Shown: one piece after another, positions 1-64,000 of the stretch
Numbering within the stretch: position 1 is the stretch's first letter
How the letters are laid out: every line of letters begins with the position of its first letter
Assembly: GCF_000017505.1 (NCBI RefSeq)
Contig: NC_009675.1
Location: 3,791,001 to 3,855,000 of the forward strand
Length of the DNA stretch: 64,000 nt
Reading direction: 5' to 3'
DNA from: Anaeromyxobacter sp. Fw109-5
GTDB taxonomy: Bacteria; Myxococcota; Myxococcia; Myxococcales; Anaeromyxobacteraceae
The notes under the pieces: generated by a model
Databases searched by the model: none
Told to the model about the DNA's origin: nothing
The model's input: the letters and a program-made list of their open reading frames with translations, nothing else
Translations under genes and position numbers: made by a program

Positions 1-533
1 CCACGCCGGCTCGGCCAGTGGTCGAACGGCCCGGCCGCGCTCGTGTGACCATCGGGCACGTTGTGGTTCTTGCCCCACCAGCCCGTCGCCCAGCCGTTCT
101 GCGACAGGATCTCCGAGATCATCGCGCAGCTCCGCGGGATCATCCCCGAGTAGCCGGGATAGCCGGTCGCCATCTCGGCCACGACACCCGTCGCGGCGGA
201 GTGGTGGTTCCGGCCGGTGAGCAGCGCCGCGCGCGTCGGCGCGCACAGCGCCGTCGTGTGGAACGCGCAGTACTGCAGCCCTTCGCGAGCGAGCCGCTCC
301 GCCGTCGGCATCCGGCAGAGCCCCCCGTACGCGCTCGACACCGCCCAGCCGGCGTCGTCGAGCAGCACGATCACCACGTTCGCCGCGTGCGGCGGCGCCT
401 GCTCGGGCGCCGGGTAGTCGGGGCGCGAGTCCTCGTGCGTGAGGCCGATCTTCGCGCCGGCGAAGCGGTGCTCCGGCTTCGGGTAGACCTCGCGCTCCAC
501 GTGCCTCGGAAAGCCGTTCTTCTCAGCCGCCAT
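1..533 (-). CDS. Arylsulfatase, N-terminal part (cut by window edge)
   Basis: The reverse strand reads from ATG at 533 to the window edge with no stop, giving 177 codons. It contains a metal-binding aspartate pair after a hydrophobic strand (VVIVLLDDAGW, residues 53-63) and the sulfatase signature LCAPTRAALLTGR, in which Cys97 of the C-x-P-x-R motif would be converted to formylglycine. Type I sulfatases hydrolyse sulfate esters with this residue and a divalent metal. No signal peptide is evident at the N-terminus. The gene is divergent from the SulP transporter with 57 bp between the two starts, so released sulfate and anion transport may be co-controlled; that link is inference. The C-terminal part lies outside the window, so substrate class cannot be judged. 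Confidence 0.9.
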   Translation of the reverse strand, partial: MAAEKNGFPRHVEREVYPKPEHRFAGAKIGLTHEDSRPDYPAPEQAPPHAANVVIVLLDDAGWAVSSAYGGLCRMPTAERLAREGLQYCAFHTTALCAPTRAALLTGRNHHSAATGVVAEMATGYPGYSGMIPRSCAMISEILSQNGWATGWWGKNHNVPDGHTSAAGPFDHWPSRR

Positions 534-590
534 GCTCGCACTCCCCGCCGGCTCCCGCCGTGCCGAGAAGATAGGTTGGAGCGAGCGCCC

Positions 591-2279
591 ATGCGAACGA
601 CCACGCTGCCCAGGGATACGCTCGCCGGCCTGCTCAACGCGGTGGTGAGCGTGCCCGACGGGCTCGCCTCGGCGGCGCTCGCGGGCGTGAACCCCGTGTA
701 CGGCCTGTACACGAGCATCGCGGCGCCCCTCGGCGGGAGCCCGATCGTGAGCGCCCAGCTGATGCAGATCGCGACGACGAGCGCCGCCGCGCTCGTCGCC
801 GGTCAGGCGGTCGCAGCCCAACCCGCAGAGCGCCGCGCGGAGGCGATCTTCCTCCTCGCCATCGTCGCCGGGCTGTTCCTCGCGGTCTTCGGCCTCCTCC
901 GGCTCGGCCGTCTCGCCCGCTTCGTCTCTCACGCGGTGATGACCGGCTTCCTCGCCGGCGTCGCGGTGGTGCTGATCCTGGATCAGCTCGCGCCCCTCGT
1001 CGGGTTCGCCGCTCGGGGACGCAACCCCGTGGGCGAGCTCGCGAACCTCGTCGCCAACGTCGACCGGTTCGACCTTCGCACCGTCGTGGTCGGCGTGCTG
1101 GCGCTCGCCCTCGCGTCGGGGCTCGGCCGCACGCGGCTCGCGACGTGGTCGTCCCTCGTCGCGCTCCTCGTGCCGACGATCCTGGTCCTCGTCGCGGGGT
1201 GGGAGAGCGTGAGGCAGGTCGAGGACGTCAGCCCGATCCCGCGCGGCCTTCCGCTCCCCGCGCTCCCGCGCCTCGATCTCGTCTCCGCAGAGCTGATCGC
1301 CTCGGCGTTCGCGCTCGCGGTCGTCATCGCGGTCCAGGGTGTGGGCGTCAGCCAGACGGTGGAGAACCCCGACGGCCGCCCCGTCGATGCGTCGCGCGAC
1401 CTGCTCGCACAGGGGGCGGCCAACGTGGCGAGCGGGCTGCTCTCCGGGATCCCCGCGGGTGGCTCGGTCGGGCAGACCGCGCTCAACGTCGCCGTCGGCG
1501 CTCGGAGCCGCTGGGCGGGGATCCTGTCGGGCGTGTGGATGCTCGTGATCGTGCTGCTCGTGCCCGGGCTGGTCGGCCTGGTCCCGATGGCCGCGCTCGC
1601 CGCCCTCATGATCGTCGCGGGTCTCGGCGCGCTCGACCTGCGCGAGGCGCGGTCGATCTGGGCGACGAGCCGCGCGGCGCGCTGGGCGATCACGGTGACC
1701 TTCGCCGCGACGCTCGTGCTGTCGGTGCCGGCTGCGGTCGGGGTCGGTGTGCTCCTGTCGATCATCCTGCACCTCGCGTCCGAGAGCGACGTCACGGTGC
1801 GGGCGCTGGTGCGGCTCCCCGACGGCCGGTTCGCGGAGGAGCAGCCGCCGCCGCGCCTCCCCAGCGAGGAGGTCACCGTGGTGCACGTGCAAGGCAGCCT
1901 CTTCTTCGCCGGCGCGCGGCGCCTCGAGGAGGCGCTCCCGAGCCCCGCGGGCGCGGTCCGCCCGGTGGTGGTGCTGCGGCTCCGGGGAAGGACGCGCATC
2001 GGCGCGACGCTCATCGAGGTGCTCGATTCGTACGCCGACGAGCTCGAGGCGGTCGGCGGTCGCCTCTACCTGAGCGGCGTGGAGGGCGCCGTCCGGGATC
2101 AGCTCCGGCGCACCGGGAAGCTCGATCTCGAGCGCGTGGTGCGCGTCGTTCCGGCGACGACGATCCTCGGCGAGTCGACGGCGCAGGCCCTCGCGTCGGC
2201 GAGCGCATGGCTCGGGCGGAGCCGCGCCCGGCGGCCGCGCGCGGGCAGAGCAGCGTCGAGCCCGCCAGGCCGGCGGTGA
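591..2279 (+). CDS. SulP family anion transporter with STAS domain
   Basis: A 562-residue polytopic membrane protein of the SulP (SLC26-like) family, which moves sulfate, bicarbonate or other anions across the inner membrane. The N-terminus shows the typical first segments (DTLAGLLNAVVSVPDGLASA, then the VYGLYTSIAAP loop), followed by about ten to twelve hydrophobic segments and the family-typical GGSVGQTALN stretch. From about residue 420 there is a soluble STAS-like domain (VTVVHVQGSLFFAGARRLEE). The open frame continues upstream to base 18, but that part is antisense to the sulfatase and has no membrane character, so ATG 591 is chosen. The sulfatase neighbour favours sulfate as substrate, which is inference. 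Confidence 0.9.
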   Translation: MRTTTLPRDTLAGLLNAVVSVPDGLASAALAGVNPVYGLYTSIAAPLGGSPIVSAQLMQIATTSAAALVAGQAVAAQPAERRAEAIFLLAIVAGLFLAVFGLLRLGRLARFVSHAVMTGFLAGVAVVLILDQLAPLVGFAARGRNPVGELANLVANVDRFDLRTVVVGVLALALASGLGRTRLATWSSLVALLVPTILVLVAGWESVRQVEDVSPIPRGLPLPALPRLDLVSAELIASAFALAVVIAVQGVGVSQTVENPDGRPVDASRDLLAQGAANVASGLLSGIPAGGSVGQTALNVAVGARSRWAGILSGVWMLVIVLLVPGLVGLVPMAALAALMIVAGLGALDLREARSIWATSRAARWAITVTFAATLVLSVPAAVGVGVLLSIILHLASESDVTVRALVRLPDGRFAEEQPPPRLPSEEVTVVHVQGSLFFAGARRLEEALPSPAGAVRPVVVLRLRGRTRIGATLIEVLDSYADELEAVGGRLYLSGVEGAVRDQLRRTGKLDLERVVRVVPATTILGESTAQALASASAWLGRSRARRPRAGRAASSPPGRR

Positions 2280-2343
2280 CCGCGAGCCCGCGCGGGCACC
2301 CGCGGCGCTCGAGCGCGAGCGCCGGCGCCGCGGCGCCGCCATC

Positions 2344-2895
2344 TCAGTGAAAGAGGGACTTCACCAGGATGATGAGCGCCCCCGTCGCCGTCGCGATGGC
2401 TCCGCTGCCGATCGCGAGCGGCCAGGTCTGCTGAGCGACCCGTCCCACGCGCACTCCGAACAGATAGAGGAGCGCCAGGTCCGTCCACTGCCCGACGTCG
2501 ATCGCGGTCTCGACGGGGAGGAACCCGAGCGCCGAGATGAGCAGCACGACCGTCGGGGGCTGCGCACCGAGCATCACCGGCGCGACGACGCGCCAGATGC
2601 CGCGGAGCTCTTCGCGAGAGAGCGGCCGGCGATGCGCCAGCATCTCGGCGATCCATTCGGAGTAGGCCTCCGCGAGGGCGATGCCGAAGATCGCCCCGAA
2701 GAGCGTCACGGACGCGCGGAGCGGGGTCGGCGGGTGCTCCTCCATCGCGACGAGGAGGGCGAGCACGGTGAGCAGGCCGTAGATCGCTTTCGCGGCGAAC
2801 GGCGCGATCCACGGCTGCGTGTGGGCGTGAGGGGGCTCCGTGGGAAGCGTCCGCGCCCCTGGCCTCCTGAGCCTGCTCCGGTTCACGAGCCGCAA
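2344..2895 (-). CDS. Small polytopic membrane protein of unknown function
   Basis: An open frame of 183 residues with about four hydrophobic segments: one near residues 33-52, a second around 62-80 (VTLFGAIFGIALAEAY), a third around 107-125 (PVMLGAQPPTVVLLISALGF) and a last one at the C-terminus (WPLAIGSGAIATATGALIILV). I do not recognise the family. The first 25 residues are arginine-rich and unlike the rest, so the true start may be further inside. It ends 64 bp from the convergent SulP gene and lies downstream of the BASS transporter on the same strand. Codon bias matches the neighbours, which supports a real gene. Confidence 0.6.
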   Translation of the reverse strand: MRLVNRSRLRRPGARTLPTEPPHAHTQPWIAPFAAKAIYGLLTVLALLVAMEEHPPTPLRASVTLFGAIFGIALAEAYSEWIAEMLAHRRPLSREELRGIWRVVAPVMLGAQPPTVVLLISALGFLPVETAIDVGQWTDLALLYLFGVRVGRVAQQTWPLAIGSGAIATATGALIILVKSLFH

Positions 2896-2986
2896 CGGTG
2901 CGCACGGTGGTGGCGAGCGCGCGAGTCATCGACCGGCCACTCACGCGCCATGTCGGCCGTCGGTCCTTCTGCCTTGCGAAGCTTGC

Positions 2987-3868
2987 CTAGGTGGTCCGAC
3001 GGCGCGGGATCCAGGGCCCCGCGTCCCCCCGGGCGCGCTTGCGCAGCACCTTGGCGACCGGGAACAGCACGCCGAGCGCCACGAGCGACGAGGTCACCAC
3101 CATCACGAGCGTCCGCGGATCGTGGAAGCTCTCGGAGGCGACCACCGTCGCCGCCGCGATGTTGCGCTGCGCGGTGGCGAGCCCGAGCACGCCGCGGCTC
3201 TCGTCGCTCGGACCGCCGAACCCGTAGCCGACGACGAACGCCAACGCGACCAGCAGCAGCGCCGCGAGGATCGCGCCCGTCCCGAACACGTCGAGGATCG
3301 CGCGCAGGTTCAGGACCACGACCGTCGCGACCATCACGACGAGCGAGGCGCTGGACAGCTTGCCGAGCGCCGGCCTGACGCGCGCCGCCCAGCGGGGCGA
3401 GCGCCCGCGTACGAGGAAGCCGACCGTCATCGGCACGAGCATCGTCAGCTCCAGCGGCCGCGCGATGGCGACGGCGTCGACGTTCGCGGCGTCCGGTGCG
3501 GCGATCGGCACGAACACCGTCATGAAGACGACGGTGGCGGGGAGGAGGAGCAGGAGCAGCGTCGCGCTCAGCGCGACGTCGTGCTCGGCGTGCTCGGTCA
3601 GCTTGACGAGGAACGGCGCCCCTGCCGCCATGCCGATGAGGATCAGGCCGATCTCGAGCGAGCGATCGAGTGACAGGTATCCGGCCACGCCCACGGCGAT
3701 CACCGGGACGAAGACGAAGTTCGGGACGAGCACGCGAAGGACGATCCGCACGTCGCGGAGCGGCGCGACGATCTCGCCCAGCGAGTGTCCCAGCCCGAGC
3801 GACAGCATGCTGGCGGCGGCGAAGACATAGACCGTCGCCCCCGAAAGGCGTGAGAGGAGCTCGGTCAT
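2987..3868 (-). CDS. BASS-type (bile acid:sodium symporter-like) transporter
   Basis: This 293-residue protein has eight to ten hydrophobic segments separated by short loops and no soluble domain. Conserved-looking stretches include GLGHSLGEIVAPLRD near the N-terminus, an APFLVKLTEHAEHD loop, and ATAQRNIAAATVVASESFHD near residue 235, which matches the family's unwound helix with polar residues in the second repeat. Members of the bile acid:Na+ symporter superfamily carry organic anions with sodium. The substrate cannot be read from sequence. The protein starts at ATG 3868; its long upstream spacer shows no gene. The next gene on the same strand (2344-2895) is separated by 91 bp. Confidence 0.8.
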   Translation of the reverse strand: MTELLSRLSGATVYVFAAASMLSLGLGHSLGEIVAPLRDVRIVLRVLVPNFVFVPVIAVGVAGYLSLDRSLEIGLILIGMAAGAPFLVKLTEHAEHDVALSATLLLLLLPATVVFMTVFVPIAAPDAANVDAVAIARPLELTMLVPMTVGFLVRGRSPRWAARVRPALGKLSSASLVVMVATVVVLNLRAILDVFGTGAILAALLLVALAFVVGYGFGGPSDESRGVLGLATAQRNIAAATVVASESFHDPRTLVMVVTSSLVALGVLFPVAKVLRKRARGDAGPWIPRRRTT

Positions 3869-4281
3869 TCGCCGATGAGGTGCGCACCGGCGCGGGGCCG
3901 GACAAGGCGTGGCCGGCGCCGCGCCCGTCCGCCGGACGGCGTCGTGCGGCTCGGCGCGCCGCCGGCGTCGAGCGACCGCGGCGCGACGGTCGAGTTGCTC
4001 CGCTCACGGACCGTGGCCGCGCGCGATGGACCGCCTGGTCCTGGGCGAGCTGCCATCCGTGACCTTGACGGACCCATCCGCCGCGCGCGGTGATCGCGTC
4101 GCGCAGCGCCGCGGCGCGTTGACGGAACGCTCGAGCTCGGGCCAGCTCTACCGGCGTACGCGGCGCCTTCGACGGCGGCGCCTCGAGCGTGCCTCTGAAC
4201 GGTCAGCACGGGACGCCCGCAAGTATCCGGCGATCTGTGTGCGCTCCACCGGGGTCGCCCGCATGGTTTGCCGCTCGGGCT
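3869..4281. other. Gap without a recognisable gene
   Basis: About 410 bp between the BASS gene start and the stop of the next reverse-strand gene. Several short open frames exist but all are arginine- and proline-rich with no family resemblance. It must hold the promoter of the BASS gene. I saw no clear terminator hairpin. Confidence 0.5.
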
Positions 4282-5826
4282 CTACGGCGGGCAATCACCC
4301 GGGTCCAGCCAGATCAGGCGCGGTCGCAGCAGCGTCTCGGCGCCGGCCTCGCCCGGATCCGCCCCTCGAGCCGTTCCGGGCTTGATGTAGTTTCGCTGGA
4401 TGAGGTTGATGACCTCGTTCGCCGGAACGTCCGCTTCTGCGATCTCGAAGCACGGTGCCTTCTTCCCCGCCGGACACCGGCGCGCGAGATAGAAGGCGTA
4501 CAGCTTGTCGCCGCCGGGTACGCCGAACGCCGCAGCCGACCGCGCCAGGTCGAGCTGCGACAAGTTCTTGACCCCTTCCATGACCGCCTGTCGGTTCACC
4601 GACATGCTCACGTAGGTCGCGTTTCCGGTGGCCGTCGCGAGCGCGCCCACGACGGCGACGGCCTTCGGAGATGGATCGAGGCTGAACTGAGGGCTGATCC
4701 GGTACGTGTCGGTGTCGAGCGTATCCCCGAGACAGTTCATCGGCCGCTCGAGGCAGTGCTGGCCGATGAGGTCGACGTCGAGGTACGGGACGATGAAAGG
4801 CGTGAACGGCTTGGCGCAGCCCGGCGAGCTGCCCCAGTCGGCGATGACCGCGGGGACGAGTGCGTCGAGGGCCGGCCGCAGCGGCTGCTCCGAGATCGCG
4901 CTCCGCGCGTCGTACGCAGGGGTCGCGTAAGGACGGATGGCGTCCGGCGCCTTCATGTCGCGCACGCGGAGAACCGCCAAGGGAAGCTCCTGCCGCCAGA
5001 GGTCCCCGGCCACCTCGTCCTTCGGCAGGGCATAGCGGACGATGGTCAGGAGGTCATCGGCCGAGGAGTGCAGGCCGAGGCGCACGAGCTCGGGTGCGAC
5101 GGGCTCCACGAAGACGTGCTGCGCCGGGATGTCCGCACCGTCGTGCAACGCCGCGTTCACGGCCTCCTGCATCGACTCGTCGGGCGTGACGACGATGAAC
5201 CGCTCCTGGTCCCAGGGGGGCTCGCCGCGCCCAGCCATCACGATGTGGTTGTTCGCGTCACCGATGCTGGAGAAGACGACCACGCGCGATGGATCCGGCG
5301 CCGTGTCGAACAGCAGGTCCACCATCGGGGAGAATCTCTCGTCCAGCCACTGGTACACCTCGTCGGACGTGTCGATCGCGCCCGCCCTGGTGAACACGTA
5401 CGACTGGACGCCGAAGTACGCGCCCTCGGGCGGAAGCTTCGCCAGGATGACGATCGCCTCTCGCTCGGCGAGGCGGTAGGTCGCCGCGTATCGGCGCGGC
5501 ACGGGCCCGAACAGCGTCCGCGTGGTCGCGTCGACGTACTCGTCGCGCCACAGCGGGAGGACGGGCAGGATGTACGGGGCCGTCGGGTTGTTGCCCAGGC
5601 AATTGCCCATGACGTCGATCGCCCACTGACAATCGTCGATCCCGAACGTCTTCCAGTACCCGCGTGCCACCTCGTACCCGCGGTGCTCGAGCACCTTCGT
5701 GACGGCGTGCACCTTCCGCTCCAGCGCGCGCGGGAGATCGTTGACGTGGGACGGCGCGCCCCACGCGCCGGCGGACACGAACAAGGTCGTGGCGAACGCC
5801 GCGAGCTTCAGCGACCGTGCTGCCAT
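4282..5826 (-). CDS. Large exported protein of unknown function
   Basis: A 514-residue protein with a clear Sec signal peptide (MAARSLKLAAFATTLFVSAG, cleavage probably after AWG or GAP). ATG 5826 is chosen because an AAGGGAGGG ribosome-binding site lies just upstream and the signal peptide begins there. The mature part has no obvious repeats or membrane segments. It holds several cysteines (DDCQWAIDVMGNC, HCLERPMNC, RRCPAGKKAPC) that could form disulfides in the periplasm, and it ends WLDPGDCPP. I do not recognise the fold. The cysteine-rich, secreted character and lack of operon partners suggest a free-standing envelope or extracellular protein. Confidence 0.75.
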   Translation of the reverse strand: MAARSLKLAAFATTLFVSAGAWGAPSHVNDLPRALERKVHAVTKVLEHRGYEVARGYWKTFGIDDCQWAIDVMGNCLGNNPTAPYILPVLPLWRDEYVDATTRTLFGPVPRRYAATYRLAEREAIVILAKLPPEGAYFGVQSYVFTRAGAIDTSDEVYQWLDERFSPMVDLLFDTAPDPSRVVVFSSIGDANNHIVMAGRGEPPWDQERFIVVTPDESMQEAVNAALHDGADIPAQHVFVEPVAPELVRLGLHSSADDLLTIVRYALPKDEVAGDLWRQELPLAVLRVRDMKAPDAIRPYATPAYDARSAISEQPLRPALDALVPAVIADWGSSPGCAKPFTPFIVPYLDVDLIGQHCLERPMNCLGDTLDTDTYRISPQFSLDPSPKAVAVVGALATATGNATYVSMSVNRQAVMEGVKNLSQLDLARSAAAFGVPGGDKLYAFYLARRCPAGKKAPCFEIAEADVPANEVINLIQRNYIKPGTARGADPGEAGAETLLRPRLIWLDPGDCPP

Positions 5827-6005
5827 ATTCCCTCCCTTGGCGAAGACCGTCGCCGCTCTTCCTGCCGAGGCTCCGACCACACGGATCACGCGTCCCCGCT
5901 CCGCGCGGGTCGACGGGTCTGAGAGGGTGGTCCGGATTCCCGGGTGCTCCCGGGTGCGACGCCCTGTTCGAGACCTGATCGGGCCGATACGGAATGGTCG
6001 GAATC

Positions 6006-6101
6006 GAACCGTTGGTCGCGGCGCCAGGCCGCGGGCGTGACGCCGAACGCCTTGCGGAACGGGCGGATGAAGTGGAGGCGCGACACCGACTCGGCGAGCG
6101 C
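6006..6101 (-). pseudogene. Remnant of an AraC-family regulator (last helix of the HTH domain)
   Basis: The reverse strand encodes LHFIRPFRKAFGVTPAAWRR, the hallmark C-terminal end of an AraC DNA-binding domain. A stop lies in frame about 35 codons upstream and nothing upstream resembles the first HTH or a sensory domain. The piece sits 180 bp upstream of the large exported protein, so it may once have been that gene's regulator. Called a remnant; a frame error within a longer gene is less likely because the flanks show no AraC-like sequence in any frame. Confidence 0.6.
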
Positions 6102-6381
6102 GGACCCAGGCGATCCACGCGCCGATCACGCACGGATCCCACGCCGCACGCGCGCGTGCACGCGCCGCAGTCCGTGCACGCCGAGGCGTCTCGGACGATT
6201 CGGAGCGGGGGACGCGCAATTGCTTGCTAATCCAAGCGGGCTAGCGAATGGCGAAGAAACATACGGGCTTGGTGCGCGTGCGGCGCCATCGAGTTCGCCC
6301 TCTACTCCCATCGCACCTTCATCGCCGCCTGCGACTGCTTGGTGCCGGAAGGCCTCCGGCGGTCACAAGCGCAAGCCCTAC

Positions 6382-7047
6382 TCAGCGACCCCTCGAGCGT
6401 CCCGGCGCGCTCTTGGACGTCCTGCCCCGCCGCGGATCACCTCGCACCCAGCGGGCGAACCCGTGTATCCCAGGGACCTGGTAGCTCCAGAACGCCTCGA
6501 TCGCTTCGCGCAAGCTGCGCTCGTCGGGGTGGTCCTCGAGGAGCGCCGCGAGTGATCGGCGAGTGCTCTCGAAGATCTCCGTGAGCACCTTCCGGGCGAC
6601 GCCGGTCGCGCCACGGCCGGCGCTCGCCTCCAGCTCCGCGAGGGTGGACGCGACCAGCCGCTGCACGAAGCGTTCTCCGAACCGGGCGTAGGCGGTCCCG
6701 GCGGCGCGGTCCAGCAGGATCACCACCGCGAGCCGATTCTCGACCCAGAAGCGAAACATCTGGTCGCCGAGGTCGTCGGCGCCGCGCCCGCCGGCGGAGA
6801 GAGCCGCGCTCAGCGCGTGCACGCGCCGGTCGAGCAACGACTCGAACCGCTCCGCCAGCTCGGGTGTGACGAGGGTCTCGAACAGCTCGCGCTTGCCCGC
6901 GAAGTAGCGGTAGGTGCTCGCGGTCCCGACGCCCGCGCGCTCCGCGATGGCGATCATGGTCGCGCCCTCGTAGCCGCGCTCGGCGAACACCTCGAGCGCG
7001 GCGCCGAGGATCCGGTCGCGGACCTCGTCCTTGAGAACCTGGGGCAT
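6382..7047 (-). CDS. TetR family transcriptional regulator
   Basis: The product has 221 residues. The N-terminal TetR helix-turn-helix is intact: RDRILGAALEVFAERGYEGA, then IAERAGVGTASTYRYFAGKR (about residues 9-52). The remainder is a helical ligand-binding domain with no close match that I can name. Its ATG overlaps the amidase stop in the arrangement TGATG, so it is translationally coupled behind the amidase and probably represses that operon. The last 20 residues are basic and low in complexity. The inducer is unknown. Confidence 0.9.
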   Translation of the reverse strand: MPQVLKDEVRDRILGAALEVFAERGYEGATMIAIAERAGVGTASTYRYFAGKRELFETLVTPELAERFESLLDRRVHALSAALSAGGRGADDLGDQMFRFWVENRLAVVILLDRAAGTAYARFGERFVQRLVASTLAELEASAGRGATGVARKVLTEIFESTRRSLAALLEDHPDERSLREAIEAFWSYQVPGIHGFARWVRGDPRRGRTSKSAPGRSRGR

Positions 7048-8459
7048 CAGGCGTCGAAAAGCCGCGGATACGAGAACGGCGCCCAGCGATCGCGCCACGG
7101 CCGCGCCTCCTCGAGCTGGTACGCGAGTCCGAGCAGCAGCGCGTCCGCGCCCCGCGCCGCGGCGAAGTGGACGCCGACGGGGACGCCGTCGTCGCTCCAG
7201 TGGAGGGGCACCGACATCGCCGGGCACCCGGCGACGTTGTGGATGGGGGTGTAGCCGACCGAGCGCGCCGTGCGCCGGATCAGCTCCTCCCTAGGCAGCA
7301 CGGGCGAGAGGTGGCCGATGCGCCACGGCCGGGTCGCCAAGGTGGGGCTGAGCACCGCGTCGAAACCACGGGTGGCCGCGACGTAGGCCTCGGTCGAGGC
7401 CGCGAAGACCCGGCGAGCCCCGGCGAGCGCGCCGGCGCCGCGCCGAGCGAGCTCGTCCGCGAGCGCCCAGGTGAACGGCTCGAGCTCGTCGTGCTGGACC
7501 GGGTGCCCGCGCATCCGGTCGACCATCTCGAGGAGCGCGGCCACCGCAGAGCCCGCCACGAGGAAGAACGCGTCGCCGAGGGCTGGCCCGTCGACGGCCG
7601 GCGGCACGACGGGCTCGACCTCGTGCCCGAGCGAGAGGCAGAGCGCCACCGCCTCGTCGTGGGCGCGCCGCACCTCGGGCTCCGGCTCGTCATCCATCAG
7701 CGTCCGGGTCCAGGCCGCGATCCGGAGCGCTCGGGCGACGGGCGCCTGCACGTAGCCGACGGCGGGAAGGGCGCCGTCGGGGTCCTCGGTCACGGAGAGG
7801 AACAGGGCGCTGTCCCGCACCGAGCGGCTGATGCAGTGGTCGGAGACCAGCGCGCTGAACTCCGAGGGCAAGCTCGCGGGGACGCAGCGGTCCCGGCTGG
7901 GCTTGAAGCCGAACAGGCCGCACACCGAGGCCGGGATCCGGATCGAGCCGCCCGCGTCGTTTCCGTGTGCGAACGGGACGATCCCGGCGGCCACCGCGGC
8001 GGCCGCGCCGCCTGAAGACCCCGACGCGGACAGCGAAAGGTCCCATGGATTGTGGGTGATGCCCTCGAGCAAGGTCTCGGTGCTGCCGAGCAGCCCGAGC
8101 TCGGAGGTCGCGCTCTTGCCTACCGTCACGAGCCCCGCCTGGTCGATGCGATCGACGTAAGGCACGCCCTGTGGTGCCACGTTGTGGCGGAAGAGCCGCG
8201 CCCCCACCGACCAGCGCAGGCCGGGGTACGGCGTCGCATCCTTCACGAGGAAGGGGACGCCGGAGAATGGGCCAGGACGGAGCCTGGCCGACCGGGCGCG
8301 CTCGAGGTCGACCGTCGGAATCGCGCGCAGCAGCGGGTTCAGCGCCTCGCAGCGCTCGGCGAAGGCGTCGAGCAGCTCGGACGGCGCGACCTCGCGCCGG
8401 GCGACGAGTTCGGCTTGGGCCACTCCGTCGAGACGGCCGAGCGCGCGCAGACTTCCCAT
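7047..8459 (-). CDS. Amidase signature family hydrolase
   Basis: A 470-residue amidase signature enzyme, which hydrolyses carboxamides with a Ser-cisSer-Lys triad. All three are visible: Lys73 in PFLVKDATPY, the Ser148-Ser149 pair in SASGSSGGAAAAVAAG, and nucleophile Ser172 in DAGGSIRIPA. Length and motif spacing are normal for the family. The start is ATG 8459, preceded by a strong GGGAGGTG ribosome-binding site; the open frame extends upstream but without homology. The stop overlaps the TetR start, forming a two-gene operon. Possible substrates include small amides, nitrile-derived amides or 6-aminohexanoate cyclic dimer; sequence alone does not decide. Confidence 0.92.
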   Translation of the reverse strand: MGSLRALGRLDGVAQAELVARREVAPSELLDAFAERCEALNPLLRAIPTVDLERARSARLRPGPFSGVPFLVKDATPYPGLRWSVGARLFRHNVAPQGVPYVDRIDQAGLVTVGKSATSELGLLGSTETLLEGITHNPWDLSLSASGSSGGAAAAVAAGIVPFAHGNDAGGSIRIPASVCGLFGFKPSRDRCVPASLPSEFSALVSDHCISRSVRDSALFLSVTEDPDGALPAVGYVQAPVARALRIAAWTRTLMDDEPEPEVRRAHDEAVALCLSLGHEVEPVVPPAVDGPALGDAFFLVAGSAVAALLEMVDRMRGHPVQHDELEPFTWALADELARRGAGALAGARRVFAASTEAYVAATRGFDAVLSPTLATRPWRIGHLSPVLPREELIRRTARSVGYTPIHNVAGCPAMSVPLHWSDDGVPVGVHFAAARGADALLLGLAYQLEEARPWRDRWAPFSYPRLFDA

Positions 8460-8736
8460 GCTGCACCTCCCGGATTGAATCGCGAATTCTATATTCCCGT
8501 TTCGCGGCTGCGTCAAGGCTCTCCCGCGGCGCTCGGTACCGGCACATCTCGCCGTCGCGCCGCCCGAGGTCGAGCGGGAGCGCGGCCTCGCTCCTCGGAG
8601 CGACGGCCACCGCTCTTGACCCGCCCGGCGGGCACCGGGGCTGCCGGAAGTCCGGCACGCCCGCCGGTCTCCCGGCACTATTCGTCTTCTTTCCCGTGCG
8701 ACGGTCTCCCGGAGGCAGAAACATGCATTACGTAAT

Positions 8737-8922
8737 TTAAGAACGCCGGCCCTTCTCTTGGTGGTCGGCGAGACCTCCCCCGTCTACACAGCTGCCGCCG
8801 AGGTACTGCATTCGTCGCTTCCGAACAGCCGCCTCGTCGTCCTGCCCGGGCAGCCGCACGATGCCGCACTCACCGCGCCCGAGCTCTTCTTGCAGCAGGT
8901 CCTCGACTTCCTTTCTGGGTGA
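8737..8922 (+). pseudogene. C-terminal remnant of an alpha/beta hydrolase
   Basis: The frame reads TPALLLVVGETSPVYTAAAE and then LPNSRLVVLPGQPHDAALTA before FLSG and a stop. This is the usual last strand and helix of an alpha/beta hydrolase, with the catalytic-histidine position in GQPHDA. The nucleophile elbow and all earlier elements are missing, and there is no start codon with a ribosome-binding site. It is a 3' fragment left by a deletion between it and the divergent amidase operon. Confidence 0.65.
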
Positions 8923-9326
8923 GCCGCAAGCCGATTCGCGATGCGCCTCGCAGAGGTCGGATGCCGCCGCGCGCCGCCTGACTGCGTGCGGGTTGACCGC
9001 GTGAGCGCCGCTCCCTAAATTGAATGTACCGTGTTCGTGTCGAGCATCGTCCTGGCGTCGCGCGCCACAGCCACGGGCCTCGCCCGCAGGCGCGCGTGTG
9101 CGCGCGATACGGCCTGCCTCACGTAGCGCCTCGATCCCCCAGCAGCTCCAGGTCGAGGCGCCGTCCCCCGGATCCACCCCCACCGCGTACCCGTCGTGCG
9201 CTCCGGAGGCGCGGGACGCCCTCGCCACGCGCGCCTCGATCCGGAGCCGCGCGGCGGGCTCACCGTCCAAGAATGGGTGCCGCACATCGTTCCCTTTCGG
9301 CCGCGCGCCGGACGAGAGGAGGAGTC
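8923..9326. other. Gap without a recognisable gene
   Basis: About 400 bp between the hydrolase remnant and the Rnk-like gene. Open frames here are short and compositionally biased. The stretch around 9010-9050 (taaattgaatgtaccgtgtt) is locally AT-rich and could be a promoter, but I cannot assign elements. Confidence 0.4.
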
Positions 9327-9821
9327 GTGTCGAGGAGAAGCGTCGTGAAGGACGATCGAGGGTACCTCGTGGACGTCGTCGGCGCCTTGCGCACGGACCG
9401 GCTGCTTCTCACGGAGCAGGACGCGGCGCGACTGCGGGCGACTCTCGCCCGGGCGTCGCTCGAGTCCATGGCGTCGGCGGACGCGCGGGGCGAGAACGCG
9501 GTCGAGCTGCTCGCGACGGCGCTGCGCAGCGCGATCGTCGTACCGCCTGACCGCATACCCGCCGAAGTCGTGACGATGCGCTCGAGGCTCGTCCTCGAGG
9601 ACGTCGCGAGCGGCGCGCGTCGCGAGGTGGTGCTCGTGTACCCGGAGGAGGAGCGGACGCACGAAGGCCATGTTTCGGTGCTCTCCCCAGTGGGCGTCGC
9701 GCTGCTCGGTCTCTCCGAAGGCGCGCTCGTCGGGTGGCCTCTCCCGAGCGGACGCACCGCGGTCCTGCAGGTCGAGTCGGTGCAGTACCAGCCCGAGGCC
9801 GTTGAGGAGTTTCACCTGTGA
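9327..9821 (+). CDS. GreA/GreB C-terminal domain protein (Rnk-like)
   Basis: A 164-residue protein whose second half (from about residue 75) is the FKBP-like C-terminal domain shared by GreA, GreB and Rnk: IPAEVVTMRSRLVLEDVASG, then EEERTHEGHVSVLSPVGVAL and EGALVGWPLPSGRTAVLQV. The N-terminal half is short and helical rather than the long coiled coil of GreA. Rnk-type proteins bind RNA polymerase near the secondary channel and modulate transcription. GTG 9327 follows AGGAGG with short spacing; GTG 9345 is an alternative. No operon partner. Confidence 0.8.
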   Translation: MSRRSVVKDDRGYLVDVVGALRTDRLLLTEQDAARLRATLARASLESMASADARGENAVELLATALRSAIVVPPDRIPAEVVTMRSRLVLEDVASGARREVVLVYPEEERTHEGHVSVLSPVGVALLGLSEGALVGWPLPSGRTAVLQVESVQYQPEAVEEFHL

Positions 9822-10089
9822 GCGCTCCGGGAACCTGGGAACGCGTCCTCGCGTCTCCGCCCAGGACGCGCCCTATCGCATGAGGAATCCCGCGTCCGCC
9901 GGTCGCACGCGATCGCCGGAACCCGAGGATGAGCCGGACTCCACGAGGGCATCGCCGCGGGCGGCTCCCTACAAGCAGTGAGCAGACCCCGCTGGAGGAA
10001 CTCGATGACGCACCGACTGATCTCGTTGCTGGTGTTCGGGACCACCACGCTCGCAGGGAAGTGATCGAGCGGCCGGAGCAGGTCGGGCG

Positions 10090-10322
10090 TTCCGACCTCA
10101 TCATCGAGAGCCATCGCGGACGCGGTCTCGCGAGGTGGCTCATGCAGTGCATCCTCGCCCACCCCGATCTCCAGGGGCTGCGCCGGGTCATGCTCGTCAC
10201 GCACGACCCGAGGCTCTACCTGAAGGCGGGCTTCACCGCGTTGAAGGAGCCCGAGACGTACATGGGAGATCCTCGATCCGGACGCATACGCGCACACGCC
10301 TGCGCCCGGCGAGAGGGAGTGA
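10090..10322 (+). pseudogene. GNAT acetyltransferase, 5'-truncated and frameshifted
   Basis: The frame encodes IIESHRGRGLARWLMQCILA and then HPDLQGLRRVMLVTHDPRLY, the acetyl-CoA binding loop (R-G-x-G-L) and following helix of a GNAT fold, followed by LYLKAGFTALKEPETYM. Just after this the frame is lost. Removing one G from the run at 10264-10266 restores EILDPDAYAHTPAPGERE and a stop at 10320-10322, a natural GNAT end. Upstream of the RGRG loop the N-terminal strands cannot be found in any frame. So the gene lacks its 5' half and also carries a +1 shift, which may be decay or a base-calling error. Confidence 0.7.
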
Positions 10323-10548
10323 CCCCCTCGACTCGCTCGGTTGGGAGCACCATCCAGCGTCGCAGGTACCGGCGCGAGGCGGGCGAGTCCTCCGCACGGC
10401 GGAGGGCGCGGTCCTTCAAGAGATTGCAGGACGTGTCGGAGGGAAGACATGGACCGCATCGTGATTGATCCGCGACTTGCTCGCGCGCTGCGTTCGGCCC
10501 CTGCGGCGAGGTCGAGGAGCCCACCATTCCGAGCTGGATTGGCACTCC

Positions 10549-11700
10549 TCAGTGAGCGGTCGGCGCGCCGAGGTGGGCGCGCCGCGCGTCGATCGTGGCG
10601 AGGAGCTGCTGGAAGGGCTCGGCGAACTTCCGGACGCCCTCCTCGAGGACCGCGTCCGTGACCGTGTCCATCGAGATCCCGAGCGACTCGAGCGCCGCGA
10701 GCTGGGCGCGGGCCAGGCCTATCTCATCCTCGAGCGTGTCGCGCACCGTGGCCCCGCGGCGGAGCGCCTCCAGGGTGTCGGGTGGCACCGTGTCCACCGT
10801 CTCCGGGCCGACGAGCGCCTCGACGTACAACAACTCCGGGTAGCGCGGATCCTTGACGCTCGTGCTCGCGAAGAGCACGCGCTGGGGGCGGGCGCCGCGG
10901 GCGGCGAGCGCCGCCCAGCGCTCGCTCGCGACGAGCTCCTTGAAGTCCTGATAGGCGAGCTTCGCGTTCGCGATCCCGGCCTTGCCCCGGAGCGCCTCGA
11001 TGCGACCGCGCTCGCCGGGGTCGGCCGCGCCCCGCGCCTTCTCGTCGAGGCGGCGGTCGACGAGGGTGTCGATGCGCGAGACGAAGAAGCTCGCCACGCT
11101 CGCCGCCCGCGAAAGCGCCTCTCCTCTCCGCGCCCTCGCCTCCAGCCCAGCCATCCAGGCCTCCGCCGCCTGACGGTATGCCGCGCGCGAGAAGAGCAGC
11201 GTGACGTTCACGTTGACTCCCTCAGCCGCCAGCGCCTCGATGGCGGGCATGCCCTCGGGCGTGCCCGGGACCTTGATGAACACGTTGGGCCTCGCCAGCG
11301 CCTTCCAGAGGCGGCGGCCCTCCTCGATGGTCGCTCTCGTGTCGAGGGCGACGAGGGGGGACACCTCGAGGCTCGCGAAGCCGTCGCGCCCGTCCGTCTC
11401 GTCCCAGACCGCGCGCATGAGATCGGCCGCCGCCCGCAGGTCCTGGATCGCGAGCGCCTCGTAGATCGCCTTCGCGTCGAGGCCGCGCGATCCCAGCGCC
11501 GCGATGTCGGCGTCGTAGTCGGCGGTCCCCGCGATCGCCTTCTCGTAGATGGCCGGGTTCGTGGTGAGGCCGCGGACGCCGTCCTCGACGAGGCGCGCGA
11601 GCCCTCCCGTGCGGATCAGGTCCCGCTTCAGCCCGTCGTACCAGAGGCTCTGGCCGTGACGAGCGAGCTCGCGGATCGGGTCGATCATGTCTGCCTCCAT
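10549..11700 (-). CDS. tal: Transaldolase
   Basis: A 383-residue protein matching the longer TalB-like class found in many GC-rich bacteria. The Schiff-base lysine is Lys143 in RPNVFIKVPGTPEGMPAIEA. Other family blocks are GVRGLTTNPAIYEKAI near residue 45, EGVNVNVTLLFSRAAY near 160, and VASFFVSRIDTLVD near 205. The enzyme transfers a dihydroxyacetone unit between sedoheptulose-7-phosphate and glyceraldehyde-3-phosphate in the non-oxidative pentose phosphate pathway. It stands alone here, without transketolase or glucose-6-phosphate dehydrogenase, and is transcribed away from the repair genes by the same strand (118 bp downstream of dinB). Confidence 0.95.
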   Translation of the reverse strand: MEADMIDPIRELARHGQSLWYDGLKRDLIRTGGLARLVEDGVRGLTTNPAIYEKAIAGTADYDADIAALGSRGLDAKAIYEALAIQDLRAAADLMRAVWDETDGRDGFASLEVSPLVALDTRATIEEGRRLWKALARPNVFIKVPGTPEGMPAIEALAAEGVNVNVTLLFSRAAYRQAAEAWMAGLEARARRGEALSRAASVASFFVSRIDTLVDRRLDEKARGAADPGERGRIEALRGKAGIANAKLAYQDFKELVASERWAALAARGARPQRVLFASTSVKDPRYPELLYVEALVGPETVDTVPPDTLEALRRGATVRDTLEDEIGLARAQLAALESLGISMDTVTDAVLEEGVRKFAEPFQQLLATIDARRAHLGAPTAH

Positions 11701-11818
11701 TCAGCGCGCGCCTCGGTCATAGCGCGGGAGGGCTGCCAGAGCACGTAGGCGACCGCGTCCACCCGTCTACTCGGCGGGCGGGCCGGTTCAGCCGACCCGA
11801 GGCGTGCCCGCTCGAGGG

Positions 11819-13198
11819 CTAGCCCTTCGATCCGCGTGGCAACTTGTTCGAGCTCACCGCCGGGGGAGTGGAGGGCGCGCGCGGCCTCGGCGCGGGCGCA
11901 TGCATGCTCGCCGCGTGGAAGGCGCGCGCCTCGTCGGGCCGACCGCGCCCGGTCGCCAGCGAGACCGCCGCGAAGCCGAAGCGGGCGCGGATGCCGTCGA
12001 CGACCGCGCCGACGCGCTCGTTGCGATCGAACAGCGGGAGCTGCTCGAACGTGCCGAGGCTCGAGAGCTGTACGCCGAGCAGGCGAATCGGCAGCGACCG
12101 TGTCCGCGCCGCAGCGAACATCTCCTTGACGATGGGGTAGAGCTCGAGCTCCGAGTTGGTCGCCATCGTCGTGTGCGAACGCGTGAGCGTGTGGAAGTCG
12201 GCGTAGCGCAGCTTGAGGGTCACCGTGCGGGCCTTGACGTGGCGCCTGCGCGCGCGCCAGCAGACCCGCTCGCACAGACCGCACAGCACCGCCTCGATCG
12301 ACGCCGGGTCGGTCACGTCCTCGCGGAAGGTCCGTTCGTTGGAGATGCTGCCGACGGTCTCACCCTCGGGATCGTGCTCGGCGAACGCCGGGCGCTCGCG
12401 GCAGAGGTCCCCCGACCCCAGCCCCTGCACGCCGCGTGAGATCGACGCCGCCCACGCGCCGAAGATCGTCTGCAGATCCGCGAGGGAGGCCTCGGCGACC
12501 GCCCCCAGCGTCTGGTAGCCGGCGGCGTGCAGCTTGGCCTCGGCGACGGGACCGATGCCGGGGAACGACCGCACCGGCAGCGGCGCGAGCACGGCCCGCT
12601 CGACGCCTGCGGGCACCAGCATCACGCCGCGCGGCTTGGCCAGCGCCGACGCCACCTTGGCCACGACCTTGCTGGTCGCGACCCCCGCGCTGGAAGGAAG
12701 GCCGAGCTCGTCGAAGATCGCCGTGGTCAGCTGCAGCACCGCGCCCTCGATGATCGCGTCGCCAGCGCGGTCCTCGGCGCCGTTCTCGCGGGCGGCGCCG
12801 GCGGATCGGTAGAGCCGCTCGCAGCCGGAGAAGTCGAGATACATCTCGTCGATGCTGGCGACCCGAACCGTGGGCGCGAAGCGACGCGCGATCTCCCGCA
12901 CGCGCTCGGCGTAGGTGCCGTAGACGTCGTGGCGCGTGGGCAGGTAGATCGCGTTCGGCGCGCGCTTTCCGGCCTCGAAGAGCGACATTCCCGACTTCAC
13001 GCCCAGGCGGCGGACCTCGTAGCTGGCGGCGGTGACCACGCCGCGGCTCCCCGGCTTTCCGCCGACGACCACCGGTTTGCCTTCCAGCGTGGGATCGAGC
13101 AGACGCTCGACGGACACGAAGAACGTGTCGAGATCGAGGCAACAGATGCGCGGCGCCGACAGCGGCCGCGCGCGCGCCAGGTCCGACGCCATCCCCAT
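11819..13198 (-). CDS. dinB: DNA polymerase IV (Y family)
   Basis: A 459-residue Y-family translesion polymerase. Metal-binding carboxylates are visible as Asp22 (and Asp24) in CCLDLDTFFVSVE and the Asp117-Glu118 pair in ASIDEMYLDFSG. The steric-gate and fingers region follows normally (GSRGVVTAASYEVRRLGVKS). Helix-hairpin-helix and little-finger regions follow (PVRSFPGIGPVAEAKLHAAG; TVTLKLRYADFHTLTRS). The last 50 residues are proline- and alanine-rich, and a usual beta-clamp motif is not obvious there, though QLPLF near residue 386 is a good clamp-binding candidate. It follows the LigD-type gene on the same strand by 73 bp, suggesting a joint damage-tolerance unit. Confidence 0.95.
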   Translation of the reverse strand: MGMASDLARARPLSAPRICCLDLDTFFVSVERLLDPTLEGKPVVVGGKPGSRGVVTAASYEVRRLGVKSGMSLFEAGKRAPNAIYLPTRHDVYGTYAERVREIARRFAPTVRVASIDEMYLDFSGCERLYRSAGAARENGAEDRAGDAIIEGAVLQLTTAIFDELGLPSSAGVATSKVVAKVASALAKPRGVMLVPAGVERAVLAPLPVRSFPGIGPVAEAKLHAAGYQTLGAVAEASLADLQTIFGAWAASISRGVQGLGSGDLCRERPAFAEHDPEGETVGSISNERTFREDVTDPASIEAVLCGLCERVCWRARRRHVKARTVTLKLRYADFHTLTRSHTTMATNSELELYPIVKEMFAAARTRSLPIRLLGVQLSSLGTFEQLPLFDRNERVGAVVDGIRARFGFAAVSLATGRGRPDEARAFHAASMHAPAPRPRAPSTPPAVSSNKLPRGSKG

Positions 13199-13271
13199 GA
13201 GCGGGAGGCTAACTGATCATCCGTTCAGGATCAAGCGAGGGGGGCGGCATGTCCGACCTGCGCCGATCGAG

Positions 13272-14258
13272 TCAAGGCTTCCTCTTCGATGCAGCCTTCC
13301 GGGTCGGCTTGCGGGGTGCCTTCCGCGACACCGGGCGGCGTGTCGACGCAGCGAGCGCCTCGCTCCAGTCCGCGTCCGTCAACATCGTTCGAAGCTTCGC
13401 CATCGCCTCGCGCAGCGAGCACCGTCGCTCGTCCAGGCCGGACCAGAGCTCGCCCACTTCGCCGACGCGCGCCGCCATCGTGCGCAGCGTGAACGTCCGC
13501 GGGCCGACGGTGCCTCCCTCGAGCTCGGCCCACGTGCAGGGCGCCGAGATCGGCGCGCCCGGCCTGGCACGGACCGCGTAGACCGCGGCGAACGTCGCGC
13601 CCGGCACGTTGCGCCCGGTGTCGACGAAGATGCGGTCCCCACGGTCGGCCTTGATGAACTCCAGCGTCAGGAGGTGCGGGTGGCGCTTGACCAGCGCCGC
13701 GCCCGCGCCCTGCGCGAACCGCCACGCGCTCTCGGCGTCGCCCTCGCCGTCGAGCGGAACCAGGATGTGGAACCCCTTCGAGCCCGAGGTCTTCACGTAA
13801 GACGGCAGCCCGAGCTCGTCGAGCAGCTCGCGTACCGCCAGCGCGGCCGTGCGCAGCGCCTCCGGATCCTCCGCGGAGGGATCGAGATCGAACACGCACA
13901 GGTCCGGCTGATGGAGCTTCGGTACCCGCGAGATCCAGACGTGCGGCGTGATCGAGTTCTGGTTGGCGAGCCAGACCAGGGATCGCGCATCGCCGACCAG
14001 CGGATAGTGCACGGACTCGCCCGCCGGGTCGGTGCGCTTCTCGACCTCGACGCGCTCGAGCCAGCTCGGAAACCCCTTCGACACGTCCTTCTGGATGAAG
14101 CCCTTCTTCTCGATGCCGGCGGGGAACCGCTCCATCGTGATCGGGCGCCCGCGAACGTGCGGGATCATCAACGGCGCCACCGCCTCGTAGTACGCGCACA
14201 GCTCACCCTTGGTGATGCCGGAGTCGGGGAACAGCACCTTCTCGGGATGCGTGATCAC
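13272..14258 (-). CDS. LigD-type primase-polymerase domain protein (stand-alone)
   Basis: A 328-residue stand-alone polymerase domain of the LigD/PolDom (archaeo-eukaryotic primase) type used in bacterial non-homologous end joining. The catalytic aspartates are Asp124 and Asp126 in LCVFDLDPSAED. The typical opening THPEKVLFPDSGITKGEL and the phosphate-binding TSGSKGFHILVPLDGEG are present. There is no ligase or phosphoesterase domain, and no Ku gene is in the window, so partners must be elsewhere. The C-terminus is a lysine/arginine-rich tail (RKAPRKPTRKAASKRKP) likely to bind DNA. Start GTG 14258 is chosen; upstream codons also stay open. It lies 73 bp upstream of dinB. Confidence 0.9.
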   Translation of the reverse strand: MITHPEKVLFPDSGITKGELCAYYEAVAPLMIPHVRGRPITMERFPAGIEKKGFIQKDVSKGFPSWLERVEVEKRTDPAGESVHYPLVGDARSLVWLANQNSITPHVWISRVPKLHQPDLCVFDLDPSAEDPEALRTAALAVRELLDELGLPSYVKTSGSKGFHILVPLDGEGDAESAWRFAQGAGAALVKRHPHLLTLEFIKADRGDRIFVDTGRNVPGATFAAVYAVRARPGAPISAPCTWAELEGGTVGPRTFTLRTMAARVGEVGELWSGLDERRCSLREAMAKLRTMLTDADWSEALAASTRRPVSRKAPRKPTRKAASKRKP

Positions 14259-14483
14259 GGCCCACCCAGCGCCTCGCGCCAGTCATCTCCTGCTCTTCAG
14301 CTCGATGGAGATGGTTTGCGAATCAGCGCTCGTGGGCTAGCCGAGCTGCTGCGGACCGGCACGCGCCTGAAGGGGCTCGCCGAGCGGCGCATCCGGCTCG
14401 AAACGCCCTCACGACCGTGGCGACGGCTGCGTGCGCTGCCGTCCACGTCCGCGAGCTCCTGCTGCGTGATCGCCCCGCGGGCC

Positions 14484-14825
14484 TCACGTCGCGCTCAGCG
14501 AACCGGCGCTCGCTGAAGCGCGCGGCGTGGACGCCGGGACGTTGCTCGACCGCTCGAGGCCGTGCACCGAGATGGTGGCGTCGGTGAACGCCCAGGCGAC
14601 GGCGAGGCCGCGGCCGGCCAGGACGAACGCCTCGCCCTCCTCGAGGAGGTGATCCTCGAGATCGCCCGCCTGCGTGACGAGCACGGTGCCGCGCGCGACC
14701 CGCACGACGAGGGCGGGATCCCCGAGGGCGGGATCCCCGCGTGGGAGCCGCATCGCCGAGTTCTCGTCGAGGTGCCACGCTCGACCGATGGACGGGGTCA
14801 CGCTCGCCTGCTTCCGGTTGGGCAT
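14484..14825 (-). CDS. DUF2917 domain protein
   Basis: The product is 113 residues with the DUF2917 pattern of a small beta-rich domain: VVRVARGTVLVTQAGDLEDH, then LLEEGEAFVLAGRGLAVAWA. Function of the family is unknown. ATG 14825 is preferred over an upstream ATG because AAAGGA lies 8 bases before it. Residues GDPALGDPAL arise from a perfect 15-bp tandem duplication at 14709-14738. The tail is serine- and alanine-rich. The gene is isolated. Confidence 0.75.
   Translation of the reverse strand: MPNRKQASVTPSIGRAWHLDENSAMRLPRGDPALGDPALVVRVARGTVLVTQAGDLEDHLLEEGEAFVLAGRGLAVAWAFTDATISVHGLERSSNVPASTPRASASAGSLSAT
14709..14738. repeat. Perfect 15-bp tandem duplication inside the DUF2917 gene
   Basis: The unit gagggcgggatcccc occurs twice in direct succession. 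It adds five residues in frame (GDPAL twice), so the protein remains open. This looks like a recent slippage or duplication event. Confidence 0.9.
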
Positions 14826-15083
14826 CGTGCATCCTTTCGCCTGCACCGCCGTGGGCAGCGGCGCTCGTGCCCGCGGTGCAGGTGGCGCGCCACCCCAGCT
14901 CCCCGCTGTATTCCGCAGCGCCCGTTGGAAATCCGGTGCGCTCGCCCCGAGCCGCCAGCGCGCGCCACGCCGGCGTCGTTGAGCAGACTGCGCATCGCGT
15001 GAGCGAGTGAGTGGGTCCGCGCGCGCGCGCGGGTGGCGCTACGCAGGGGGCACGGTCCTTGCTCGTCGATTCGACCGGCGACG

Positions 15084-15293
15084 GACGCAGCAAGACGGCG
15101 CGGGTTGATCGACGAGCTTCGGCTGATGGTCGTGCCCGTGGTCCTCGCCGGAGGGAAGGCGCTCTTCCAGAGCGTGAGCGGGCGACATCCGCTCGAGCTG
15201 CTGGAGACCCGGACGTTGCAGTCGGGGCTCGTCCGTCTCCGGTACCGATGGCGGGACCGAAATGCCCCTGAGATGGCGCAGGCCACGTCGTGA
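15084..15293 (+). pseudogene. 3' remnant of a dihydrofolate-reductase-like (RibD C-domain) gene
   Basis: The frame reads GLIDELRLMVVPVVLAGGKA and then HPLELLETRTLQSGLVRLRY, the end of a RibD_C/dihydrofolate-reductase-like protein. The N-terminal two thirds, including the NADPH-binding half, are absent. It resembles the end of the intact paralogue at 15980-16594 (LIDEYRLFIFPVVLGSGKR), so two related genes once lay close together. Confidence 0.7.
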
Positions 15294-15351
15294 CACGGGA
15301 TCGGCCGCGGGGTAGCGCTCTGCCACGGGCGCGCGACGGCGGAGGCGCACC

Positions 15352-15998
15352 ATGACGATGCGGACGCGGGCGTTGCAGACCGCACGGGGAACGCTGTGGG
15401 CCAGCTTGGTCCTCGCCGCGGGTGCGGCGGCGATCTCCATCCGAGCCCAGGCGGAGCCCTCGCGGACCCGGCCGGCCGGAGTCGAGCAGCCGTCGGTGAC
15501 GATGGAGCGCTTCCTGGCGCCCGGCCCCGAGAGCGCGCGGCTGTCGCGTCAGGTGGGACGCTGGGATGTGGTGATGACGATCCGGCCCTCGCCTGACGCG
15601 GCCCCATCGTGGCGAAAGGCCTGGTCGCCGAGCGCACGATGATCGGCCTTTACCTCCAGGAGATCATGAAGCCGGCGCCGGGCTCCGGCGTCCCGGACTT
15701 CCAACGGATCGACTACCTGACCTACGACGCCGTGCAAGCGCGCTGGGAGTACGTGTCGCTCGACCCCAGAGCCCCCATCGGCATCATGTTCGCCAGGGGA
15801 TTCTCGACCGACCCCGCTCGCAACGCCGTCTCGCTTGGGGCGCGACCGATGGACGTGTCCCGGCCGTCCGGTCGAATGCGTGGGACCCTTCCAATGGCTC
15901 GTCGGGAGGGCATCTCTTCCGATCCGCGTCTGTCGAATCGGGCCGGGTGTGGTTCGTACTCTTGGTGGAGGTCGAGCGTATGCCCAAGATCGTCGTGA
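15352..15998 (+). pseudogene. Exported DUF1579-like protein, interrupted by one frameshift
   Basis: The first frame (from ATG 15352) gives a signal peptide (LWASLVLAAGAAAISIRAQA) and the start of a DUF1579-type domain (SRQVGRWDVVMTIRPSPDAAP). The homology then jumps frame at the C run 15602-15605; adding one C gives PIVAKGLVAERTMIGLYLQE and QRIDYLTYDAVQARWEYVSL. DUF1579 proteins are small beta-barrel-like proteins of unknown role. The second frame stays open to 15998 but loses family likeness after about 15810, just before the next gene. Either a decaying gene or a one-base consensus error. Confidence 0.65.
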
Positions 15999-16594
15999 AT
16001 GCATTCGTGACCCTGGACGGCGTCATGCAGGCTCCCGGCGGCCCCGACGAGGACCGCGAAGGTGGCTTCGCGCACGGAGGCTGGCAGGCCCCCTACTTCG
16101 ACGACGATGGGGGACGGCTGGTCACCGAGGGGATCTCCGACGCCGACGGCTTTCTGCTCGGGCGCAAGACCTACGACATTTTCGCCAGCTACTGGCCCAA
16201 GGTGACCGACCCCAGCAACCTCATCGCGACCGCGCTCAACTCGCGCCCAAAGTACGTGGTGTCGCGCAGCCTCGAGCGCGTCACCTGGAACAACTCCAGC
16301 CTGATCAATGGCGACGTGGTCGCCGAGGTCCGGAGGCTCCGGCAGCAGCCGGGCCGGGCCGTGCATACCTGGGGCAGCACCGGCCTGCTCCAGACCCTGC
16401 TGAAGAACGACCTGATCGACGAGTACCGGCTGTTCATCTTCCCGGTGGTGCTCGGGTCCGGAAAGCGGCTCTTCGGCAGCGGTACGGTGCCGGTGGCGCT
16501 CAAACAGGTGGAGTCGGTCACGACCGGCAAGCGCGCGACGTACCTTCGGTTGGAGCGCGTCGGGAAACCGGAGTACGGGCAGATCGGCACCTAG
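15980..16594 (+). CDS. Dihydrofolate reductase family protein (RibD C-terminal-like)
   Basis: This 204-residue protein has the opening strand MPKIVVNAFVTLDGVMQAPG, then FLLGRKTYDIFASYWP and SRPKYVVSRSLE, then GSTGLLQTLLKNDLIDEYRL. These match the RibD_C/dihydrofolate reductase superfamily, NADPH-dependent reductases; this branch (YyaP/YqjY-like) usually lacks a proven substrate. ATG 15980 is chosen because the family N-terminus begins there, although a clear ribosome-binding site is not seen (ggaggtcgagcg lies 8 to 15 bases upstream). It is the first intact gene of a loose run with the Ohr and VOC genes on the same strand. Confidence 0.85.
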   Translation: MPKIVVNAFVTLDGVMQAPGGPDEDREGGFAHGGWQAPYFDDDGGRLVTEGISDADGFLLGRKTYDIFASYWPKVTDPSNLIATALNSRPKYVVSRSLERVTWNNSSLINGDVVAEVRRLRQQPGRAVHTWGSTGLLQTLLKNDLIDEYRLFIFPVVLGSGKRLFGSGTVPVALKQVESVTTGKRATYLRLERVGKPEYGQIGT

Positions 16595-16752
16595 ATCGTT
16601 TCGTGCCCAATCCGTTCGTGCGATCCGGTGTCGGTCGTCGCTGCACGCGGCAGTGATGGTCCGGATCCCGCATCGCGCGAAGGTCGACGTGACACGGCGG
16701 GGGGCCCTTCGAAGATCCTCTCGGCCGCGGAGGAACCAGCACAGGAGGCACC

Positions 16753-17193
16753 ATGACGAGGCCGGCATATCGCACCACCGCGCGGGTGACGGGCGGTCGC
16801 GCAGGCGGGAGAGGAGCCATCGAGGGCGGCGAGCTCGCGGTCGAGCTCCAGCTACCGAAGGAGCTCGGCGGACCTGGCGGCGCAACGAATCCCGAGCAGC
16901 TGTTCGCGATCGGGTACGCGGCCTGTTTCGAGACCGTGCTCGGCATCCTCGGGCAGCGCATGAACGTCGCTGCCGACGATGCCGTCATCGATTCCACGGT
17001 GGCGTTGATCCCGATCGAGAATGGACGATTCAAGCTCGGCGTGGAGCTCGACATATCATTGCCATCGATCGCCGATACGCAGCAGGCGGCCGGCCTCGTA
17101 CGAAAGGCCCATGACATCTGCCCATACTCCAGCGCCGTCCGCGGAAACGTCGAGGTAGCGCTCGTAGTAAATGGCGCTCCCCTCGGCGACTGA
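16753..17193 (+). CDS. ohr: Organic hydroperoxide resistance protein (Ohr/OsmC family)
   Basis: A 146-residue Ohr-type peroxidase. Both redox cysteines are present: Cys58 in FAIGYAACFETVL and Cys123 in HDICPYSSAVRGN. The N-terminal TTARVTGGRAGGRGAIEGGE and the spacing between cysteines fit Ohr rather than OsmC. The enzyme reduces organic peroxides in the cytoplasm, usually with lipoylated proteins as electron donor. No OhrR (MarR-type) gene is adjacent. AGGAGG lies just upstream of ATG 16753. Confidence 0.93.
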   Translation: MTRPAYRTTARVTGGRAGGRGAIEGGELAVELQLPKELGGPGGATNPEQLFAIGYAACFETVLGILGQRMNVAADDAVIDSTVALIPIENGRFKLGVELDISLPSIADTQQAAGLVRKAHDICPYSSAVRGNVEVALVVNGAPLGD

Positions 17194-17369
17194 GGCCTTC
17201 CACCCCAGTGGCATCGCTTTCCGGCGGTCGTCCCATCGAAGGCGCTGGACGATTCGTGATGCAGCGGGCGGTGGCCACGACTAGCACCTGACACGATCCA
17301 CTGCCCCCTGGTCATCTGGCCGACTACCCCTCATCCCAACCCACCGCTACGAAGACGGAGGACGAGCAC

Positions 17370-17843
17370 ATGGCCAAGAACACGATCTTCCTGTGGTACG
17401 ACAAGGACGCCGAAGCAGCGGCCCGCTTCTACACGCAGACCTTCCCAGACAGCGCGATGGGTCGCATCGTCCGCGCGCCCGGCGACTACCCCAGCGGGAA
17501 GAAGGGCGACGTGCTGGTGGTCGAGTTCACCGTGGCTGGGGTGCATTGTGCGGGCCTGAATGGTGGACCCGAGTTCAAGCACAACGAAGCGTTCTCGTTC
17601 CAGGTCACGACCGACGACCAGGAGGAGACCGATCGCTACTGGAACGCGATCGTCGGCAATGGTGGCCAGGAGAGCGCTTGCGGGTGGTGCAAGGACAAGT
17701 GGGGCGTGTCCTGGCAGATCACGCCGCGGGTCTTGACCGAAGCGCTCGCGGCAGGAGGTGAGGAAGCGAGGCGCGCTTTCGAGGCGATGATGCCCATGAA
17801 GAAGATCGACGTCGCCACGATCGAGGCCGCGAGGCGCGGCTGA
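17370..17843 (+). CDS. PhnB-like VOC superfamily protein
   Basis: This 157-residue protein belongs to the PhnB/3-demethylubiquinone-methyltransferase-like branch of the vicinal oxygen chelate fold. Characteristic stretches are FLWYDKDAEAAARFYTQTFP at the start, GGPEFKHNEAFSFQVTTDDQ in the middle and CKDKWGVSWQITPRVLTEAL near the end. The function of this branch is not settled; a metal site is not obvious. It follows ohr by about 175 bp in the same direction and could belong to a resistance-type gene run, which is inference. Confidence 0.85.
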   Translation: MAKNTIFLWYDKDAEAAARFYTQTFPDSAMGRIVRAPGDYPSGKKGDVLVVEFTVAGVHCAGLNGGPEFKHNEAFSFQVTTDDQEETDRYWNAIVGNGGQESACGWCKDKWGVSWQITPRVLTEALAAGGEEARRAFEAMMPMKKIDVATIEAARRG

Positions 17844-17916
17844 CGCTTCGTCACGCGTCGCGACCTGCTGAAGGCGCGGTCGCGGAGGAGATGGGCACGC
17901 GGCGGTCAAGTATCGT

Positions 17917-18591
17917 TCATTTTTGGCGCGCGGGTCCTCGCGAGGCGGGACGCACGCGCGCTCGGATCGCGGGGGCCGGCGGACCCCTCGCCTGGCCACC
18001 GGCGGTGAGCTCGCCATGCCAGGTGCGCAGCGCCACCTCCGCGACCTGCTCCAGCTCCTCGCGGCTCGCCCCATCGGCGGCCTGAATGGCCATCCCGTGA
18101 TTCACCGCGGCGACATAGCGGGCGAGCGCGGCGGGCTCCGCGGACGCCGGCAGGTCGCCCTCCGCGACGGCGCGCTCGAAGCGCTCGCGCAGAGCGACCA
18201 CGACCGTCGCGCGCCGGGCGGCGACCTCCCGCCGCACCGACTCGGCCTCGTCCCCGCAGGCCAGCGCGCTCTGCACCATGAGGCAGCCGCGCGGTGACAG
18301 CGGGTCCGCGAGTCGATCGATGGCCGTGCGCCAGAGCCGTTCCACGACGGCACCGGCGGTCGGCTCGGCGAGGGCCTCACTGAAGTACGCGGCAGGCCCC
18401 TCGGCATAGCGATCGAGCACCTTGCGGAAGAGCGCCTCCTTGTTACCGAAGGCTGCGTAGAGGCTGGGCCGGTTGATCCGCATCGCCCGCGTCAGCTCGG
18501 AGAGCGACGCGCCCTCGTACCCCCTGCGCCAGAACACCGCGAGGGCTCTGTCGAGGGCCTGATCCACATCGAAGTCGCGAGGGCGTCCCAT
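17917..18591 (-). CDS. TetR family transcriptional regulator
   Basis: A 224-residue TetR protein. The DNA-binding domain is complete (ALAVFWRRGYEGASLSELTR and MRINRPSLYAAFGNKEALFR, residues 17-56). The C-terminal domain (CLMVQSALACGDEA) matches the branch often found next to short-chain dehydrogenases. It is divergent from the SDR at 18704. Two similar inverted repeats lie in the 112-bp space between them, one close to this gene's own start, so autorepression plus SDR control is likely. The last 20 residues are arginine- and proline-rich. Confidence 0.92.
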   Translation of the reverse strand: MGRPRDFDVDQALDRALAVFWRRGYEGASLSELTRAMRINRPSLYAAFGNKEALFRKVLDRYAEGPAAYFSEALAEPTAGAVVERLWRTAIDRLADPLSPRGCLMVQSALACGDEAESVRREVAARRATVVVALRERFERAVAEGDLPASAEPAALARYVAAVNHGMAIQAADGASREELEQVAEVALRTWHGELTAGGQARGPPAPAIRARVRPASRGPARQK

Positions 18592-18607
18592 CGTGTAACC
18601 CGTATTT

Positions 18608-18623
18608 TATACCGTTGGGTACA
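18608..18623. promoter_or_regulatory. Operator-like inverted repeat, site 1 (TetR/SDR intergenic)
   Basis: TATAC-N6-GTACA, a near-perfect inverted repeat 17 bp upstream of the TetR start. It overlaps TATAAA on the reverse strand, a good -10 element for the tetR gene. It shares half-sites and spacing with site 2, so both are probably bound by the adjacent TetR. Confidence 0.6.
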
Positions 18624-18661
18624 GATTTCCAGTTGACGCGCCGGGGGGCCGCTCCGCATGG

Positions 18662-18677
18662 TGTACCGGTCAGTACA
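18662..18677. promoter_or_regulatory. Operator-like inverted repeat, site 2 (TetR/SDR intergenic)
   Basis: TGTAC-CGGTCA-GTACA is a perfect 5+5 inverted repeat ending 26 bp before the SDR start. Its centre is 54 bp (about five helical turns) from site 1, suiting two TetR dimers on one face of the DNA. TTGACG at 18633-18638 upstream could be the -35 element of the SDR promoter. Confidence 0.65.
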
Positions 18678-18703
18678 GAATCACCCACGCAGAGGAGCAT
18701 TCC

Positions 18704-19456
18704 ATGTCGCAGAAGCTGTCCGGAAAGGTCGCGATCGTCACCGGCGCGTCGAAGGGCATCGGCGCCTCCATCGCGCAGCACCTGGCCGCCGAGGGCGCAG
18801 CGGTCGTCGTCAACTACTCAACCAGCAGGGAGGGCGCCGACAAGGTGGTGGCCCAGGTCGAGCGCCGCGGGGGCAAGGCGGTCGCCGTTCAGGCCGACGT
18901 GGCCAGGCGCGCGGACGTCGAGCGCCTGTTCGACGAGGCGAAGAGAGCTTTCGGCCGGGTGGACATCCTCGTCAACAACGCGGCCGTCTTCGAGTTCGCT
19001 CCCATCGAGGAGGTGACCGCGGAGCACTTCCACAGGCAGTTCGACATCAACGTCCTCGGGCTGCTCCTCACCACGCAGGAGGCGCTGCGGTACCTGGGCC
19101 CGGAGGGAGGCAGCATCATCAACGTCAGCTCGGTCGTCGCCACACAGGCTCCGCCCACCGCCTCCGTCTACAGCGCCACCAAGGCGGCCGTCGACACGGT
19201 CACCCGGTCGCTGGCCAAGGAGCTGGGACCGCGGCGGATCCGCGTCAACTCGATCAACCCCGGCATGATCGAGACCGAAGGCTTCCACGCGGCCGGCCTG
19301 GCGGAGAGCGACCTCCGCAAGCATGTCGAGGCAGAAACGCCGCTCGGCCGGATCGGCCAGCCGGGCGACATCGGGCCGGTCGCCGTCTTCCTGGCCTCGA
19401 GCGACTCGGGCTGGATCACCGGCGAGACGATCCACGTGTCCGGCGGCCAGGCCTGA
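18704..19456 (+). CDS. Short-chain dehydrogenase/reductase (classical SDR)
   Basis: The protein has 250 residues and all classical SDR motifs: the TGASKGIG nucleotide-binding turn near residue 14, DILVNNAAVFEF near 85, catalytic Ser in INVSSVVATQ, and Tyr/Lys in SVYSATKAAVDTVTRSLAKE. A glycine-rich NADPH loop and the ending TGETIHVSGGQA are typical of 3-oxoacyl reductase-like SDRs. It oxidises or reduces a hydroxyl or carbonyl group with NAD(P)(H); the substrate is unknown. GAGGAG precedes the ATG. It is divergent from, and probably repressed by, the TetR gene. Confidence 0.93.
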   Translation: MSQKLSGKVAIVTGASKGIGASIAQHLAAEGAAVVVNYSTSREGADKVVAQVERRGGKAVAVQADVARRADVERLFDEAKRAFGRVDILVNNAAVFEFAPIEEVTAEHFHRQFDINVLGLLLTTQEALRYLGPEGGSIINVSSVVATQAPPTASVYSATKAAVDTVTRSLAKELGPRRIRVNSINPGMIETEGFHAAGLAESDLRKHVEAETPLGRIGQPGDIGPVAVFLASSDSGWITGETIHVSGGQA

Positions 19457-19601
19457 GCGGACCTCCGAGGCCACTCCGGCATCCGAGGCGGGCCCCGGCG
19501 GCGGGCCCGACTCGTCACTTCAGAGTCGCGAGCCGCCGGCGTTCCGATCCGCGGCATCTGCCGAGAGGAGCTGGTTCACGCTGCAACCGAATGGAGTTCC
19601 G

Positions 19602-19988
19602 ATGATCGATCACGTGAGCGTCATCGTCAGCGACTACGCGAAGAGCAAGGCCTTCTACCTGCAGGCGCTGGCGCAGACCGGCCATTCGCGGCTGGTGGAG
19701 CTGCCTGCCGCGCAGGATGACCATGCGCAGACCGCCGGCTTCTGTCACGCCGACGGATCCGACTTCTGGATCAGCCAGGGGGATGCGAACAGGCCGCCCA
19801 TCCACGTCGCATTTCGCGTGTCCTCGCGCGCAGCGGTGGATGCCTTCTACGAGGCAGCCATCGCAGCAGGCGGCAGGGACAACGGTGCGCCGGGCTTGAG
19901 GCCGCAATACCACCCGAACTACTACGGCGCCTATGTGCTCGATCCGGACGGTCACAACATCGAGGCTGTCTGTCACGAGGCGCAGTGA
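19602..19988 (+). CDS. VOC family (glyoxalase-like) protein
   Basis: A 128-residue single-domain vicinal oxygen chelate protein: MIDHVSVIVSDYAKSKAFYL at the start, HVAFRVSSRAAVDAFYEAA in the middle and GAYVLDPDGHNIEAVCHE at the end. The His5, His in IHVAF and Glu in NIEAV positions fit a metal site. ATG 19602 starts the family domain; the open frame upstream overlaps the SDR 3' end and is not homologous. It may be co-transcribed with the SDR, 145 bp upstream. Confidence 0.88.
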   Translation: MIDHVSVIVSDYAKSKAFYLQALAQTGHSRLVELPAAQDDHAQTAGFCHADGSDFWISQGDANRPPIHVAFRVSSRAAVDAFYEAAIAAGGRDNGAPGLRPQYHPNYYGAYVLDPDGHNIEAVCHEAQ

Positions 19989-19992
19989 CTTC

Positions 19993-20042
19993 ACGCCCCG
20001 ACCGACAGTACCGCCGCACGCCCCGACCGACAGTACCGCCGC
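19993..20042. repeat. Perfect 25-bp tandem duplication upstream of the REP transposase
   Basis: The unit beginning acgccccgaccgacagtacc, 25 bp long, occurs twice back to back just after the VOC stop. It lies 50 bp upstream of the transposase start and may be part of that element's 5' repeat. Confidence 0.9.
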
Positions 20043-20090
20043 GCGAACCACCGACCGTCCCGCGGCCGTTTCCGGATCGTGTAAGTCTTC

Positions 20091-21038
20091 GTGATGACAA
20101 CAGACGGGCGCGGCACGGCCCCTGCCTACCGTCGTCCCGTGACCTCGCCTCGTCGCGTCTTGCCTGGAACCACCTACCTCGTGACGCGCCGCTGCTCGGA
20201 GCGACGCTTCTTCCTGCGCCCGAGTCGTGTCGTGAACGAGATCTTCCTCTACGTCCTCGCGGTCGCTGCGCGCCGCTACGGGCTGCTCGTCCACGCGTTC
20301 TGCGTCCTCTCGAACCACGCGCACCTGGTCGTCACCGACCCTCACGGCCGGCTCCCCGCGTTCATGCAGTACCTCGACTCCCTCGTCGCACGAGCAGTGA
20401 ACGCGCATCTGGGCCGCTTCGAGGGCTTCTGGGCCACCGACGGAAGCTACAGCGCGGTCGAGCCGCTCGATCCGGGAGACGTCGTCGCCAAGACTGCGTA
20501 CGTGCTCGCGAACCCGGTCGCCGCCGGTCTCGTCCGCCGCGGAGCCGAGTGGCCAGGCCTCTGGACCGCGCCCGCGCAGCTCGCCGGCACGAGACTCTCG
20601 GCGCGGAGGCCTACGGTCTTCTTCGACCCGAAGAGCTACATGCCCGACGTCGCGGAGCTCGAGCTGACCGTCCCTCCCGGTTTCGCTTCGGCGGAGGACT
20701 TCCGGGCGCTCGTGTCGGAGGCGCTCGGCGACCTCGAGGAGAAGCACCAGCGGGAGCTCGCGTCGGAGCGCCGCAGGTTTCTCGGGGCTGCGCGCGTACT
20801 CGCCCAGAACCCGTTCTCGCGTCCGCCGCGCGGGGAGCCACGCTTCGCGCTCAGGCCGCGGATCGCCGCCCGCGACAAGTGGAGGCGGATCGAGGCGATC
20901 TCCCGCGTGAAGACCTTCCTGCGTGAGTACCGGCAGGCCTGGACCGCGCGTCGCTCGGGCGCGCCGAACGTGCAATTTCCGGCGGGCACCTACCTCCTCC
21001 GCATCATGCACGGCGTGCAGTGCGCCGGCGCTGCGTAG
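20091..21038 (+). mobile_element. REP-associated tyrosine transposase (Y1/HUH type)
   Basis: A 315-residue transposase of the TnpA_REP (RAYT) group of HUH nucleases. The HUH-like metal motif is His76-Ala-His78 in CVLSNHAHLVVTDPHG. Downstream come LPAFMQYLDSLVARAVN, carrying the region of the catalytic tyrosine, and TAYVLANPVAAGLVRRG, a hallmark of these proteins. Y1 transposases cut single-stranded DNA at REP hairpins. Direct copies of a 35-bp repeat lie 180-370 bp downstream, and a decayed copy of the 3' end with flanking DNA lies at 39.1-39.4 kb. The coding region appears intact. Confidence 0.88.
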
Positions 21039-21215
21039 CTCGATTCGCGCCCGATCAGCCCAAGACGAACTCGGTCGCGCTCGCTTCCGGTGCCGCCATG
21101 CAAGCGCCGACGAGCGCCTGGGAGTGATTTGAGGCGCTCCCGATCGATCCGACCGGTACTCACGGTCACTCGGTTGGTCGCCAGCACGCCCTCTTGCGCA
21201 CATCAGAGTCGCCCC

Positions 21216-21403
21216 GTCAGGCCTCGCGGACCGGTTACTCTCGGCGGGGCGCTCGGGCGGGGCCCCCCCGCCGTCAGGCCTCGCGGACCGGTTACTCTCG
21301 GCGGGGCCCCCCGGCGGGGCGCCCGCGGCGGGGCGCCCCCCGTCAGACCTCGCGGTCCGGTTACTCTCGGCGGGGCGCCCGGACCGGTTACTCTCGGCGG
21401 GGC
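21216..21403. repeat. Array of REP-like repeats downstream of the Y1 transposase
   Basis: Three near-identical 35-bp copies start at 21216, 21273 and 21342, each containing ccggttactctcggcggggc after gtcag(g/a)cctcgcgg. A shorter fourth copy is at 21380-21403. Intervals are uneven and very G/C-rich. Association with the adjacent transposase marks them as probable REP elements (its substrates). They are too irregular for CRISPR. Confidence 0.8.
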
Positions 21404-21606
21404 GCCCGGGACAGGCCATGACCCTCGTGATGTGCTGCACGGCTTGAAGAGCATGGCCCTCTCCACTAGTCTCAATATTCGTTGATTAGGTGTCCGCGCC
21501 CTCGGCACGCGCAAACTGCGGATCCTCGCGCCCCCGTTGAGGGGAGCGGCGCCCGAGGGGACGAGCGGCGCCGTCCTGCGTCGCCAGCCGACAGGAGGAG
21601 TGCGAG

Positions 21607-22287
21607 GTGACCACCGAGACCCCTGCCCGCCGCTTCAAGAACGCGATCTACGAGCAGTTCGCCCGCGTCGGCAAGGCGCTCGCGAGCCCCCACCGGATCG
21701 AGCTTGTCGAGCTCCTCGCGCAGGGGCCGCGCACGGTCGAGGCGCTCTCGCGGATGGCAGACATGAGCCTCGCGAACACGTCCGCGCACCTCCAGGTCCT
21801 CCGTAACGCGGGACTCCTCGAATCGACGAAGGAGGGCCTCTTCGTCACCTACCGCCTCGCGGACCCGAAGGTAGGCGAGCTGCTCCTGTCGCTCCGAGCC
21901 GTCGCGGAGACGCGGCTCGCAGAAGTATCGAAGACGACGCGCGAGTTCCTCGCCGACAACGCGCTCCTCGAGCCGGTCGATGAGGCGGCGTTGCGAAAGA
22001 GAGTCAAGAACGGCGAGGTGACCCTCCTCGACGTCCGGCCGCCCGAGGAATACGAGGCCGCCCACATCCCTGGCGCGCTGTCGGTTCCCCTGCCCGAGCT
22101 CGCGAAACGGATCTCGGAGCTCCCGCGCCGCCGCGAGGTCGTCGCGTATTGCCGAGGACCGTACTGCGTGCTCTCGGTCGAGGCGGTGAAGCTCCTGCGC
22201 CGCAAGGGGTTCAAGGCCGTACGGCTCGAGGAGGGGATCCTCGACTGGGCGGCGCTCGGCCTCCCCCTCGAGGCGAAGACGGTGTGA
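21607..22287 (+). CDS. ArsR family regulator fused to a rhodanese domain
   Basis: A 226-residue two-domain protein. Residues 10-95 form an ArsR winged helix (KALASPHRIELVELLAQGPR; MSLANTSAHLQVLRNAGLLE). Residues 125-222 form a rhodanese domain (LLDVRPPEEYEAAHIPGALS) with active-site Cys182 in VAYCRGPYCVLS. No ArsR metal-site cysteine motif is visible in the recognition helix, so sensing of persulfide or another thiol species through the rhodanese part is plausible. GTG 21607 follows AGGAGG. The methyltransferase start overlaps its stop (GTGA). Confidence 0.9.
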   Translation: MTTETPARRFKNAIYEQFARVGKALASPHRIELVELLAQGPRTVEALSRMADMSLANTSAHLQVLRNAGLLESTKEGLFVTYRLADPKVGELLLSLRAVAETRLAEVSKTTREFLADNALLEPVDEAALRKRVKNGEVTLLDVRPPEEYEAAHIPGALSVPLPELAKRISELPRRREVVAYCRGPYCVLSVEAVKLLRRKGFKAVRLEEGILDWAALGLPLEAKTV

Positions 22288-23018
22288 GCAGCGGCGCGAC
22301 GCCGCTCGACTACGCCGCGTGGCGCGCGAGCAGGCTCGGCAGGATCACGGAGCGGCTCGAACGGGCCGCGGTCCTCGACCTCGTCGGCGAGCCCGCGACC
22401 GTCGACGTCCTCGATGTGGGCGCGGGCGACGGTGCCTACGCGGTCGCTCTTGCGAGGCAGAGCGCACGTGTGACGGCGCTCGACCCTTCCGCCGCCGCGC
22501 TCGGGGCCGCCCGCCGCGCTGCGCGAGATTGCGGCGAGCGCCTCCGGCTCGTGCGAGGGTACGCGCAGGCGCTGCCGTTCGAGGACGCCGCCTTCGACCG
22601 CGTCATCGCGGTGACGGCGCTCTGCTTCGTCCCTGAGCCCGACCGCGCGATGTCCGAGATCGCCCGCGTGCTTCGACCGGGGGGACGGCTCGTCATCGGC
22701 GAGCTCGGCCACTGGAGCGCATGGGCCGCGTGGCGGCGCGCCAGGGCGCTGTTCAGACCCTCCTCGATCTGGCGCCGCACCCGCTTCTGGACGCCTCGCG
22801 GCTTGAGACGCCTGGCGGAACGCGCGGGGCTCGTCCCGGGTCGGGTTTGGGGGGCGGTGTTCCACCCACCGCTGACGATCGCTGCGGCCGCCCTCGCTCC
22901 CTTGGACCCGTGGCTCGGACGCGCCACCACGGTCGGGGCTGCGTTCGTAGCGCTTCGAGCGGAGAAGCCGACCGCTTTCCCCCCGCAAGGGACGGCGCAG
23001 GACGGGCGCCGAGGTTGA
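22284..23018 (+). CDS. SAM-dependent methyltransferase (class I)
   Basis: A 244-residue class I methyltransferase with motif I in VLDVGAGDGAYAVALARQ, a motif II-like acidic residue in RVTALDPSAAAL, and the post-motif EIARVLRPGGRLVIGELGH. It begins at GTG 22284, overlapping the regulator stop by GTGA, so translation is coupled. C-terminal residues (WTPRGLRRLAERAGLVPGRV) fit the UbiE/Methyltransf_11 group. The substrate is unknown; the context with rhodanese, DsrE and ArsR proteins hints at a sulfur, selenium or arsenic compound, which is inference. Confidence 0.9.
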   Translation: MSSGATPLDYAAWRASRLGRITERLERAAVLDLVGEPATVDVLDVGAGDGAYAVALARQSARVTALDPSAAALGAARRAARDCGERLRLVRGYAQALPFEDAAFDRVIAVTALCFVPEPDRAMSEIARVLRPGGRLVIGELGHWSAWAAWRRARALFRPSSIWRRTRFWTPRGLRRLAERAGLVPGRVWGAVFHPPLTIAAAALAPLDPWLGRATTVGAAFVALRAEKPTAFPPQGTAQDGRRG

Positions 23019-23031
23019 CGTCCTCTCGAAC

Positions 23032-23074
23032 GGGGTGCTAATCAACTACTCGCTTGAGTAGCTGATAACACCCC
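23032..23074. promoter_or_regulatory. Long imperfect palindrome, candidate ArsR operator
   Basis: The sequence ggggtgctaatcaactactc, then gctt, then gagtagctgataacacccc forms arms of about 19 bp with two mismatched positions around a 4-base centre. It lies 55 bp before the DUF5714 gene, in AT-richer DNA than its surroundings. The core ATCAACTACTC/GAGTAGCTGAT is typical in form for an ArsR dimer site. A half-site (GTTGATTAG) recurs near 21480, upstream of the ArsR gene. It could also act as a transcription terminator for the upstream pair. Confidence 0.6.
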
Positions 23075-23128
23075 GACGCGGTCGCGCCCGGGCGAACGGC
23101 CCCGAGCCCTCGAGGAGACACCACGCAG

Positions 23129-23866
23129 ATGAACTGTCTCGTCTGCAACGAGCCGTCGAAGACGAATACGCGCGTGTGTCCGGCCTGCGCAGGGCTCGAT
23201 CACGCTGAGCTGATCCGCCGCTACTGCGCGCACGCGACGTCGACGAGCCCGCTCGACATGGCGCAGGCGATCATGGCTCACCCGAACTTTCCGGTCGCGG
23301 GGCAAGCGCACCACCCGCTCGTGGCCGCCGTCCTCGTGACGGCGTGGAGGAACGCCACCGGCGCGGACGCGGCCCACAGGATCGATGCCGCCATCCAGCG
23401 CGGGGGCAGCATCCCCGGCGGCTTCTGCGCCGGGTTCGGCGCGGACGCGGCCGCGATCGCCTGCGGCATCGCCGTGAGCGTCATCGAGGGGAACACGATC
23501 AAGGCGGCGCACGCGCCGGGGCGCGCGCGGGCCCACGCGCTGACGGGTCAGGCGATGCTCCAGATCGCGAGCGGAACCGGAAACCGCTGCTGCAAGCGCA
23601 GCGTCTACGGCGTGCTCGAGACCGCGACCAGTTACTTCAATGCCGCGCTTGGCGTGACGCTCGCTTCGGCGAGCGCGCGGGTGGAGTGCCCGCTCTCCGA
23701 GGCGAACAAGCTCTGCAATCGCGAGGCGTGCCGCTACTTCCCGCCGGGCGCGAGACCGCAGCGGCAGGCGCGCGCCTCGCCGTCGTCGAGGAAGTCGCAT
23801 GAGGGGCAGCGCAGGGACGCCGTGACCCTGCCGGAAACGAACACACCTGCACCGGAGGACGCGTGA
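23129..23866 (+). CDS. DUF5714 family protein, cysteine-rich
   Basis: A 245-residue protein of the DUF5714 type. It opens with a four-cysteine knuckle (MNCLVCNEP and VCPACAGLDH) and has further conserved-looking cysteines in GFCAGFGADAAAIACG, GNRCCKRSVYGVLETA and CPLSEANKLCNREACRYF. Such an array could bind a metal or Fe-S cluster. The family's role is unknown. Its end overlaps the DsrE start by four bases. The final 40 residues are low in complexity and probably disordered. ATG 23129 begins the first Cys pair, preceded by GAGGAG. Confidence 0.85.
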   Translation: MNCLVCNEPSKTNTRVCPACAGLDHAELIRRYCAHATSTSPLDMAQAIMAHPNFPVAGQAHHPLVAAVLVTAWRNATGADAAHRIDAAIQRGGSIPGGFCAGFGADAAAIACGIAVSVIEGNTIKAAHAPGRARAHALTGQAMLQIASGTGNRCCKRSVYGVLETATSYFNAALGVTLASASARVECPLSEANKLCNREACRYFPPGARPQRQARASPSSRKSHEGQRRDAVTLPETNTPAPEDA

Positions 23867-24213
23867 AATTCCTCATCATCCTGAACGACCCGCCGTACGG
23901 CACCGAGCGCTCGTACAACGGCCTTCGCCTCGCCGGCAACCTCGTCACGAAGCACGAGCAGGCGGAGGTCGACGTCTTCCTCATGGGCGACGCGGTCTCC
24001 TGCGCGAAGTCGGGCCAGACGACCCCAAACGGCTACTACAACCTCGAGCGCATGCTGAAGCCCGTCCTGCGCCGCGGGCGCGTCCTGCTGTGCGGTAGCT
24101 GCATGGAGGCCCGTGGTCTCAAGGAAGCCGAGATGGCCGAAGGGGCGAGGCGAAGCACGCTGGACGAGCTGGCACAGCTCACGGTGGCGGCCGACAAGGT
24201 CATCGTGTTCTAG
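23863..24213 (+). CDS. DsrE/DsrF-like family protein
   Basis: A 116-residue DsrE-fold protein: KFLIILNDPPYGTERSYNGL at the N-terminus, a DVFLMGDAVSCAKSGQ loop with a cysteine at the usual active position, and VLLCGSCMEARGLKEAEM with two more cysteines. DsrE-type proteins relay sulfur as persulfide or act as small redox carriers. It begins at GTG 23863 inside the DUF5714 3' end, so the two are translationally coupled and probably act together. Confidence 0.9.
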   Translation: MKFLIILNDPPYGTERSYNGLRLAGNLVTKHEQAEVDVFLMGDAVSCAKSGQTTPNGYYNLERMLKPVLRRGRVLLCGSCMEARGLKEAEMAEGARRSTLDELAQLTVAADKVIVF

Positions 24214-24236
24214 GCCGACGCTCTCGAGACGTTCCC

Positions 24237-24920
24237 GTGCGCCGCTTCCTCCCACGCTCGTATGTAGAGGCGTTCGTCGATCCCGACGAGAGAGATGGGT
24301 TGGTGTGGGTGCACCGGCCCGTGATCGGCGTCTTCCAGGCGGCTCGCCTCGAGCCGGACGGCACGAGCCGGCACTTCAACGAGGTGGACGAACCCGCGCT
24401 CCACAAGAACGACGACCTGGAGCGGCTGCTCGCGGAGGTCGAATCCGAATCCGCCCGCCTCGTCGCGGGGAAGCTCTCGCGTCGCGGCGCCCTGGAACCC
24501 ACCGAGCGCGACGTGCTCGCCTCGTTCTTCGCCCTCCTCGGCATCCGCCTTTCCTCGGGCTTCGGTCAGCTCGGCGAGGACGAAGCACGGCGCGGCTACG
24601 ACGAGCTCGTCGGCGTGATGCGGGACATGGGGTGGGTATTCTGGGAGGCCGACGCACCCGACTACTTCGTCTCGTCGAGCGCGCCGTTCCACGTTGCGTT
24701 CCCGACGGACGACGGGCTCGTCCAAGGCATGGAGCTGCACGCCTCGGGCGTCGAGATCACCCTCCCCCTCACCCCGCGCCTCGCTCTGCACGCCACCTGG
24801 AAGCGCCGCGGCGAGGTTTGGCGCCGCGCGACCGAGGACGTGTTGCTCGAGCTGAACGCGCGGACGCTGCTCCGTGCGAAGAAGTTCGTCCTCGCGCCGA
24901 AACCCGCCATTCCCGGTTGA
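24237..24920 (+). CDS. DUF4238-like protein
   Basis: A 227-residue soluble protein. The opening FLPRSYVEAFVDPDERDGLV and VWVHRPVIGVFQAARLEPDG is the usual start of DUF4238 proteins, followed by a helical centre (DVLASFFALLGIRLSSGFGQ) and LPLTPRLALHATW near the end, which is also typical. The function of the family is unknown. GTG 24237 lies 23 bp after the DsrE stop, so it may still be part of that transcript. Confidence in the family name is moderate. Confidence 0.7.
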   Translation: MRRFLPRSYVEAFVDPDERDGLVWVHRPVIGVFQAARLEPDGTSRHFNEVDEPALHKNDDLERLLAEVESESARLVAGKLSRRGALEPTERDVLASFFALLGIRLSSGFGQLGEDEARRGYDELVGVMRDMGWVFWEADAPDYFVSSSAPFHVAFPTDDGLVQGMELHASGVEITLPLTPRLALHATWKRRGEVWRRATEDVLLELNARTLLRAKKFVLAPKPAIPG

Positions 24921-25022
24921 CGGTTCACGTGCTGATCTCCGGGCGAGGTCGAGAGCGGCGGCGGGACTGGTTGGCGAGTCGCAGCAATTCCACCTGCATC
25001 TAGCTCGAGGAGAGCCACCCCC

Positions 25023-26174
25023 GTGAAGCTCAGCATCAAGTTTCATCCGCTGCTCTTTCAGGCGTCGCTCGCAGCCGGCGGTGTGGCCCTCATGGCCTTC
25101 AACTACCTGCACTTCGCCATCCCACACGGGAAGGGCCCCATCGCGCTTCACGACATCTCCTGGGGCAGCATGTCCCGGCCCCACGTGGCGCTCTATGTGC
25201 CCTTGGTGCTCGTGATGCTGGCCTTCACGCTTCTGAACTTCGGGCTGACGGCCTACTTCCTCCATCGACTGGTCAAGTGGCTGAGGGAGCCGGGTGCCTA
25301 CACGGCCTTCAGGAGCAACGCCCAGGCAAACCAGAACGCCGGCATCTTCGCCATCGTGGGTTCGCTATCCATGACGGTGAACGTGGTCTGGGCACCGTTC
25401 AGCTTCTTCGTCCCGCAGATGTCCTCGCACATGCAGGCGATGATGCTGCCGTCCCTCATCATCTTCGCCCTCCTTCTCACGGCCCTCATCGTCCTGGAAG
25501 TGACCTTCGGCAGGACCTGGTTCGCGCCCGGGATCGACCGGACCAAGTTCAACTTCGTCTGGCTGCTCGACGCCTTCGCCTTCGGCCTGGTCGCCCTGAC
25601 GGGTTCGGGCATCGTGGCCATGGCCAAGAACGACCTCGTCGTGGAGATGGCGGGTGCAGCGACCTTGTTCACCCTCGGAGTGGGCGGCGTCATTCTCCTG
25701 TACAAGGTCGGATACCTGACCTTTCACCATTTCAAGGCAGGGCAGCTGCCCGCGCACCCGGTGATGCCCGGGTTCTTCCTCATCGTGCCCATCGCGTGCC
25801 TGTTCGGGCTTTCCGCGTACAGGATTGCCGGCTACCTGGAACCGGCTGCGGCGGGTTCCGGGCCGCACTCCACGCTCATTGCCGCCTCTTACGTCTTGGC
25901 CGTCGTCTGGGGCCTGGGCGCGATCTACGTCATCAGGGACTACCTCACGAGCTACTTCGTGAAGAGCCCGTTCGCTCCGGCGCAGTGGGGTTTCGTCTGA
26001 GCGTTCGTGGGCTCCCAGGTCCTGGGAGTATATGTGTATGGGTTCTTCTACCAGTACACTGCGCTGTCGGCCCTCAATTACCTGAGCGTCTATCTGGCTG
26101 CCATCGTGTATGGCTTGGTCATGCGCAAGTTCCTCGTTGCAAACCGTTGCGTGAAAGCGGTGGCCGTCGCCTGA
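25023..26174 (+). CDS. Polytopic membrane selenoprotein, UGA at codon 326 read as Sec
   Basis: The first 325 codons encode eight hydrophobic segments and end PFAPAQWGFV at an in-frame TGA (25998-26000). The same frame then runs on for 57 codons with two more membrane segments (AFVGSQVLGVYVYGFFYQY and LSVYLAAIVYGLVMRKFLV) and a TGA at 26172. A perfect hairpin with GGUC in its apex begins 12 bases after the inner UGA, the form and spacing of a bacterial SECIS such as fdhF. So this is best read as a 383-residue selenoprotein. It resembles SLAC1/TDT-like membrane proteins, and from memory a family named TsoY in which Cys or Sec occupies this position; that identity is unchecked. GTG 25023 follows GAGGAGAG. 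Confidence 0.8.
26012..26028 (+). promoter_or_regulatory. Bacterial SECIS-like hairpin
   Basis: CTCCCAGG-T-CCTGGGAG is a perfect 8+8 inverted repeat. As RNA it gives a 6-7 bp stem with apex GGUC(C) at 26018-26022, 17 bases after the UGA at 25998-26000. E. coli fdhF has GGUC in the apex 18 bases after its UGA. No other hairpin this strong lies nearby, and it falls inside the coding frame, as bacterial SECIS elements do. Confidence 0.8.
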
Positions 26175-26208
26175 ACGTGAGCATTTCTCGTGACCGCTGG
26201 CGAGCGGG

Positions 26209-26841
26209 CTACCGACGACGAGCCAGAACCACGGTGTCCTTCATGGTCGCCTCCTGCCCCTCCGGCCCTCGTCCGGGGCGCTCCCAGATCTCTGCGATGA
26301 GGAGTTGCCAGCCCCCACCATCGAGACCGAGGCTCTCGACCTCGGACTGGGGACGAGGAAACTTCGTGGGATCGGCAGGATCCTCAGCCATGCGAGACCA
26401 CGACGGCGGTGCCGCGTGCGAGGTGACGAGCAGGTGTCCGCCCTCGGCGACCGCTGATGCGGCGCGCCTGAGGATGCCGGTGCGATTCAGCTCGACGGGC
26501 GACTGGAAGAACGATGCGGTCACCAGGTCGTAGTGGTGAGAGGGCGTCCAACGGCTGAGGTCCTGGACCTCGAAGTGCGCTCGCTCCACCAGCTTCTGGG
26601 CTCGAGCGGCCGCCTCTGAACGGAGAACGGCAGTGGCGGAGATCTCGACGCCGGTCGCGTCCCAGCCTCTCGAGGCGAGCCAGAGGACGTCGGCGCCTTC
26701 GCCGCTACCGATGTCGAGCGCCCGCGCTGGCGTGAGGCCGGCTGCGATCTTCTCGAGCACTGCATTGACCCGTCCCGACCAGATCTTCCCGGCGGCCGAG
26801 TATCGCTGTTCCCAGAACGCGTTTGGACTCTGTTGCGGCAT
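26209..26841 (-). CDS. SAM-dependent methyltransferase, TehB/tellurite-type group
   Basis: A 210-residue class I methyltransferase. It opens NAFWEQRYSAAGKIWSGRVN, a signature of small methyltransferases related to thiopurine/TehB types, followed by motif I ALDIGSGEGADVLWLASRGW and VTGVEIS-like ATGVEISATAVLRSE. Later blocks are LVTASFFQSPVEL and AEGGHLLVTSHAA. AGGAGG precedes ATG 26841. It lies 44 bp after the Rrf2 gene and forms an operon with it. Convergent with the selenoprotein gene (34 bp between stops). A role in methylating a metalloid or thiol is plausible but inferred. Confidence 0.88.
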   Translation of the reverse strand: MPQQSPNAFWEQRYSAAGKIWSGRVNAVLEKIAAGLTPARALDIGSGEGADVLWLASRGWDATGVEISATAVLRSEAAARAQKLVERAHFEVQDLSRWTPSHHYDLVTASFFQSPVELNRTGILRRAASAVAEGGHLLVTSHAAPPSWSRMAEDPADPTKFPRPQSEVESLGLDGGGWQLLIAEIWERPGRGPEGQEATMKDTVVLARRR

Positions 26842-26885
26842 GGCCGTTCCTCCTGAGGATTCCGAGCCGAACCTCTGCGGGGGCG

Positions 26886-27407
26886 CTAGGCTGGGTGTGG
26901 GACGCGCCCGGATTTCGTACGCAGCTTCGATCGTAGAGTGCTCGTGCGGCGTTCGGTCCTCGTCGCCGCGGTCGAATGACCCGTGTCCTTGCAGACCTGC
27001 TCGAAGGCCGCGGCAAGATCCGCCAAGGTGACTTGCCCGAGGCGCGCGAGTAGCAACTCCTGTGCGCTGCGCACCGCGTCTCTCAACGCGCCATTTACCG
27101 CACGTTCCACCGCACACGAGGAATTGGAGCCGCCGCTTCCAATCGCGAACAGCGTCGGGCTGCCGACGGCCTGGTAGACATCTCTCAGCGTCGTCGTGCC
27201 CAGGTCACACGCTATCGTCCAGCCTCCGCCACGGCCCTTCTCCGCACGCACGTAGCCAGCTTCCCTCACCGCGCCCATCATTCGGCGCACGACGACGGGA
27301 TTGGTGCCCAGCATCTCGGCCATGTGTTCCGAGGTGAATGGCCCATTGCTGCGCGCCATGTGCATGAGCACGTGCAGTACGCGCGACAGGCGAGTGTCGG
27401 TCCTCAT
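26886..27407 (-). CDS. Rrf2 family transcriptional regulator
   Basis: A 173-residue Rrf2 protein. The winged helix is clear: LSRVLHVLMHMARSNGPFTS, EHMAEMLGTNPVVVRRMMGA and REAGYVRAEKGRGGGWTIAC. A single cysteine lies in GGSNSSCAVERAVNG, so it lacks the three-cysteine Fe-S cluster site of IscR/NsrR types. This YwnA-like branch is often controlled by a thiol-reactive signal. ATG 27407 starts the domain; upstream open codons lack homology. The methyltransferase follows as the likely target. Confidence 0.88.
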   Translation of the reverse strand: MRTDTRLSRVLHVLMHMARSNGPFTSEHMAEMLGTNPVVVRRMMGAVREAGYVRAEKGRGGGWTIACDLGTTTLRDVYQAVGSPTLFAIGSGGSNSSCAVERAVNGALRDAVRSAQELLLARLGQVTLADLAAAFEQVCKDTGHSTAATRTERRTSTLRSKLRTKSGRVPHPA

Positions 27408-27846
27408 CGCCGAGCCTTCGAGGACGGAGCGTTCAGGAGGTCCTCCGTTCAAGTTTCCAGCGAGCACATCAAGCGGGGGCAGCTCGGCGACGGATCCGGT
27501 GGCGGCTCTTACAACGACGGTGCCGCTGCGTCTTCGCGTGTGGCGCCTCCGCGGTGAGTCGTCTCTTCAGGACGAAAAGGTATCATCCGAAGTTACGCGA
27601 TGCAACCCGGTCGTGTTGAACGATGTGCTCCCGACTCACTTCCTCGAACGCGCCTCCACCCCTGAGAAGACCAGCACCTGATCCGGGAGCCGTGCGCCGC
27701 GGGTCTGGACCGCCGACACGGCTCCATTCAGCTCGGCGACGGCGCGCCTTTCGCGTGATCTGTCCGGGCGGCGGCTTCTCATGTCGGCAGCGTCACGAGG
27801 GCGCCAGAGCGCTCAGAACGCTGGCACGAACGCGATCGCGCCCGCG
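27408..27846. other. Intergenic region upstream of the Rrf2 gene
   Basis: About 440 bp without a recognisable gene. The stretch 27565-27605 is the most AT-rich part, and reading the reverse strand TTGCAT followed 15-16 bases later by GATACC could be a weak promoter for the Rrf2 operon. The far end also holds the 3' side of the alginate-lyase gene. No terminator hairpin was identified. Confidence 0.4.
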
Positions 27847-29082
27847 TCAGGGGAGCGTCAACTCCAGTCGTCGCGTCCCGCCGCCGATCTCTCTCGCCAG
27901 CTCGCGGTACCTGGGTTCCTTGAAGCCGACTGCTGCCCGGCGGAGGACGGGGTGAAGGGCGGAAGGACGGAACTCCGTGATCTGCTCGTGCGGAAAGGGC
28001 TCCTCGCCCGTCGCGAACGGCACGAGGTACTCGACCCCTTGCCGCAGCGAGCTCCCCGTCGGGGTGCGGAAGTTCCACAGGTCCACGTCCAGCCGCTCGC
28101 CGAGCGCCGCGAGGTGCATGTACGCAGTGAGGTTGAAGACGCTGTAGTCCCAGGCGCGCGTGCGGCTGAGCTCGCGTGGCTGGCTGCCGTCCGGTTCGAA
28201 CTGCCCCGCGATCCCCGCCTGCCCATCCAGGAGCGCCGTCCGCGCCGCCTCGGTCTCCCCCGTGTAGAGGGCGAGCGCGACGACTTGCACTCGATACCAG
28301 GTCTCCTGGTTGTTACCCCGGTTCGCCTGCACGCGGCCCTTCTGGCTCGTGAGGAGCCACTCCAGGTATGAGCGCATCCACTCCTCGAACGCCTCCTCGT
28401 CCGACGCCGTCCACGCCGGCGAGCCCTCTACCAGCATCACGCCGTCGATGATGGTCGGCAGAAACCGACTCTCGATGATGCCGGCGGCGCGCCCTTCGGC
28501 GACACCCGGGACGCCCTGTGCAAATTCGAGGTGTGGGTTCATCCGCGTCGCCTCGTCCAGGAACCAGACCCTGACGAACCGCGCCAGCTGCTCCGCGAAC
28601 TCCTCCCGGCCGGTCAGGTAATACGCAAGCCCGAGTGTCGAGACGTTGCGGGTGAGGCGTTCGAGGTTCTGCCGATCGGTGATGCGGTCGATCTCGGGGT
28701 TTCGCTCCCCGTCACGCTCGACGTACGGCAAGCCGTCCGGCTTCGACGGGTCGGGCCACCAGTACGGCGCCTGACTCATGTAGTCGTGCTTGTCGCCGCT
28801 CGGCGGGACGACGGGCTCGTCCGTCACGGATACCGGCGGCAGCGCCAGCGCGCGGCCTGCATCTGCTTCGAGCGCGGCGAGCGCCTCCCTGTACTGCGGT
28901 TCTCCCCGGCGCAAGCTGTCCCGCACCCGCGAGACGTGCGCCCCGTCGATCATGAGGAGCCGAGGGCTCGCGGATGGCGGGGTGGGCTCGCCATCGGCGG
29001 CGGGGCCACTGCGCGCGCGATCGCAGCTCCCGGCGAGGGAGAGGACACCCAGCACCATCGCCACATGTAGAGCCTTCCACAT
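27847..29082 (-). CDS. Alginate lyase (PL5-like) lipoprotein
   Basis: A 411-residue lipoprotein: the signal MWKALHVAMVLGVLSLAGSC ends in a lipobox with Cys20. The mature part is an alpha/alpha-toroid-type alginate lyase domain, with KHDYMSQAPYWWPDP near residue 98 and NRGNNQETWYRVQVVALALY near 265, where the conserved Asn-Asn and Tyr of PL5-like lyases are expected. Such enzymes cleave beta-1,4-linked mannuronate chains by beta elimination. It follows the GH3 lipoprotein by 81 bp on the same strand, so both probably sit in the cell envelope and break down a polysaccharide together. Confidence 0.85.
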   Translation of the reverse strand: MWKALHVAMVLGVLSLAGSCDRARSGPAADGEPTPPSASPRLLMIDGAHVSRVRDSLRRGEPQYREALAALEADAGRALALPPVSVTDEPVVPPSGDKHDYMSQAPYWWPDPSKPDGLPYVERDGERNPEIDRITDRQNLERLTRNVSTLGLAYYLTGREEFAEQLARFVRVWFLDEATRMNPHLEFAQGVPGVAEGRAAGIIESRFLPTIIDGVMLVEGSPAWTASDEEAFEEWMRSYLEWLLTSQKGRVQANRGNNQETWYRVQVVALALYTGETEAARTALLDGQAGIAGQFEPDGSQPRELSRTRAWDYSVFNLTAYMHLAALGERLDVDLWNFRTPTGSSLRQGVEYLVPFATGEEPFPHEQITEFRPSALHPVLRRAAVGFKEPRYRELAREIGGGTRRLELTLP

Positions 29083-29163
29083 CGCCTGTTCCCTTATCCG
29101 CTCCGCCAGCGCCGCACCACGCCGCCCCGTCCACGAGCTGGAGGCGGCGGCGTGGTCGCCCAC

Positions 29164-31653
29164 TTACCGGCGCGGCACCCCCGCAGCGACGGAGACCGCC
29201 TGCTGGAGCGGGGTCTCCGCGGACGACGTCCCGACGTGCACGGTGTAGCTGCCTGGAGCCGTTCTCCACTCGCCCCGTCCCCAGCCCGGCTCGGGAACGT
29301 CTTTCTCGGGCACCCAGTACGAGAGCGGATGGTTGGCCGCGGACTCGTCGACGGTGACGGTCACCTGCCGGCTCTCGCCGGGCATGAGATCGACCTTCTG
29401 GAAACCGACGAGCCGCTTCGAGGGCTGACCCGCCTCCGGCGGCAGCGTGAGGTAGACCTGCGAGGCCTCCGCGCCCTGCCGCGTCCCCGTGTTCGTGATC
29501 CTATAGGAGACGTTCAGGACGTTCTGGCCCTGCGGGCCGGCGACCGTTTGAACCGATAGGTCAGCGTACGCGAACGTCGTGTACGACAGGCCGAAGCCGA
29601 ACGGGAACACGGGTTTCACGTTGTTGGCCTCGTACCACCGGTACCCCACCTGCAGCCCCTCGCTGTACTGCGCGGAGAACCGCTTCTGGCCCTCCAGCGT
29701 CGGCGAAGGATCTCCGCCCGGCTCGTTGCTGTTCGACGGGGTCGCCAGCCAGTGCGGCGGGCCGACCCACAGCCCGGGGAACTGCGCCGTCGTCTCGTGA
29801 GCGGCTTCCCTTTCCGAGTTGCCGAACGTCATGGGCAGCTTCCCCGAGGGATTGCGCAAGCCGAAGAGGATGTTCGCGACCGCGAGGCCGTCCGACTGCC
29901 CCGGGTACCAGGCCTCGACGAGCGCCGGCACCTTGTCGAGCCACGGCATGAGGACCATGCCCTCGGTCTTGAGGACGACCACCGTCTTCTTCGCGACCTC
30001 TGGATCCGCCGACAGCTCCGCCATGAGCATCTCCTGCTGCGTCCCCTCGCCTCTCTCCGGCCGCTGCAGGACGTACTCGCCCTCCTCCAGCTCGTCGTAC
30101 GCGCAGAAGTTCGGATCCGCGGGAGGAATGACCGGCAAGCTCAAGGTCTCCCGGTCGCACAGCTCGTGCGGGTTGTCGCCCACCATGACGATCACGACGT
30201 CGGATTTCCTTGCGAGCTCGATGGCCCTCTCCCGGTCCTCCTTCTTGCCGGTACCGCCGGCGCTGTCGTAGGTGACCGTGGCCGGGGAGCCCAGCGTGAT
30301 GAGGACGTGCTCCAGCCCCTCTTGCGGACTCACAGTGAAGGGCGCGACGACCCCTACGTTGTCCGCGCGAATGGACCGGGGGGGCAGCTTCGCCTGGCCG
30401 GCGAACCACTCCGCGCCGATGAGCGCGATCGACCGGATCTCCTTGGGTTCGAGCGGCAGGAAGCCCTGCTCGTTCTTGAGCAGGACGATGCCCTGCTCCG
30501 CGAGCTCGCGAGCCACCGCCGCGTGGGCGACGAAGTCGACCGGGGACCCGTAGAGCGCGTCGAAGTCGGTGTCGAAGTGGCCGAACTTGAACATCTGGAC
30601 GTAACGACGCCGGAGCATCTGGTCGATGTCGCCGACGGTGATGGTGCCCGCGTCCAGGGCGGCCCTGATGCCTTCGCTCCCCGGGTTCCCGCGCTGTCCG
30701 CGCTGTGGCTCGAGCGAGTAGTGCAGCGGCGTGATGTGGGAAAGCTCCCAGTCCACCCCGGCCTTGATCGACGGCGCGACGTCGTGCACGGCTCGCCGGT
30801 CGGACATCACGTATCCCTGGAACCCCCAGCGCTCGCGGAGCGTCGTCTTGAGCAGATCCTCGTTCGAGCATGCGGAGACGCCGTTGATCTCCGGAAAGGC
30901 GCACATGATCGACGCTGGCTGAGCGTCCCGGACCGACATCTCGAAGGGCAGCAGGTAGAGCTCGTGCAGCGCGCGCGGCGGCACGACCGTCGCCATCTGA
31001 CGGCGCTGGGATTCCTGCTCGTTCGCGGCGAAGTGCTTCGCGTTCGCGTGAATGCCGTGGGCCTGGATGCCCTTGATCTGCTCGGTGGCCATCACGCCGG
31101 ACAGGTACGGATCCTCACTCTGATATTCGTAGTTGCGTCCACCGAATGGGTGGCGATGGAGGTTCATTCCGGGCGCGAGCATCACCTGGTGCCCGACGCT
31201 CCGCGCCTCGGCGCCGAGCACCTCGCCGAGCTGACGGTTGAGCTCTGGGTTGAACGTGGCCGCGCTCGCTGGCGTGGACGGCACTGCCGTCGCCACGGGC
31301 TCCGGGAGGCAGCTTCCGCCGCGCACGCCCGTCCCGCCGTTGATCATGCGGACGGTCGGGATCGCGAGCTCGGGAATGCCCTGGATGTGGCGGGCGATCT
31401 GCGTGAACTCACAGCCCGGCGGCCGATTCTCGTCCTTCTCCGCAGGCCGCGTGTCGTTGGAGATCTGCTGGACCTTCTGCTCGAGCGTCATCTGCGGGAT
31501 GAGCAGGTCCGCGCGTTGCTCAGCGGTGAGGCTGGTGTTCATCCAGGGGAGACCGGACTGCTGCGCCCCGGACTCAGCATCGACGCTTCGGCCGCAACTC
31601 ACGCCCAACGACAGAAGACCGACCACGGTCACTGCACGCAATTCACTCCACAT
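29164..31653 (-). CDS. Glycoside hydrolase family 3 (beta-glucosidase-like) lipoprotein
   Basis: An 829-residue GH3 enzyme with a lipoprotein signal (AVTVVGLLSLGVSC, Cys20). The barrel domain carries MLAPGMNLHRHPFGGRNYEY, NAKHFAANEQESQRR and the nucleophile aspartate in GFQGYVMSDRRAVHD. The second domain has EQGIVLLKNEQGFLPL, and the C-terminal fibronectin III-like domain follows VFPFGFGLSYTTFAYADLSV. At the nucleophile most beta-glucosidases have Ser-Asp-Trp; here it is Ser-Asp-Arg, which may alter the +1/-1 site. Start ATG 31653 is chosen for the signal peptide. First gene of an operon with the lyase. Confidence 0.93.
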   Translation of the reverse strand: MWSELRAVTVVGLLSLGVSCGRSVDAESGAQQSGLPWMNTSLTAEQRADLLIPQMTLEQKVQQISNDTRPAEKDENRPPGCEFTQIARHIQGIPELAIPTVRMINGGTGVRGGSCLPEPVATAVPSTPASAATFNPELNRQLGEVLGAEARSVGHQVMLAPGMNLHRHPFGGRNYEYQSEDPYLSGVMATEQIKGIQAHGIHANAKHFAANEQESQRRQMATVVPPRALHELYLLPFEMSVRDAQPASIMCAFPEINGVSACSNEDLLKTTLRERWGFQGYVMSDRRAVHDVAPSIKAGVDWELSHITPLHYSLEPQRGQRGNPGSEGIRAALDAGTITVGDIDQMLRRRYVQMFKFGHFDTDFDALYGSPVDFVAHAAVARELAEQGIVLLKNEQGFLPLEPKEIRSIALIGAEWFAGQAKLPPRSIRADNVGVVAPFTVSPQEGLEHVLITLGSPATVTYDSAGGTGKKEDRERAIELARKSDVVIVMVGDNPHELCDRETLSLPVIPPADPNFCAYDELEEGEYVLQRPERGEGTQQEMLMAELSADPEVAKKTVVVLKTEGMVLMPWLDKVPALVEAWYPGQSDGLAVANILFGLRNPSGKLPMTFGNSEREAAHETTAQFPGLWVGPPHWLATPSNSNEPGGDPSPTLEGQKRFSAQYSEGLQVGYRWYEANNVKPVFPFGFGLSYTTFAYADLSVQTVAGPQGQNVLNVSYRITNTGTRQGAEASQVYLTLPPEAGQPSKRLVGFQKVDLMPGESRQVTVTVDESAANHPLSYWVPEKDVPEPGWGRGEWRTAPGSYTVHVGTSSAETPLQQAVSVAAGVPRR

Positions 31654-32226
31654 GATGTGCCCCTCACCCTTTGGCCGCTCGACCGCGCCCGTGACCTGCC
31701 CCGCCGCGTCCACGCGTTGGACGCGCGTCGTCGCTCGCCCGCGTCGCGTGCGCGCCGGCCCGGGACTAGGCGCGCACTCCTTGTGAAGTCGTCTCGCGCG
31801 GAGCGTTCGCCGAGCGCTACTCGACCGCACCGCCTTCCGGCCGCGCCGGCCTCGGGGAGGAGTCGGCCACGCATGCGGGGCGGCCGCTCGACACCTCCTC
31901 GAGTGGCAGCACGTGCGTGCCCTCGGACCTCAAGGTGCGCCGCGACGTCGCGGAGTGGGTCGGGCGGTCGCGCCCTCGCTGCCGGGCCGAGCGTTGCAAG
32001 GTCCGAGGCGAGGCACGCGTCCGTGGCAAGCGCTGGCATGGTGCCCCCAGGAATGGAACTCCGCGCGCAAAATGTGGGTCGCCTCGCCCTCGTTTCCAAG
32101 CCGAGGCGAGCCCCTGCTTCACCAGCGGTGGGCCGGGAGCTCCTCGGCGAACGAGCGAAGCGCGCCGTCTTGCGCGAGGTGCAGCATGCGCCACGCTCAC
32201 CCTCCCCGCGACGACGACGAGGATGC
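31654..32226. other. Gap without a recognisable intact gene
   Basis: About 570 bp upstream of the GH3 gene. Open frames on both strands are arginine- and proline-rich without family likeness. It must hold the promoter of the GH3-lyase operon; no elements are assigned. Confidence 0.45.
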
Positions 32227-32628
32227 AAGGTCGGCTATCTCATCGGCAGCCTCGCGTAGGCCTCGATCAACCGCCAGCTCGCGGGGGCGCTCGCGCGCCT
32301 CGCTCCGCCCGACCTCGAGCTGACGGAGATCCCGTTCAAGGACCTGGCGGTCTACAGCTATGACTACGACGCCGACTACCCGCCGGTCGCGCGCACCTTC
32401 AAGAAGGCCATCGCCGACAGCGACGCGATCCTCTTCGTCACGCCGGAGTACAACCGCTCGATGCCGGGTGGCCTGAAGAACGCCATCGACTGGGCGAGCC
32501 GGCTGTGGGGACAGAACTCCTTCACGCGCAAGCCGTGCGCGATCATCGGCGGCTCCATCGGCTCCATCGGCACGGCCGTCGCGCAGCAAAGCCTCCGAGG
32601 CGTCCTAGCGTTCTGCAACGCGCCGGGC
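32227..32628 (+). pseudogene. NADPH-dependent FMN reductase, broken by an amber codon and 3' truncated
   Basis: The frame reads CKVGYLIGSLA, a TAG at 32257-32259, then ASINRQLAGALARLAPPDLE, FVTPEYNRSMPGGLKNAIDW and IIGGSIGSIGTAVAQQSLRG. These are the flavodoxin-like FMN reductase motifs (SLA-x-ASINRQ phosphate loop; TPEYN; PGGLKNAIDW). TAG replaces the residue usually Lys or Arg after SLA. No start codon precedes the first strand and the last helix is missing beyond LAFCNAPG, where the sequence joins the reverse-strand DUF5996 fragment. Confidence 0.75.
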
Positions 32629-33010
32629 TCTGCTTTCCAACGAACTCGTTAGCGCCGCGTCGCTCCTACGCAGGACCTCCCAGAAACTGCGGAGCGGCCG
32701 CGACGTCGTACTACTCTCGGTGGACCTCGTCCGCGGTCGGGGTATCGGATCCGGCACCTCGACCGGGACGGGCCACAGACGAACCTCGATCCCGAGGTCC
32801 CGGAGGAGCGCCAGGTACTCCGCGTAGAACGCACGCACCGTCCGCGGCTCGAGCGGCATCGCGACCGCGAGCGGTCGTCGCAGCGCGCGGTGAGCACGCG
32901 GCGGACGAGGCGTGTCGAATTCCATGTCGAGGCACGTGGGTCGTGTCGCGCGTCGCGTTCCACGGCGCGAGCGGCAGCTCCGGCCAGTCTGTCGCGATGC
33001 GCATCTGCAA
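32625..33010 (-). pseudogene. DUF5996 family gene, internally deleted and frameshifted
   Basis: Pieces of a DUF5996 protein lie in several frames: DWPELPLAPWNATRDT near 33000, then EFDTPRPPRAHRALRRP, AMPLEPRTVRAFYAEYLALL and RLWPVPVEVPDPIP, then FWEVLRR and EFVGKQSP near 32630. The first piece is followed directly by material that should lie about 50 residues further on, so part of the N-terminal half is deleted. The end abuts the truncated FMN reductase. Dead gene. Confidence 0.65.
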
Positions 33011-33071
33011 TGGACCCTCGCCGCCGGCGCGGTCGATCTACCGCCGAACGACCCCGCGGCGAGCCGTCGCG

Positions 33072-33500
33072 CTACAGCAACCCGATCTGCCGCAGGAAGC
33101 TGACCTGGTCGTAGAAGAGCTTCTCCTCCACGATCTCGCCGTTCTTCCAGCGCGCGACCGTGCAGAACTCGAGCTCGAACGACTTGCCCGTGGGGGGATG
33201 CACCTCGCCGCTGAGATCCTTCCACGGCCCGATCATCTTCCCCTTCCACTTCGCGATCGTGCAGGTCCACTCGCCCGAAGCGAACATCACCTTGTAGGGA
33301 TTGTTCTCGAGCTGGTTCTCGATCGACTTGAAGAAGGCCTCCGACTCCGCATGGTGTGCGTCGCGACCGCGCGTGGGGTCTGGCTGGCCGGGCCAGAACA
33401 CCTGCGTGTCCGGCGAGTGGCGCTTCCTGAAGACCTCCCAGTCCTGGTTGTTCCAGGCATCGTCGAGCGTCTTCATCCGCTGCAGGTTGTCTTCCGCCAT
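33072..33500 (-). CDS. SnoaL-like / NTF2-fold protein
   Basis: A 142-residue NTF2-like protein: LQRMKTLDDAWNNQDWEVFR, then HSPDTQVFWPGQPDPTRGRD, SGEWTCTIAKWKGKM and TVARWKNGEIVEEKLFYDQV. These fit the SnoaL/ester-cyclase-like group whose members bind small hydrophobic ligands; no catalysis is proven. GAGGAGGAG gives a strong ribosome-binding site before ATG 33500, so the upstream in-frame ATG is not used. It ends in a region of decayed genes but appears intact. Confidence 0.85.
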   Translation of the reverse strand: MAEDNLQRMKTLDDAWNNQDWEVFRKRHSPDTQVFWPGQPDPTRGRDAHHAESEAFFKSIENQLENNPYKVMFASGEWTCTIAKWKGKMIGPWKDLSGEVHPPTGKSFELEFCTVARWKNGEIVEEKLFYDQVSFLRQIGLL

Positions 33501-33908
33501 GATCTCCTCCTCGAGAACGCCACGCCCGGGACCGGCGCATGCCATCCGTTCTTCCAAGTCGTCCTTGTATGAGGCGCCAATGCCGTCAACGCCCTGTCAC
33601 CGAGCGGGCGGCTGCGATGACGTCTGGCTCACGGCCCAGCCGACGCGCGGTCTGCTCATCACCGGCCTCTTCGGCGCCCGCCGCCGGCGGCGGAAGCTCC
33701 GGAGGGCGCTCCGCGCTCTCCGGACGCTGGTGGTCGAGGGCCGCATCGCGGACCCGCGCGGCCCGGCGACCCGGAGACACGCCGAGCAGGACCGGAAGCC
33801 GGAGCGCATCCCGCCCTCTGCGAGCGGCGACGCGCTGGTGGCCAGGATTCGCGCGTTCGTGTCCGTAGAATTGTGTGACTCGGAAAGCCGCGGACGATGA
33901 GGGTCAAG

Positions 33909-33995
33909 GCTGACGTCAGCGCTGACATCACCTAGCGTGAACACGAACGGACGCGTATAGGCCCCAATCGCCGGCCGACGTCACCGTTGACGTTA
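33909..33995. repeat. Cluster of four TGACGTCA-like motifs in a gene-free region
   Basis: The perfect palindrome gctgacgtcagc (33909-33920) is followed by gctgacatca (33919-33928), cgacgtca (33976-33983) and tgacgtta (33988-33995). This 520-bp region (33501-34017) has no recognisable gene and is locally less GC-rich. The motifs could be binding sites, but no forward gene follows within 4 kb, so their role is unclear. Confidence 0.5.
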
Positions 33996-34017
33996 CACCA
34001 TCCGTGATGGCTCCGAG

Positions 34018-36027
34018 CTACCGGACCCCGAGCTCGCGTCGCAGAACGGAGACGTCGAACCGCTGCTGCTCGGGCTGCCCCGCCTCGGCGTGCTCGAGCT
34101 CGGCGAGTAGCAGCTCGAGGCTCTTCCTCGGCGCCCCTTTCCGCTTCGCCGCCTCACGCGGCGTCAGTCCGCCGAGGGCCGGGATCTCCTCGTCGAGCCA
34201 GCTTCGGTAGTGCTCGGCCTGCATCCGCCTCACGACCTCGAGCACCTCCGGCGGCATCGGTTCGGGCGCCGCGGGTCGCGCGCTCCGACCCGCCCCTTCG
34301 GCGAGGTGGGCAACGGGATCGGCGTGCTCGCGGATGCGGAAGGACGCGAGCGCCCCGAGCCGCTCGGAGACGAGCCGGCGTAGCCGGTCGGCCCGCTGCA
34401 TCGAGTTGGTCTCGAGCCGGAGAAGGCTTCCTTCGAGGATGGCGCGACCGATGAGCGTCGTCGGCAGCACGCCCTTGGCGTTCCCCTCCCGAACGAACGA
34501 GACGGTGATGGCCCCGTCCACCCCTCCCTCATCCCGCCGTGCGTCGGGAAGGTCCAGGAGCGCGGCGACGACCTCGTGCGCCTTCGCTGCGGCAACGTCA
34601 AACCGATCGACGGTGAGGATGAGATCCGCGCCGTCGGTGTTCTGAAGGTTGGGCAGTGGGCGGGCATCGGCCGCGTCCACGATCTCCAGCCAGATCCGGA
34701 AGAGCGTCCCGCCGGCGGTCGCCTCGCGGAGCTTGTCCGCGGGCACCTTCGCGGCGCGGACCCGGACCGCCGACCGGAGGCGGCGCCGCGCCTCGTCGCC
34801 CTCGCGCGGTGGCAGGGGACGCAAGTAGCAGCCTGCGAGGATGGCGCGGCTTCCGAGATCGATGATTCGCGCGAGGAGCACGTCGCGCGGCCGGACCGTT
34901 CGCGACGCGCTCTTCTCCTCGACCGTACGCTCTCCGCCCGCGAGCAGATCGCGCAGCGTGATCGTTCGGCCCGGTTCCGCCGAGACGACCTCGTGGTAGC
35001 TGAACCAGGCCCTGCGCTGCGCCTCGACGAGCGCGCGACCCTCCGCGTCCAGGGCACGGCCGCGCTCCTCGAGGTAGAGGTCGAGCGCGGTCCGGTCGTC
35101 CGGGCCCCGGTAGTGTCCAGACGACCAGCCGAGGAGCGCCTGGGTGGACTGGTAGTCGAGGCCGATCGCCAACAGTGCTCCGTCGGGATCGAACTCGCGC
35201 CCCCACCGCCGCCGCGCGAGCGCGAGTGCGTCGGCGGTGATCCTCTCGTCGAGCCCGTGGATGGGGTCGCGCTCGGTGAGCCGCCGCGCGTGGGCGCGGG
35301 CCTCTTCCGCCTCCAGCCCCGTGCCGCGCGCGGCCGCCTCGCGCGCCTCCTCCTCCGCGAGATGGCACTTCTTGTACTTCTTCCCCGAGCCACACGGGCA
35401 CGGCGCATTTCGCGGGCTCTTCGACCGGCCGGTGGCAGGGATGGGCTCGGGCACGAGCATCGGCTCGGCGAGATCGTCTTCGATCGCGTCGCCCTCATCG
35501 TCCGGTAGGGCCACGCGAGCAGTGATCGCATGGCCGCCCGCCTCGACGATCACCTCGGCGTGCTCCGCATCGTCGTGGCTGGAAAGCTCGGCCACCGCTT
35601 CGAGAAGGGCCGCGGCCTCGAGCAGCTCCTCCGTCGTCGTCGGGCCGCCCTTGCCCTTCCTCACCCGGATCGGCACCGGCAGGCGGGGAAGGCCGAACGC
35701 GGCGTCGAGCGCCGTCGCTGCCCACGCCGGCTCCTCGTCGAACGTGACGGCGAGCGCGGAGACGCCTCGCGTCTCCTTCATTCGGCCCACGGTCACGAGC
35801 GCGGCGACGCGACGGATCGATCCCGGCTCGTCGTAGAGCGCGACGCCGAACTCCTGCCCGGCTGCGCCCATCACCGAGGCCTCGGCCCTGCGTGTCCGGC
35901 CCCGCTCGGTGAGCGCCACCGGAACCGGATCGTCGGACCCGAGGAGCTCCCACGGGCGCGCGCTCCAGAACGCCGCGCACGCCTCCAGGAACCGGACGAG
36001 GACGTCCAGCTTCGGGCGGCCCGCCAT
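34018..36027 (-). CDS. SEC-C motif protein of unknown function
   Basis: A 669-residue protein with one SEC-C zinc motif (NAPCPCGSGKKYKKCH, ligands Cys210, Cys212, Cys221, His222) in the middle. The N-terminal 190 residues and the C-terminal 430 residues are soluble and match no family I can name. Near the end, EEIPALGGLTPREAAKRKGA looks like the MbcA/ParS-type module often seen after SEC-C domains. ATG 36027 is used because the frame is blocked by a stop about 24 codons upstream and no other start fits. It follows the small ORF 36097-36306 on the same strand. Confidence 0.75.
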   Translation of the reverse strand: MAGRPKLDVLVRFLEACAAFWSARPWELLGSDDPVPVALTERGRTRRAEASVMGAAGQEFGVALYDEPGSIRRVAALVTVGRMKETRGVSALAVTFDEEPAWAATALDAAFGLPRLPVPIRVRKGKGGPTTTEELLEAAALLEAVAELSSHDDAEHAEVIVEAGGHAITARVALPDDEGDAIEDDLAEPMLVPEPIPATGRSKSPRNAPCPCGSGKKYKKCHLAEEEAREAAARGTGLEAEEARAHARRLTERDPIHGLDERITADALALARRRWGREFDPDGALLAIGLDYQSTQALLGWSSGHYRGPDDRTALDLYLEERGRALDAEGRALVEAQRRAWFSYHEVVSAEPGRTITLRDLLAGGERTVEEKSASRTVRPRDVLLARIIDLGSRAILAGCYLRPLPPREGDEARRRLRSAVRVRAAKVPADKLREATAGGTLFRIWLEIVDAADARPLPNLQNTDGADLILTVDRFDVAAAKAHEVVAALLDLPDARRDEGGVDGAITVSFVREGNAKGVLPTTLIGRAILEGSLLRLETNSMQRADRLRRLVSERLGALASFRIREHADPVAHLAEGAGRSARPAAPEPMPPEVLEVVRRMQAEHYRSWLDEEIPALGGLTPREAAKRKGAPRKSLELLLAELEHAEAGQPEQQRFDVSVLRRELGVR

Positions 36028-36096
36028 CGGCCCGAGCGCGAGGCCGTACGCGAGCGTCGCGCGCGGGAGGAGCGCCGCGTCGGGGAGCGGCGCCGG

Positions 36097-36306
36097 CTAG
36101 AAGCCGAACGGCCGTGCCGCCTCGGCGAGCGCGGGCTCGCACTGGATGGGCTGGCCGGCGTGGCGCTTCGCGAGCGCGCCGAGGCCCTTCGCGTCGGTGT
36201 GCGTGATCTCCGGCGGGATCAGCGCGCCGTCGTCATCCAGGCCGCAGTAGGCGTAGGCATTTTGGCCGCCGACCTCGAGCGGCCCCAGGCGGAAGACGTG
36301 GACCAT
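36097..36306 (-). CDS. Small hypothetical protein
   Basis: A 69-residue open frame (MVHVFRLGPLEVGGQNAYAY, then ALIPPEITHTDAKGLGALAK). The composition is balanced and not arginine-rich, unlike shadow frames nearby, and it lies 69 bp before the SEC-C gene on the same strand. I do not recognise a family. Possibly the first gene of that transcript. Confidence 0.5.
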   Translation of the reverse strand: MVHVFRLGPLEVGGQNAYAYCGLDDDGALIPPEITHTDAKGLGALAKRHAGQPIQCEPALAEAARPFGF

Positions 36307-36363
36307 CCGCTGCGGATATCAGGTTGGACCGACAGGCGAGGGCCTAAACCGCATGCGTCCGCC

Positions 36364-36510
36364 ATCGTGAGGCCCTACGTGGCGGACGATCTGCCGGGCT
36401 CGGACTTCGCGGCCGCGAACGTCACGACCGTCGATGCCCGTCGCACGTTCTGGGACAAGGTCGTCATCCTGCACGGGATGCGCCGCTGGCGCGACGAGCC
36501 GTCGCGGAAC
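36364..36510 (+). pseudogene. Remnant of an AbiEii-type nucleotidyltransferase toxin
   Basis: The frame reads VRPYVADDLPGSDFAAANVT, then VDARRTFWDKVVILHGMRRW. The RTFWDKVVILH block is a hallmark of AbiEii/AbiGii toxins (the helix after the nucleotidyltransferase core). The N-terminal GG-T/S and D-x-D core is missing and the frame loses likeness after WRDEP. Nothing resembling an antitoxin flanks it. Confidence 0.6.
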
Positions 36511-36752
36511 GCGCCCACGGCCGACACCGCGAGAGCTCCGGCCGGAAGAATCCTCGACACGATCTGGTCCGACGCGGCGCGGCAGCTCGCGCATCGGCCT
36601 CCGCACGTCGGAGTCCCTCTGAGGGGCGACAGCGTCGCCTTCGGGCGACGCTCTGCACCGATCACCCGTCGAGCCGCGCACGTCGGGGGAATTTTGCCGG
36701 CTGCCGGGCAACTGCGATCGTTGGTGAAGATGGAGAACGGCCTCCACCGCGC

Positions 36753-37367
36753 TCAGCGCCGCAGAGCGCGCGCATCGGCGGGGAACAGCGCCCGCACTTC
36801 GGCCACCGTGTCGTCGAGCCAGCGGCGTCGCATCTCGGGCGTGCTCGTCACGACGACTCCGTACGTCCTTCGCACCACGGTTCGGACGCCGCAGTACCGA
36901 AGGATGCAGTTCTTCCAGATCGTGTCGAGCGGGTCGCCGAACTCGGCGTGCTCCCGCTCGAGCGGCGTGTCCGTCGTGTTGAGGACCAGCGCAGCGCGCG
37001 CGCGGAGAAGCGGGATGGGCACGCCCTCGCCCGAGTCTCCCTCGTCGAACCGATACGCGACGCCCCCGCGGACCACCCGGTCCACCCATCCTTTGAGGAT
37101 CGCCGGCGGCTGCCCCCACCAGTTCGGATGCACGATGACGATGCCGTCACACGCGGAGACTGCGCGGCAGTGCTCCGCGACGAGCGGGGGGAGCCCGTCC
37201 GCGCTCCGGATCTCCTCAGCCGGCAGCACAGGGTCGAAGCGCTCCTGGTACAGGTCGTGGAACGCGACCTCATGGCCGCCCGACCGCAACGTCGCCACGG
37301 CCGCATCCGCGAGCGCGTGATTGAAGCTGCCCTGCTTCGGGTGGCCGAGGACGACGAGGACGTTCAT
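36753..37367 (-). CDS. NAD(P)H dehydrogenase (quinone), flavodoxin-like fold
   Basis: A 204-residue member of the flavodoxin_2/NQO family (KefF/MdaB-like): NVLVVLGHPKQGSFNHALAD gives the FMN phosphate loop, then IVIVHPNWWGQPPAILKGWV and NTTDTPLEREHAEFGDPLDT. These enzymes reduce quinones or similar acceptors by two electrons. AAGGAGCAGGC precedes ATG 37367. The gene is isolated between decayed sequence and a SgcJ-like gene. Confidence 0.9.
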   Translation of the reverse strand: MNVLVVLGHPKQGSFNHALADAAVATLRSGGHEVAFHDLYQERFDPVLPAEEIRSADGLPPLVAEHCRAVSACDGIVIVHPNWWGQPPAILKGWVDRVVRGGVAYRFDEGDSGEGVPIPLLRARAALVLNTTDTPLEREHAEFGDPLDTIWKNCILRYCGVRTVVRRTYGVVVTSTPEMRRRWLDDTVAEVRALFPADARALRR

Positions 37368-37621
37368 GCCTGCTCCTTGGTGCAAGCGCGGTCACGCGCC
37401 GAAGGCCGCGCGCGAGAAGCGCGACCGTCGTGCCAACGGAGCGGTGCAGTCGAGCTTGCAGGTCACCCTCGGGCCGTCAACAAGGGCGAGTACTCTGCCA
37501 GGCAAGGCAAGATCGGCGCCCGAGATCCCGGCCGGGCGTGCTCCTCGTGAACGTCGAGGCATGCGCCGTCGCGACGCCGCGCATCCGCTCGGTCCGGCGC
37601 CGCCTCGAGCCACGTGGGCGG

Positions 37622-37663
37622 CGGCGGTGCGCCTTTGGCGCCTCGCTCCGAGGCGCACCGCCG
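37622..37663 (-). terminator. Strong hairpin after the SgcJ-like gene
   Basis: Perfect 13-bp arms (CGGCGGTGCGCCT and AGGCGCACCGCCG) enclose a 16-base loop, beginning 10 bases after the stop of the reverse-strand gene at 37673. A terminator or 3'-end stabilising role is likely. There is no T run after it, so it is not a textbook intrinsic terminator. Confidence 0.6.
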
Positions 37664-37672
37664 TTGCTCGCC

Positions 37673-38116
37673 TCAGTGGATCGAGGGCGGCTTCGGGAGG
37701 AACGCGTAGGGGCGCGCGTCCAGCCATTGCCAGCCGTTTCCGCTCCTCTTCGCGAGGACCACCAGGTGGAGTTTCATCGTCTGGGTGGTGCCATCGGGCA
37801 TCCTGAAGTTCTGGAGCTCGTGATCGAGGTCCAGGAACGCGAGCTCCGATCCCAGCCGCCGCACGGACGAGATGTCGAACCGGGATCTCGTGCCGCTCAG
37901 GATGGTCTCGCAGTCGTGGCGGTACGCGGTCTCCACGCCCGCCCGGCCCCTGCCGACCTCCCCGCTGGGCGTGATGAGGGTCCCGTCCTCCGCCCAGCAT
38001 GACGCCACCTCCTTCGCGTCGAACCGGTTGAACGCTTCGGTGAACTTCTTCCAGGCGGTCTCGAGCGCCGGCTCCGCCTTCTCCTCTTGCATCCCGAAGC
38101 CTTGTGTCGATTCCAT
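37673..38116 (-). CDS. SgcJ/EcaC-like NTF2-fold protein
   Basis: The product has 147 residues. WKKFTEAFNRFDAKEVASCW, EDGTLITPSGEVGRGRAGVE and MKLHLVVLAKRSGNGWQWLD match the SgcJ/EcaC (DUF4440-like) group of the NTF2 fold. Family members are proposed oxidoreductases or ligand-binding proteins without firm function. ACGGAGG precedes ATG 38116. The hairpin at 37622-37663 closes the unit. It is the second NTF2-fold gene in 5 kb. Confidence 0.8.
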   Translation of the reverse strand: MESTQGFGMQEEKAEPALETAWKKFTEAFNRFDAKEVASCWAEDGTLITPSGEVGRGRAGVETAYRHDCETILSGTRSRFDISSVRRLGSELAFLDLDHELQNFRMPDGTTQTMKLHLVVLAKRSGNGWQWLDARPYAFLPKPPSIH

Positions 38117-38582
38117 GCGTCGACCTCCGTTCTCAGCACGCCACCTCGAGGTGGCTGAGCGGACGTGACGGTGAGCGTTCGCGTGCGCAAGGCGCATGCG
38201 GGACGCCGTAGGGGGTTTAAGCAGAGTTTCCAACGAACCGGTCCGAGCGCCGCGGTGGTCTGACGCGGGGGGTTGGAGAAGGGATGACGCGATCAGGCCA
38301 CTCTCCATGCCAAACAGCTACCGGCGACAGCCACCGCCCGGCGCTCCACCACGTCGCGCCGGTCGTCTCTGACTCAGCGCGGAGCGCCCCCGAGAACAGC
38401 CTCTGCCAAAACAGCCCGGGCGCCCTCTCGGGCGGCCGGGTTGATGTCGGGCCTCCGCGTGACCGTGTCGGGCCCCCCTACTCTGGCCGAACCCACGAGA
38501 ACCGGCCTCCCGGCCGGTCGAAAGCTCGACCTCAATTCCGTCCGGCATAGCCTGGCAATCGGTTGAGCGTGGGAGGTCCGGC
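38117..38582. other. Intergenic region before the response regulator
   Basis: About 465 bp between divergent genes, no gene recognised. It holds a small perfect hairpin (ACCGGCC-TCCC-GGCCGGT, 38501-38518) 65 bp before the response-regulator start, which could affect its transcript. GGAGG lies just before ATG 38583. Confidence 0.45.
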
Positions 38583-38957
38583 ATGATCGAGCCGACTGGT
38601 GGCGTGGTGATGGTGATCGACGATGACGAGGACTGGCGAGAGCTCGTCGTCGAATTCCTCTCCCACGCCGGGTTCGATGCGGTCGGCGCAAGGCACGGGC
38701 GCGAGGCGCTCGCTCGCATCGGCGCGCGCACGCCCGACCTCATCGTGCTCGACCTGGAGATGCCGGTGATGTCGGGATGGGAGTTCCGCCGCGAACAGCT
38801 GCGCGATCCCAGGCTCGCGGGCGTTCCCGTCCTCGTCGCGTCGTCGGCGGATCCGAACGGACTCCCCGCGGACGGCTATCTCTCGAAGCCGTACGACGCA
38901 GCCGATCTGCTCCGCGCCATCGCCGGGGTCCGCGCGGCGAGCTCACTCGCGGCCTGA
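38583..38957 (+). CDS. Single-domain response regulator (CheY-like receiver)
   Basis: A 124-residue receiver with no output domain. The acidic pocket is IDDDED (Asp13-Asp15), the phosphoacceptor is Asp57 in LIVLDLEMPVMSG, the switch serine is in LVASSADP (Ser86/87) and the conserved lysine is Lys102 in YLSKPYD. Stand-alone receivers act by protein-protein contact, commonly with hybrid kinases or motility parts. No histidine kinase is adjacent. GGAGG precedes the ATG. Confidence 0.92.
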   Translation: MIEPTGGVVMVIDDDEDWRELVVEFLSHAGFDAVGARHGREALARIGARTPDLIVLDLEMPVMSGWEFRREQLRDPRLAGVPVLVASSADPNGLPADGYLSKPYDAADLLRAIAGVRAASSLAA

Positions 38958-39107
38958 GCTGATTCGCCCCGCGGTAACGGCTCGGGCGAGCCACGCTGGA
39001 GACCGCCCGAGACGGCGCGACCAGGCCGGTGCTGGCGCTGGAGACATCGATCGGCCTCTGGTGATCCAGAGCTCGAGCCCGCGGCCGTCGAGAGGCTCGT
39101 GAGGGGC

Positions 39108-39405
39108 GCCGCGGGCGTGCAGCGCGCCGGCGCCGCGTAAGTCGCTCCGCGCTCGATCAAACCAGGTAGAAACTCGGTCGCGCTCGCGTCCGGCGCCGCC
39201 CCATGCGCGGCGAGAGCGCCGACGAGCGCCTGGCGCCGTCCGTGGCGCTCGGCACTCACGGTCGCCTGTTTCGTCCGCCGAGCGCCCCACTTCCGCACGC
39301 ACGGGTCGTCCTCGTCAGGCTTCGCGGGATGGGTACCATCGCGCCCGAGGCCGACCGACGGGCTTCGCGGCGCGGTTACTCTCGGGCGGGGCACACTCCA
39401 TGAGG
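39108..39405 (+). repeat. Decayed copy of the REP-transposase 3' end and downstream repeats
   Basis: The DNA cgtgcagcgcgccggcgccg and what follows align by eye with the last codons of the Y1 transposase (20091-21038) and about 350 bp beyond it. Shared blocks include actcggtcgcgctcgcgtcc and gcgccgacgagcgcctgg. One decayed repeat, cggttactctcgggcggggc, stands near 39380. The rest of the transposase is absent. This is a relic of the same or a related element 18 kb away. Confidence 0.7.
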
Positions 39406-39421
39406 CTGCGCATGGAGCCAG

Positions 39422-40252
39422 TCACGGCACCTGCTTCTTCTCCATCGGTTCTCCTGCCCGATACACGCGCGAGGGCTTCAGACCAGCGGACTGGCCGCCG
39501 TCGATGGGGAGGGTCACGCCGGTGATGAACGACGCCTGCTCGGAGCAGAGCCACAGGACGGCGGCGGCGACTTCCTCGACCCGCCCTATGCGCCCCATCG
39601 GCGTGGCGGAAGCGGCTTGCCGTTGCGCCTCCTCCCCGGCGCGCTCGAGGTGATGAGTCAGGATGGGCCCGGGCGCCACGACGTTCACGCGAATCCCTCG
39701 ATCCGCATAGTCGAGCGCAGCGACGCGGGTGAGGCCGATGATTCCGGACTTACCCGCCACGTAGGCGCCGAGCCCCGTGAACCCGTACAGGGCAGCCAGC
39801 GAGGCCATGTTCACGATGGCGCCGCCGCCCGACCGCAACATGGCCGGTATCTCGTACTTCATGCCCAGAAAGGTGCCGCGTACGTCCGCGCGGATGCCGC
39901 GGTCGAAGTCGTCCGGGTCGAGGTCTGCGAGCGGCGCGGGCGGAGGGCCGTCCGTCGCGTTGTTGAACGCGGCGTCGAGGCGCCCGAACACCCGGGTCGT
40001 CTCGGCGACGAGGTGAGCGACAGCTCCGGCGTCCCCCACGTCGGTCGGGATGGCCATGGCGTCGCCGCCCTCCGCGCGAATGCTCTCCACCACGCCATTG
40101 AGCGCTGCTCCGTCCCGGGCGGCCAGCGCAACCGCGGCCCCCGCTGCCGCGAACGCGCGGGCCGTGGCGGCGCCGATTCCACGGCTCGCGCCCGCGACCA
40201 TCGCCACCTTGCCCGCGAAGGGGAGGCGCGCACGCTCACGCGACAGCGTCAC
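39422..40252 (-). CDS. Short-chain dehydrogenase/reductase
   Basis: A 276-residue SDR. AMVAGASRGIGAATARAFAA forms the nucleotide-binding turn, LDAAFNNATDGPPP replaces the usual NNAG with NNAT, and catalytic Ser, Tyr and Lys lie in NMASLAALYGFTGLGAYVAGK-like sequence. FITGVTLPIDGGQSAG is the common C-terminal signature of fabG-like enzymes. Start GTG 40252 is chosen; the open frame continues upstream without likeness. Substrate unknown. It ends beside the REP remnant. Confidence 0.88.
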   Translation of the reverse strand: MTLSRERARLPFAGKVAMVAGASRGIGAATARAFAAAGAAVALAARDGAALNGVVESIRAEGGDAMAIPTDVGDAGAVAHLVAETTRVFGRLDAAFNNATDGPPPAPLADLDPDDFDRGIRADVRGTFLGMKYEIPAMLRSGGGAIVNMASLAALYGFTGLGAYVAGKSGIIGLTRVAALDYADRGIRVNVVAPGPILTHHLERAGEEAQRQAASATPMGRIGRVEEVAAAVLWLCSEQASFITGVTLPIDGGQSAGLKPSRVYRAGEPMEKKQVP

Positions 40253-40520
40253 GGCGAGCCCCTCCAGCGCTGGGCGAACTTGCCTGGCCTGCCGCCACCG
40301 TGGAAGTGGTTGCGGCGGCGTTCGTCTGCACGGTCGTAGGCGGGCATCCCATGCGCCTCCAACGGTAAAGGGCGCGCGCGCCTCGGTGGCGCGGGGCCCA
40401 GACCAGAACCTTGCCCGTCCGTCGCAGTCCCGCATTACGCGAACGGGAGCTTGCGTTGCGAACTCCGTTTCCCCGCCGTCTCGCGAGTCGCGGTCGTCGA
40501 GCGGGCCGGCGGTAGGGCGC

Positions 40521-41509
40521 TCACTCCTCGTCTGCCAGACGGCGGCGACGAGGGCGCAGGGCGCTCGGGGGTACTCCGTAGCGACGCTTGAACGCCACGC
40601 TGAAGTGCGCCACATGCGAGTAGCCCACATCGGCGGCGATCGCCTTGATCGGCTTGTCGGAATCGAGGAGCAACGCTCGCGCGACCTCGAGGCGCCGCCC
40701 GAGGACGAAGGCGCCGACCCCCTCGCCGAACACCGCCTTGAAGTCGCGCTTCAGGCGAAAGGCGTTCGTCCCGACCGCGCGCGCGAGTGCCGGGATCGAC
40801 GGCGGGTCGTGCAGCCGGGCGAGGAGCCGGTCCCGCGCCTCCGACACGCGATCGACGTCGGGCCCCCGCTCGGTGGCGCGCGGTCACTCGCTGGCGCGCC
40901 CAGGTGCCGCACCAGCAGCTCGACGATTCGAGCCTCGACGAAGCAAGCGCGGAGCGACCCGTAACGGCTGCTGTCCATGGTCGATTCGACCAGCGCGATG
41001 ACCTCGTGTGTCGGCGTGGCGGTCACCCTGTGATCGCGGAAGGGTACGCCGCGGCCGACCCGCTCCTCCAAGGGTCCGAGCAGATCGGGGTACCGGCCCG
41101 CCCAGCGCTCCAGCGCCTGCAGCGTGAAGTTGACCTCGAATGCTTCGTTCGATGCGTTTCGGTCCACGATGAAGATCGTGCGCGTCGAGGGGCTGAACGC
41201 GAGATCGCTCGCGTGAGGTCGATGCGACAGGAACCCGTCGGTGCCTTCCACCTGCGCGGTCGGGTGACCTCTCAGCCCGAGATGGTAGACGACCTGCGGA
41301 GCCTCGTCCTCGCCGCGCACGACGAGGTCCCGGATCGCGTCGTGCCGCCCCCGCACGAGCGCGACGCCATCGAGTTCCAGGACGTGCGCGGCGCTCCGGA
41401 ACTGTGGGTGAACACCGGACGCCCAGAACTCCCGAACGCGCGCTCCCGCGCCTGCCTCTCCGTGGCTCCACGACAGCTCCATCTCGCTCGAGTCGATCGT
41501 GTAGCGCAT
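40521..41509 (-). pseudogene. AraC family regulator with a single-base frameshift
   Basis: Frame one (ATG 41509) encodes an N-terminal ligand domain of about 215 residues (MRYTIDSSEMELSWSHGEAG to VELLVRHLGAPASDRAPPSG). The DNA-binding domain follows in another frame: SEARDRLLARLHDPPSIPAL, VGTNAFRLKRDFKAVFGEGV and IKAIAADVGYSHVAHFSVAF, both AraC helices complete. Adding one base in the C run at 40863-40867 would join them into a protein of about 330 residues. Everything else looks intact, so a recent mutation or consensus error is likely. Confidence 0.75.
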
Positions 41510-41780
41510 GGCGCACCTCTCCCGGCGACCACCGCTACTGACGGCCCGCCTCGTGTGCGGACGATGTAGCGGACCGTGCGTGTCCCTTCACGTCAGCGCC
41601 GGGCCTGACAAGGGGCCTGCTCGGCCGGGACCGCCCCCGGCGGAGCGTTCAGGGGTTACCGGAGGGAACGAGCGGCCGTCGGTGCACCTCCTCGCGCAAC
41701 GACCGCTCCCGATCACGTAATGCGCCGTCACGGAGGGACCACCAAGACGACTTCCTGTCGTCTGGAAAGGAGAGTCAGGA

Positions 41781-42259
41781 ATGGTCGGTCCGGATCTCGC
41801 CCTCGCGGCGTCGAACGTGCTGCTGGTACGGCGGTCGGCGCAGGTATGGACCAGTCGTTGTTCGTCTTCCCGAGGTGGTTCTCGGCTCCCCCGGAGTCGT
41901 TGGCCGAGGTCGGCAACGGCCGCCCGGCGAAGTTGTGGGTTCCTCTCCAGGCGGGCGCCGCGGTCGCGCTGGGCGCCGCCATCGCACTCAACCGGCATGA
42001 TGCGACCCGCCGCAGGCTGCTTCGAGTCGCTGCGGGTTGCTACGCGGCGACGTGGATCTCGACCGGAGCATACTTCGCGCCCGAGATCATCCGGCTGAGC
42101 AAGTCCGACGGGACGCTCCCGGCCGAAGAGGTCGCGCGCCGTGGCAGGCGCTGGATGAACCTGACCTGGCTGCGCCAGCCGGCGATGGCTGCGTCTTGGA
42201 TCCTCGTCGCTTCGGCGCTCGCACGGTGCGTACGACCAGGGCCGAGGGGTGCATGGTGA
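41781..42259 (+). pseudogene. DUF1772-like membrane protein with a single-base frameshift
   Basis: A gene starts at ATG 41781 after AAAGGAG with MVGPDLALAASNVLLV, the first half of a membrane helix. One missing base at the G run 41825-41826 breaks the frame. Restoring it continues as GTAVGAGMDQSLFVFPRWF, then LWVPLQAGAAVALGAAIALN, ATWISTGAYFAPEIIRLSKS and AMAASWILVASALARC. That gives a four-helix DUF1772-like protein of about 159 residues. The remaining ORF from ATG 41846 is open but lacks the first helix half. Overlaps the next gene's start by seven bases. Confidence 0.7.
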
Positions 42260-42576
42260 ACGAACAGAAACCAGGCGCGACCGCCGTCGAGACATTCCGC
42301 CACTACACCGAGGCCTTTGAAGCGCTCGACCCGCGCGCCGTCGCCCAGCACTTCCACCTGCCCGCCCTCTTGATCACCCGGGAACGGGTCGTCGCGCTGA
42401 ACTCCGGAGCCGCGGTGGAGGAGGCCTACGGCCGAGTGATGGCGGGCCTGCCGGCGCTGGGCTTCGCGAAGGCGGAGTTCCCCTCCCTCGTAGAACGTCG
42501 GCTCAGTGACGCCCTGTCCGTCGTCACTGGCTTGTCCATCTGGGAGGACGCATCGGGAGCGGAATTGCATCCGTGA
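42253..42576 (+). CDS. SnoaL-like NTF2-fold protein, probably 3' truncated
   Basis: A 107-residue open frame: TAVETFRHYTEAFEALDPRA, then HFHLPALLITRERVVALNSG and SLVERRLSDALSVVTGLSIW. It resembles NTF2-fold proteins of about 130-140 residues but stops after LSIWEDASGAELHP, where the last two strands are expected. It overlaps the end of the DUF1772-like gene by seven bases, so the two form an operon. Downstream sequence is unrelated, which suggests that a rearrangement removed its end. Confidence 0.6.
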   Translation: MVNEQKPGATAVETFRHYTEAFEALDPRAVAQHFHLPALLITRERVVALNSGAAVEEAYGRVMAGLPALGFAKAEFPSLVERRLSDALSVVTGLSIWEDASGAELHP

Positions 42577-42957
42577 GCCGGCGGAGTGGCGATACGGCTC
42601 GCGCCACAGGCGACGCGAAGCTACCCGGCACGCCACTGATCGAATTCGGTGTCGCCGTCGCGCAGCACGCGCACTCCCTTTGGATACGAGTGCGTCGAAG
42701 CTGTCGTAGTCCCGCACCCTTCCTGCAACGAGGCCGACGATCGGGACGTAGCTGCCATGATCTGCGGCGCTCAGAACGAGCCGGTCTCCCAGTCGCTTCG
42801 GTGTCGCCGTGATGATCTCCAGCCCGCCATCCGCGTCACGGAGCAGCGTGCCCGAGTGGTGAATCGCGCCGCGGAAGGGCTCCGTGTCGAAGTACAGGTT
42901 CCACCACGCGTCAGCGATCTTCCGGTGGTTCGCGAGGACGTCAGGCTCGGAGAGCCC
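42577..42957 (-). other. Unrecognised coding-like remnant next to the IS630 fragment
   Basis: The reverse strand holds a balanced-looking frame: ADAWWNLYFDTEPFRGAIHH, SGTLLRDADGGLEIITATPK and GSYVPIVGLVAGRVRDYDSF. I do not recognise the family. It joins directly to the truncated IS630 transposase on one side and fades into low-complexity residues on the other. It is probably the 3' part of a gene cut by a rearrangement. Confidence 0.35.
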
Positions 42958-43722
42958 ACCCGACGGTACTCGCCGAGAAGCTTCCAGACGAGCTTGTGGA
43001 AGAGCTCGCTCGCCTTGGACGGCGCGTCCACCCACGCGACCTTCCCGGTCGTCGCGTTCAACGCCCCGGCGACGAAGCGCTTCTTGTTCTGGCCGGGCGT
43101 GAGCACGTAGCGGCGGTGCCCCCTCGGCATCCAGTCCCGCCCGATCTTCGGGTTGAGATGGACGTCCATCTCGTCCTCGAAGAAGACGGGCTCGGCGGCG
43201 GTCGCGGTCCGAGCGAGTCGACGCAGGCGCGCGAGGACACGCTTCCTGCGCGCGGAATCCCAGGGACAGGCGACGGTCGGCTTCGGCATCCCGAGCCGAG
43301 CGCCGATCGCGCAGAGTGCCCGGCCCATCGTGCAGGCGGCCACGCGAGGGAGGCGGTGCCGCTCCAACTCGCGGCCGAGCAGCTCGCGCGTCCAGGTGGT
43401 GCGCTGCCAGCCGAACTCGGTCGGAACCGAGAGCAGCACGCGCTCGAGCTCCTCCTTGACGAAGCGGGCATCCACCTTGCGGGCGCCGTTGAAAGCGCGC
43501 TGGTCGACGAGGCCCGCCTCGCCGAACTCAGCGAACCGCCTCGCTGCCTTCACGACGGTGGATGGGACGCAGGCGAGGTCGCGAGCGACCTGCTGCCTCG
43601 AGAGTCCCTGTCCGAGCTTGGCGCATGAGGAAGCGGAGTGCGGTGTGCGGGTCCTTGGCCTTCTTGGCGCGGCGGATCAGGCGGCGTCGCGCCGCCCGAT
43701 CGAGCCGAGGTATGTTGTGCAC
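42958..43722 (-). mobile_element. IS630-type transposase, frameshifted and 3' truncated
   Basis: The N-terminal HTH appears in two frames: PRLDRAARRRLIRRAKKAKD and HTALRFLM in one, then AKLGQGLSRQQVARDLACVP, VVKAARRFAEFGEAGLVDQR in the next. The catalytic domain begins EPVFFEDEMDVHLNPKIGRD, holding the first DDE acid. The second acidic block (usually LDN-Y-x-x-H) and the last glutamate are absent: likeness stops after HKLVWKLLGEYRR. So the element has a frameshift near 43630 and has lost its last third. Terminal repeats were not found. Confidence 0.8.
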
Positions 43723-43966
43723 GGGAAGGTTCCCTCCGGGATCGTTTGTGGCCTCGCAACCGCAACGATCGATGGGGTGACCTTCCCTTTCAACTTTCTC
43801 CCTGCGATTCGCGGCCCTGCCGCTGATCGCGAATCACGATCGGTCGTTTAGAGCCACGGCGCGCTTCTTCAAGGTGCTGAACTGCTTCTCAGCCGTCCGG
43901 TTTCGTCCGAAGTCGAGTTCACCGTTCGGCCTCGTAGTGATCCACTCGCTGCACGCCCTCCAAGAT

Positions 43967-44355
43967 CATACGACGAGCCCGCCTCAGAGATCGTCGCGCT
44001 CTACGGCCGGAGGTCACCATCGAGGAGAGCTTCCGCGATCAGAAGAACCTCCGCTTCGGCATGGGCTCTCGGCGACGCGGATCGGCGACCCCGGCCGTCG
44101 CGACCGCGAGCTGCTCATCAGCGCCATCGCCATCGCGCTGCACACGATCCTCGGTGCGTCAGGCGAGGCGATTGGTATCGACCGCTACCTCAAGGCCAAT
44201 ACGGTCAAGCCGCGAATCATCCTGCTGCTCAACAGGGTCTCATGCACTACGGCGCCCCTCCAAAGATGAAGCTCGACATGCTCGAGCCCCTCGTGGCCAA
44301 GTTCGGCGAACTCCTTCGCGAGCAGGTGTTCCGCGAGGTGTTCGGGCTCATCTGA
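43967..44355 (+). mobile_element. IS4-type transposase, 3' remnant with frameshifts
   Basis: Fragments in three frames: EIVALYGRR, then [17 protein letters not shown] (the YREK-like block with its catalytic glutamate), then [20 protein letters not shown] and [20 protein letters not shown], then [20 protein letters not shown] and FREVFGLI. At least two frame changes occur in under 400 bp. Only the final third of the transposase remains, so the element is dead. Confidence 0.75.
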
Positions 44356-44418
44356 ATGGGATGGCTCAGAGCCCACACGGGATAGCTCCCGCGGGCGTGT
44401 GACCGTTAAGGTGACCCT

Positions 44419-45402
44419 GTGCCGGATGATGCGCGAAACCACTTGCTGGGCGACCGCACGCTGTGTCCGCCGGCCTCCCCCGCGGACCTGCTGAGCGAGG
44501 TGTTGCAGGACTTGCGCCTGGCCCAAGCCTCGTATGGTCGGAGCGAGCTCACGGCGCCGTTCGGGATCGAGATTCCTTTCAAGGAAGGGGTGCGCTTCCA
44601 CTTCGTTGTCGAGGGAGGTTGCTGGATCCTGAGCGCTGCCCGCGAGCCGATCCGGCTCGACGCCGGTGATGTCGTCCTCCTGCCGCATGGCACCGCCCAC
44701 GTCATGGCTGACCGCCCGGGCCGCCGACCGCTGCCGCTGGCTGAGGTTGCGCCGCACCTGATCGGCAACGCCAGCTACCGGATCGCCCATGGCGGCGGCG
44801 GCCCGCGGTCACTGATCGTCTGCTGCACCATCGCCTTTGATGGTCCCACGGCGAACCCGCTGCTCGAGATGTTGCCGCCGGTCCTCCTTGTCCGCCGCGC
44901 CGAGACGCGCGACCCGATGCTGTCCCAATTGCTCGAAATGATGGCTGGCGAGGTCATGGAGCGGCGAATTGGCTCCGTCACGATCATGGCGCGGCTCGCC
45001 GACATCGTGATGACCTCGATTATCCGGAGCTGGATCGAGGGCCAGGGCGACTCCAACGTATCCGGCTGGCTCGCAGGCGTGCGCGATCCGCAGATAGGCC
45101 TGGCGCTCGCCCGCATCCATCGGAACCCAGGCCACCCCTGGACAGTGGAGACCCTGGCGGCCGCGGCCGGGATGTCGCGCTCCAGCTTCGCCCAGCGGTT
45201 CGTCCAGCTGTTGAACGTCTCTCCCGCGCGCTACCTACTGCAGTGGCGGATGCGGCTCGCGGCGACATGGCTGCGCAGCGGCTCGATGACCGTCGCCGAG
45301 GCGGCTGCGCAGGTGGGCTATGATTCCGACGCGGGGTTCAGCCGGGCCTTTAAGCGTGCCATGGGCCTGCCGCCCGTCGCCGCGTGGATGCTGCCGCCCT
45401 GA
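44419..45402 (+). CDS. AraC family regulator with cupin-type sensor domain
   Basis: The protein is 327 residues. The N-terminal cupin_6-type domain includes FHFVVEGGCWILSAAREPIR and LDAGDVVLLPHGTAHVMADR. The C-terminal AraC domain has both helices: WTVETLAAAAGMSRSSFAQR and MTVAEAAAQVGYDSDAGFSR followed by AFKRAMGLPP. This subtype commonly controls adjacent small enzyme genes. GTG 44419 is used. Base composition looks less extreme than in the surrounding backbone, and the gene heads a four-gene forward cassette between IS remnants. Confidence 0.92.
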   Translation: MPDDARNHLLGDRTLCPPASPADLLSEVLQDLRLAQASYGRSELTAPFGIEIPFKEGVRFHFVVEGGCWILSAAREPIRLDAGDVVLLPHGTAHVMADRPGRRPLPLAEVAPHLIGNASYRIAHGGGGPRSLIVCCTIAFDGPTANPLLEMLPPVLLVRRAETRDPMLSQLLEMMAGEVMERRIGSVTIMARLADIVMTSIIRSWIEGQGDSNVSGWLAGVRDPQIGLALARIHRNPGHPWTVETLAAAAGMSRSSFAQRFVQLLNVSPARYLLQWRMRLAATWLRSGSMTVAEAAAQVGYDSDAGFSRAFKRAMGLPPVAAWMLPP

Positions 45403-45485
45403 CCGTTCGTCCCGCAACGGCTGCAATTCGTCCAGGCCGAGCCCCGGTGGCATATTTCGCGCGAACGCCTCCGGAAGGTGTCCTC

Positions 45486-45923
45486 ATGTCTGCAAAGACA
45501 CTGCTCGTTGCCGCCACCACGCTTGTTCTGTCGCCTTGCCTCGCCGCCGAGCCCCTGGCGGGCAACCGCTACGTGCCGGCCGACAAGCTGCCCTGGTACA
45601 AGGAAGCGCCCGACCTGCCGGTCCAACTCGCGCCCCTGTGGGGCGACCGGGCCAAAGGCGAAGGCGGCACGCTGCTTCGCACGCCGGGGGGCTTCGATTC
45701 AGGTCTCCACAACCACACGGCCGACTATTGGGCGGTCGTCATCGAGGGCGAGTGGCGTCACTGGGTGCCCTCCACCGGCGAGGGCAAGGGGGTGGTACTG
45801 AAGCCCGGCGCCCATTGGACCCAGATCAAGGACCAGTGGCACCAGGACGCCTGCGTTTCCAAGATCCCCTGCACGATCTTCCTGTTCAACAGGGACCCCT
45901 ATGTCACCCATTTCCCGAAGTGA
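45486..45923 (+). CDS. Exported cupin (DUF4437-like), first copy
   Basis: A 145-residue protein with a signal peptide (MSAKTLLVAATTLVLSPCLA) and a cupin domain: APLWGDRAKGEGGTLLRTPG, FDSGLHNHTADYWAVVIEGE and LKPGAHWTQIKDQWHQDACV. The two-histidine HNH stretch could bind metal. It is a close structural paralogue of the next gene (same WGDR and GFDS-x-LH-H blocks). It follows the AraC regulator by 83 bp. Confidence 0.85.
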   Translation: MSAKTLLVAATTLVLSPCLAAEPLAGNRYVPADKLPWYKEAPDLPVQLAPLWGDRAKGEGGTLLRTPGGFDSGLHNHTADYWAVVIEGEWRHWVPSTGEGKGVVLKPGAHWTQIKDQWHQDACVSKIPCTIFLFNRDPYVTHFPK

Positions 45924-46362
45924 ACGCCTAATCGCGGGCGTGGCCCTGACGCTCGCCCTGGCCGCGCCCGCCGCCGGCGAGCCAGAGCCGCGCAACATCA
46001 TCCGCCCGGCCGTCGAACACGCCTGGACGCGGCAATCGCCGGACGTTCCCCTGCGCTACACCGTGCTCTGGGGCGACCGCGACAGAGACGGCGGCGTCGG
46101 CGAGCTGGTGACGATGCCGCCCGGCTTCGACTCGCGCCTGCACGCCCACAGCGGCGACTATCACGGCGTGCTGATCTCGGGGACGTGGGTGCATATCGAC
46201 GCCCAGGGCAGGGGCGGCGACACGCCCCTCCTCCCGGGCTCCTATGTCCGCCAGGCGGGCGCCGAGATGCACATCGACCGCTGTATCAGCAAGGAGCCCT
46301 GCGTGCTGTTCACATTCCAATACGCCCGCTCCGACGTGATCTGGCCCTCCGCGACGAAGTGA
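45901..46362 (+). CDS. Exported cupin (DUF4437-like), second copy
   Basis: A 153-residue protein: signal peptide (LIAGVALTLALAAPAAG), then RYTVLWGDRDRDGGVGELVT, PPGFDSRLHAHSGDYHGVLI and GSYVRQAGAEMHIDRCISKE. It parallels the upstream cupin block for block, so the pair arose by duplication. ATG 45901 lies inside the end of the first copy (23-base overlap), which implies coupled translation. Both have a cysteine pair near the end (CISKEPC here, CVSKIPC in the first copy), perhaps a periplasmic disulfide. Confidence 0.85.
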   Translation: MSPISRSERLIAGVALTLALAAPAAGEPEPRNIIRPAVEHAWTRQSPDVPLRYTVLWGDRDRDGGVGELVTMPPGFDSRLHAHSGDYHGVLISGTWVHIDAQGRGGDTPLLPGSYVRQAGAEMHIDRCISKEPCVLFTFQYARSDVIWPSATK

Positions 46363-46385
46363 GCGGGCTGTGCACAGGAGAGCCC

Positions 46386-46805
46386 ATGAAGATTCAGTTC
46401 GTTTCGAGCATCGCCATCGTCAGTCCCGATCCTGCGGAGAGCCGCAAGCTCTTCGTGGACACGCTGGGGCTGCCTCTGAAGCGGCACGAAGGCGACGAAT
46501 ACTATTTCAGCGAGGACATCGCCGGTTCGAAGCATTTCGGGGTTTGGCCCCTCGCACAAGCCGCGCAGGCCTGCTTCGGAAATCCGGTCTGGCCGGCTGA
46601 GCTGCCGATACCGCAGGCCTGCATCGAATTCGAAGTCGAAGACTTGGAGAGCGTCGCGGCGGCCGCCGAGGAGCTGAGGGCAAGGGGCTACGAGCTGCTC
46701 CACGGGCCGCGCACGGAACCCTGGGGCCAGACCGTCGCGCGCCTCCTGACGATCGAAGGGGCAATCGTCGGCGTCTCCTATGCGCCTTGGATGCACAAGG
46801 CGTGA
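46386..46805 (+). CDS. VOC family (glyoxalase-like) protein
   Basis: A 139-residue single-domain VOC protein: MKIQFVSSIAIVSPDPAESR, KLFVDTLGLPLKRHEGDEYY, QACIEFEVEDLESVAAAAEE and LLTIEGAIVGVSYAPWMHK. ATG 46386 is 23 bp after the second cupin gene, completing an AraC-cupin-cupin-VOC run. The stop at 46805 is followed within ten bases by the truncated IstB frame, so the cassette ends exactly at an IS junction. Function unknown. Confidence 0.88.
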   Translation: MKIQFVSSIAIVSPDPAESRKLFVDTLGLPLKRHEGDEYYFSEDIAGSKHFGVWPLAQAAQACFGNPVWPAELPIPQACIEFEVEDLESVAAAAEELRARGYELLHGPRTEPWGQTVARLLTIEGAIVGVSYAPWMHKA

Positions 46806-46814
46806 GCCAGGCGC

Positions 46815-47492
46815 GTGTGCAGACCGCGGCAGATGACGCCGCTCGATCTCGTCGGCCTACTGGCCGACGCGGAGTGGGAGGAGCGCGAGAAGAAGCGGCT
46901 TACGGCGCGGCTGCGGAACGCGCGCTTTCGGCAGGAGGCGAGCGTCGAAGACATCGACTACCAGCACCCGCGCGGCCTCGCGAAGGCCGTCATGCTCGAC
47001 CTCGCATTCTGCCGATGGGTGACCGCGCACCAGAACGTCGTCTTCACCGGGCACACCGGTGTCGGCAAGAGCTACCTCGCGTGCGCGCTCGGCCAGAGGG
47101 CCTGCCGCGAGGGCTACACCGTCATCTACCGCAGAACCTCGCGGCTGCTCGACGAGCTCGTCCAGGCGCGCGCCGACGGCAGCCACTTCAACCTGCTACG
47201 ACGCCTCGCGAAGACGGACGTGCTCATCCTCGACGACTTCGGCCTCGAGGTGCTGAACGCCGCGCAGCGCAAGGATCTCCTCGAGGTGCTCGAGGACCGG
47301 TACGGCGTCTCCTCAACCATCGTGACGAGCCAGCTCGAGCCCAAGGAGTGGCACTTCGCCATCGGCGACGAGACCATCGCCGACGCGGTCTGCGACCGGC
47401 TCGTCCACAACGCCCAACGCGTGAAGCTCGCCGGCGAGTCCATCAGGAAGATGAAGGGCGACTTGACCAAGGGCCAGAAGCCGGCGAAGTAG
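46815..47492 (+). mobile_element. istB: IS21-type helper ATPase IstB, 5' truncated
   Basis: This frame encodes an IstB/DnaC-like AAA+ protein: Walker A at residues 79-86 (GHTGVGKSYLACAL), Walker B in LLRRLAKTDVLILDDFGLEV and sensor VSSTIVTSQLEPKEWHF. Full IstB proteins begin about 30 residues earlier; here the similarity starts at PLDLVGLLADAEWEEREKKR, directly at the junction with the VOC gene. The transposase IstA is absent. The ATPase core is intact, but the element cannot transpose by itself. Confidence 0.85.
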
Positions 47493-47512
47493 ACCCACCC
47501 AGCGGCGTCACG

Positions 47513-47777
47513 CCTCCGGGTGATCGCCTTCCTCCGGAACGGGCGATCGGCTTGGCCGGAATCCGCACTTTGCGAACGTCAGGAGCTGCTGCCCCGGCAT
47601 CGTGCTCTGCGCGAGGGCGAGTTCGGGCGCGGCCGCGAGGACGCGGCGGACGCCGTCCAGGCGGCGGGGGCGATCGATCCCGTCTTCGCCGAGCGCATCG
47701 TCGTGATTACGGGGGGAGCGACGTGCGACGCCGATGAGCAGCTGCTCCGCGCGAGCGGGGTCCGCGTCGTCTACTAG
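47513..47777 (+). pseudogene. Probable remnant of a response-regulator receiver domain
   Basis: The frame ends AIDPVFAERIVVITGGATCD and ADEQLLRASGVRVVY before a stop. The ERIVVITGG block resembles the fourth strand of receiver domains in hybrid histidine kinases. The preceding part has no clear phosphoacceptor. It begins right after the IstB stop, so it may be a gene end cut by the IS21 element. Weak evidence. Confidence 0.4.
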
Positions 47778-48192
47778 CCGGGGCTGCACGGACGAGACGG
47801 CGGCTCGCGTGGGGCATGTAGCGGCGCGCCCGCCGTGCGGCCGCAAAGCGGCGGTCGGTGAAGCGGAGACAGTAGGAGTGCCGTCGCGCCCAGCGCAGCG
47901 TCACGCTGCGCGGAAGACCTGCTCCCGCATGCCATCGGGCGACATGCGCCGATCTTGCTGGCAGCGCTCCGGGTGGCCCGGTGCCGCGCCCCGATTTCGC
48001 AGGGGCCCGGCCGCGCTGATGGGTGGCGGCGCTCGGAATGCGGCGCTTCCTGGTGAGCGCTAACAACCTCGACTGCTCAGCGCGCTCTTTGCCGTTGAGT
48101 TGCTCAACGGACATGCCCCGGCGTCGGCGGCGAAGCACCTTCGGACTGGAGCGCGAGTGATCCTCGGCGCAGCACCAGCTGGAAGGTGACTC
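47778..48192. other. Gap before the serine hydrolase, with a short perfect palindrome
   Basis: No gene recognised in 415 bp. CCGTTGAG-TTG-CTCAACGG (48092-48110) is a perfect 8+8 inverted repeat, 83 bp upstream of the hydrolase start, and is a candidate operator. Confidence 0.45.
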
Positions 48193-49533
48193 ATGTCTTC
48201 TCCCGTTTCGTATCTGCTCACCGTCGCCACCGTGCTCGCGTCGACGTTCGGACCGGCGTCTGCCGGGGCCGCTCCGGCTGCACCGCTCTCGGCACGGGAG
48301 TCGGATCCTCGGGTCATGGGATGGATGCAGGGCTTTCCGCCGCCCGCGGACAAGCTCATCACCCAGCCCGAGTCGGTCTACTTCAGCTTCCCCCGGCTGC
48401 GCTGGTCGGTCTGCAACATTCGCCAGCTCCTGCCGACCAAGGAGGTCAGCCGCGGCCTCGGCGCTCCCGTGCCCCTCGACTCCCTGCCGCCGCGCGAGCT
48501 GGAGAGAGAGCAGCGCGCGATCGACGCCGTAACGTTCACTCCCATCGGCAGCGAGAAGCCGATGACGTGGGAGGAGTCGCTCTACGCCAACTACACCGAC
48601 GGAATCCTAGTCCTGCACAAGGGTCGCATCGTGTATGAGCGCTACTTCGGCTGCCTGGACGGGCAGGGGAAGCACGCGGCGATGTCGATGACCAAATCGC
48701 TGACCGGCCTTCTCGCCCAGATCATGGTGGTGGAAGGCACGCTCAACGAAGCGGCGCGTGTGTCCGAGATCATCCCGGAGGCGGGCGGGAGCGCGTTCGC
48801 CTCCGCCACGGTCCGACAGGTGATGGATATGACCACCGGCGTACGATACTCGGAGGACTACGCCGATCCGAAGGCGGACATCTGGATCTACTCGGCCGCA
48901 GCGAGCCCACTCCCGAAGCCGAAGGGGTATCAGGGTCCCAACGGATACTGGGAGTATCTCCAGCAAGTGAAGCCCGAGGGCAAGCACGGCGAGGCGTTCC
49001 ACTACAAGACGATCAACTCGGACATGCTGGGCTGGATCATCTCGCGCGTTTCGGGCAAGTCGGTCACCGAGCTGGCATCGGAACGTCTGTGGCGGCGGAT
49101 GGGGGCCGAACAGGACGCCTACATGACCGTCGACGCCAAGGGCGTGCCGTTCGCGGGCGGAGGGCTCAGCGCCGGACTGCGCGATCTCGGCCGTCTGGGC
49201 CTTCTGATGCTCAACGAAGGCGTCATCAACGGCCAGCGGCTGTTTCCGGCTGAAGCCGTGCGGCGGATCCGCAGCGGCGGAGATCCGGCGAAGTTCGGTA
49301 CAGCGTATCCGGCGCTGATAGGTGGCGCCTACAGCAGCATGTGGTGGATCTACCCAGGCGATCGGGGAGTCATCGCCGCCCGCGGGGTTCACGGACAGAC
49401 CATCTACGTGGACCCCACCGCTCACATGGTGCTGGTACGCTTCGCGTCCTTTCCCAAGGCGCAGAATCCGCTCATCGATCCGACCTCGTTGCCGGCGTTT
49501 CGAGCTTTGGCGGACTACTTGACCGCGAAGTAG
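48193..49533 (+). CDS. Serine hydrolase, class C beta-lactamase-like family
   Basis: A 446-residue protein with a signal peptide (SYLLTVATVLASTFGPASAG) and a serine beta-lactamase-like fold. The nucleophile is Ser165 with Lys168 in AAMSMTKSLTGLLA, and Tyr271 lies in FHYKTINSDMLGWI, the family's Tyr-x-Asn position. Residues PGDRGVIAARGVHGQTIYVD near the end correspond to the third box, with HGQ in place of KTG, as in esterase and 6-aminohexanoate-dimer hydrolase-like members. It is probably periplasmic. The lack of a lactamase KTG makes antibiotic hydrolysis unlikely. Located among IS remnants. Confidence 0.9.
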   Translation: MSSPVSYLLTVATVLASTFGPASAGAAPAAPLSARESDPRVMGWMQGFPPPADKLITQPESVYFSFPRLRWSVCNIRQLLPTKEVSRGLGAPVPLDSLPPRELEREQRAIDAVTFTPIGSEKPMTWEESLYANYTDGILVLHKGRIVYERYFGCLDGQGKHAAMSMTKSLTGLLAQIMVVEGTLNEAARVSEIIPEAGGSAFASATVRQVMDMTTGVRYSEDYADPKADIWIYSAAASPLPKPKGYQGPNGYWEYLQQVKPEGKHGEAFHYKTINSDMLGWIISRVSGKSVTELASERLWRRMGAEQDAYMTVDAKGVPFAGGGLSAGLRDLGRLGLLMLNEGVINGQRLFPAEAVRRIRSGGDPAKFGTAYPALIGGAYSSMWWIYPGDRGVIAARGVHGQTIYVDPTAHMVLVRFASFPKAQNPLIDPTSLPAFRALADYLTAK

Positions 49534-49789
49534 TCACCCGGGGCCTTCTTCCGCGCTAACGGGGCGGCTGGGCGGAACCGCCGCCGCCTCCAGCGCCACG
49601 CCGAGAACAGCAGCCTCGAGCGGGCAGAGCTACCAGCGCCGCAAGGCCGAGGAGGCGGAGACCTTCGGCGGCGCCTGAAGGCGTGGGCGCCGGCTACGGT
49701 TCCCCGATGAACCCTCGTCTCCGGCGGAGGAGGCCGCGCAACGTGCGGAAAATTGTGGCGCGGCGAGGTCTGCGGCGCCGACCTCTTCT

Positions 49790-49912
49790 CCGTCCGGAGC
49801 GGTAGTTCCAGTTGCGCAGGTTGCTGAACGAGATCCCGCTCCCCGACGCGAACTCCCGCTTCGTCAGGTCGCTCGCCTGGAAGTCGGCGACGAGTTGGTC
49901 CAAGCCCTCCGA
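49790..49912 (-). mobile_element. IS66-type TnpA remnant
   Basis: The reverse strand encodes LDQLVADFQASDLTKREFAS and GSGISFSNLRNWNYRSGRRR, the short HTH of IS66 accessory protein TnpA (SGLT-x-x-x-FA and IS-x-x-TLxxW pattern). The frame then becomes arginine-rich and decays. No TnpB or TnpC is present. Confidence 0.55.
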
Positions 49913-49915
49913 CCA

Positions 49916-50589
49916 TGCTCGGCCACGGGCTCCTCCGCGTAACGAACGTGGAGGATCTCGTCCTCGAGCTACGCCTGCCAGCCGGGTTAGGCTGGCGGGT
50001 ACGCGGCCTGCGTGCGCAGTGGAATGGGCAGGTTCACCCTCGCCAACTCCCCGCCTCGACGAAGCGGTAGTACCCGCCCGACGCCACTATTACGTGGTCC
50101 CGCGCCACGATCCCCACCAGCTCGGACGCGCACTGCGAGACCGAGCCCTGCGCTACGCACTCCGTCCAGATTAGCCGCCCGCGCACGTCGAGCACGGGCC
50201 GCTGCGTTACACGATGACTCCTGCAACGGCATGTCCGACGTGCGGAGCGACGATGGAGGGTCTGCTCGACACGGGGCCCGTCCACTAGAACCTACGCATG
50301 GGCAACGCCACGCCCGCTGGGCTCGGCGGCGTGGTCCGTCGTCAGGCCCTCGTAGGAAGAGGTCCGTGCCGGCCCTCTCCCCTCTCGCCCGCGTCGTCCT
50401 GGACGTGCTCCGCCCCGTGCGCGACCAAGGGTACGGCGGCCGGGATGGCTCCGCTCCATGACGTCGCCGGAGAGGCCGCGCTGCGGGCCCAGAGGCGGCT
50501 CGAAACCTGGCGCCTCCTGCGGAGCGTTCGCGGGGCATCATTTCCGTCGTGGCATTCCCTTCCAATTTCCTCAGCGTCCGCGGCGAGGC
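49916..50589. other. Region without a convincing gene
   Basis: About 670 bp between the IS66 remnant and the next small ORF. On the reverse strand a frame at 50034-50285 has balanced residues near its end (VLDVRGRLIWTECVAQGSVS) but no family. On the forward strand MTPATACPTCGATMEG (50213-50260) is a short zinc-ribbon-like peptide. Neither is called as a gene. Confidence 0.35.
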
Positions 50590-50913
50590 ATGTGTTACGA
50601 CCGCAGTGTGAATTCCCTGAACCGAACCGGCGAGCCCCTCGACCGCGACGCCCGGCTGGCGAACCGCGCGACGCTTCTCACACTCCTCAGCCTCTGCTCG
50701 TTCCTACTCGCCGTGGTCGCGATGCCCCTCACGTTCCAGCGCACCGAGAGCGCAGCGTCGCGCGTTGTCGCGAGCGCGCCGCTCGCGCTTGGCGTCGGCG
50801 CGGGGCTCGCGGCGCGCAGCGTTCGGGGCCAACTGCGGGCGCTTCGGGACGAGCGGGACACCGCGGCGGCGGATCGGGCGCAGGGCGACGAGCGCGGCGC
50901 CGGAGATGTCTGA
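50590..50913 (+). CDS. Small membrane protein of unknown function
   Basis: A 107-residue open frame with two hydrophobic stretches (LLTLLSLCSFLLAVVAMPL and VVASAPLALGVGAGLAA) and a charged C-terminal tail (GQLRALRDERDTAAADRAQG). No family recognised. ATG 50590 and GTG 50608 are both possible starts; neither has a strong ribosome-binding site. Composition supports coding, but the call is tentative. Confidence 0.45.
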   Translation: MCYDRSVNSLNRTGEPLDRDARLANRATLLTLLSLCSFLLAVVAMPLTFQRTESAASRVVASAPLALGVGAGLAARSVRGQLRALRDERDTAAADRAQGDERGAGDV

Positions 50914-51178
50914 CCGCCGCTGAGCGCGCGGCGCGCCGCGGGCGAGGCCCGCATGGCGCGCACGAAGGGAAGCAGAGGAACAGCGGCGCCGATGGCAGGC
51001 GAAGGCCCCACCGCATGTCAGCGCTCGTACGGCGACGTCAGCCCACCGTCGTACGACTAAGCCGTGGCCGCCCTCTCCCCCCTCGCCCGCGTCGTCCTTG
51101 ACCCGCTCTACGGACCTTGGTGGCGCGCAATGCGCGAGTAGCTTCTCTAGGCCCCGCGCCATCGCTGCCGCGGGCCTC

Positions 51179-51499
51179 ATGGTCGGCTACGAGCACCGCT
51201 GCCGAGCGTGGCGCTGCGCCTGGCGCGAGCGGCGCCCGGCCGCAAAGCCGCCGGAGCTCTGCCCGAAGTGCGGTCGCGCGACGACGTGGGCGAAGCCGCT
51301 ACCTCGTCACGTCCGGTTCGATGACACGCGCCACAGCTTCGGCACGCAGCTCGTGCGGACGGCCGGTCTCGCAGTCGCGCAGCAGGGCCTCGGCCACAGC
51401 GACAGCCGGCCCGGTAACACCGGTAGAACCACAGGCGGGAGCGCCATCCTGGCGCACGCGTTCTGCACCATCTCCCGAAGATACGGCCACGAGTTGTAG
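51179..51499 (+). mobile_element. Tyrosine recombinase (integrase) C-terminal remnant
   Basis: The frame includes a zinc-finger-like block (YEHRCRAWRCAW, PELCPKCGRATTWAKPLP) followed by RHVRFDDTRHSFGTQLVRTA and QQGLGHSDSR. The R-H-x-x-(A/G)-T and LGH boxes of the catalytic domain are recognisable, but the final tyrosine region is absent or altered. It marks the left side of the NTPase locus and supports an accessory-island history. Confidence 0.65.
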
Positions 51500-51544
51500 A
51501 CGGCGCCGTAACGCTCGGCGGCTCGGAGCGTTCCCCCTGCGCGG

Positions 51545-51898
51545 CTACTGCCGGAGAATGCTCGCCATCTTCTTCCCCTTCGCGAGCTCGTCGATCAGCT
51601 TGTCGAGGTAGCGGATCTTCTGCATCAGCGGGTCAGCGACGTCTTCCACGCGTACCCCGCACACCACCCCGGTGATGAGCCCCGCGTTCGGATTCATCCG
51701 GGGCGCGTGGGCGAAGAACGTCTCGAAGTCGACCGCAGCGTCGATGGCGCGCTGAAGCTGCGCACCGCTGTAGCCCGTGAGCCACGCGACGATCTCGTCG
51801 ACCTCTTCCTTCGTCCGCCCCTTCTTCGCTGCCTTCTGCACGTAGAGCGGGTACACGCTCCCGAACGACATCGTGAAGATCCGCGGCTTCTTGTCCAT
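51545..51898 (-). CDS. DUF2200 family protein
   Basis: A 117-residue protein of the DUF2200 family: [40 protein letters not shown] and [10 protein letters not shown]-like [20 protein letters not shown]. Function unknown; family members are small conserved cytoplasmic proteins often found alone. ATG 51898 begins [12 protein letters not shown]; the open frame upstream is not conserved in character. It follows the three-gene NTPase operon by 83 bp on the same strand and could be co-transcribed. Confidence 0.85.
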
Positions 51899-51981
51899 GC
51901 TCGCCCGGTTCAGTGGTCGGTGCGCTGGCGCACCCGAGGGTCCTCGCCTACTTGCCGAGGCCATTCTCGAATGGCTGTCGG

Positions 51982-52461
51982 TCAAGCCAGCCTCGAGAAC
52001 GCAGAGAATCGCTTCTCCAACTCCTTGGCCATGCGGCCGTCAAGTTCGAACGGACCCTTCTGGAACCGAGCCACGTATGGCTTGAAGCTCTCGGGGCCAT
52101 GCAGCAGTTCGACGAGGCCGCGCAACGTCGGGCACTGCTCGACCGGCGGAGCATAGACTGCTTCGCAGGGCCAGCCGACCGGCCACCGGAGTGACCCGTC
52201 CCAGTCTCGGTAGAAGTAGTCGCGAATCGTCTTTCCGTCCGGCATCGGCAGGAGCCTCACCCCATCCACAACCTTGCCGCGCATGGCCTGAGCCCCATAG
52301 ACATCGCCCGTACCCTCGGGAACGTAGATCGCGATCAGGTCATCGGTGCCGACGAGATCACTCGCCATGTCCTGCAGCAACTGGTCCGCCCCGTGAGGCA
52401 CGCAAACGTGCTGCTGATCCGCCCCGAACCCGAACATCGGTTCGATGTACCGAAATCTCAT
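51982..52461 (-). CDS. Unknown protein, third gene of the NTPase operon
   Basis: The product is 159 residues, soluble and acidic: [40 protein letters not shown] and [20 protein letters not shown]. No family recognised and no membrane segment. It starts 12 bp after the 432-residue gene, so it is part of the same transcript as the giant NTPase. The middle ([20 protein letters not shown]) is rich in aromatics. Role inferred only from context: an accessory part of that system. Confidence 0.7.
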
Positions 52462-52473
52462 CGCTTCGCCCTC

Positions 52474-53772
52474 CTACAGGTCCGCCAGTTCCTCCTCCAG
52501 TTCCAGCACGTCCTTCACGGTCCTCCACGACACATAGTGCCCGTGCGACAGCGCGTTCCGCAGGAGCATCAGTCGAGTCTCCGGCGACTCGCGGCCTCCC
52601 AGCTCCGGCGCCGCCCTGAGCACTTCACCGAGCGAGGCGAAACACCAAGCGTCGTGCGGAATCGCCGGGCAGCCAGCAGGGTAATACGTGCACTCCCGCA
52701 GGCTCCCCTGCTTGAAGCGTTGAAGAAGCCCGGGAGCATCGGTCAGTCGCCCCTCGAGCTGCCCGTGTTTGCGCCACAGCGACGCCACCAACGTGGACTC
52801 GAGGTCGAAGCAACGACGCAACACCTCGTTCGCCAACGGACCGTTCACCATCGCCGCACGAAGAACGTGGCGGGCAGCATGGCTGGGCTCGGCGTGGAGA
52901 AGCGCCCGCGCGAGCCAGGGAGCTGGTCGCGACCGACGCTCTCCTACGGGTCGCCAGAGCAGCCCGGCGTGCCTCAGCCTGGCGTCGAGCCCCGCGGCCG
53001 AACCGGGGCTGGCGGTCGGCTCTCCGAGCAGGTGCGTCGCCATCGGGCGGAGAGCATCAGCTTCGACCCGGGCGACGCGGGCTGACGCCCAGTCATTCAG
53101 CGCTGCTTCGAGGTGATCGTCGGCAAAAAGGCCGACTCTTCCGACGACTTCGTCGAGCTCCTGCGCGATCCCCAGGTCGCCGGCCGCCTCCCAGACGAGG
53201 CGGGATGCCACGTAGGCGCGCCAAAGGCGCTCGGAGCCGCGCACGGCCTCCTGAAGAACGCCGTCGGCAAGGCAGCCGACACTGAAATCACGCGAATGCG
53301 AGACCGCCTCGCCGGCGTGAAGGACCACGATGCAGGCCGTGGGCCGCTCGCCGACCTTGGCGCAGTTCTCCAGGAACTCCTGAGCCTCGTCTCGGATGGC
53401 GGGTCCGTCTCTTCCGGCCCGCACCACGACGAGCCAGTACGCCGAGCTGAGCACCCGGCCGGCCGCCCTGAGCCGCTCGGTTTGGGTTCGGGATGCGGGC
53501 GTCTCGAGCGCCTCCAGAAGCATCGCCTCGAAAGCCCCGCCGACCTCGAGGAACTCGAACCTCAGCCGGCTGGCATCCGGCTCGTGAGCCCGCGCCTCGC
53601 GCTGCACACTCTCGACCACGAGTTGCTCACACTCTCCCGTTGGAAGCCGCACCAGGGCGACGCGCGTGCCGCCCTCGTCCCAGGGACGCGACGCCATCCA
53701 GAACGACAGGAGGTGCGCTTCTCGGAAGCGCCAGCTGCCGGAGAACCCGGCCAGCGTGACTGGGACGTTCAT
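52474..53772 (-). CDS. Unknown protein, second gene of the NTPase operon
   Basis: A 432-residue soluble protein. It opens MNVPVTLAGFSGSWRFREAH and contains a helical centre (LWRAYVASRLVWEAAGDLGI) and a C-terminal part with RECTYYPAGCPAIPHDAWCF and ALSHGHYVSWRTVKDVLELE. I recognise no catalytic signature. It begins three bases after the NTPase stop, so the two are translated together. Length and lack of domain likeness fit a partner or effector-type subunit; that is inference. Confidence 0.75.
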   Translation of the reverse strand: MNVPVTLAGFSGSWRFREAHLLSFWMASRPWDEGGTRVALVRLPTGECEQLVVESVQREARAHEPDASRLRFEFLEVGGAFEAMLLEALETPASRTQTERLRAAGRVLSSAYWLVVVRAGRDGPAIRDEAQEFLENCAKVGERPTACIVVLHAGEAVSHSRDFSVGCLADGVLQEAVRGSERLWRAYVASRLVWEAAGDLGIAQELDEVVGRVGLFADDHLEAALNDWASARVARVEADALRPMATHLLGEPTASPGSAAGLDARLRHAGLLWRPVGERRSRPAPWLARALLHAEPSHAARHVLRAAMVNGPLANEVLRRCFDLESTLVASLWRKHGQLEGRLTDAPGLLQRFKQGSLRECTYYPAGCPAIPHDAWCFASLGEVLRAAPELGGRESPETRLMLLRNALSHGHYVSWRTVKDVLELEEELADL

Positions 53773-53775
53773 CGG

Positions 53776-56700
53776 TCAGGGCAGCAAGGCCCGTGCGAGG
53801 GCGTACATGCGATCGTCCTTCGGCGCTACCGACAGACGGCGGAGTGGATCCTCGTCGCGCTCGGCTCCCCCTGTCGGAGCGAGGCCGAGCGCGACCAACA
53901 CGGCGACCGCCACGCGGTCGCCACGACTCGTCGGATCGACCGCTGGCACGTCCAGCGTGGGTCTGTAGAGATCGTCCCAAAGCTCGGCGAGATCCTCGCT
54001 GGGCCGCTGGGACTGGTACGCGGTCGTCACGCCGACGTGTGCGAGCATGCGGAGGATCTCTCGCTCGCGGGGGGATAGCGAGATGGCCGGATCCGCGCCG
54101 GCCAGGGCCGCAGCCAGGCGCGGCTCTGCCGCAGTCGTAGCGCTGATCGCCGACTCGAGCTTGTCGCGGCCGATCTCGATCCCGCCCTCGGAGGTCCCGA
54201 GGAGGTGCCGCTCCAGTTCCGCAAGAAGGAGCGGAATTCCACTGGTCGCGTGCTGAATCCGGTCGCGCCAGTCCAGCTGCTCGAAGCCGAGTGCGCGGAC
54301 CTTGCTGAACCACCAGTCCAGCGTCGGCCCGCCGAGCCGCCCGAGCCCGACGATTTCGAACATGTCGTCGCTCTCGATCTGGCGGGTGTATGCCCACCGC
54401 AGCGCATCGGCTCCCCCCAGGAAGAGCGGCGCCGGCTTCTCCCTGGCTCGCTTCGATGCGATGCGCTGAATGGCGTCGGGCGCGGCGCCGATCACGGCCA
54501 CGCGTTCCCGCCCCAGCCCCCGATCCGCCTTCGTTGGTGTATGGCAGGCATCGGGAGGAATGCCGAGCCGGTCGGCGAAGCCACCACTGCGATGCGCCAC
54601 GGCGGCAGGCCAGTGCGATCCGACCACGGCCGCTTCGATCCGTACGTGCCTATCCGGCGGCCTGCAGGTTGCGTCCCGAAGCAGGTCGAGTTCTCGTGGC
54701 GTCACCAGCGCCCTCGGTGCTTCGGCCGCGACGCCGGCACCACGCCGGCGGAGTGCCGCGATGTCGGCACGGATTGCGCCTTCCGGGTCATCGGGGAGCA
54801 GGATCGCGAGGTGGTGGGGGAACCGGAGGTGGCACGCTGGCTGGCCGTCCGGTCCGCGCCTAATCAGCACCAGCTCCCGCGCCGCGAAGTCCTTGAGGAA
54901 CCGCTGAACTTCCAGCACTTGCGCCTCGGGCGCAGCGTGGAGCCACGCCAAGTCGCCATCGATCGCGCGCAAACGCTCGGTGACGAGCCGGTCGGCCTCA
55001 GCGAGGCCGTCGCCGGGAGCATGCTGTGCGAACTCTCCGAGGAGCGCGCTGAAGACCACGCGAGCTCGCGGACTGTCCTGGAAATTGTTCCGGACGACGA
55101 CCCGGATCTCCTCCCTCACCGGCTCTTCGTTGAACACCGCCGCAACGTCGGCGGCGGTCACTACCACGTGGTCCCGCTGACTCGGTCCGTATCGGCCCTC
55201 GAGGTGCTTGAGGAGAAGCTCGCCAAAGCGCAGGAGCACCACAGGCTGGCACCCGCACCTGTGCGCGATGGTCGTGGCCTGGGCCGATGCATCGATTCCC
55301 ATGCGGGCCAGAGGTCCAGCGATGAGCCGCGCCCCCTCGTCCAGCGTCAACGGCTTCAGCCGCAGCACGTCGCCCCAGTTGGCCCACGCTCCCTCGGCGG
55401 TGCTGGTGGTCCGGTACCCCGCGAAGACGAACCGGATGCGGGGAAGCATGGCGGCGTCGCGAAAACTCTCGACCTGGGTCCGCATCCGGAAGCTCAGGCA
55501 AGCCTCCCGTTCCCGATCGTACGCTTCGAGCTGCGCCTCCACGAACTTGTCGGCCTCGTCGAAGACGACCAGTAGGCTCTCAGCGGGGCGCTCGTCGACG
55601 AAGCGCTTCGCGAGCTGGACGAGTGCGTCGCCCGGGTTTCCTTCCAGCTTCAGACCATCAACCTTGAACCCGAGCCGTTCCGAGAGCTGTTCAGCGAACC
55701 GATCGACCACGTCCAGATCGGACTCCGCCCCCACGGCCGGGACGAACAGCACGCGCAGCGTGTTCCCGGAGGGCAGTTTCAGACCATCGCGCGTGTCGTG
55801 CACGTACCGAAGCAACGCGCTCTTGCCGAGCTTGCGGCCGGAGAAGAGGCGCGAGAAGGCGGGAGTCTGGGTGAGCTGCTCCGCCTCCACCCTGCGGCCG
55901 ACGTACATCTCCATCTGCACGTGCTGACCGTCGTGCATCGCAAAGGGCGTGAAGTGGGTCGACCACGCCTGCTGCTCGAGGATGACCTCCAGCAGCGCGA
56001 CCAATCCGCTCGGCCGGCGCCCGCCCAGGTTGAGGATGCGGCAGAGGTCCAGGTCGTCGATGATGGCCGCAGCCAGACCCCTGCGACGGAACTCCTTGAG
56101 TGCTGCCTGCCTGCCGGCTTCCGACACCAGCGGTGCCAGCACTGCGTAGAGGTTCTCCTTCCCCAGCTTGTCGACCACGCCAGCGGTAGCGTGCTCGAAG
56201 TTTGGCTGCTTGGGGTTTGTGGGAGCGACGAGGACGCAGAGGTTAGAGAACCTCCCGAGCTGCGGAAGGTAGGTCGGGTTGTACGGCCTGAGGAGCTTGC
56301 GCAACTCGACCGTCGGGATGACGTGCTCCTTCGCCTGATTCCACCGCTTCTCGGCACCCTCGACAACCTGCTCCACGAACTTGGTGCGGAGCTGGCGGTC
56401 CGGTCCCACCACCACCCCCGTCACGCCCCGCCGCCACGTCTCAAACAGCTCCCCAGGCTCGGCCGAGATCGCCGCGAGGGGGTTGGCGTACCGGCTCCGG
56501 GCCTCCTTCCTCCAGGCGGTCTCGCGAAGCGCCAACTCCGTGGTCGCCTCTCGGGACCCCTCCAGCAGAAGGTGCATCGCATCGCCCAGACGCCCCTCGG
56601 CCAGCGCCTGCTCGACCGGGGCCTTCTGCTCTGCTCTTGCCCGCGCGCGCAAGTACTCGAGGAGCTCCGTCTTGGAGTGGTCGGCGAACTCGCGGACCTC

Positions 56701-59553
56701 GCGGAGCCATGCTCGACATAGGACAGGATCGAACTCGCGAGCCGGTTGCGCCGCCAGCCCTTGGACCTCCTGGAGCACACCGCGGACCTGCTCCCGGCTG
56801 CGCGATGCAAGCTCGTCCAGCACGCTCCACGAATTCTTGAGTGCGTCGATTTCCTCGAAGAGCGCCACCTCGTCGTCGAGGCGCGCCGTCTTCGGGACGA
56901 TCGCGCCCGTGTTCGACCCGAGGCGCGACATCAACCACCGCCGGCTGGGCACCGCGAGCAGTCGAAGGAGCTGCCTGGCCGGCGCCATCCCTTCGGCAGT
57001 CGTGGGCTCCGGTGGCGAGAGCAGGATAGCGGCGGCGCGCACGGGGTCCGAGACCTCGTCCAGACCAGCCACGACTGCATCGAGCGGGGAGCCCTGCTCG
57101 ATCGTGATGCCGTCGACGGCCGAGAGCAGATCGGGACGACCCAGGAGCAGCCGGAGGGAGAGACCGGGGGCCGCTTCGATCGGCTCTCCACGCATCAGCG
57201 CGACGAGAGCCAACCGGCAGAGTTCCTCGTCGGAGGTTTCGAGCGGCTGCGCCGTCAGCTTGCGCAGGGCCTCCACCGGGATCGCATCGTGGCCGTTTCC
57301 GTGCCCGTGTTGCTGGAGCGACTCGGCAGCTTCGTTGACACCCATTGCCAGGTCGGCGATGCGGCGCGCTGCCCGGTCCATCTTGTTGCGATCGTCGAAA
57401 CGAGCGCCGGCTGCGTCCGCGATCTCCTCGTGCATTCGCACGAGTGCCCCGATGCTGCGACGCATCTCCAGCGGATCCCACAGGGCCCGCCCACCCTTCG
57501 ACACCGGGAACAAGGCGCGGAGCGTGGGCTCAGCCTGTTCGATGAAGCGAGTCCAGGCATCGCGGCAATGCTTGCGCGGGAGCTTGGCGCCCGCGGCATT
57601 CCAGTGCGCCACCACCTCTCGGTGGAACTGAGCGCGGAGTTCGTCGAGACGAGCCGGCGAGTGAGCTGCGGCAGCCGCGTCGGAGGCGAGAGCGGCCTGC
57701 ATTCGGGGCACGGGATCGAGCCCCATGCTCCCCAACTTGAAGAGCGCCAGAATCGCGTTGCGGAGCGCCGAATCCCTGAAGGCCGCGGCATCGACCAGTT
57801 CTCTGGCCCGCTCCAACGTGATGGGCGTCTCTCGCGACGGCCGCACCGCCTCCAGGAAGAGCTCGATCCGGCGCCACGGTCCGCCCTCGGGGAGCACTTC
57901 CCTGAGGGACGAGGAACGGTCCGGATAGGACCCCGACGTCGGCGAGTTCGGCGCGGACAGAAGCTCCGCAAGTGCCCGAACAGCCGGTGCCGAACTCTTC
58001 GGCGCTGCCCCCAGCTCACCCAGGGCTCGTGCAAAGATCGCCAGTTCGGGCAGCCGAAGCGGAACCATCGCCGCGCCGGCCTCCTCGCGGAGCTTGTCCG
58101 CGAAGTCCGCATTTCTCCAGGGAACTCGCTCGCAACGCCCAGCCGGCGAGATCCAGGAGCTGGCCGCGAACTCGGAATAGCTCCGCAAGTGGCCGGGCAA
58201 CTCGGGCGCGGGGGGCGGGGGCGCCCGGTAGGCGGCAGCGGAGCCGTGCGGTCCGGCTTCGCTCGCGGGCAGCGGCTCGGGGTCGCCTCTCAAGACCACC
58301 TGCTCCGCCGCGTCCGAACGCTCCTCAACCACCGGGATGGTGACATGTTCGGAGAGGTCCTGCGGCGCCGCCAAAGCGGGTTTCGCCTGAGCCGACGGCA
58401 GCTCCCCCGACGGCAGCTCCACCTGCGGATCTCCCGACGCGTCCTCAGAAGGAGCGTTCGCTTCCTGCTGCGCAAGCGGCGCAACGCTCGCGCTCGGTGA
58501 GGACGGCTCGGAGTCCCGGTCGACCGGAACCGCCGAGGGACAGGGCTCTGTCGACGCCGCCCCGCCCGGTTCGTTTCGAAGTGCGGCGATCGCGTCCATC
58601 GCCTCGCGCACGGCGCGCTCGGCCGCTTCGAGCGGTGCGGCCTGTCTGCGCCGCTCCGCCATGTTCGACGGCGGTCGGGTGAGCGGTTCGGCCTCGGTCA
58701 GGATCGTAGCGAGGCGCCTGATCACGCAGGCCGCCTCGCCCTTGGCACTGCACGTTGTAGACGCGGCCTTCCAACCAGCTATCGCCTCGTCAACTTCGAA
58801 GAAGGCCGACACGGATGCAGGTACCGCGTCGAGCGCGCCTAGGGCGCCCGCCAGCGCGGACTCGGCGGCAGCGGCCTCTGCCGCGCTCTCGGACTCCCGC
58901 ATCCGTTCGCCGTGCATCGCCTTGAGCGCCGCGACGAATTCGTCGAGCGTCGCCCATTCCGCGGCATCGCACCCGAGCGTCCGTGCCTCATCGATGATGC
59001 GGCGCCAGAGCGGAGCGAGCTTCTCCTGTGGAGTCGGCCCAATCGGCGTGGGTAAAGGAAGCGAGCGAAGCACACTCAGATCCGCGTACCGTCCGGCGAC
59101 CGCGCAGACAAGCAACGTGGCCTCGCGCTGGGTAAGCGCGGTTGTCTGCGCGCTGAGGTCGGCGACCAACTGCTCGACGACCCCGGGCACCCACTCACCC
59201 AGCGGCTTCGTGAGCGCGAGCGGTTCGTGCTGGATGCCTGCGGCCTCAACCAACCGGAAGGCTCGCTCGGTTTCATCGCGGTGGAGCCCCATCCACGCCG
59301 TGGTGACAGCGACGGCGAGGGGAAGGTGGAACCGGTCGGTGCAGGCCGAAGCAACGAGAGACACCACCTTCTGAATGGGGCCGCTGTGCGGCTTTCGGAA
59401 ACCGTCGATGGCGATCGCCGCGTCGATCGCTTCATTGAGCAGCTTCTGGATTTCGCTGTGGAGGTCGCGGCGTTGTCGAAGCGTGACCTCGACCAGTGCC
59501 TTCAACTCAGGAGCCGGAATGCTCTTGAGAATGTCAACGACGGTTCGGCTCAT
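53776..59553 (-). CDS. Giant P-loop NTPase (1925 aa), putative conflict-system protein
   Basis: Start ATG 59553; the open frame extends 20 codons further without likeness. A P-loop ATPase lies at residues 1225-1500: Walker A FSGRKLGKSALLRYVHD (Lys1244), Walker B SLLVVFDEADKFVEAQ (Asp1332-Glu1333), and IRFVFAGYRTTSTAEGAW as a sensor strand. It resembles the STAND-like GGRQLGKSALL ATPases of prokaryotic conflict systems. Before it are a helical N-terminal region (1-330), a proline-rich linker (about 330-460), a further helical region, and a module with NLYAVLAPLVSEAGRQAAL and GLAAAIIDDLDLCRILNLGG. After the ATPase come winged-helix-like and helical parts. No nuclease, TIR or protease signature was recognised. 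First gene of a three-gene operon. Confidence 0.85.
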   Translation of the reverse strand: MSRTVVDILKSIPAPELKALVEVTLRQRRDLHSEIQKLLNEAIDAAIAIDGFRKPHSGPIQKVVSLVASACTDRFHLPLAVAVTTAWMGLHRDETERAFRLVEAAGIQHEPLALTKPLGEWVPGVVEQLVADLSAQTTALTQREATLLVCAVAGRYADLSVLRSLPLPTPIGPTPQEKLAPLWRRIIDEARTLGCDAAEWATLDEFVAALKAMHGERMRESESAAEAAAAESALAGALGALDAVPASVSAFFEVDEAIAGWKAASTTCSAKGEAACVIRRLATILTEAEPLTRPPSNMAERRRQAAPLEAAERAVREAMDAIAALRNEPGGAASTEPCPSAVPVDRDSEPSSPSASVAPLAQQEANAPSEDASGDPQVELPSGELPSAQAKPALAAPQDLSEHVTIPVVEERSDAAEQVVLRGDPEPLPASEAGPHGSAAAYRAPPPPAPELPGHLRSYSEFAASSWISPAGRCERVPWRNADFADKLREEAGAAMVPLRLPELAIFARALGELGAAPKSSAPAVRALAELLSAPNSPTSGSYPDRSSSLREVLPEGGPWRRIELFLEAVRPSRETPITLERARELVDAAAFRDSALRNAILALFKLGSMGLDPVPRMQAALASDAAAAAHSPARLDELRAQFHREVVAHWNAAGAKLPRKHCRDAWTRFIEQAEPTLRALFPVSKGGRALWDPLEMRRSIGALVRMHEEIADAAGARFDDRNKMDRAARRIADLAMGVNEAAESLQQHGHGNGHDAIPVEALRKLTAQPLETSDEELCRLALVALMRGEPIEAAPGLSLRLLLGRPDLLSAVDGITIEQGSPLDAVVAGLDEVSDPVRAAAILLSPPEPTTAEGMAPARQLLRLLAVPSRRWLMSRLGSNTGAIVPKTARLDDEVALFEEIDALKNSWSVLDELASRSREQVRGVLQEVQGLAAQPAREFDPVLCRAWLREVREFADHSKTELLEYLRARARAEQKAPVEQALAEGRLGDAMHLLLEGSREATTELALRETAWRKEARSRYANPLAAISAEPGELFETWRRGVTGVVVGPDRQLRTKFVEQVVEGAEKRWNQAKEHVIPTVELRKLLRPYNPTYLPQLGRFSNLCVLVAPTNPKQPNFEHATAGVVDKLGKENLYAVLAPLVSEAGRQAALKEFRRRGLAAAIIDDLDLCRILNLGGRRPSGLVALLEVILEQQAWSTHFTPFAMHDGQHVQMEMYVGRRVEAEQLTQTPAFSRLFSGRKLGKSALLRYVHDTRDGLKLPSGNTLRVLFVPAVGAESDLDVVDRFAEQLSERLGFKVDGLKLEGNPGDALVQLAKRFVDERPAESLLVVFDEADKFVEAQLEAYDREREACLSFRMRTQVESFRDAAMLPRIRFVFAGYRTTSTAEGAWANWGDVLRLKPLTLDEGARLIAGPLARMGIDASAQATTIAHRCGCQPVVLLRFGELLLKHLEGRYGPSQRDHVVVTAADVAAVFNEEPVREEIRVVVRNNFQDSPRARVVFSALLGEFAQHAPGDGLAEADRLVTERLRAIDGDLAWLHAAPEAQVLEVQRFLKDFAARELVLIRRGPDGQPACHLRFPHHLAILLPDDPEGAIRADIAALRRRGAGVAAEAPRALVTPRELDLLRDATCRPPDRHVRIEAAVVGSHWPAAVAHRSGGFADRLGIPPDACHTPTKADRGLGRERVAVIGAAPDAIQRIASKRAREKPAPLFLGGADALRWAYTRQIESDDMFEIVGLGRLGGPTLDWWFSKVRALGFEQLDWRDRIQHATSGIPLLLAELERHLLGTSEGGIEIGRDKLESAISATTAAEPRLAAALAGADPAISLSPREREILRMLAHVGVTTAYQSQRPSEDLAELWDDLYRPTLDVPAVDPTSRGDRVAVAVLVALGLAPTGGAERDEDPLRRLSVAPKDDRMYALARALLP

Positions 59554-59732
59554 CCCCGTCCCCCGCGCCCGGCTTCTTACCCGGCGTCTACGTCCCCGCG
59601 TATGGGTGAACATCTTAGGTCAACGTCGGACATGACGGACCTAGGATTGCGATGCCGCGTGTCCCGTCTGCCGGGGACTCGCCGCTCGGGCGAGGTTGTG
59701 CGCTACGCCGCGCCTTGCGTTTGCCTAAGGAA

Positions 59733-60311
59733 TCACGCGCGTGATCGACCGTGCGCCTCGCGGCGAGGGCGCGCAGCTAGCGGTTCGGCAGTGTCAGAAG
59801 ACGTACCAAGTGTACCTATCGTCACGGGCACGAGCAGCCCGAGCCGGTTCACCCCGCCGACCACGAACTGGAGCCTCGGCATGACCGACACCGTCCAGTG
59901 GTCCGTGACCTGCCACTCGACCCCTGCCACCGGGGCGAGCACGAGGGAGTCCGTCGCGCGGTCCCGCAGGCCCAGCCCGAAGCTGTGCTCGTTCCCGGGA
60001 ACGGAGACGTCCATCAGATCGCGCCGCGCCGTCCCGGCGGCGCTCCCCATCTGGACGTTCGCGTAAGTAGTCCGCGGGCGCCTCCCAGAACCCGGTCGCG
60101 GCGGCTCGATTCTGTTCGAGATCGCGTACCGGATCCCCGCCGTACCGCCTGCTCCGGTTCCGTGCGTGCTCGAGCCGGTTCCCTGCGATGACGAGGCAGC
60201 GAGGGCGGAGCCCGCTGGGCCGAGTTCGAGCGTGAGCGCGCCTCGGTCGGCCGCCGCCAGCGTGGGCGTGTGACCGAGTGCAGCGGCGACGATGACGGCC
60301 CGAACGCCCAA
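59733..60311 (-). CDS. Putative exported protein, possibly decayed
   Basis: A 192-residue frame with a signal-like start (GVRAVIVAAALGHTPTLAAA) at a TTG codon, then GALTLELGPAGSALAASSSQ, a glycine/threonine-rich stretch, GIRYAISNRIE, and a second half with alternating residues (FGLGLRDRATDSLVLAPVAG; HWTVSVMPRLQFVVGG) typical of outer-membrane beta strands. The central part PPRPGSGRRPRTTYANVQMG does not fit this pattern, so a small deletion or frame change may lie there. Lies between the NTPase operon and transposase pieces. Confidence 0.4.
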   Translation of the reverse strand: MGVRAVIVAAALGHTPTLAAADRGALTLELGPAGSALAASSSQGTGSSTHGTGAGGTAGIRYAISNRIEPPRPGSGRRPRTTYANVQMGSAAGTARRDLMDVSVPGNEHSFGLGLRDRATDSLVLAPVAGVEWQVTDHWTVSVMPRLQFVVGGVNRLGLLVPVTIGTLGTSSDTAEPLAARPRREAHGRSRA

Positions 60312-60343
60312 GCTTGGCCCCCGTTCAGACTCGGGTTTCGCCG

Positions 60344-61084
60344 TTACGCAGCGAGTCGGAGCCGCGATTCTCGCGACCAGGCGCGCGGCGGCCGACGTTT
60401 GCGTAAGTTGGCGAGACTCCGACGTGGATCAAGAACGTCGAGGGGCATGAGCGCACGCTGCGCGGCGCGAAGGACGTCGGCGAAGCAGAGGCCGTGCTTG
60501 TGGCGGTACCAGGGCCGCAGTGGCGGCGCGGCGATCCGCGAGCGGTGGATGCCCTCCGCGAACCAGAGGACGAGGGTGGTGTAGACGAGGCCGACGAACG
60601 GCGCGGTGCGCTCGACGGCGGCGCGCTTGCGGGCGCTGGAGTCGCCGAAACCGAGGAGCTGCTTGAGGTCGCGGAAGCAGACCTCGATCGCCCAACGGCC
60701 GGCATAGGTCTCGAGGATCGTCGGGACGTCGATGGTGGGGTCGGAAGCGAAGAAGACGCGCATTCCGATTGCGCCGTCGTCCACCTTCACGACGACGATG
60801 CGAAGGAGACGGACGCCGCAAGCGCGGTACCACTGGGCGTCGACGGACTTGTAGCGAACGGTGCGTCGAACGCCGTAGAGGGTGGCCTCGCAGGAGAGCC
60901 ACGGTCGCCGCCCATCCTTGGCGATGGCTTCGGGCTTGGCCACGGGACGACCGCGCCTCGACGGGCGGCCTGGCTTTCGGGGCCGCGCCGCCGGGAGAGC
61001 GGTGAGCACGGCATCAGGCCGCATCGCACCGAACAACACGAAACTGTCGGGGAGTCCGCGCTGGACGTCTCGGAGATGGATCAT
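60344..61084 (-). mobile_element. IS4/IS701-type transposase, C-terminal part
   Basis: A 246-residue frame with DDE-transposase features: WLSCEATLYGVRRTVRYKSV, RVFFASDPTIDVPTILETYA and GRWAIEVCFRDLKQLLGFGD, the last holding the catalytic glutamate of the Y-(2)-R-(3)-E-(6)-K type. Complete relatives are about 450 residues. The N-terminal half is missing from this strand; a matching N-terminal piece lies adjacent but inverted (61117-61270). Non-functional as it stands. Confidence 0.75.
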
Positions 61085-61116
61085 GCGCTCCGCCCACCCG
61101 AGCCCGTCGTGGCAGG

Positions 61117-61270
61117 TCCCAAGACGTAGTCTTCACGGGTTGGGCCCTGACCAGCGGGCCGCATGCGGTGACGCAGGCGCTGGTGACGACCGGCGTCGCC
61201 GGCCGGCGCCACCACGAATCGTTCCACCGGTTCTTCTCGCGCGGCACCTGGAATCCCGACGAGGTCGGCC
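61117..61270 (+). mobile_element. IS4/IS701-type transposase, N-terminal piece in inverted orientation
   Basis: The forward strand encodes FTGWALTSGPHAVTQALVTT, GVAGRRHHESFHRFFSRGTW and NPDEVGRLLFSWI. This is the usual N-terminal region of the same transposase group (the HHESFHRFFSR block). It points away from the C-terminal piece on the opposite strand. Likeness stops at 61270. The arrangement implies an inversion, or pieces of two element copies brought together. Confidence 0.65.
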
Positions 61271-61745
61271 GGCTGCTCTTCAGTTGGATCGCCGGTGGGT
61301 GGGCTCGCGGACGCGCAGCGCCGGCTCCTCGACCTGGACGACGTCGAGCGGACGGAACCCGAATCCGACGTCCCACACGACCACCTTCTTCCCGATCGTG
61401 AAGTGGTTGCCGCGCACGGCGGCCTCGTACGGCGCGGACGCGAGTGCACCGGCGTCGCCGCCGACCCATGCCGCGATCGTCGCGGCGGCGGCGCACGCTC
61501 GGAGCGACGGCGCGACTCGGGAGGCGCTCACGGCTCGTGAGGGTAGCGCCGCGCGTGCGGTGGCCCGCGTCCATGCGACGGATGCCGGCGGGACGGCGAC
61601 GGACGCCGGACACGTCGACGAGCGGCACCCTCGGCCGCATCGCTGGGGGTGTCCGCAGGCGCGCTGCTCGCGAATCTCGAGAAATACCCGGAACGCAGTC
61701 TGTCCTCCCCGAGCCTCCATGTCGGATCACGGCCGGGCGGCGCGG
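61271..61745. other. Unassigned region with a coding-like reverse frame
   Basis: No gene recognised. The reverse strand has a stretch with balanced composition, TIAAWVGGDAGALASAPYEA, NHFTIGKKVVVWDVGFGFRP and DVVQVEEPALRVREP, ending at 61280. It might be the 3' end of a lost gene; upstream it is arginine- and alanine-rich. Confidence 0.3.
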
Positions 61746-62300
61746 TCAGCACGCGGCGAGCACGAGGGCGGCGGCGAGGCCGATCGCCGCTCCCGCCGCC
61801 ACGTCCCGCACGGTGTGGCGGCGGAGGTGGAGCCGCGACCACGCGAGCGGCGGCACGAGCGCCGCGAACGCCCAGCCGGCGCTCGTGCCGAGCGCGAGCA
61901 GCCCCGCGGCCGCGAAGGCGGCGAACGCCACGTGGAGCGAGGCCTTCACCCAGCGGCCGAGGGTCGCCGCGAGCGCGAAGACGAGCAGCACGGCGAGCAT
62001 CGGCCGGCCGAACCCCGAGCCGTCGCCGCGGAGCAGCGCGGCCACGAGGGCCGCCGCGGCGACGAGCGCCGCCACGGCGAGGAGCGCCGGCCGCTCGGAG
62101 CGCTCGGAGGCGTCCACCGTGCGCCACCGGCCCGCCGCCCGCCGCCGCGCCATGAGCGCCGCGATCGGCACGATCACCGCCGCTGCGGCGAGCACTGCCG
62201 ACGTCTGGTTTCCGCCCTCGCCGCCCGCGAGGAGCGCGAACGCGAGCATGGTCGCGAACGGGTGGACGACGATCGAGATGGCGCGGGCGAGTGGGGTCAC
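61746..62300 (-). CDS. PAP2-like membrane phosphatase family protein
   Basis: This membrane protein of about 184 residues has five to six hydrophobic segments. The PAP2 signature is partly visible: GRWVKASLHVAFAAFAAAGL (K...SLH) and PLAWSRLHLRRHTVRDVAAG (SR...H with the following D). PAP2 enzymes remove phosphate from lipid phosphates at the membrane. GTG 62300 overlaps the stop of the upstream AbiEii frame (GTGA); GTG 62318 is an alternative. The N-terminal segment begins VTPLARAISIVVHPFATMLA. Confidence 0.7.
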   Translation of the reverse strand: MTPLARAISIVVHPFATMLAFALLAGGEGGNQTSAVLAAAAVIVPIAALMARRRAAGRWRTVDASERSERPALLAVAALVAAAALVAALLRGDGSGFGRPMLAVLLVFALAATLGRWVKASLHVAFAAFAAAGLLALGTSAGWAFAALVPPLAWSRLHLRRHTVRDVAAGAAIGLAAALVLAAC

Positions 62301-63343
62301 GCCCGTGCATGAAAGCACGTCGCGGCCCGTTCAGCGGCTCGATGAAGCTCTCCTGGTACTCGGGTCATCGATCCCGAGGGCGTCCGCGGATGGCGTGAGC
62401 GGCTCGGAGTGGTCGAGCACCGCGAGCTATTCGTTGCCAAGCGGTCCACTCCGCGCTCGGATGCACCGTCACGCTGAAGTGCACTACCCGTCGCCGGTGA
62501 TGCGCGAGAACGACAGTGCCCGAAGAGGACGCGGATCTCCTCCAGCACGACTGCATCTGCGTCCGCACGTCCTTGCACGGGGCGCGGTACGCCTGGGAGC
62601 CGATTCGCGTCCAGCCCGAACGACCTGCCCTGCCGGATGAGCGGAGACGCCTTCAGCTCGGCGAGCTTGGCGTCCACCAGCTCCACGAACTGCGCCGAGG
62701 AAAGATCGGCGCCGGCCTCGAGCAGCCGATCGAGATCGTAGAAGTCCCTGATCGCCTCGCGCGTGAAGGCGGCGCGGACCTTCTCGGCGTGGGCCTCGCG
62801 CGCGTCGAGGGCGAAGCAGCGCGGGTCGCCGGGATCACCCAGCAGCTTATCCGCGAGCAGCTGTCGCAGCCGGACCTCGCGAGGTGGCCGCAGCACCGGG
62901 CGGATGGAGATCTCGAGCATGATGCCCTGCGGCCCGAACTCGGAGGCGTAGTCGAGCTGCCAGGTACCGTGGGCCGCCTGGTGCTGAAGCTGTCCCGCCG
63001 GGAACCGGGCGGTCATGCCGACCGGCGCGAGGACGTCTGCGAGCGCCTTCCGGACGGCGTGCATGCGAGCGATGTTCTTCGAGCTCCGCCGGCTCGGCGT
63101 CCCTGGCAGCACCAGGTCGGCGTCTTCCGACATCCGGAAGAAGCCCAGGTCCACCTTGCTGAGGAGGGTCCCGCCCTTGAGCAGGAGGGCATCGCCGAAG
63201 TGCTGCCCGAGCGCCCACAGGAGCCGGGTCAGGTAGAAGTCCTTCTCGACGAGCTGCGGCTCGACCCCCTCTCGCGCAGCCGCCTCGCGGCACAGGTCCG
63301 CGAGCAGGGCGCGATCCGGGAGCGGGGGCAGGCTCACGTTCAA
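62297..63343 (-). CDS. abiEii: AbiEii-type nucleotidyltransferase toxin, 3' end replaced
   Basis: A 348-residue frame. The nucleotidyltransferase core is intact: LLKGGTLLSKVDLGFFRMSE with Gly57-Gly58-Thr59 and DADLVLP (Asp74, Asp76). YASEFGPQGIMLEISIRPVL and VRLRQLLADKLLG-, FYDLDRLLEAG follow in the expected order. AbiEii/MenT-type toxins modify tRNA or other nucleic acids. Likeness ends near LEEIRVLFG (about 62520). The remaining codons cross an integrase remnant and are arginine/serine-rich, so the native end has been lost or is short. TTG 63343 overlaps the antitoxin stop (TTGA). Confidence 0.8.
   Translation of the reverse strand: MNVSLPPLPDRALLADLCREAAAREGVEPQLVEKDFYLTRLLWALGQHFGDALLLKGGTLLSKVDLGFFRMSEDADLVLPGTPSRRSSKNIARMHAVRKALADVLAPVGMTARFPAGQLQHQAAHGTWQLDYASEFGPQGIMLEISIRPVLRPPREVRLRQLLADKLLGDPGDPRCFALDAREAHAEKVRAAFTREAIRDFYDLDRLLEAGADLSSAQFVELVDAKLAELKASPLIRQGRSFGLDANRLPGVPRPVQGRADADAVVLEEIRVLFGHCRSRASPATGSALQRDGASERGVDRLATNSSRCSTTPSRSRHPRTPSGSMTRVPGELHRAAERAATCFHARA
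62434..62514 (-). mobile_element. Integrase-type (rve) transposase remnant inside the AbiEii 3' region
   Basis: In a different frame from AbiEii the reverse strand reads VVLAHHRRRVVHFSVTVHPS and AEWTAWQ, a characteristic piece of rve-domain transposases around the first catalytic strand. The rest of the domain is not found. It marks the point where the AbiEii 3' end was disturbed. Confidence 0.55.
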
Positions 63344-64000
63344 GCGTCGTTCTCCACCACGCGCCAGCGCGGGTTCAGGCGCCCAGCCCGACGGAAACCC
63401 TGCCGCATCGACAGGACGGACCTCGTCGCCGCCACCCGCTCGAGGAGGGGCGCGAGCGCCCTTCGCGATGTGCCCGCGCGCTCGAGCAGCACGCCGAGCC
63501 GCTGGCAGGTGCTGCTGCGCGATCCACGCGCGCCGTAGTCGATCAGCTTGCGCGAGGAGACCTTCGGCAACGCGAGCTTCGCGAGGCGGAGACCCTCGTC
63601 GCTGCTTCCGGCGAGCGAAGGGACATCGAGGAGGTCGAGGATCGTGCGCTCGGGGTCGCTCAGCGAGACCCGCACCCCCTCGACGGTCTCCGTCGTGAGG
63701 CCGTACGCGAACCGCTCGGCCCGTGCGCGGTGGAATGCCAGGCGAGCCGCGCCCAGGCGGCGGCCGGCGTGGCGGCGCACCACGAAGGCATCCAGCGTCG
63801 ACGTGTACTGCTGCTCGCTCAGCCGATGGAAGGTCAGGGCCCAGAGGCCGCCGAGGTAGTATCGCTCGCCCTGCAACAAGGCCGCCGCGAGCACCGGCGC
63901 GGAGGGCGTCGTCGGGCGGTTCAGTGTCCGTAGCGGGCGAACGAGGTACCGGCCGCGGCCGATGCGCGCGAGCGCCTTCTTGCGGACGAGCCGCCAGGCG
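63340..64000 (-). CDS. abiEi: AbiEi-type antitoxin / winged-helix regulator (partial, runs off window)
   Basis: The reverse strand is open from the window edge to the stop at 63340, at least 219 codons. It begins within a winged-helix region (WRLVRKKALARIGRGRYLVR), followed by LLQGERYYLGGLWALTFHRL, VEGVRVSLSDPERTILDLLD and ALAPLLERVAATRSVLSMRQ, which are AbiEi/type IV antitoxin blocks. It binds its own promoter and counters AbiEii in known systems. The stop overlaps the toxin start (TTGA), so both are coupled. The 5' end is outside the window. Confidence 0.82.
   Translation of the reverse strand, partial: AWRLVRKKALARIGRGRYLVRPLRTLNRPTTPSAPVLAAALLQGERYYLGGLWALTFHRLSEQQYTSTLDAFVVRRHAGRRLGAARLAFHRARAERFAYGLTTETVEGVRVSLSDPERTILDLLDVPSLAGSSDEGLRLAKLALPKVSSRKLIDYGARGSRSSTCQRLGVLLERAGTSRRALAPLLERVAATRSVLSMRQGFRRAGRLNPRWRVVENDA

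Follow-up and report, generated by a model that had tools for sequence, protein, structure and literature searches.

A TsoY-family selenoprotein of Anaeromyxobacter sp. Fw109-5 with a likely TehA/SLAC1 channel fold and selenocysteine at the likely pore-gate position

TsoY is entered as a predicted prokaryotic selenoprotein, with the motif UxxV and the family model NF047643, in a 2026 review of the selenoproteome (PMC13188914), which attributes the family to Haft and Tolstoy 2025; the portions of that review available to us give no fold or function for the family, and the passage on transporters in those portions does not include it. A second set of described proteins relevant here is the TehA/SLAC1/SLAH anion channels (PF03595; structures 3m71, 7en0, and 9m7r). 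In HiTehA, the odd-numbered helices line the pore, Phe262 on the ninth transmembrane helix (TM9) forms the gate, and Ile203 lies close to Phe262 (PMC11050165); F450 of AtSLAC1 is the equivalent of Phe262 and has a gate role as well (PMC10645844). Eleven selenoproteins have been reported in Anaeromyxobacter dehalogenans (PMC1794560).

We analyzed a stretch of 64,000 nucleotides from Anaeromyxobacter sp. Fw109-5 (contig NC_009675.1, positions 3,791,001 to 3,855,000; hereafter the window, with positions counted from its first letter). On its plus strand, an open reading frame with a GTG start at 25023 runs for 325 codons up to a TGA at 25998–26000, and, as the initial annotation had described, the same frame then stays open for 57 further codons and closes at a second TGA (26172–26174). 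Read through, the gene (25023–26174) encodes a protein of 383 amino acids that includes selenocysteine at position 326 (Sec326). In a profile search, this protein scored 492.1 bits against NCBIfam NF047643 (selenoprotein TsoY; cut-off 250), residues 6–370 matching positions 1–366 of the 366-position profile; the genome-level match contains one internal TGA, and the residues U-A-F-V from position 326 satisfy the motif UxxV. Because of this match and the listing in the review (PMC13188914), we assign the gene, tsoY, to this known family as a new member: it matches at full length and far above cut-off, carries one Sec, and shows no difference that would exclude it. The selenoprotein itself was thus already known, and the earlier description of it as "new-style" is not supported.

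Evidence from this single sequence is only suggestive of Sec decoding, since among the 1,193 TGAs of this GC-rich window 39% precede at least 57 open codons and 12 (1%) precede a hairpin of at least 6 bp with GGT or GGC placed as in tsoY. The abundance of long open frames at this GC content speaks for a reading in which the protein ends at the UGA with 325 residues and the downstream frame arose by chance. Decoding as Sec is instead settled by homologues, which keep both the TGA and similarity on its two sides. Five further TsoY loci, 43–85% identical to the window protein, remain similar up to their normal stops, none ending at the UGA without similarity beyond it, and TGA occupies the same codon, in the same alignment column, in all six distinct tsoY sequences. 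Identity to the window protein is 42–85% before the UGA and 48–82% after it, where the translated region (26001–26171) comprises the remainder of TM9 and TM10; nucleotide changes among the homologues are concentrated at codon position 3. Together with the unchanging hairpin codons, the complete Sec machinery of the host (both described below), and the curated family model, this downstream similarity leaves very little probability for a chance frame. Smaller still is the probability that a Cys (TGC/TGT) or Trp (TGG) codon became TGA through pseudogenization or sequencing error, a reading for which nothing speaks besides the stop itself and against which stand six loci, taken from separate assemblies and in part from genomes outside the phylum of the window, that all carry the same TGA.

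Directly downstream of the UGA lies a bacterial SECIS-type hairpin (26011–26029, plus strand) with a stem of 7–8 bp and a core of CTCCCAG-GTC-CTGGGAG at 26012–26028. The initial annotation had placed a hairpin with a GGUC apex 17 bases past the UGA; that distance is correct for the start of the apex but not for the hairpin, whose stem begins at 11 bases. As in Escherichia coli fdhF, a stem-loop with a GGUC apex immediately follows the UGA, at 17 nt in tsoY and 18 nt in fdhF; unlike that of fdhF, which is broken by a bulged base, the tsoY stem is uninterrupted. The hairpin pairs in every sequence (100% of cells paired, six sequences), though with six of the eight stem pairs invariant, covariation is uninformative. 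The hairpin codons GGC, TCC, CAG, and GGA are identical in 6/6 sequences, down to the homologue with 43% protein identity, whereas neighboring conserved residues after the UGA vary at synonymous sites. Across the protein, 95 of the 111 invariant residues with degenerate codons vary in codon use, and these four codons are among the 16 that do not. A search of the window with Rfam gave no match, and no Rfam family covers this hairpin.

The 5.28-Mb host genome encodes selB (325 bits), selA (545 bits), and selD (397 bits) by profile search, as well as tRNA-Sec (selC) with anticodon TCA; selB and selC, whose absence would have told against Sec, are thus both present. Given family membership, this machinery, and the similarity of homologues past the UGA, the original reading of 25998–26000 as a Sec codon stands, and it is very likely a conserved one, decoded by the host SelA/B/C/D with the help of the SECIS hairpin. 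The same genome holds further cases of in-frame UGA. Its SelD (G000:C1:4028582-4029508) is itself a selenoprotein (HGAGUACK), and the hairpin after that UGA has its GG starting 17 nt downstream, like tsoY. Two small rhodaneses with in-frame TGA (G000:C1:3471855-3472208 and G000:C1:2306825-2307058), with read-through motifs YCRGAGUTLS and YCSGPRUTAS, respectively, correspond to the form, with motif UxxS, in which rhodanese is already known as a selenoprotein; conventional gene callers would be expected to split both. For TsoB, the genome gave no full-length match above cut-off.

Among the homologues, one (L022, 84% identical) comes from a genome of the same family as that of the window, deposited as an Anaeromyxobacter metagenome-assembled genome (MAG); another (L023) is from an Actinomycetes MAG, and three more genomes with tsoY belong to the same phylum group as the latter. 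The eight other genomes searched within the window's genus lack tsoY, whose distribution is therefore patchy, and the gene has probably moved between lineages. Agreeing with this patchiness, the tsoY region (25000–26000) has a GC content of 63%, the lowest in the surrounding 14 kb (63–73%). One additional copy (L053, in genome G625) breaks off before the UGA (ending LLITASY*) and is followed by unrelated sequence; it either has decayed or was cut short by an assembly break and is uninformative on the UGA. No Cys form of TsoY was found among about 1,000 sampled genomes of two phyla: searches for Cys homologues via NF047644 gave none in 195 genomes of the window's phylum, in 396 genomes of a second phylum, or in two classes belonging to the latter, no match in plasmids, and none in genome contigs. 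The earlier suggestion that Sec replaces Cys here is accordingly not borne out; where TsoY has Sec, the SLAC1 superfamily at large has Phe.

An AlphaFold2 model built from the six TsoY sequences, of moderate confidence (pLDDT 63.8, pTM 0.71), contains ten long helices, the last two spanning residues 320–340 (TM9) and 346–382. Foldseek placed SLAC1/SLAH channels at ranks 1–3 for this model. In VIA-align, it matched SLAC1 (7en0_A) with Z 28.1 over 304 aligned residues at 3.4 Å and TehA (3m71) with Z 26.0, covering model residues 3–378; the best designed, unrelated helical bundle reached Z 19.4, against Z 25–28 for matches to the SLAC1/TehA fold. Sequence-level similarity is faint, with only 10–15% identity between TsoY and canonical SLAC1 proteins. 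Pfam SLAC1 (PF03595) matches four of the six TsoY members, one of them (L035) above the curated cut-off (29.8 bits against 27.9), over residues 7–370 and hence across the UGA; it does not match the window protein, which has no Pfam match of any kind, or L034. A search of PDB sequences returned nothing relevant. When TsoY was compared with a SLAC1 alignment in hhalign, no full-length match reached significance, and the register chosen was repeat-shifted; HMMs made from the small number of SLAC1 loci lacked the strength to be of use. On the strength of the model comparisons and the Pfam match of one homologue, TsoY is likely a membrane protein whose ten helices adopt the TehA/SLAC1 anion-channel fold. 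A product terminated at the UGA would lack TM10 and the greater part of TM9 of the predicted fold, and Sec326, which the initial annotation had set between two membrane helices, falls inside TM9.

TsoY resembles TehA, SLAC1, and SLAH in its modeled whole-length ten-helix fold and in the TM9 motif W-x-[FL]-x-gate (QWGFVUAF within PAQWGFV-U-AFVG, compared with YWGLVFPL in myxobacterial SLAC1). It differs from them in having Sec for the gate Phe, longer loops, and a channel role that is predicted only; after the gate position it has Ala, not Pro or Gly as in SLAC1 and TehA. In four MAFFT modes, Sec326 falls in the Phe262/Phe450 column, which holds Phe in 11/11 SLAC1-family sequences and U in 6/6 TsoY sequences, leaving TsoY without a gate Phe. 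An ungapped scan with the TM9 motif, its center residue omitted, ranked the Sec326 site first in five of the six proteins and second in the sixth. The HiTehA mutant chains 3m73, 3m74, and 3m75 differ from wild type at Phe262, within LWAFSFG. Because the hhalign result was non-significant and repeat-shifted, the register of Sec326 rests on the multiple alignment, the motif scan, and the fold comparison; these indicate that Sec326 likely occupies the position of the pore-closing gate Phe (HiTehA Phe262, AtSLAC1 Phe450). A redox role for this residue, as initially put forward, is plausible. Apart from Sec326, C259 on the neighboring pore helix TM7 is the only invariant Cys. An Se–S link between the two is possible, but a direct bond is uncertain because C259 aligns near HiTehA residue 209, about six residues past Ile203.

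The gene lies in a run of plus-strand genes that begins with an ArsR/SmtB regulator-rhodanese fusion (21607–22287; PF01022 and PF00581) and a SAM-dependent methyltransferase (22284–23018), the latter recurring beside tsoY elsewhere only as a 62-aa match in L022. These are followed by a DUF5714 protein (23129–23866; PF18978, 168 bits), not found beside other tsoY genes, then by a DsrE-family sulfurtransferase-like protein (23863–24213; PF02635, 83 bits) with one central Cys and a CxxC (LLCGSCMEA), and, between dsrE and tsoY, by a DUF4238 protein (24237–24920; PF14022), a relative of which lies downstream of tsoY in L022 by tblastn. The DUF5714 protein has no Sec and is distantly related to the double selenoprotein MbdU, scoring 76 bits against NF045648 (below the cut-off of 600). 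With a TehA-fold protein near methyltransferase genes, the arrangement recalls the tehA-tehB tellurite resistance operon; unlike in that operon, the methyltransferases of the window are not TehB above cut-off, and the conserved neighbors are DsrE and ArsR-rhodanese. Upstream of the run, GC-rich tandem repeats with units of 25, 57, 69, and 27 bp (19992–21409) flank a weak IS200-like transposase match (20091–21038; PF01797, below cut-off), and beyond tsoY, on the minus strand, an alginate-lyase-family gene adjoins a GH3 glycosidase gene (27847–31830).

In five of the six loci, tsoY has both DsrE and an ArsR fusion as neighbors. The dsrE gene neighbors tsoY in L022, L040, L041, and L042, at 52–76% identity to the window DsrE, and the ArsR-rhodanese fusion does so in L022 (70%) and L040 (56%). 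The window, L022, and L040 have ArsR-rhodanese first and DsrE second; in L041 and L042, DsrE comes first and is followed by an ArsR-GcvH-like fusion. In these last two, the GcvH-like fusions (L041:9629-10540 and L042:9449-10330) sit directly upstream of tsoY in place of ArsR-rhodanese, an unusual architecture for a sulfur sensor. Since these neighbors recur and cysteine desulfurases lie within about 6 kb of tsoY in L022 and L040, association points to a role in sulfur transfer or sulfur stress.

Selenocysteine is usually catalytic, and the DsrE and rhodanese neighbors carry reactive cysteines. TsoY, no longer conducting anions, might act in the membrane as an oxidoreductase or as an acceptor of persulfide, with Sec326 receiving sulfur from DsrE and C259 as a possible resolving cysteine; the SLAC1-like fold would then be a mere scaffold. 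A Sec at a pore gate inside TM9 would be a poor docking site for a soluble protein, however, and no other catalytic domain was recognized, so that we think this reading rather unlikely. SSU1, the sulfite exporter of fungi, is a member of this TDT/SLAC1 superfamily as well; its membership, together with the sulfur-related neighbors, would fit an SSU1-kind exporter of sulfite or another sulfur oxyanion whose Sec tunes pore size and has no redox role. To this we give slightly less credence again: 6/6 loci have Sec, our searches turned up no form with Cys, Ser, or Phe, and such strict conservation argues that selenium chemistry is needed in TsoY.

The explanation that we favor, with somewhat better than even confidence when taken as a whole, is that TsoY is a channel-fold selenoprotein through which a sulfur anion passes, that its gate is a selenol at the Phe262 position, and that it responds to redox state or persulfide. 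A response of this kind is probable; we infer the sulfur-anion substrate, itself guessed from the neighboring genes, and gating by reaction of the selenol. TsoY would pass a small sulfur anion—sulfite, sulfide/hydrosulfide, persulfide, or thiosulfate—that the co-encoded DsrE and ArsR-rhodanese proteins would feed or relieve. The pore selenolate may react with sulfur species or oxidants, or form an Se–S link with C259 on TM7, and the gate would open or close with the sulfur redox state. Stated in full, the proposal of an anion channel with the SLAC1/TehA fold that is gated by a selenol, responds to chalcogens or redox state, and is coupled to a sulfur relay of DsrE and rhodanese is tentative, and we rate it as less likely than not.

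The Sec family to which this protein belongs was known; a TehA/SLAC1 fold and the gate placement for TsoY are absent from the available portions of the review (PMC13188914). The gene described here adds one genome to a selenoprotein family named by NCBI. If the gate placement holds, TsoY would carry a highly reactive selenol at the one position where TehA/SLAC1 channels have a blocking ring, and an uncharacterized family would gain a concrete hypothesis. A selenium-gated ion pathway, if true, would be, to our knowledge, the first of its kind.
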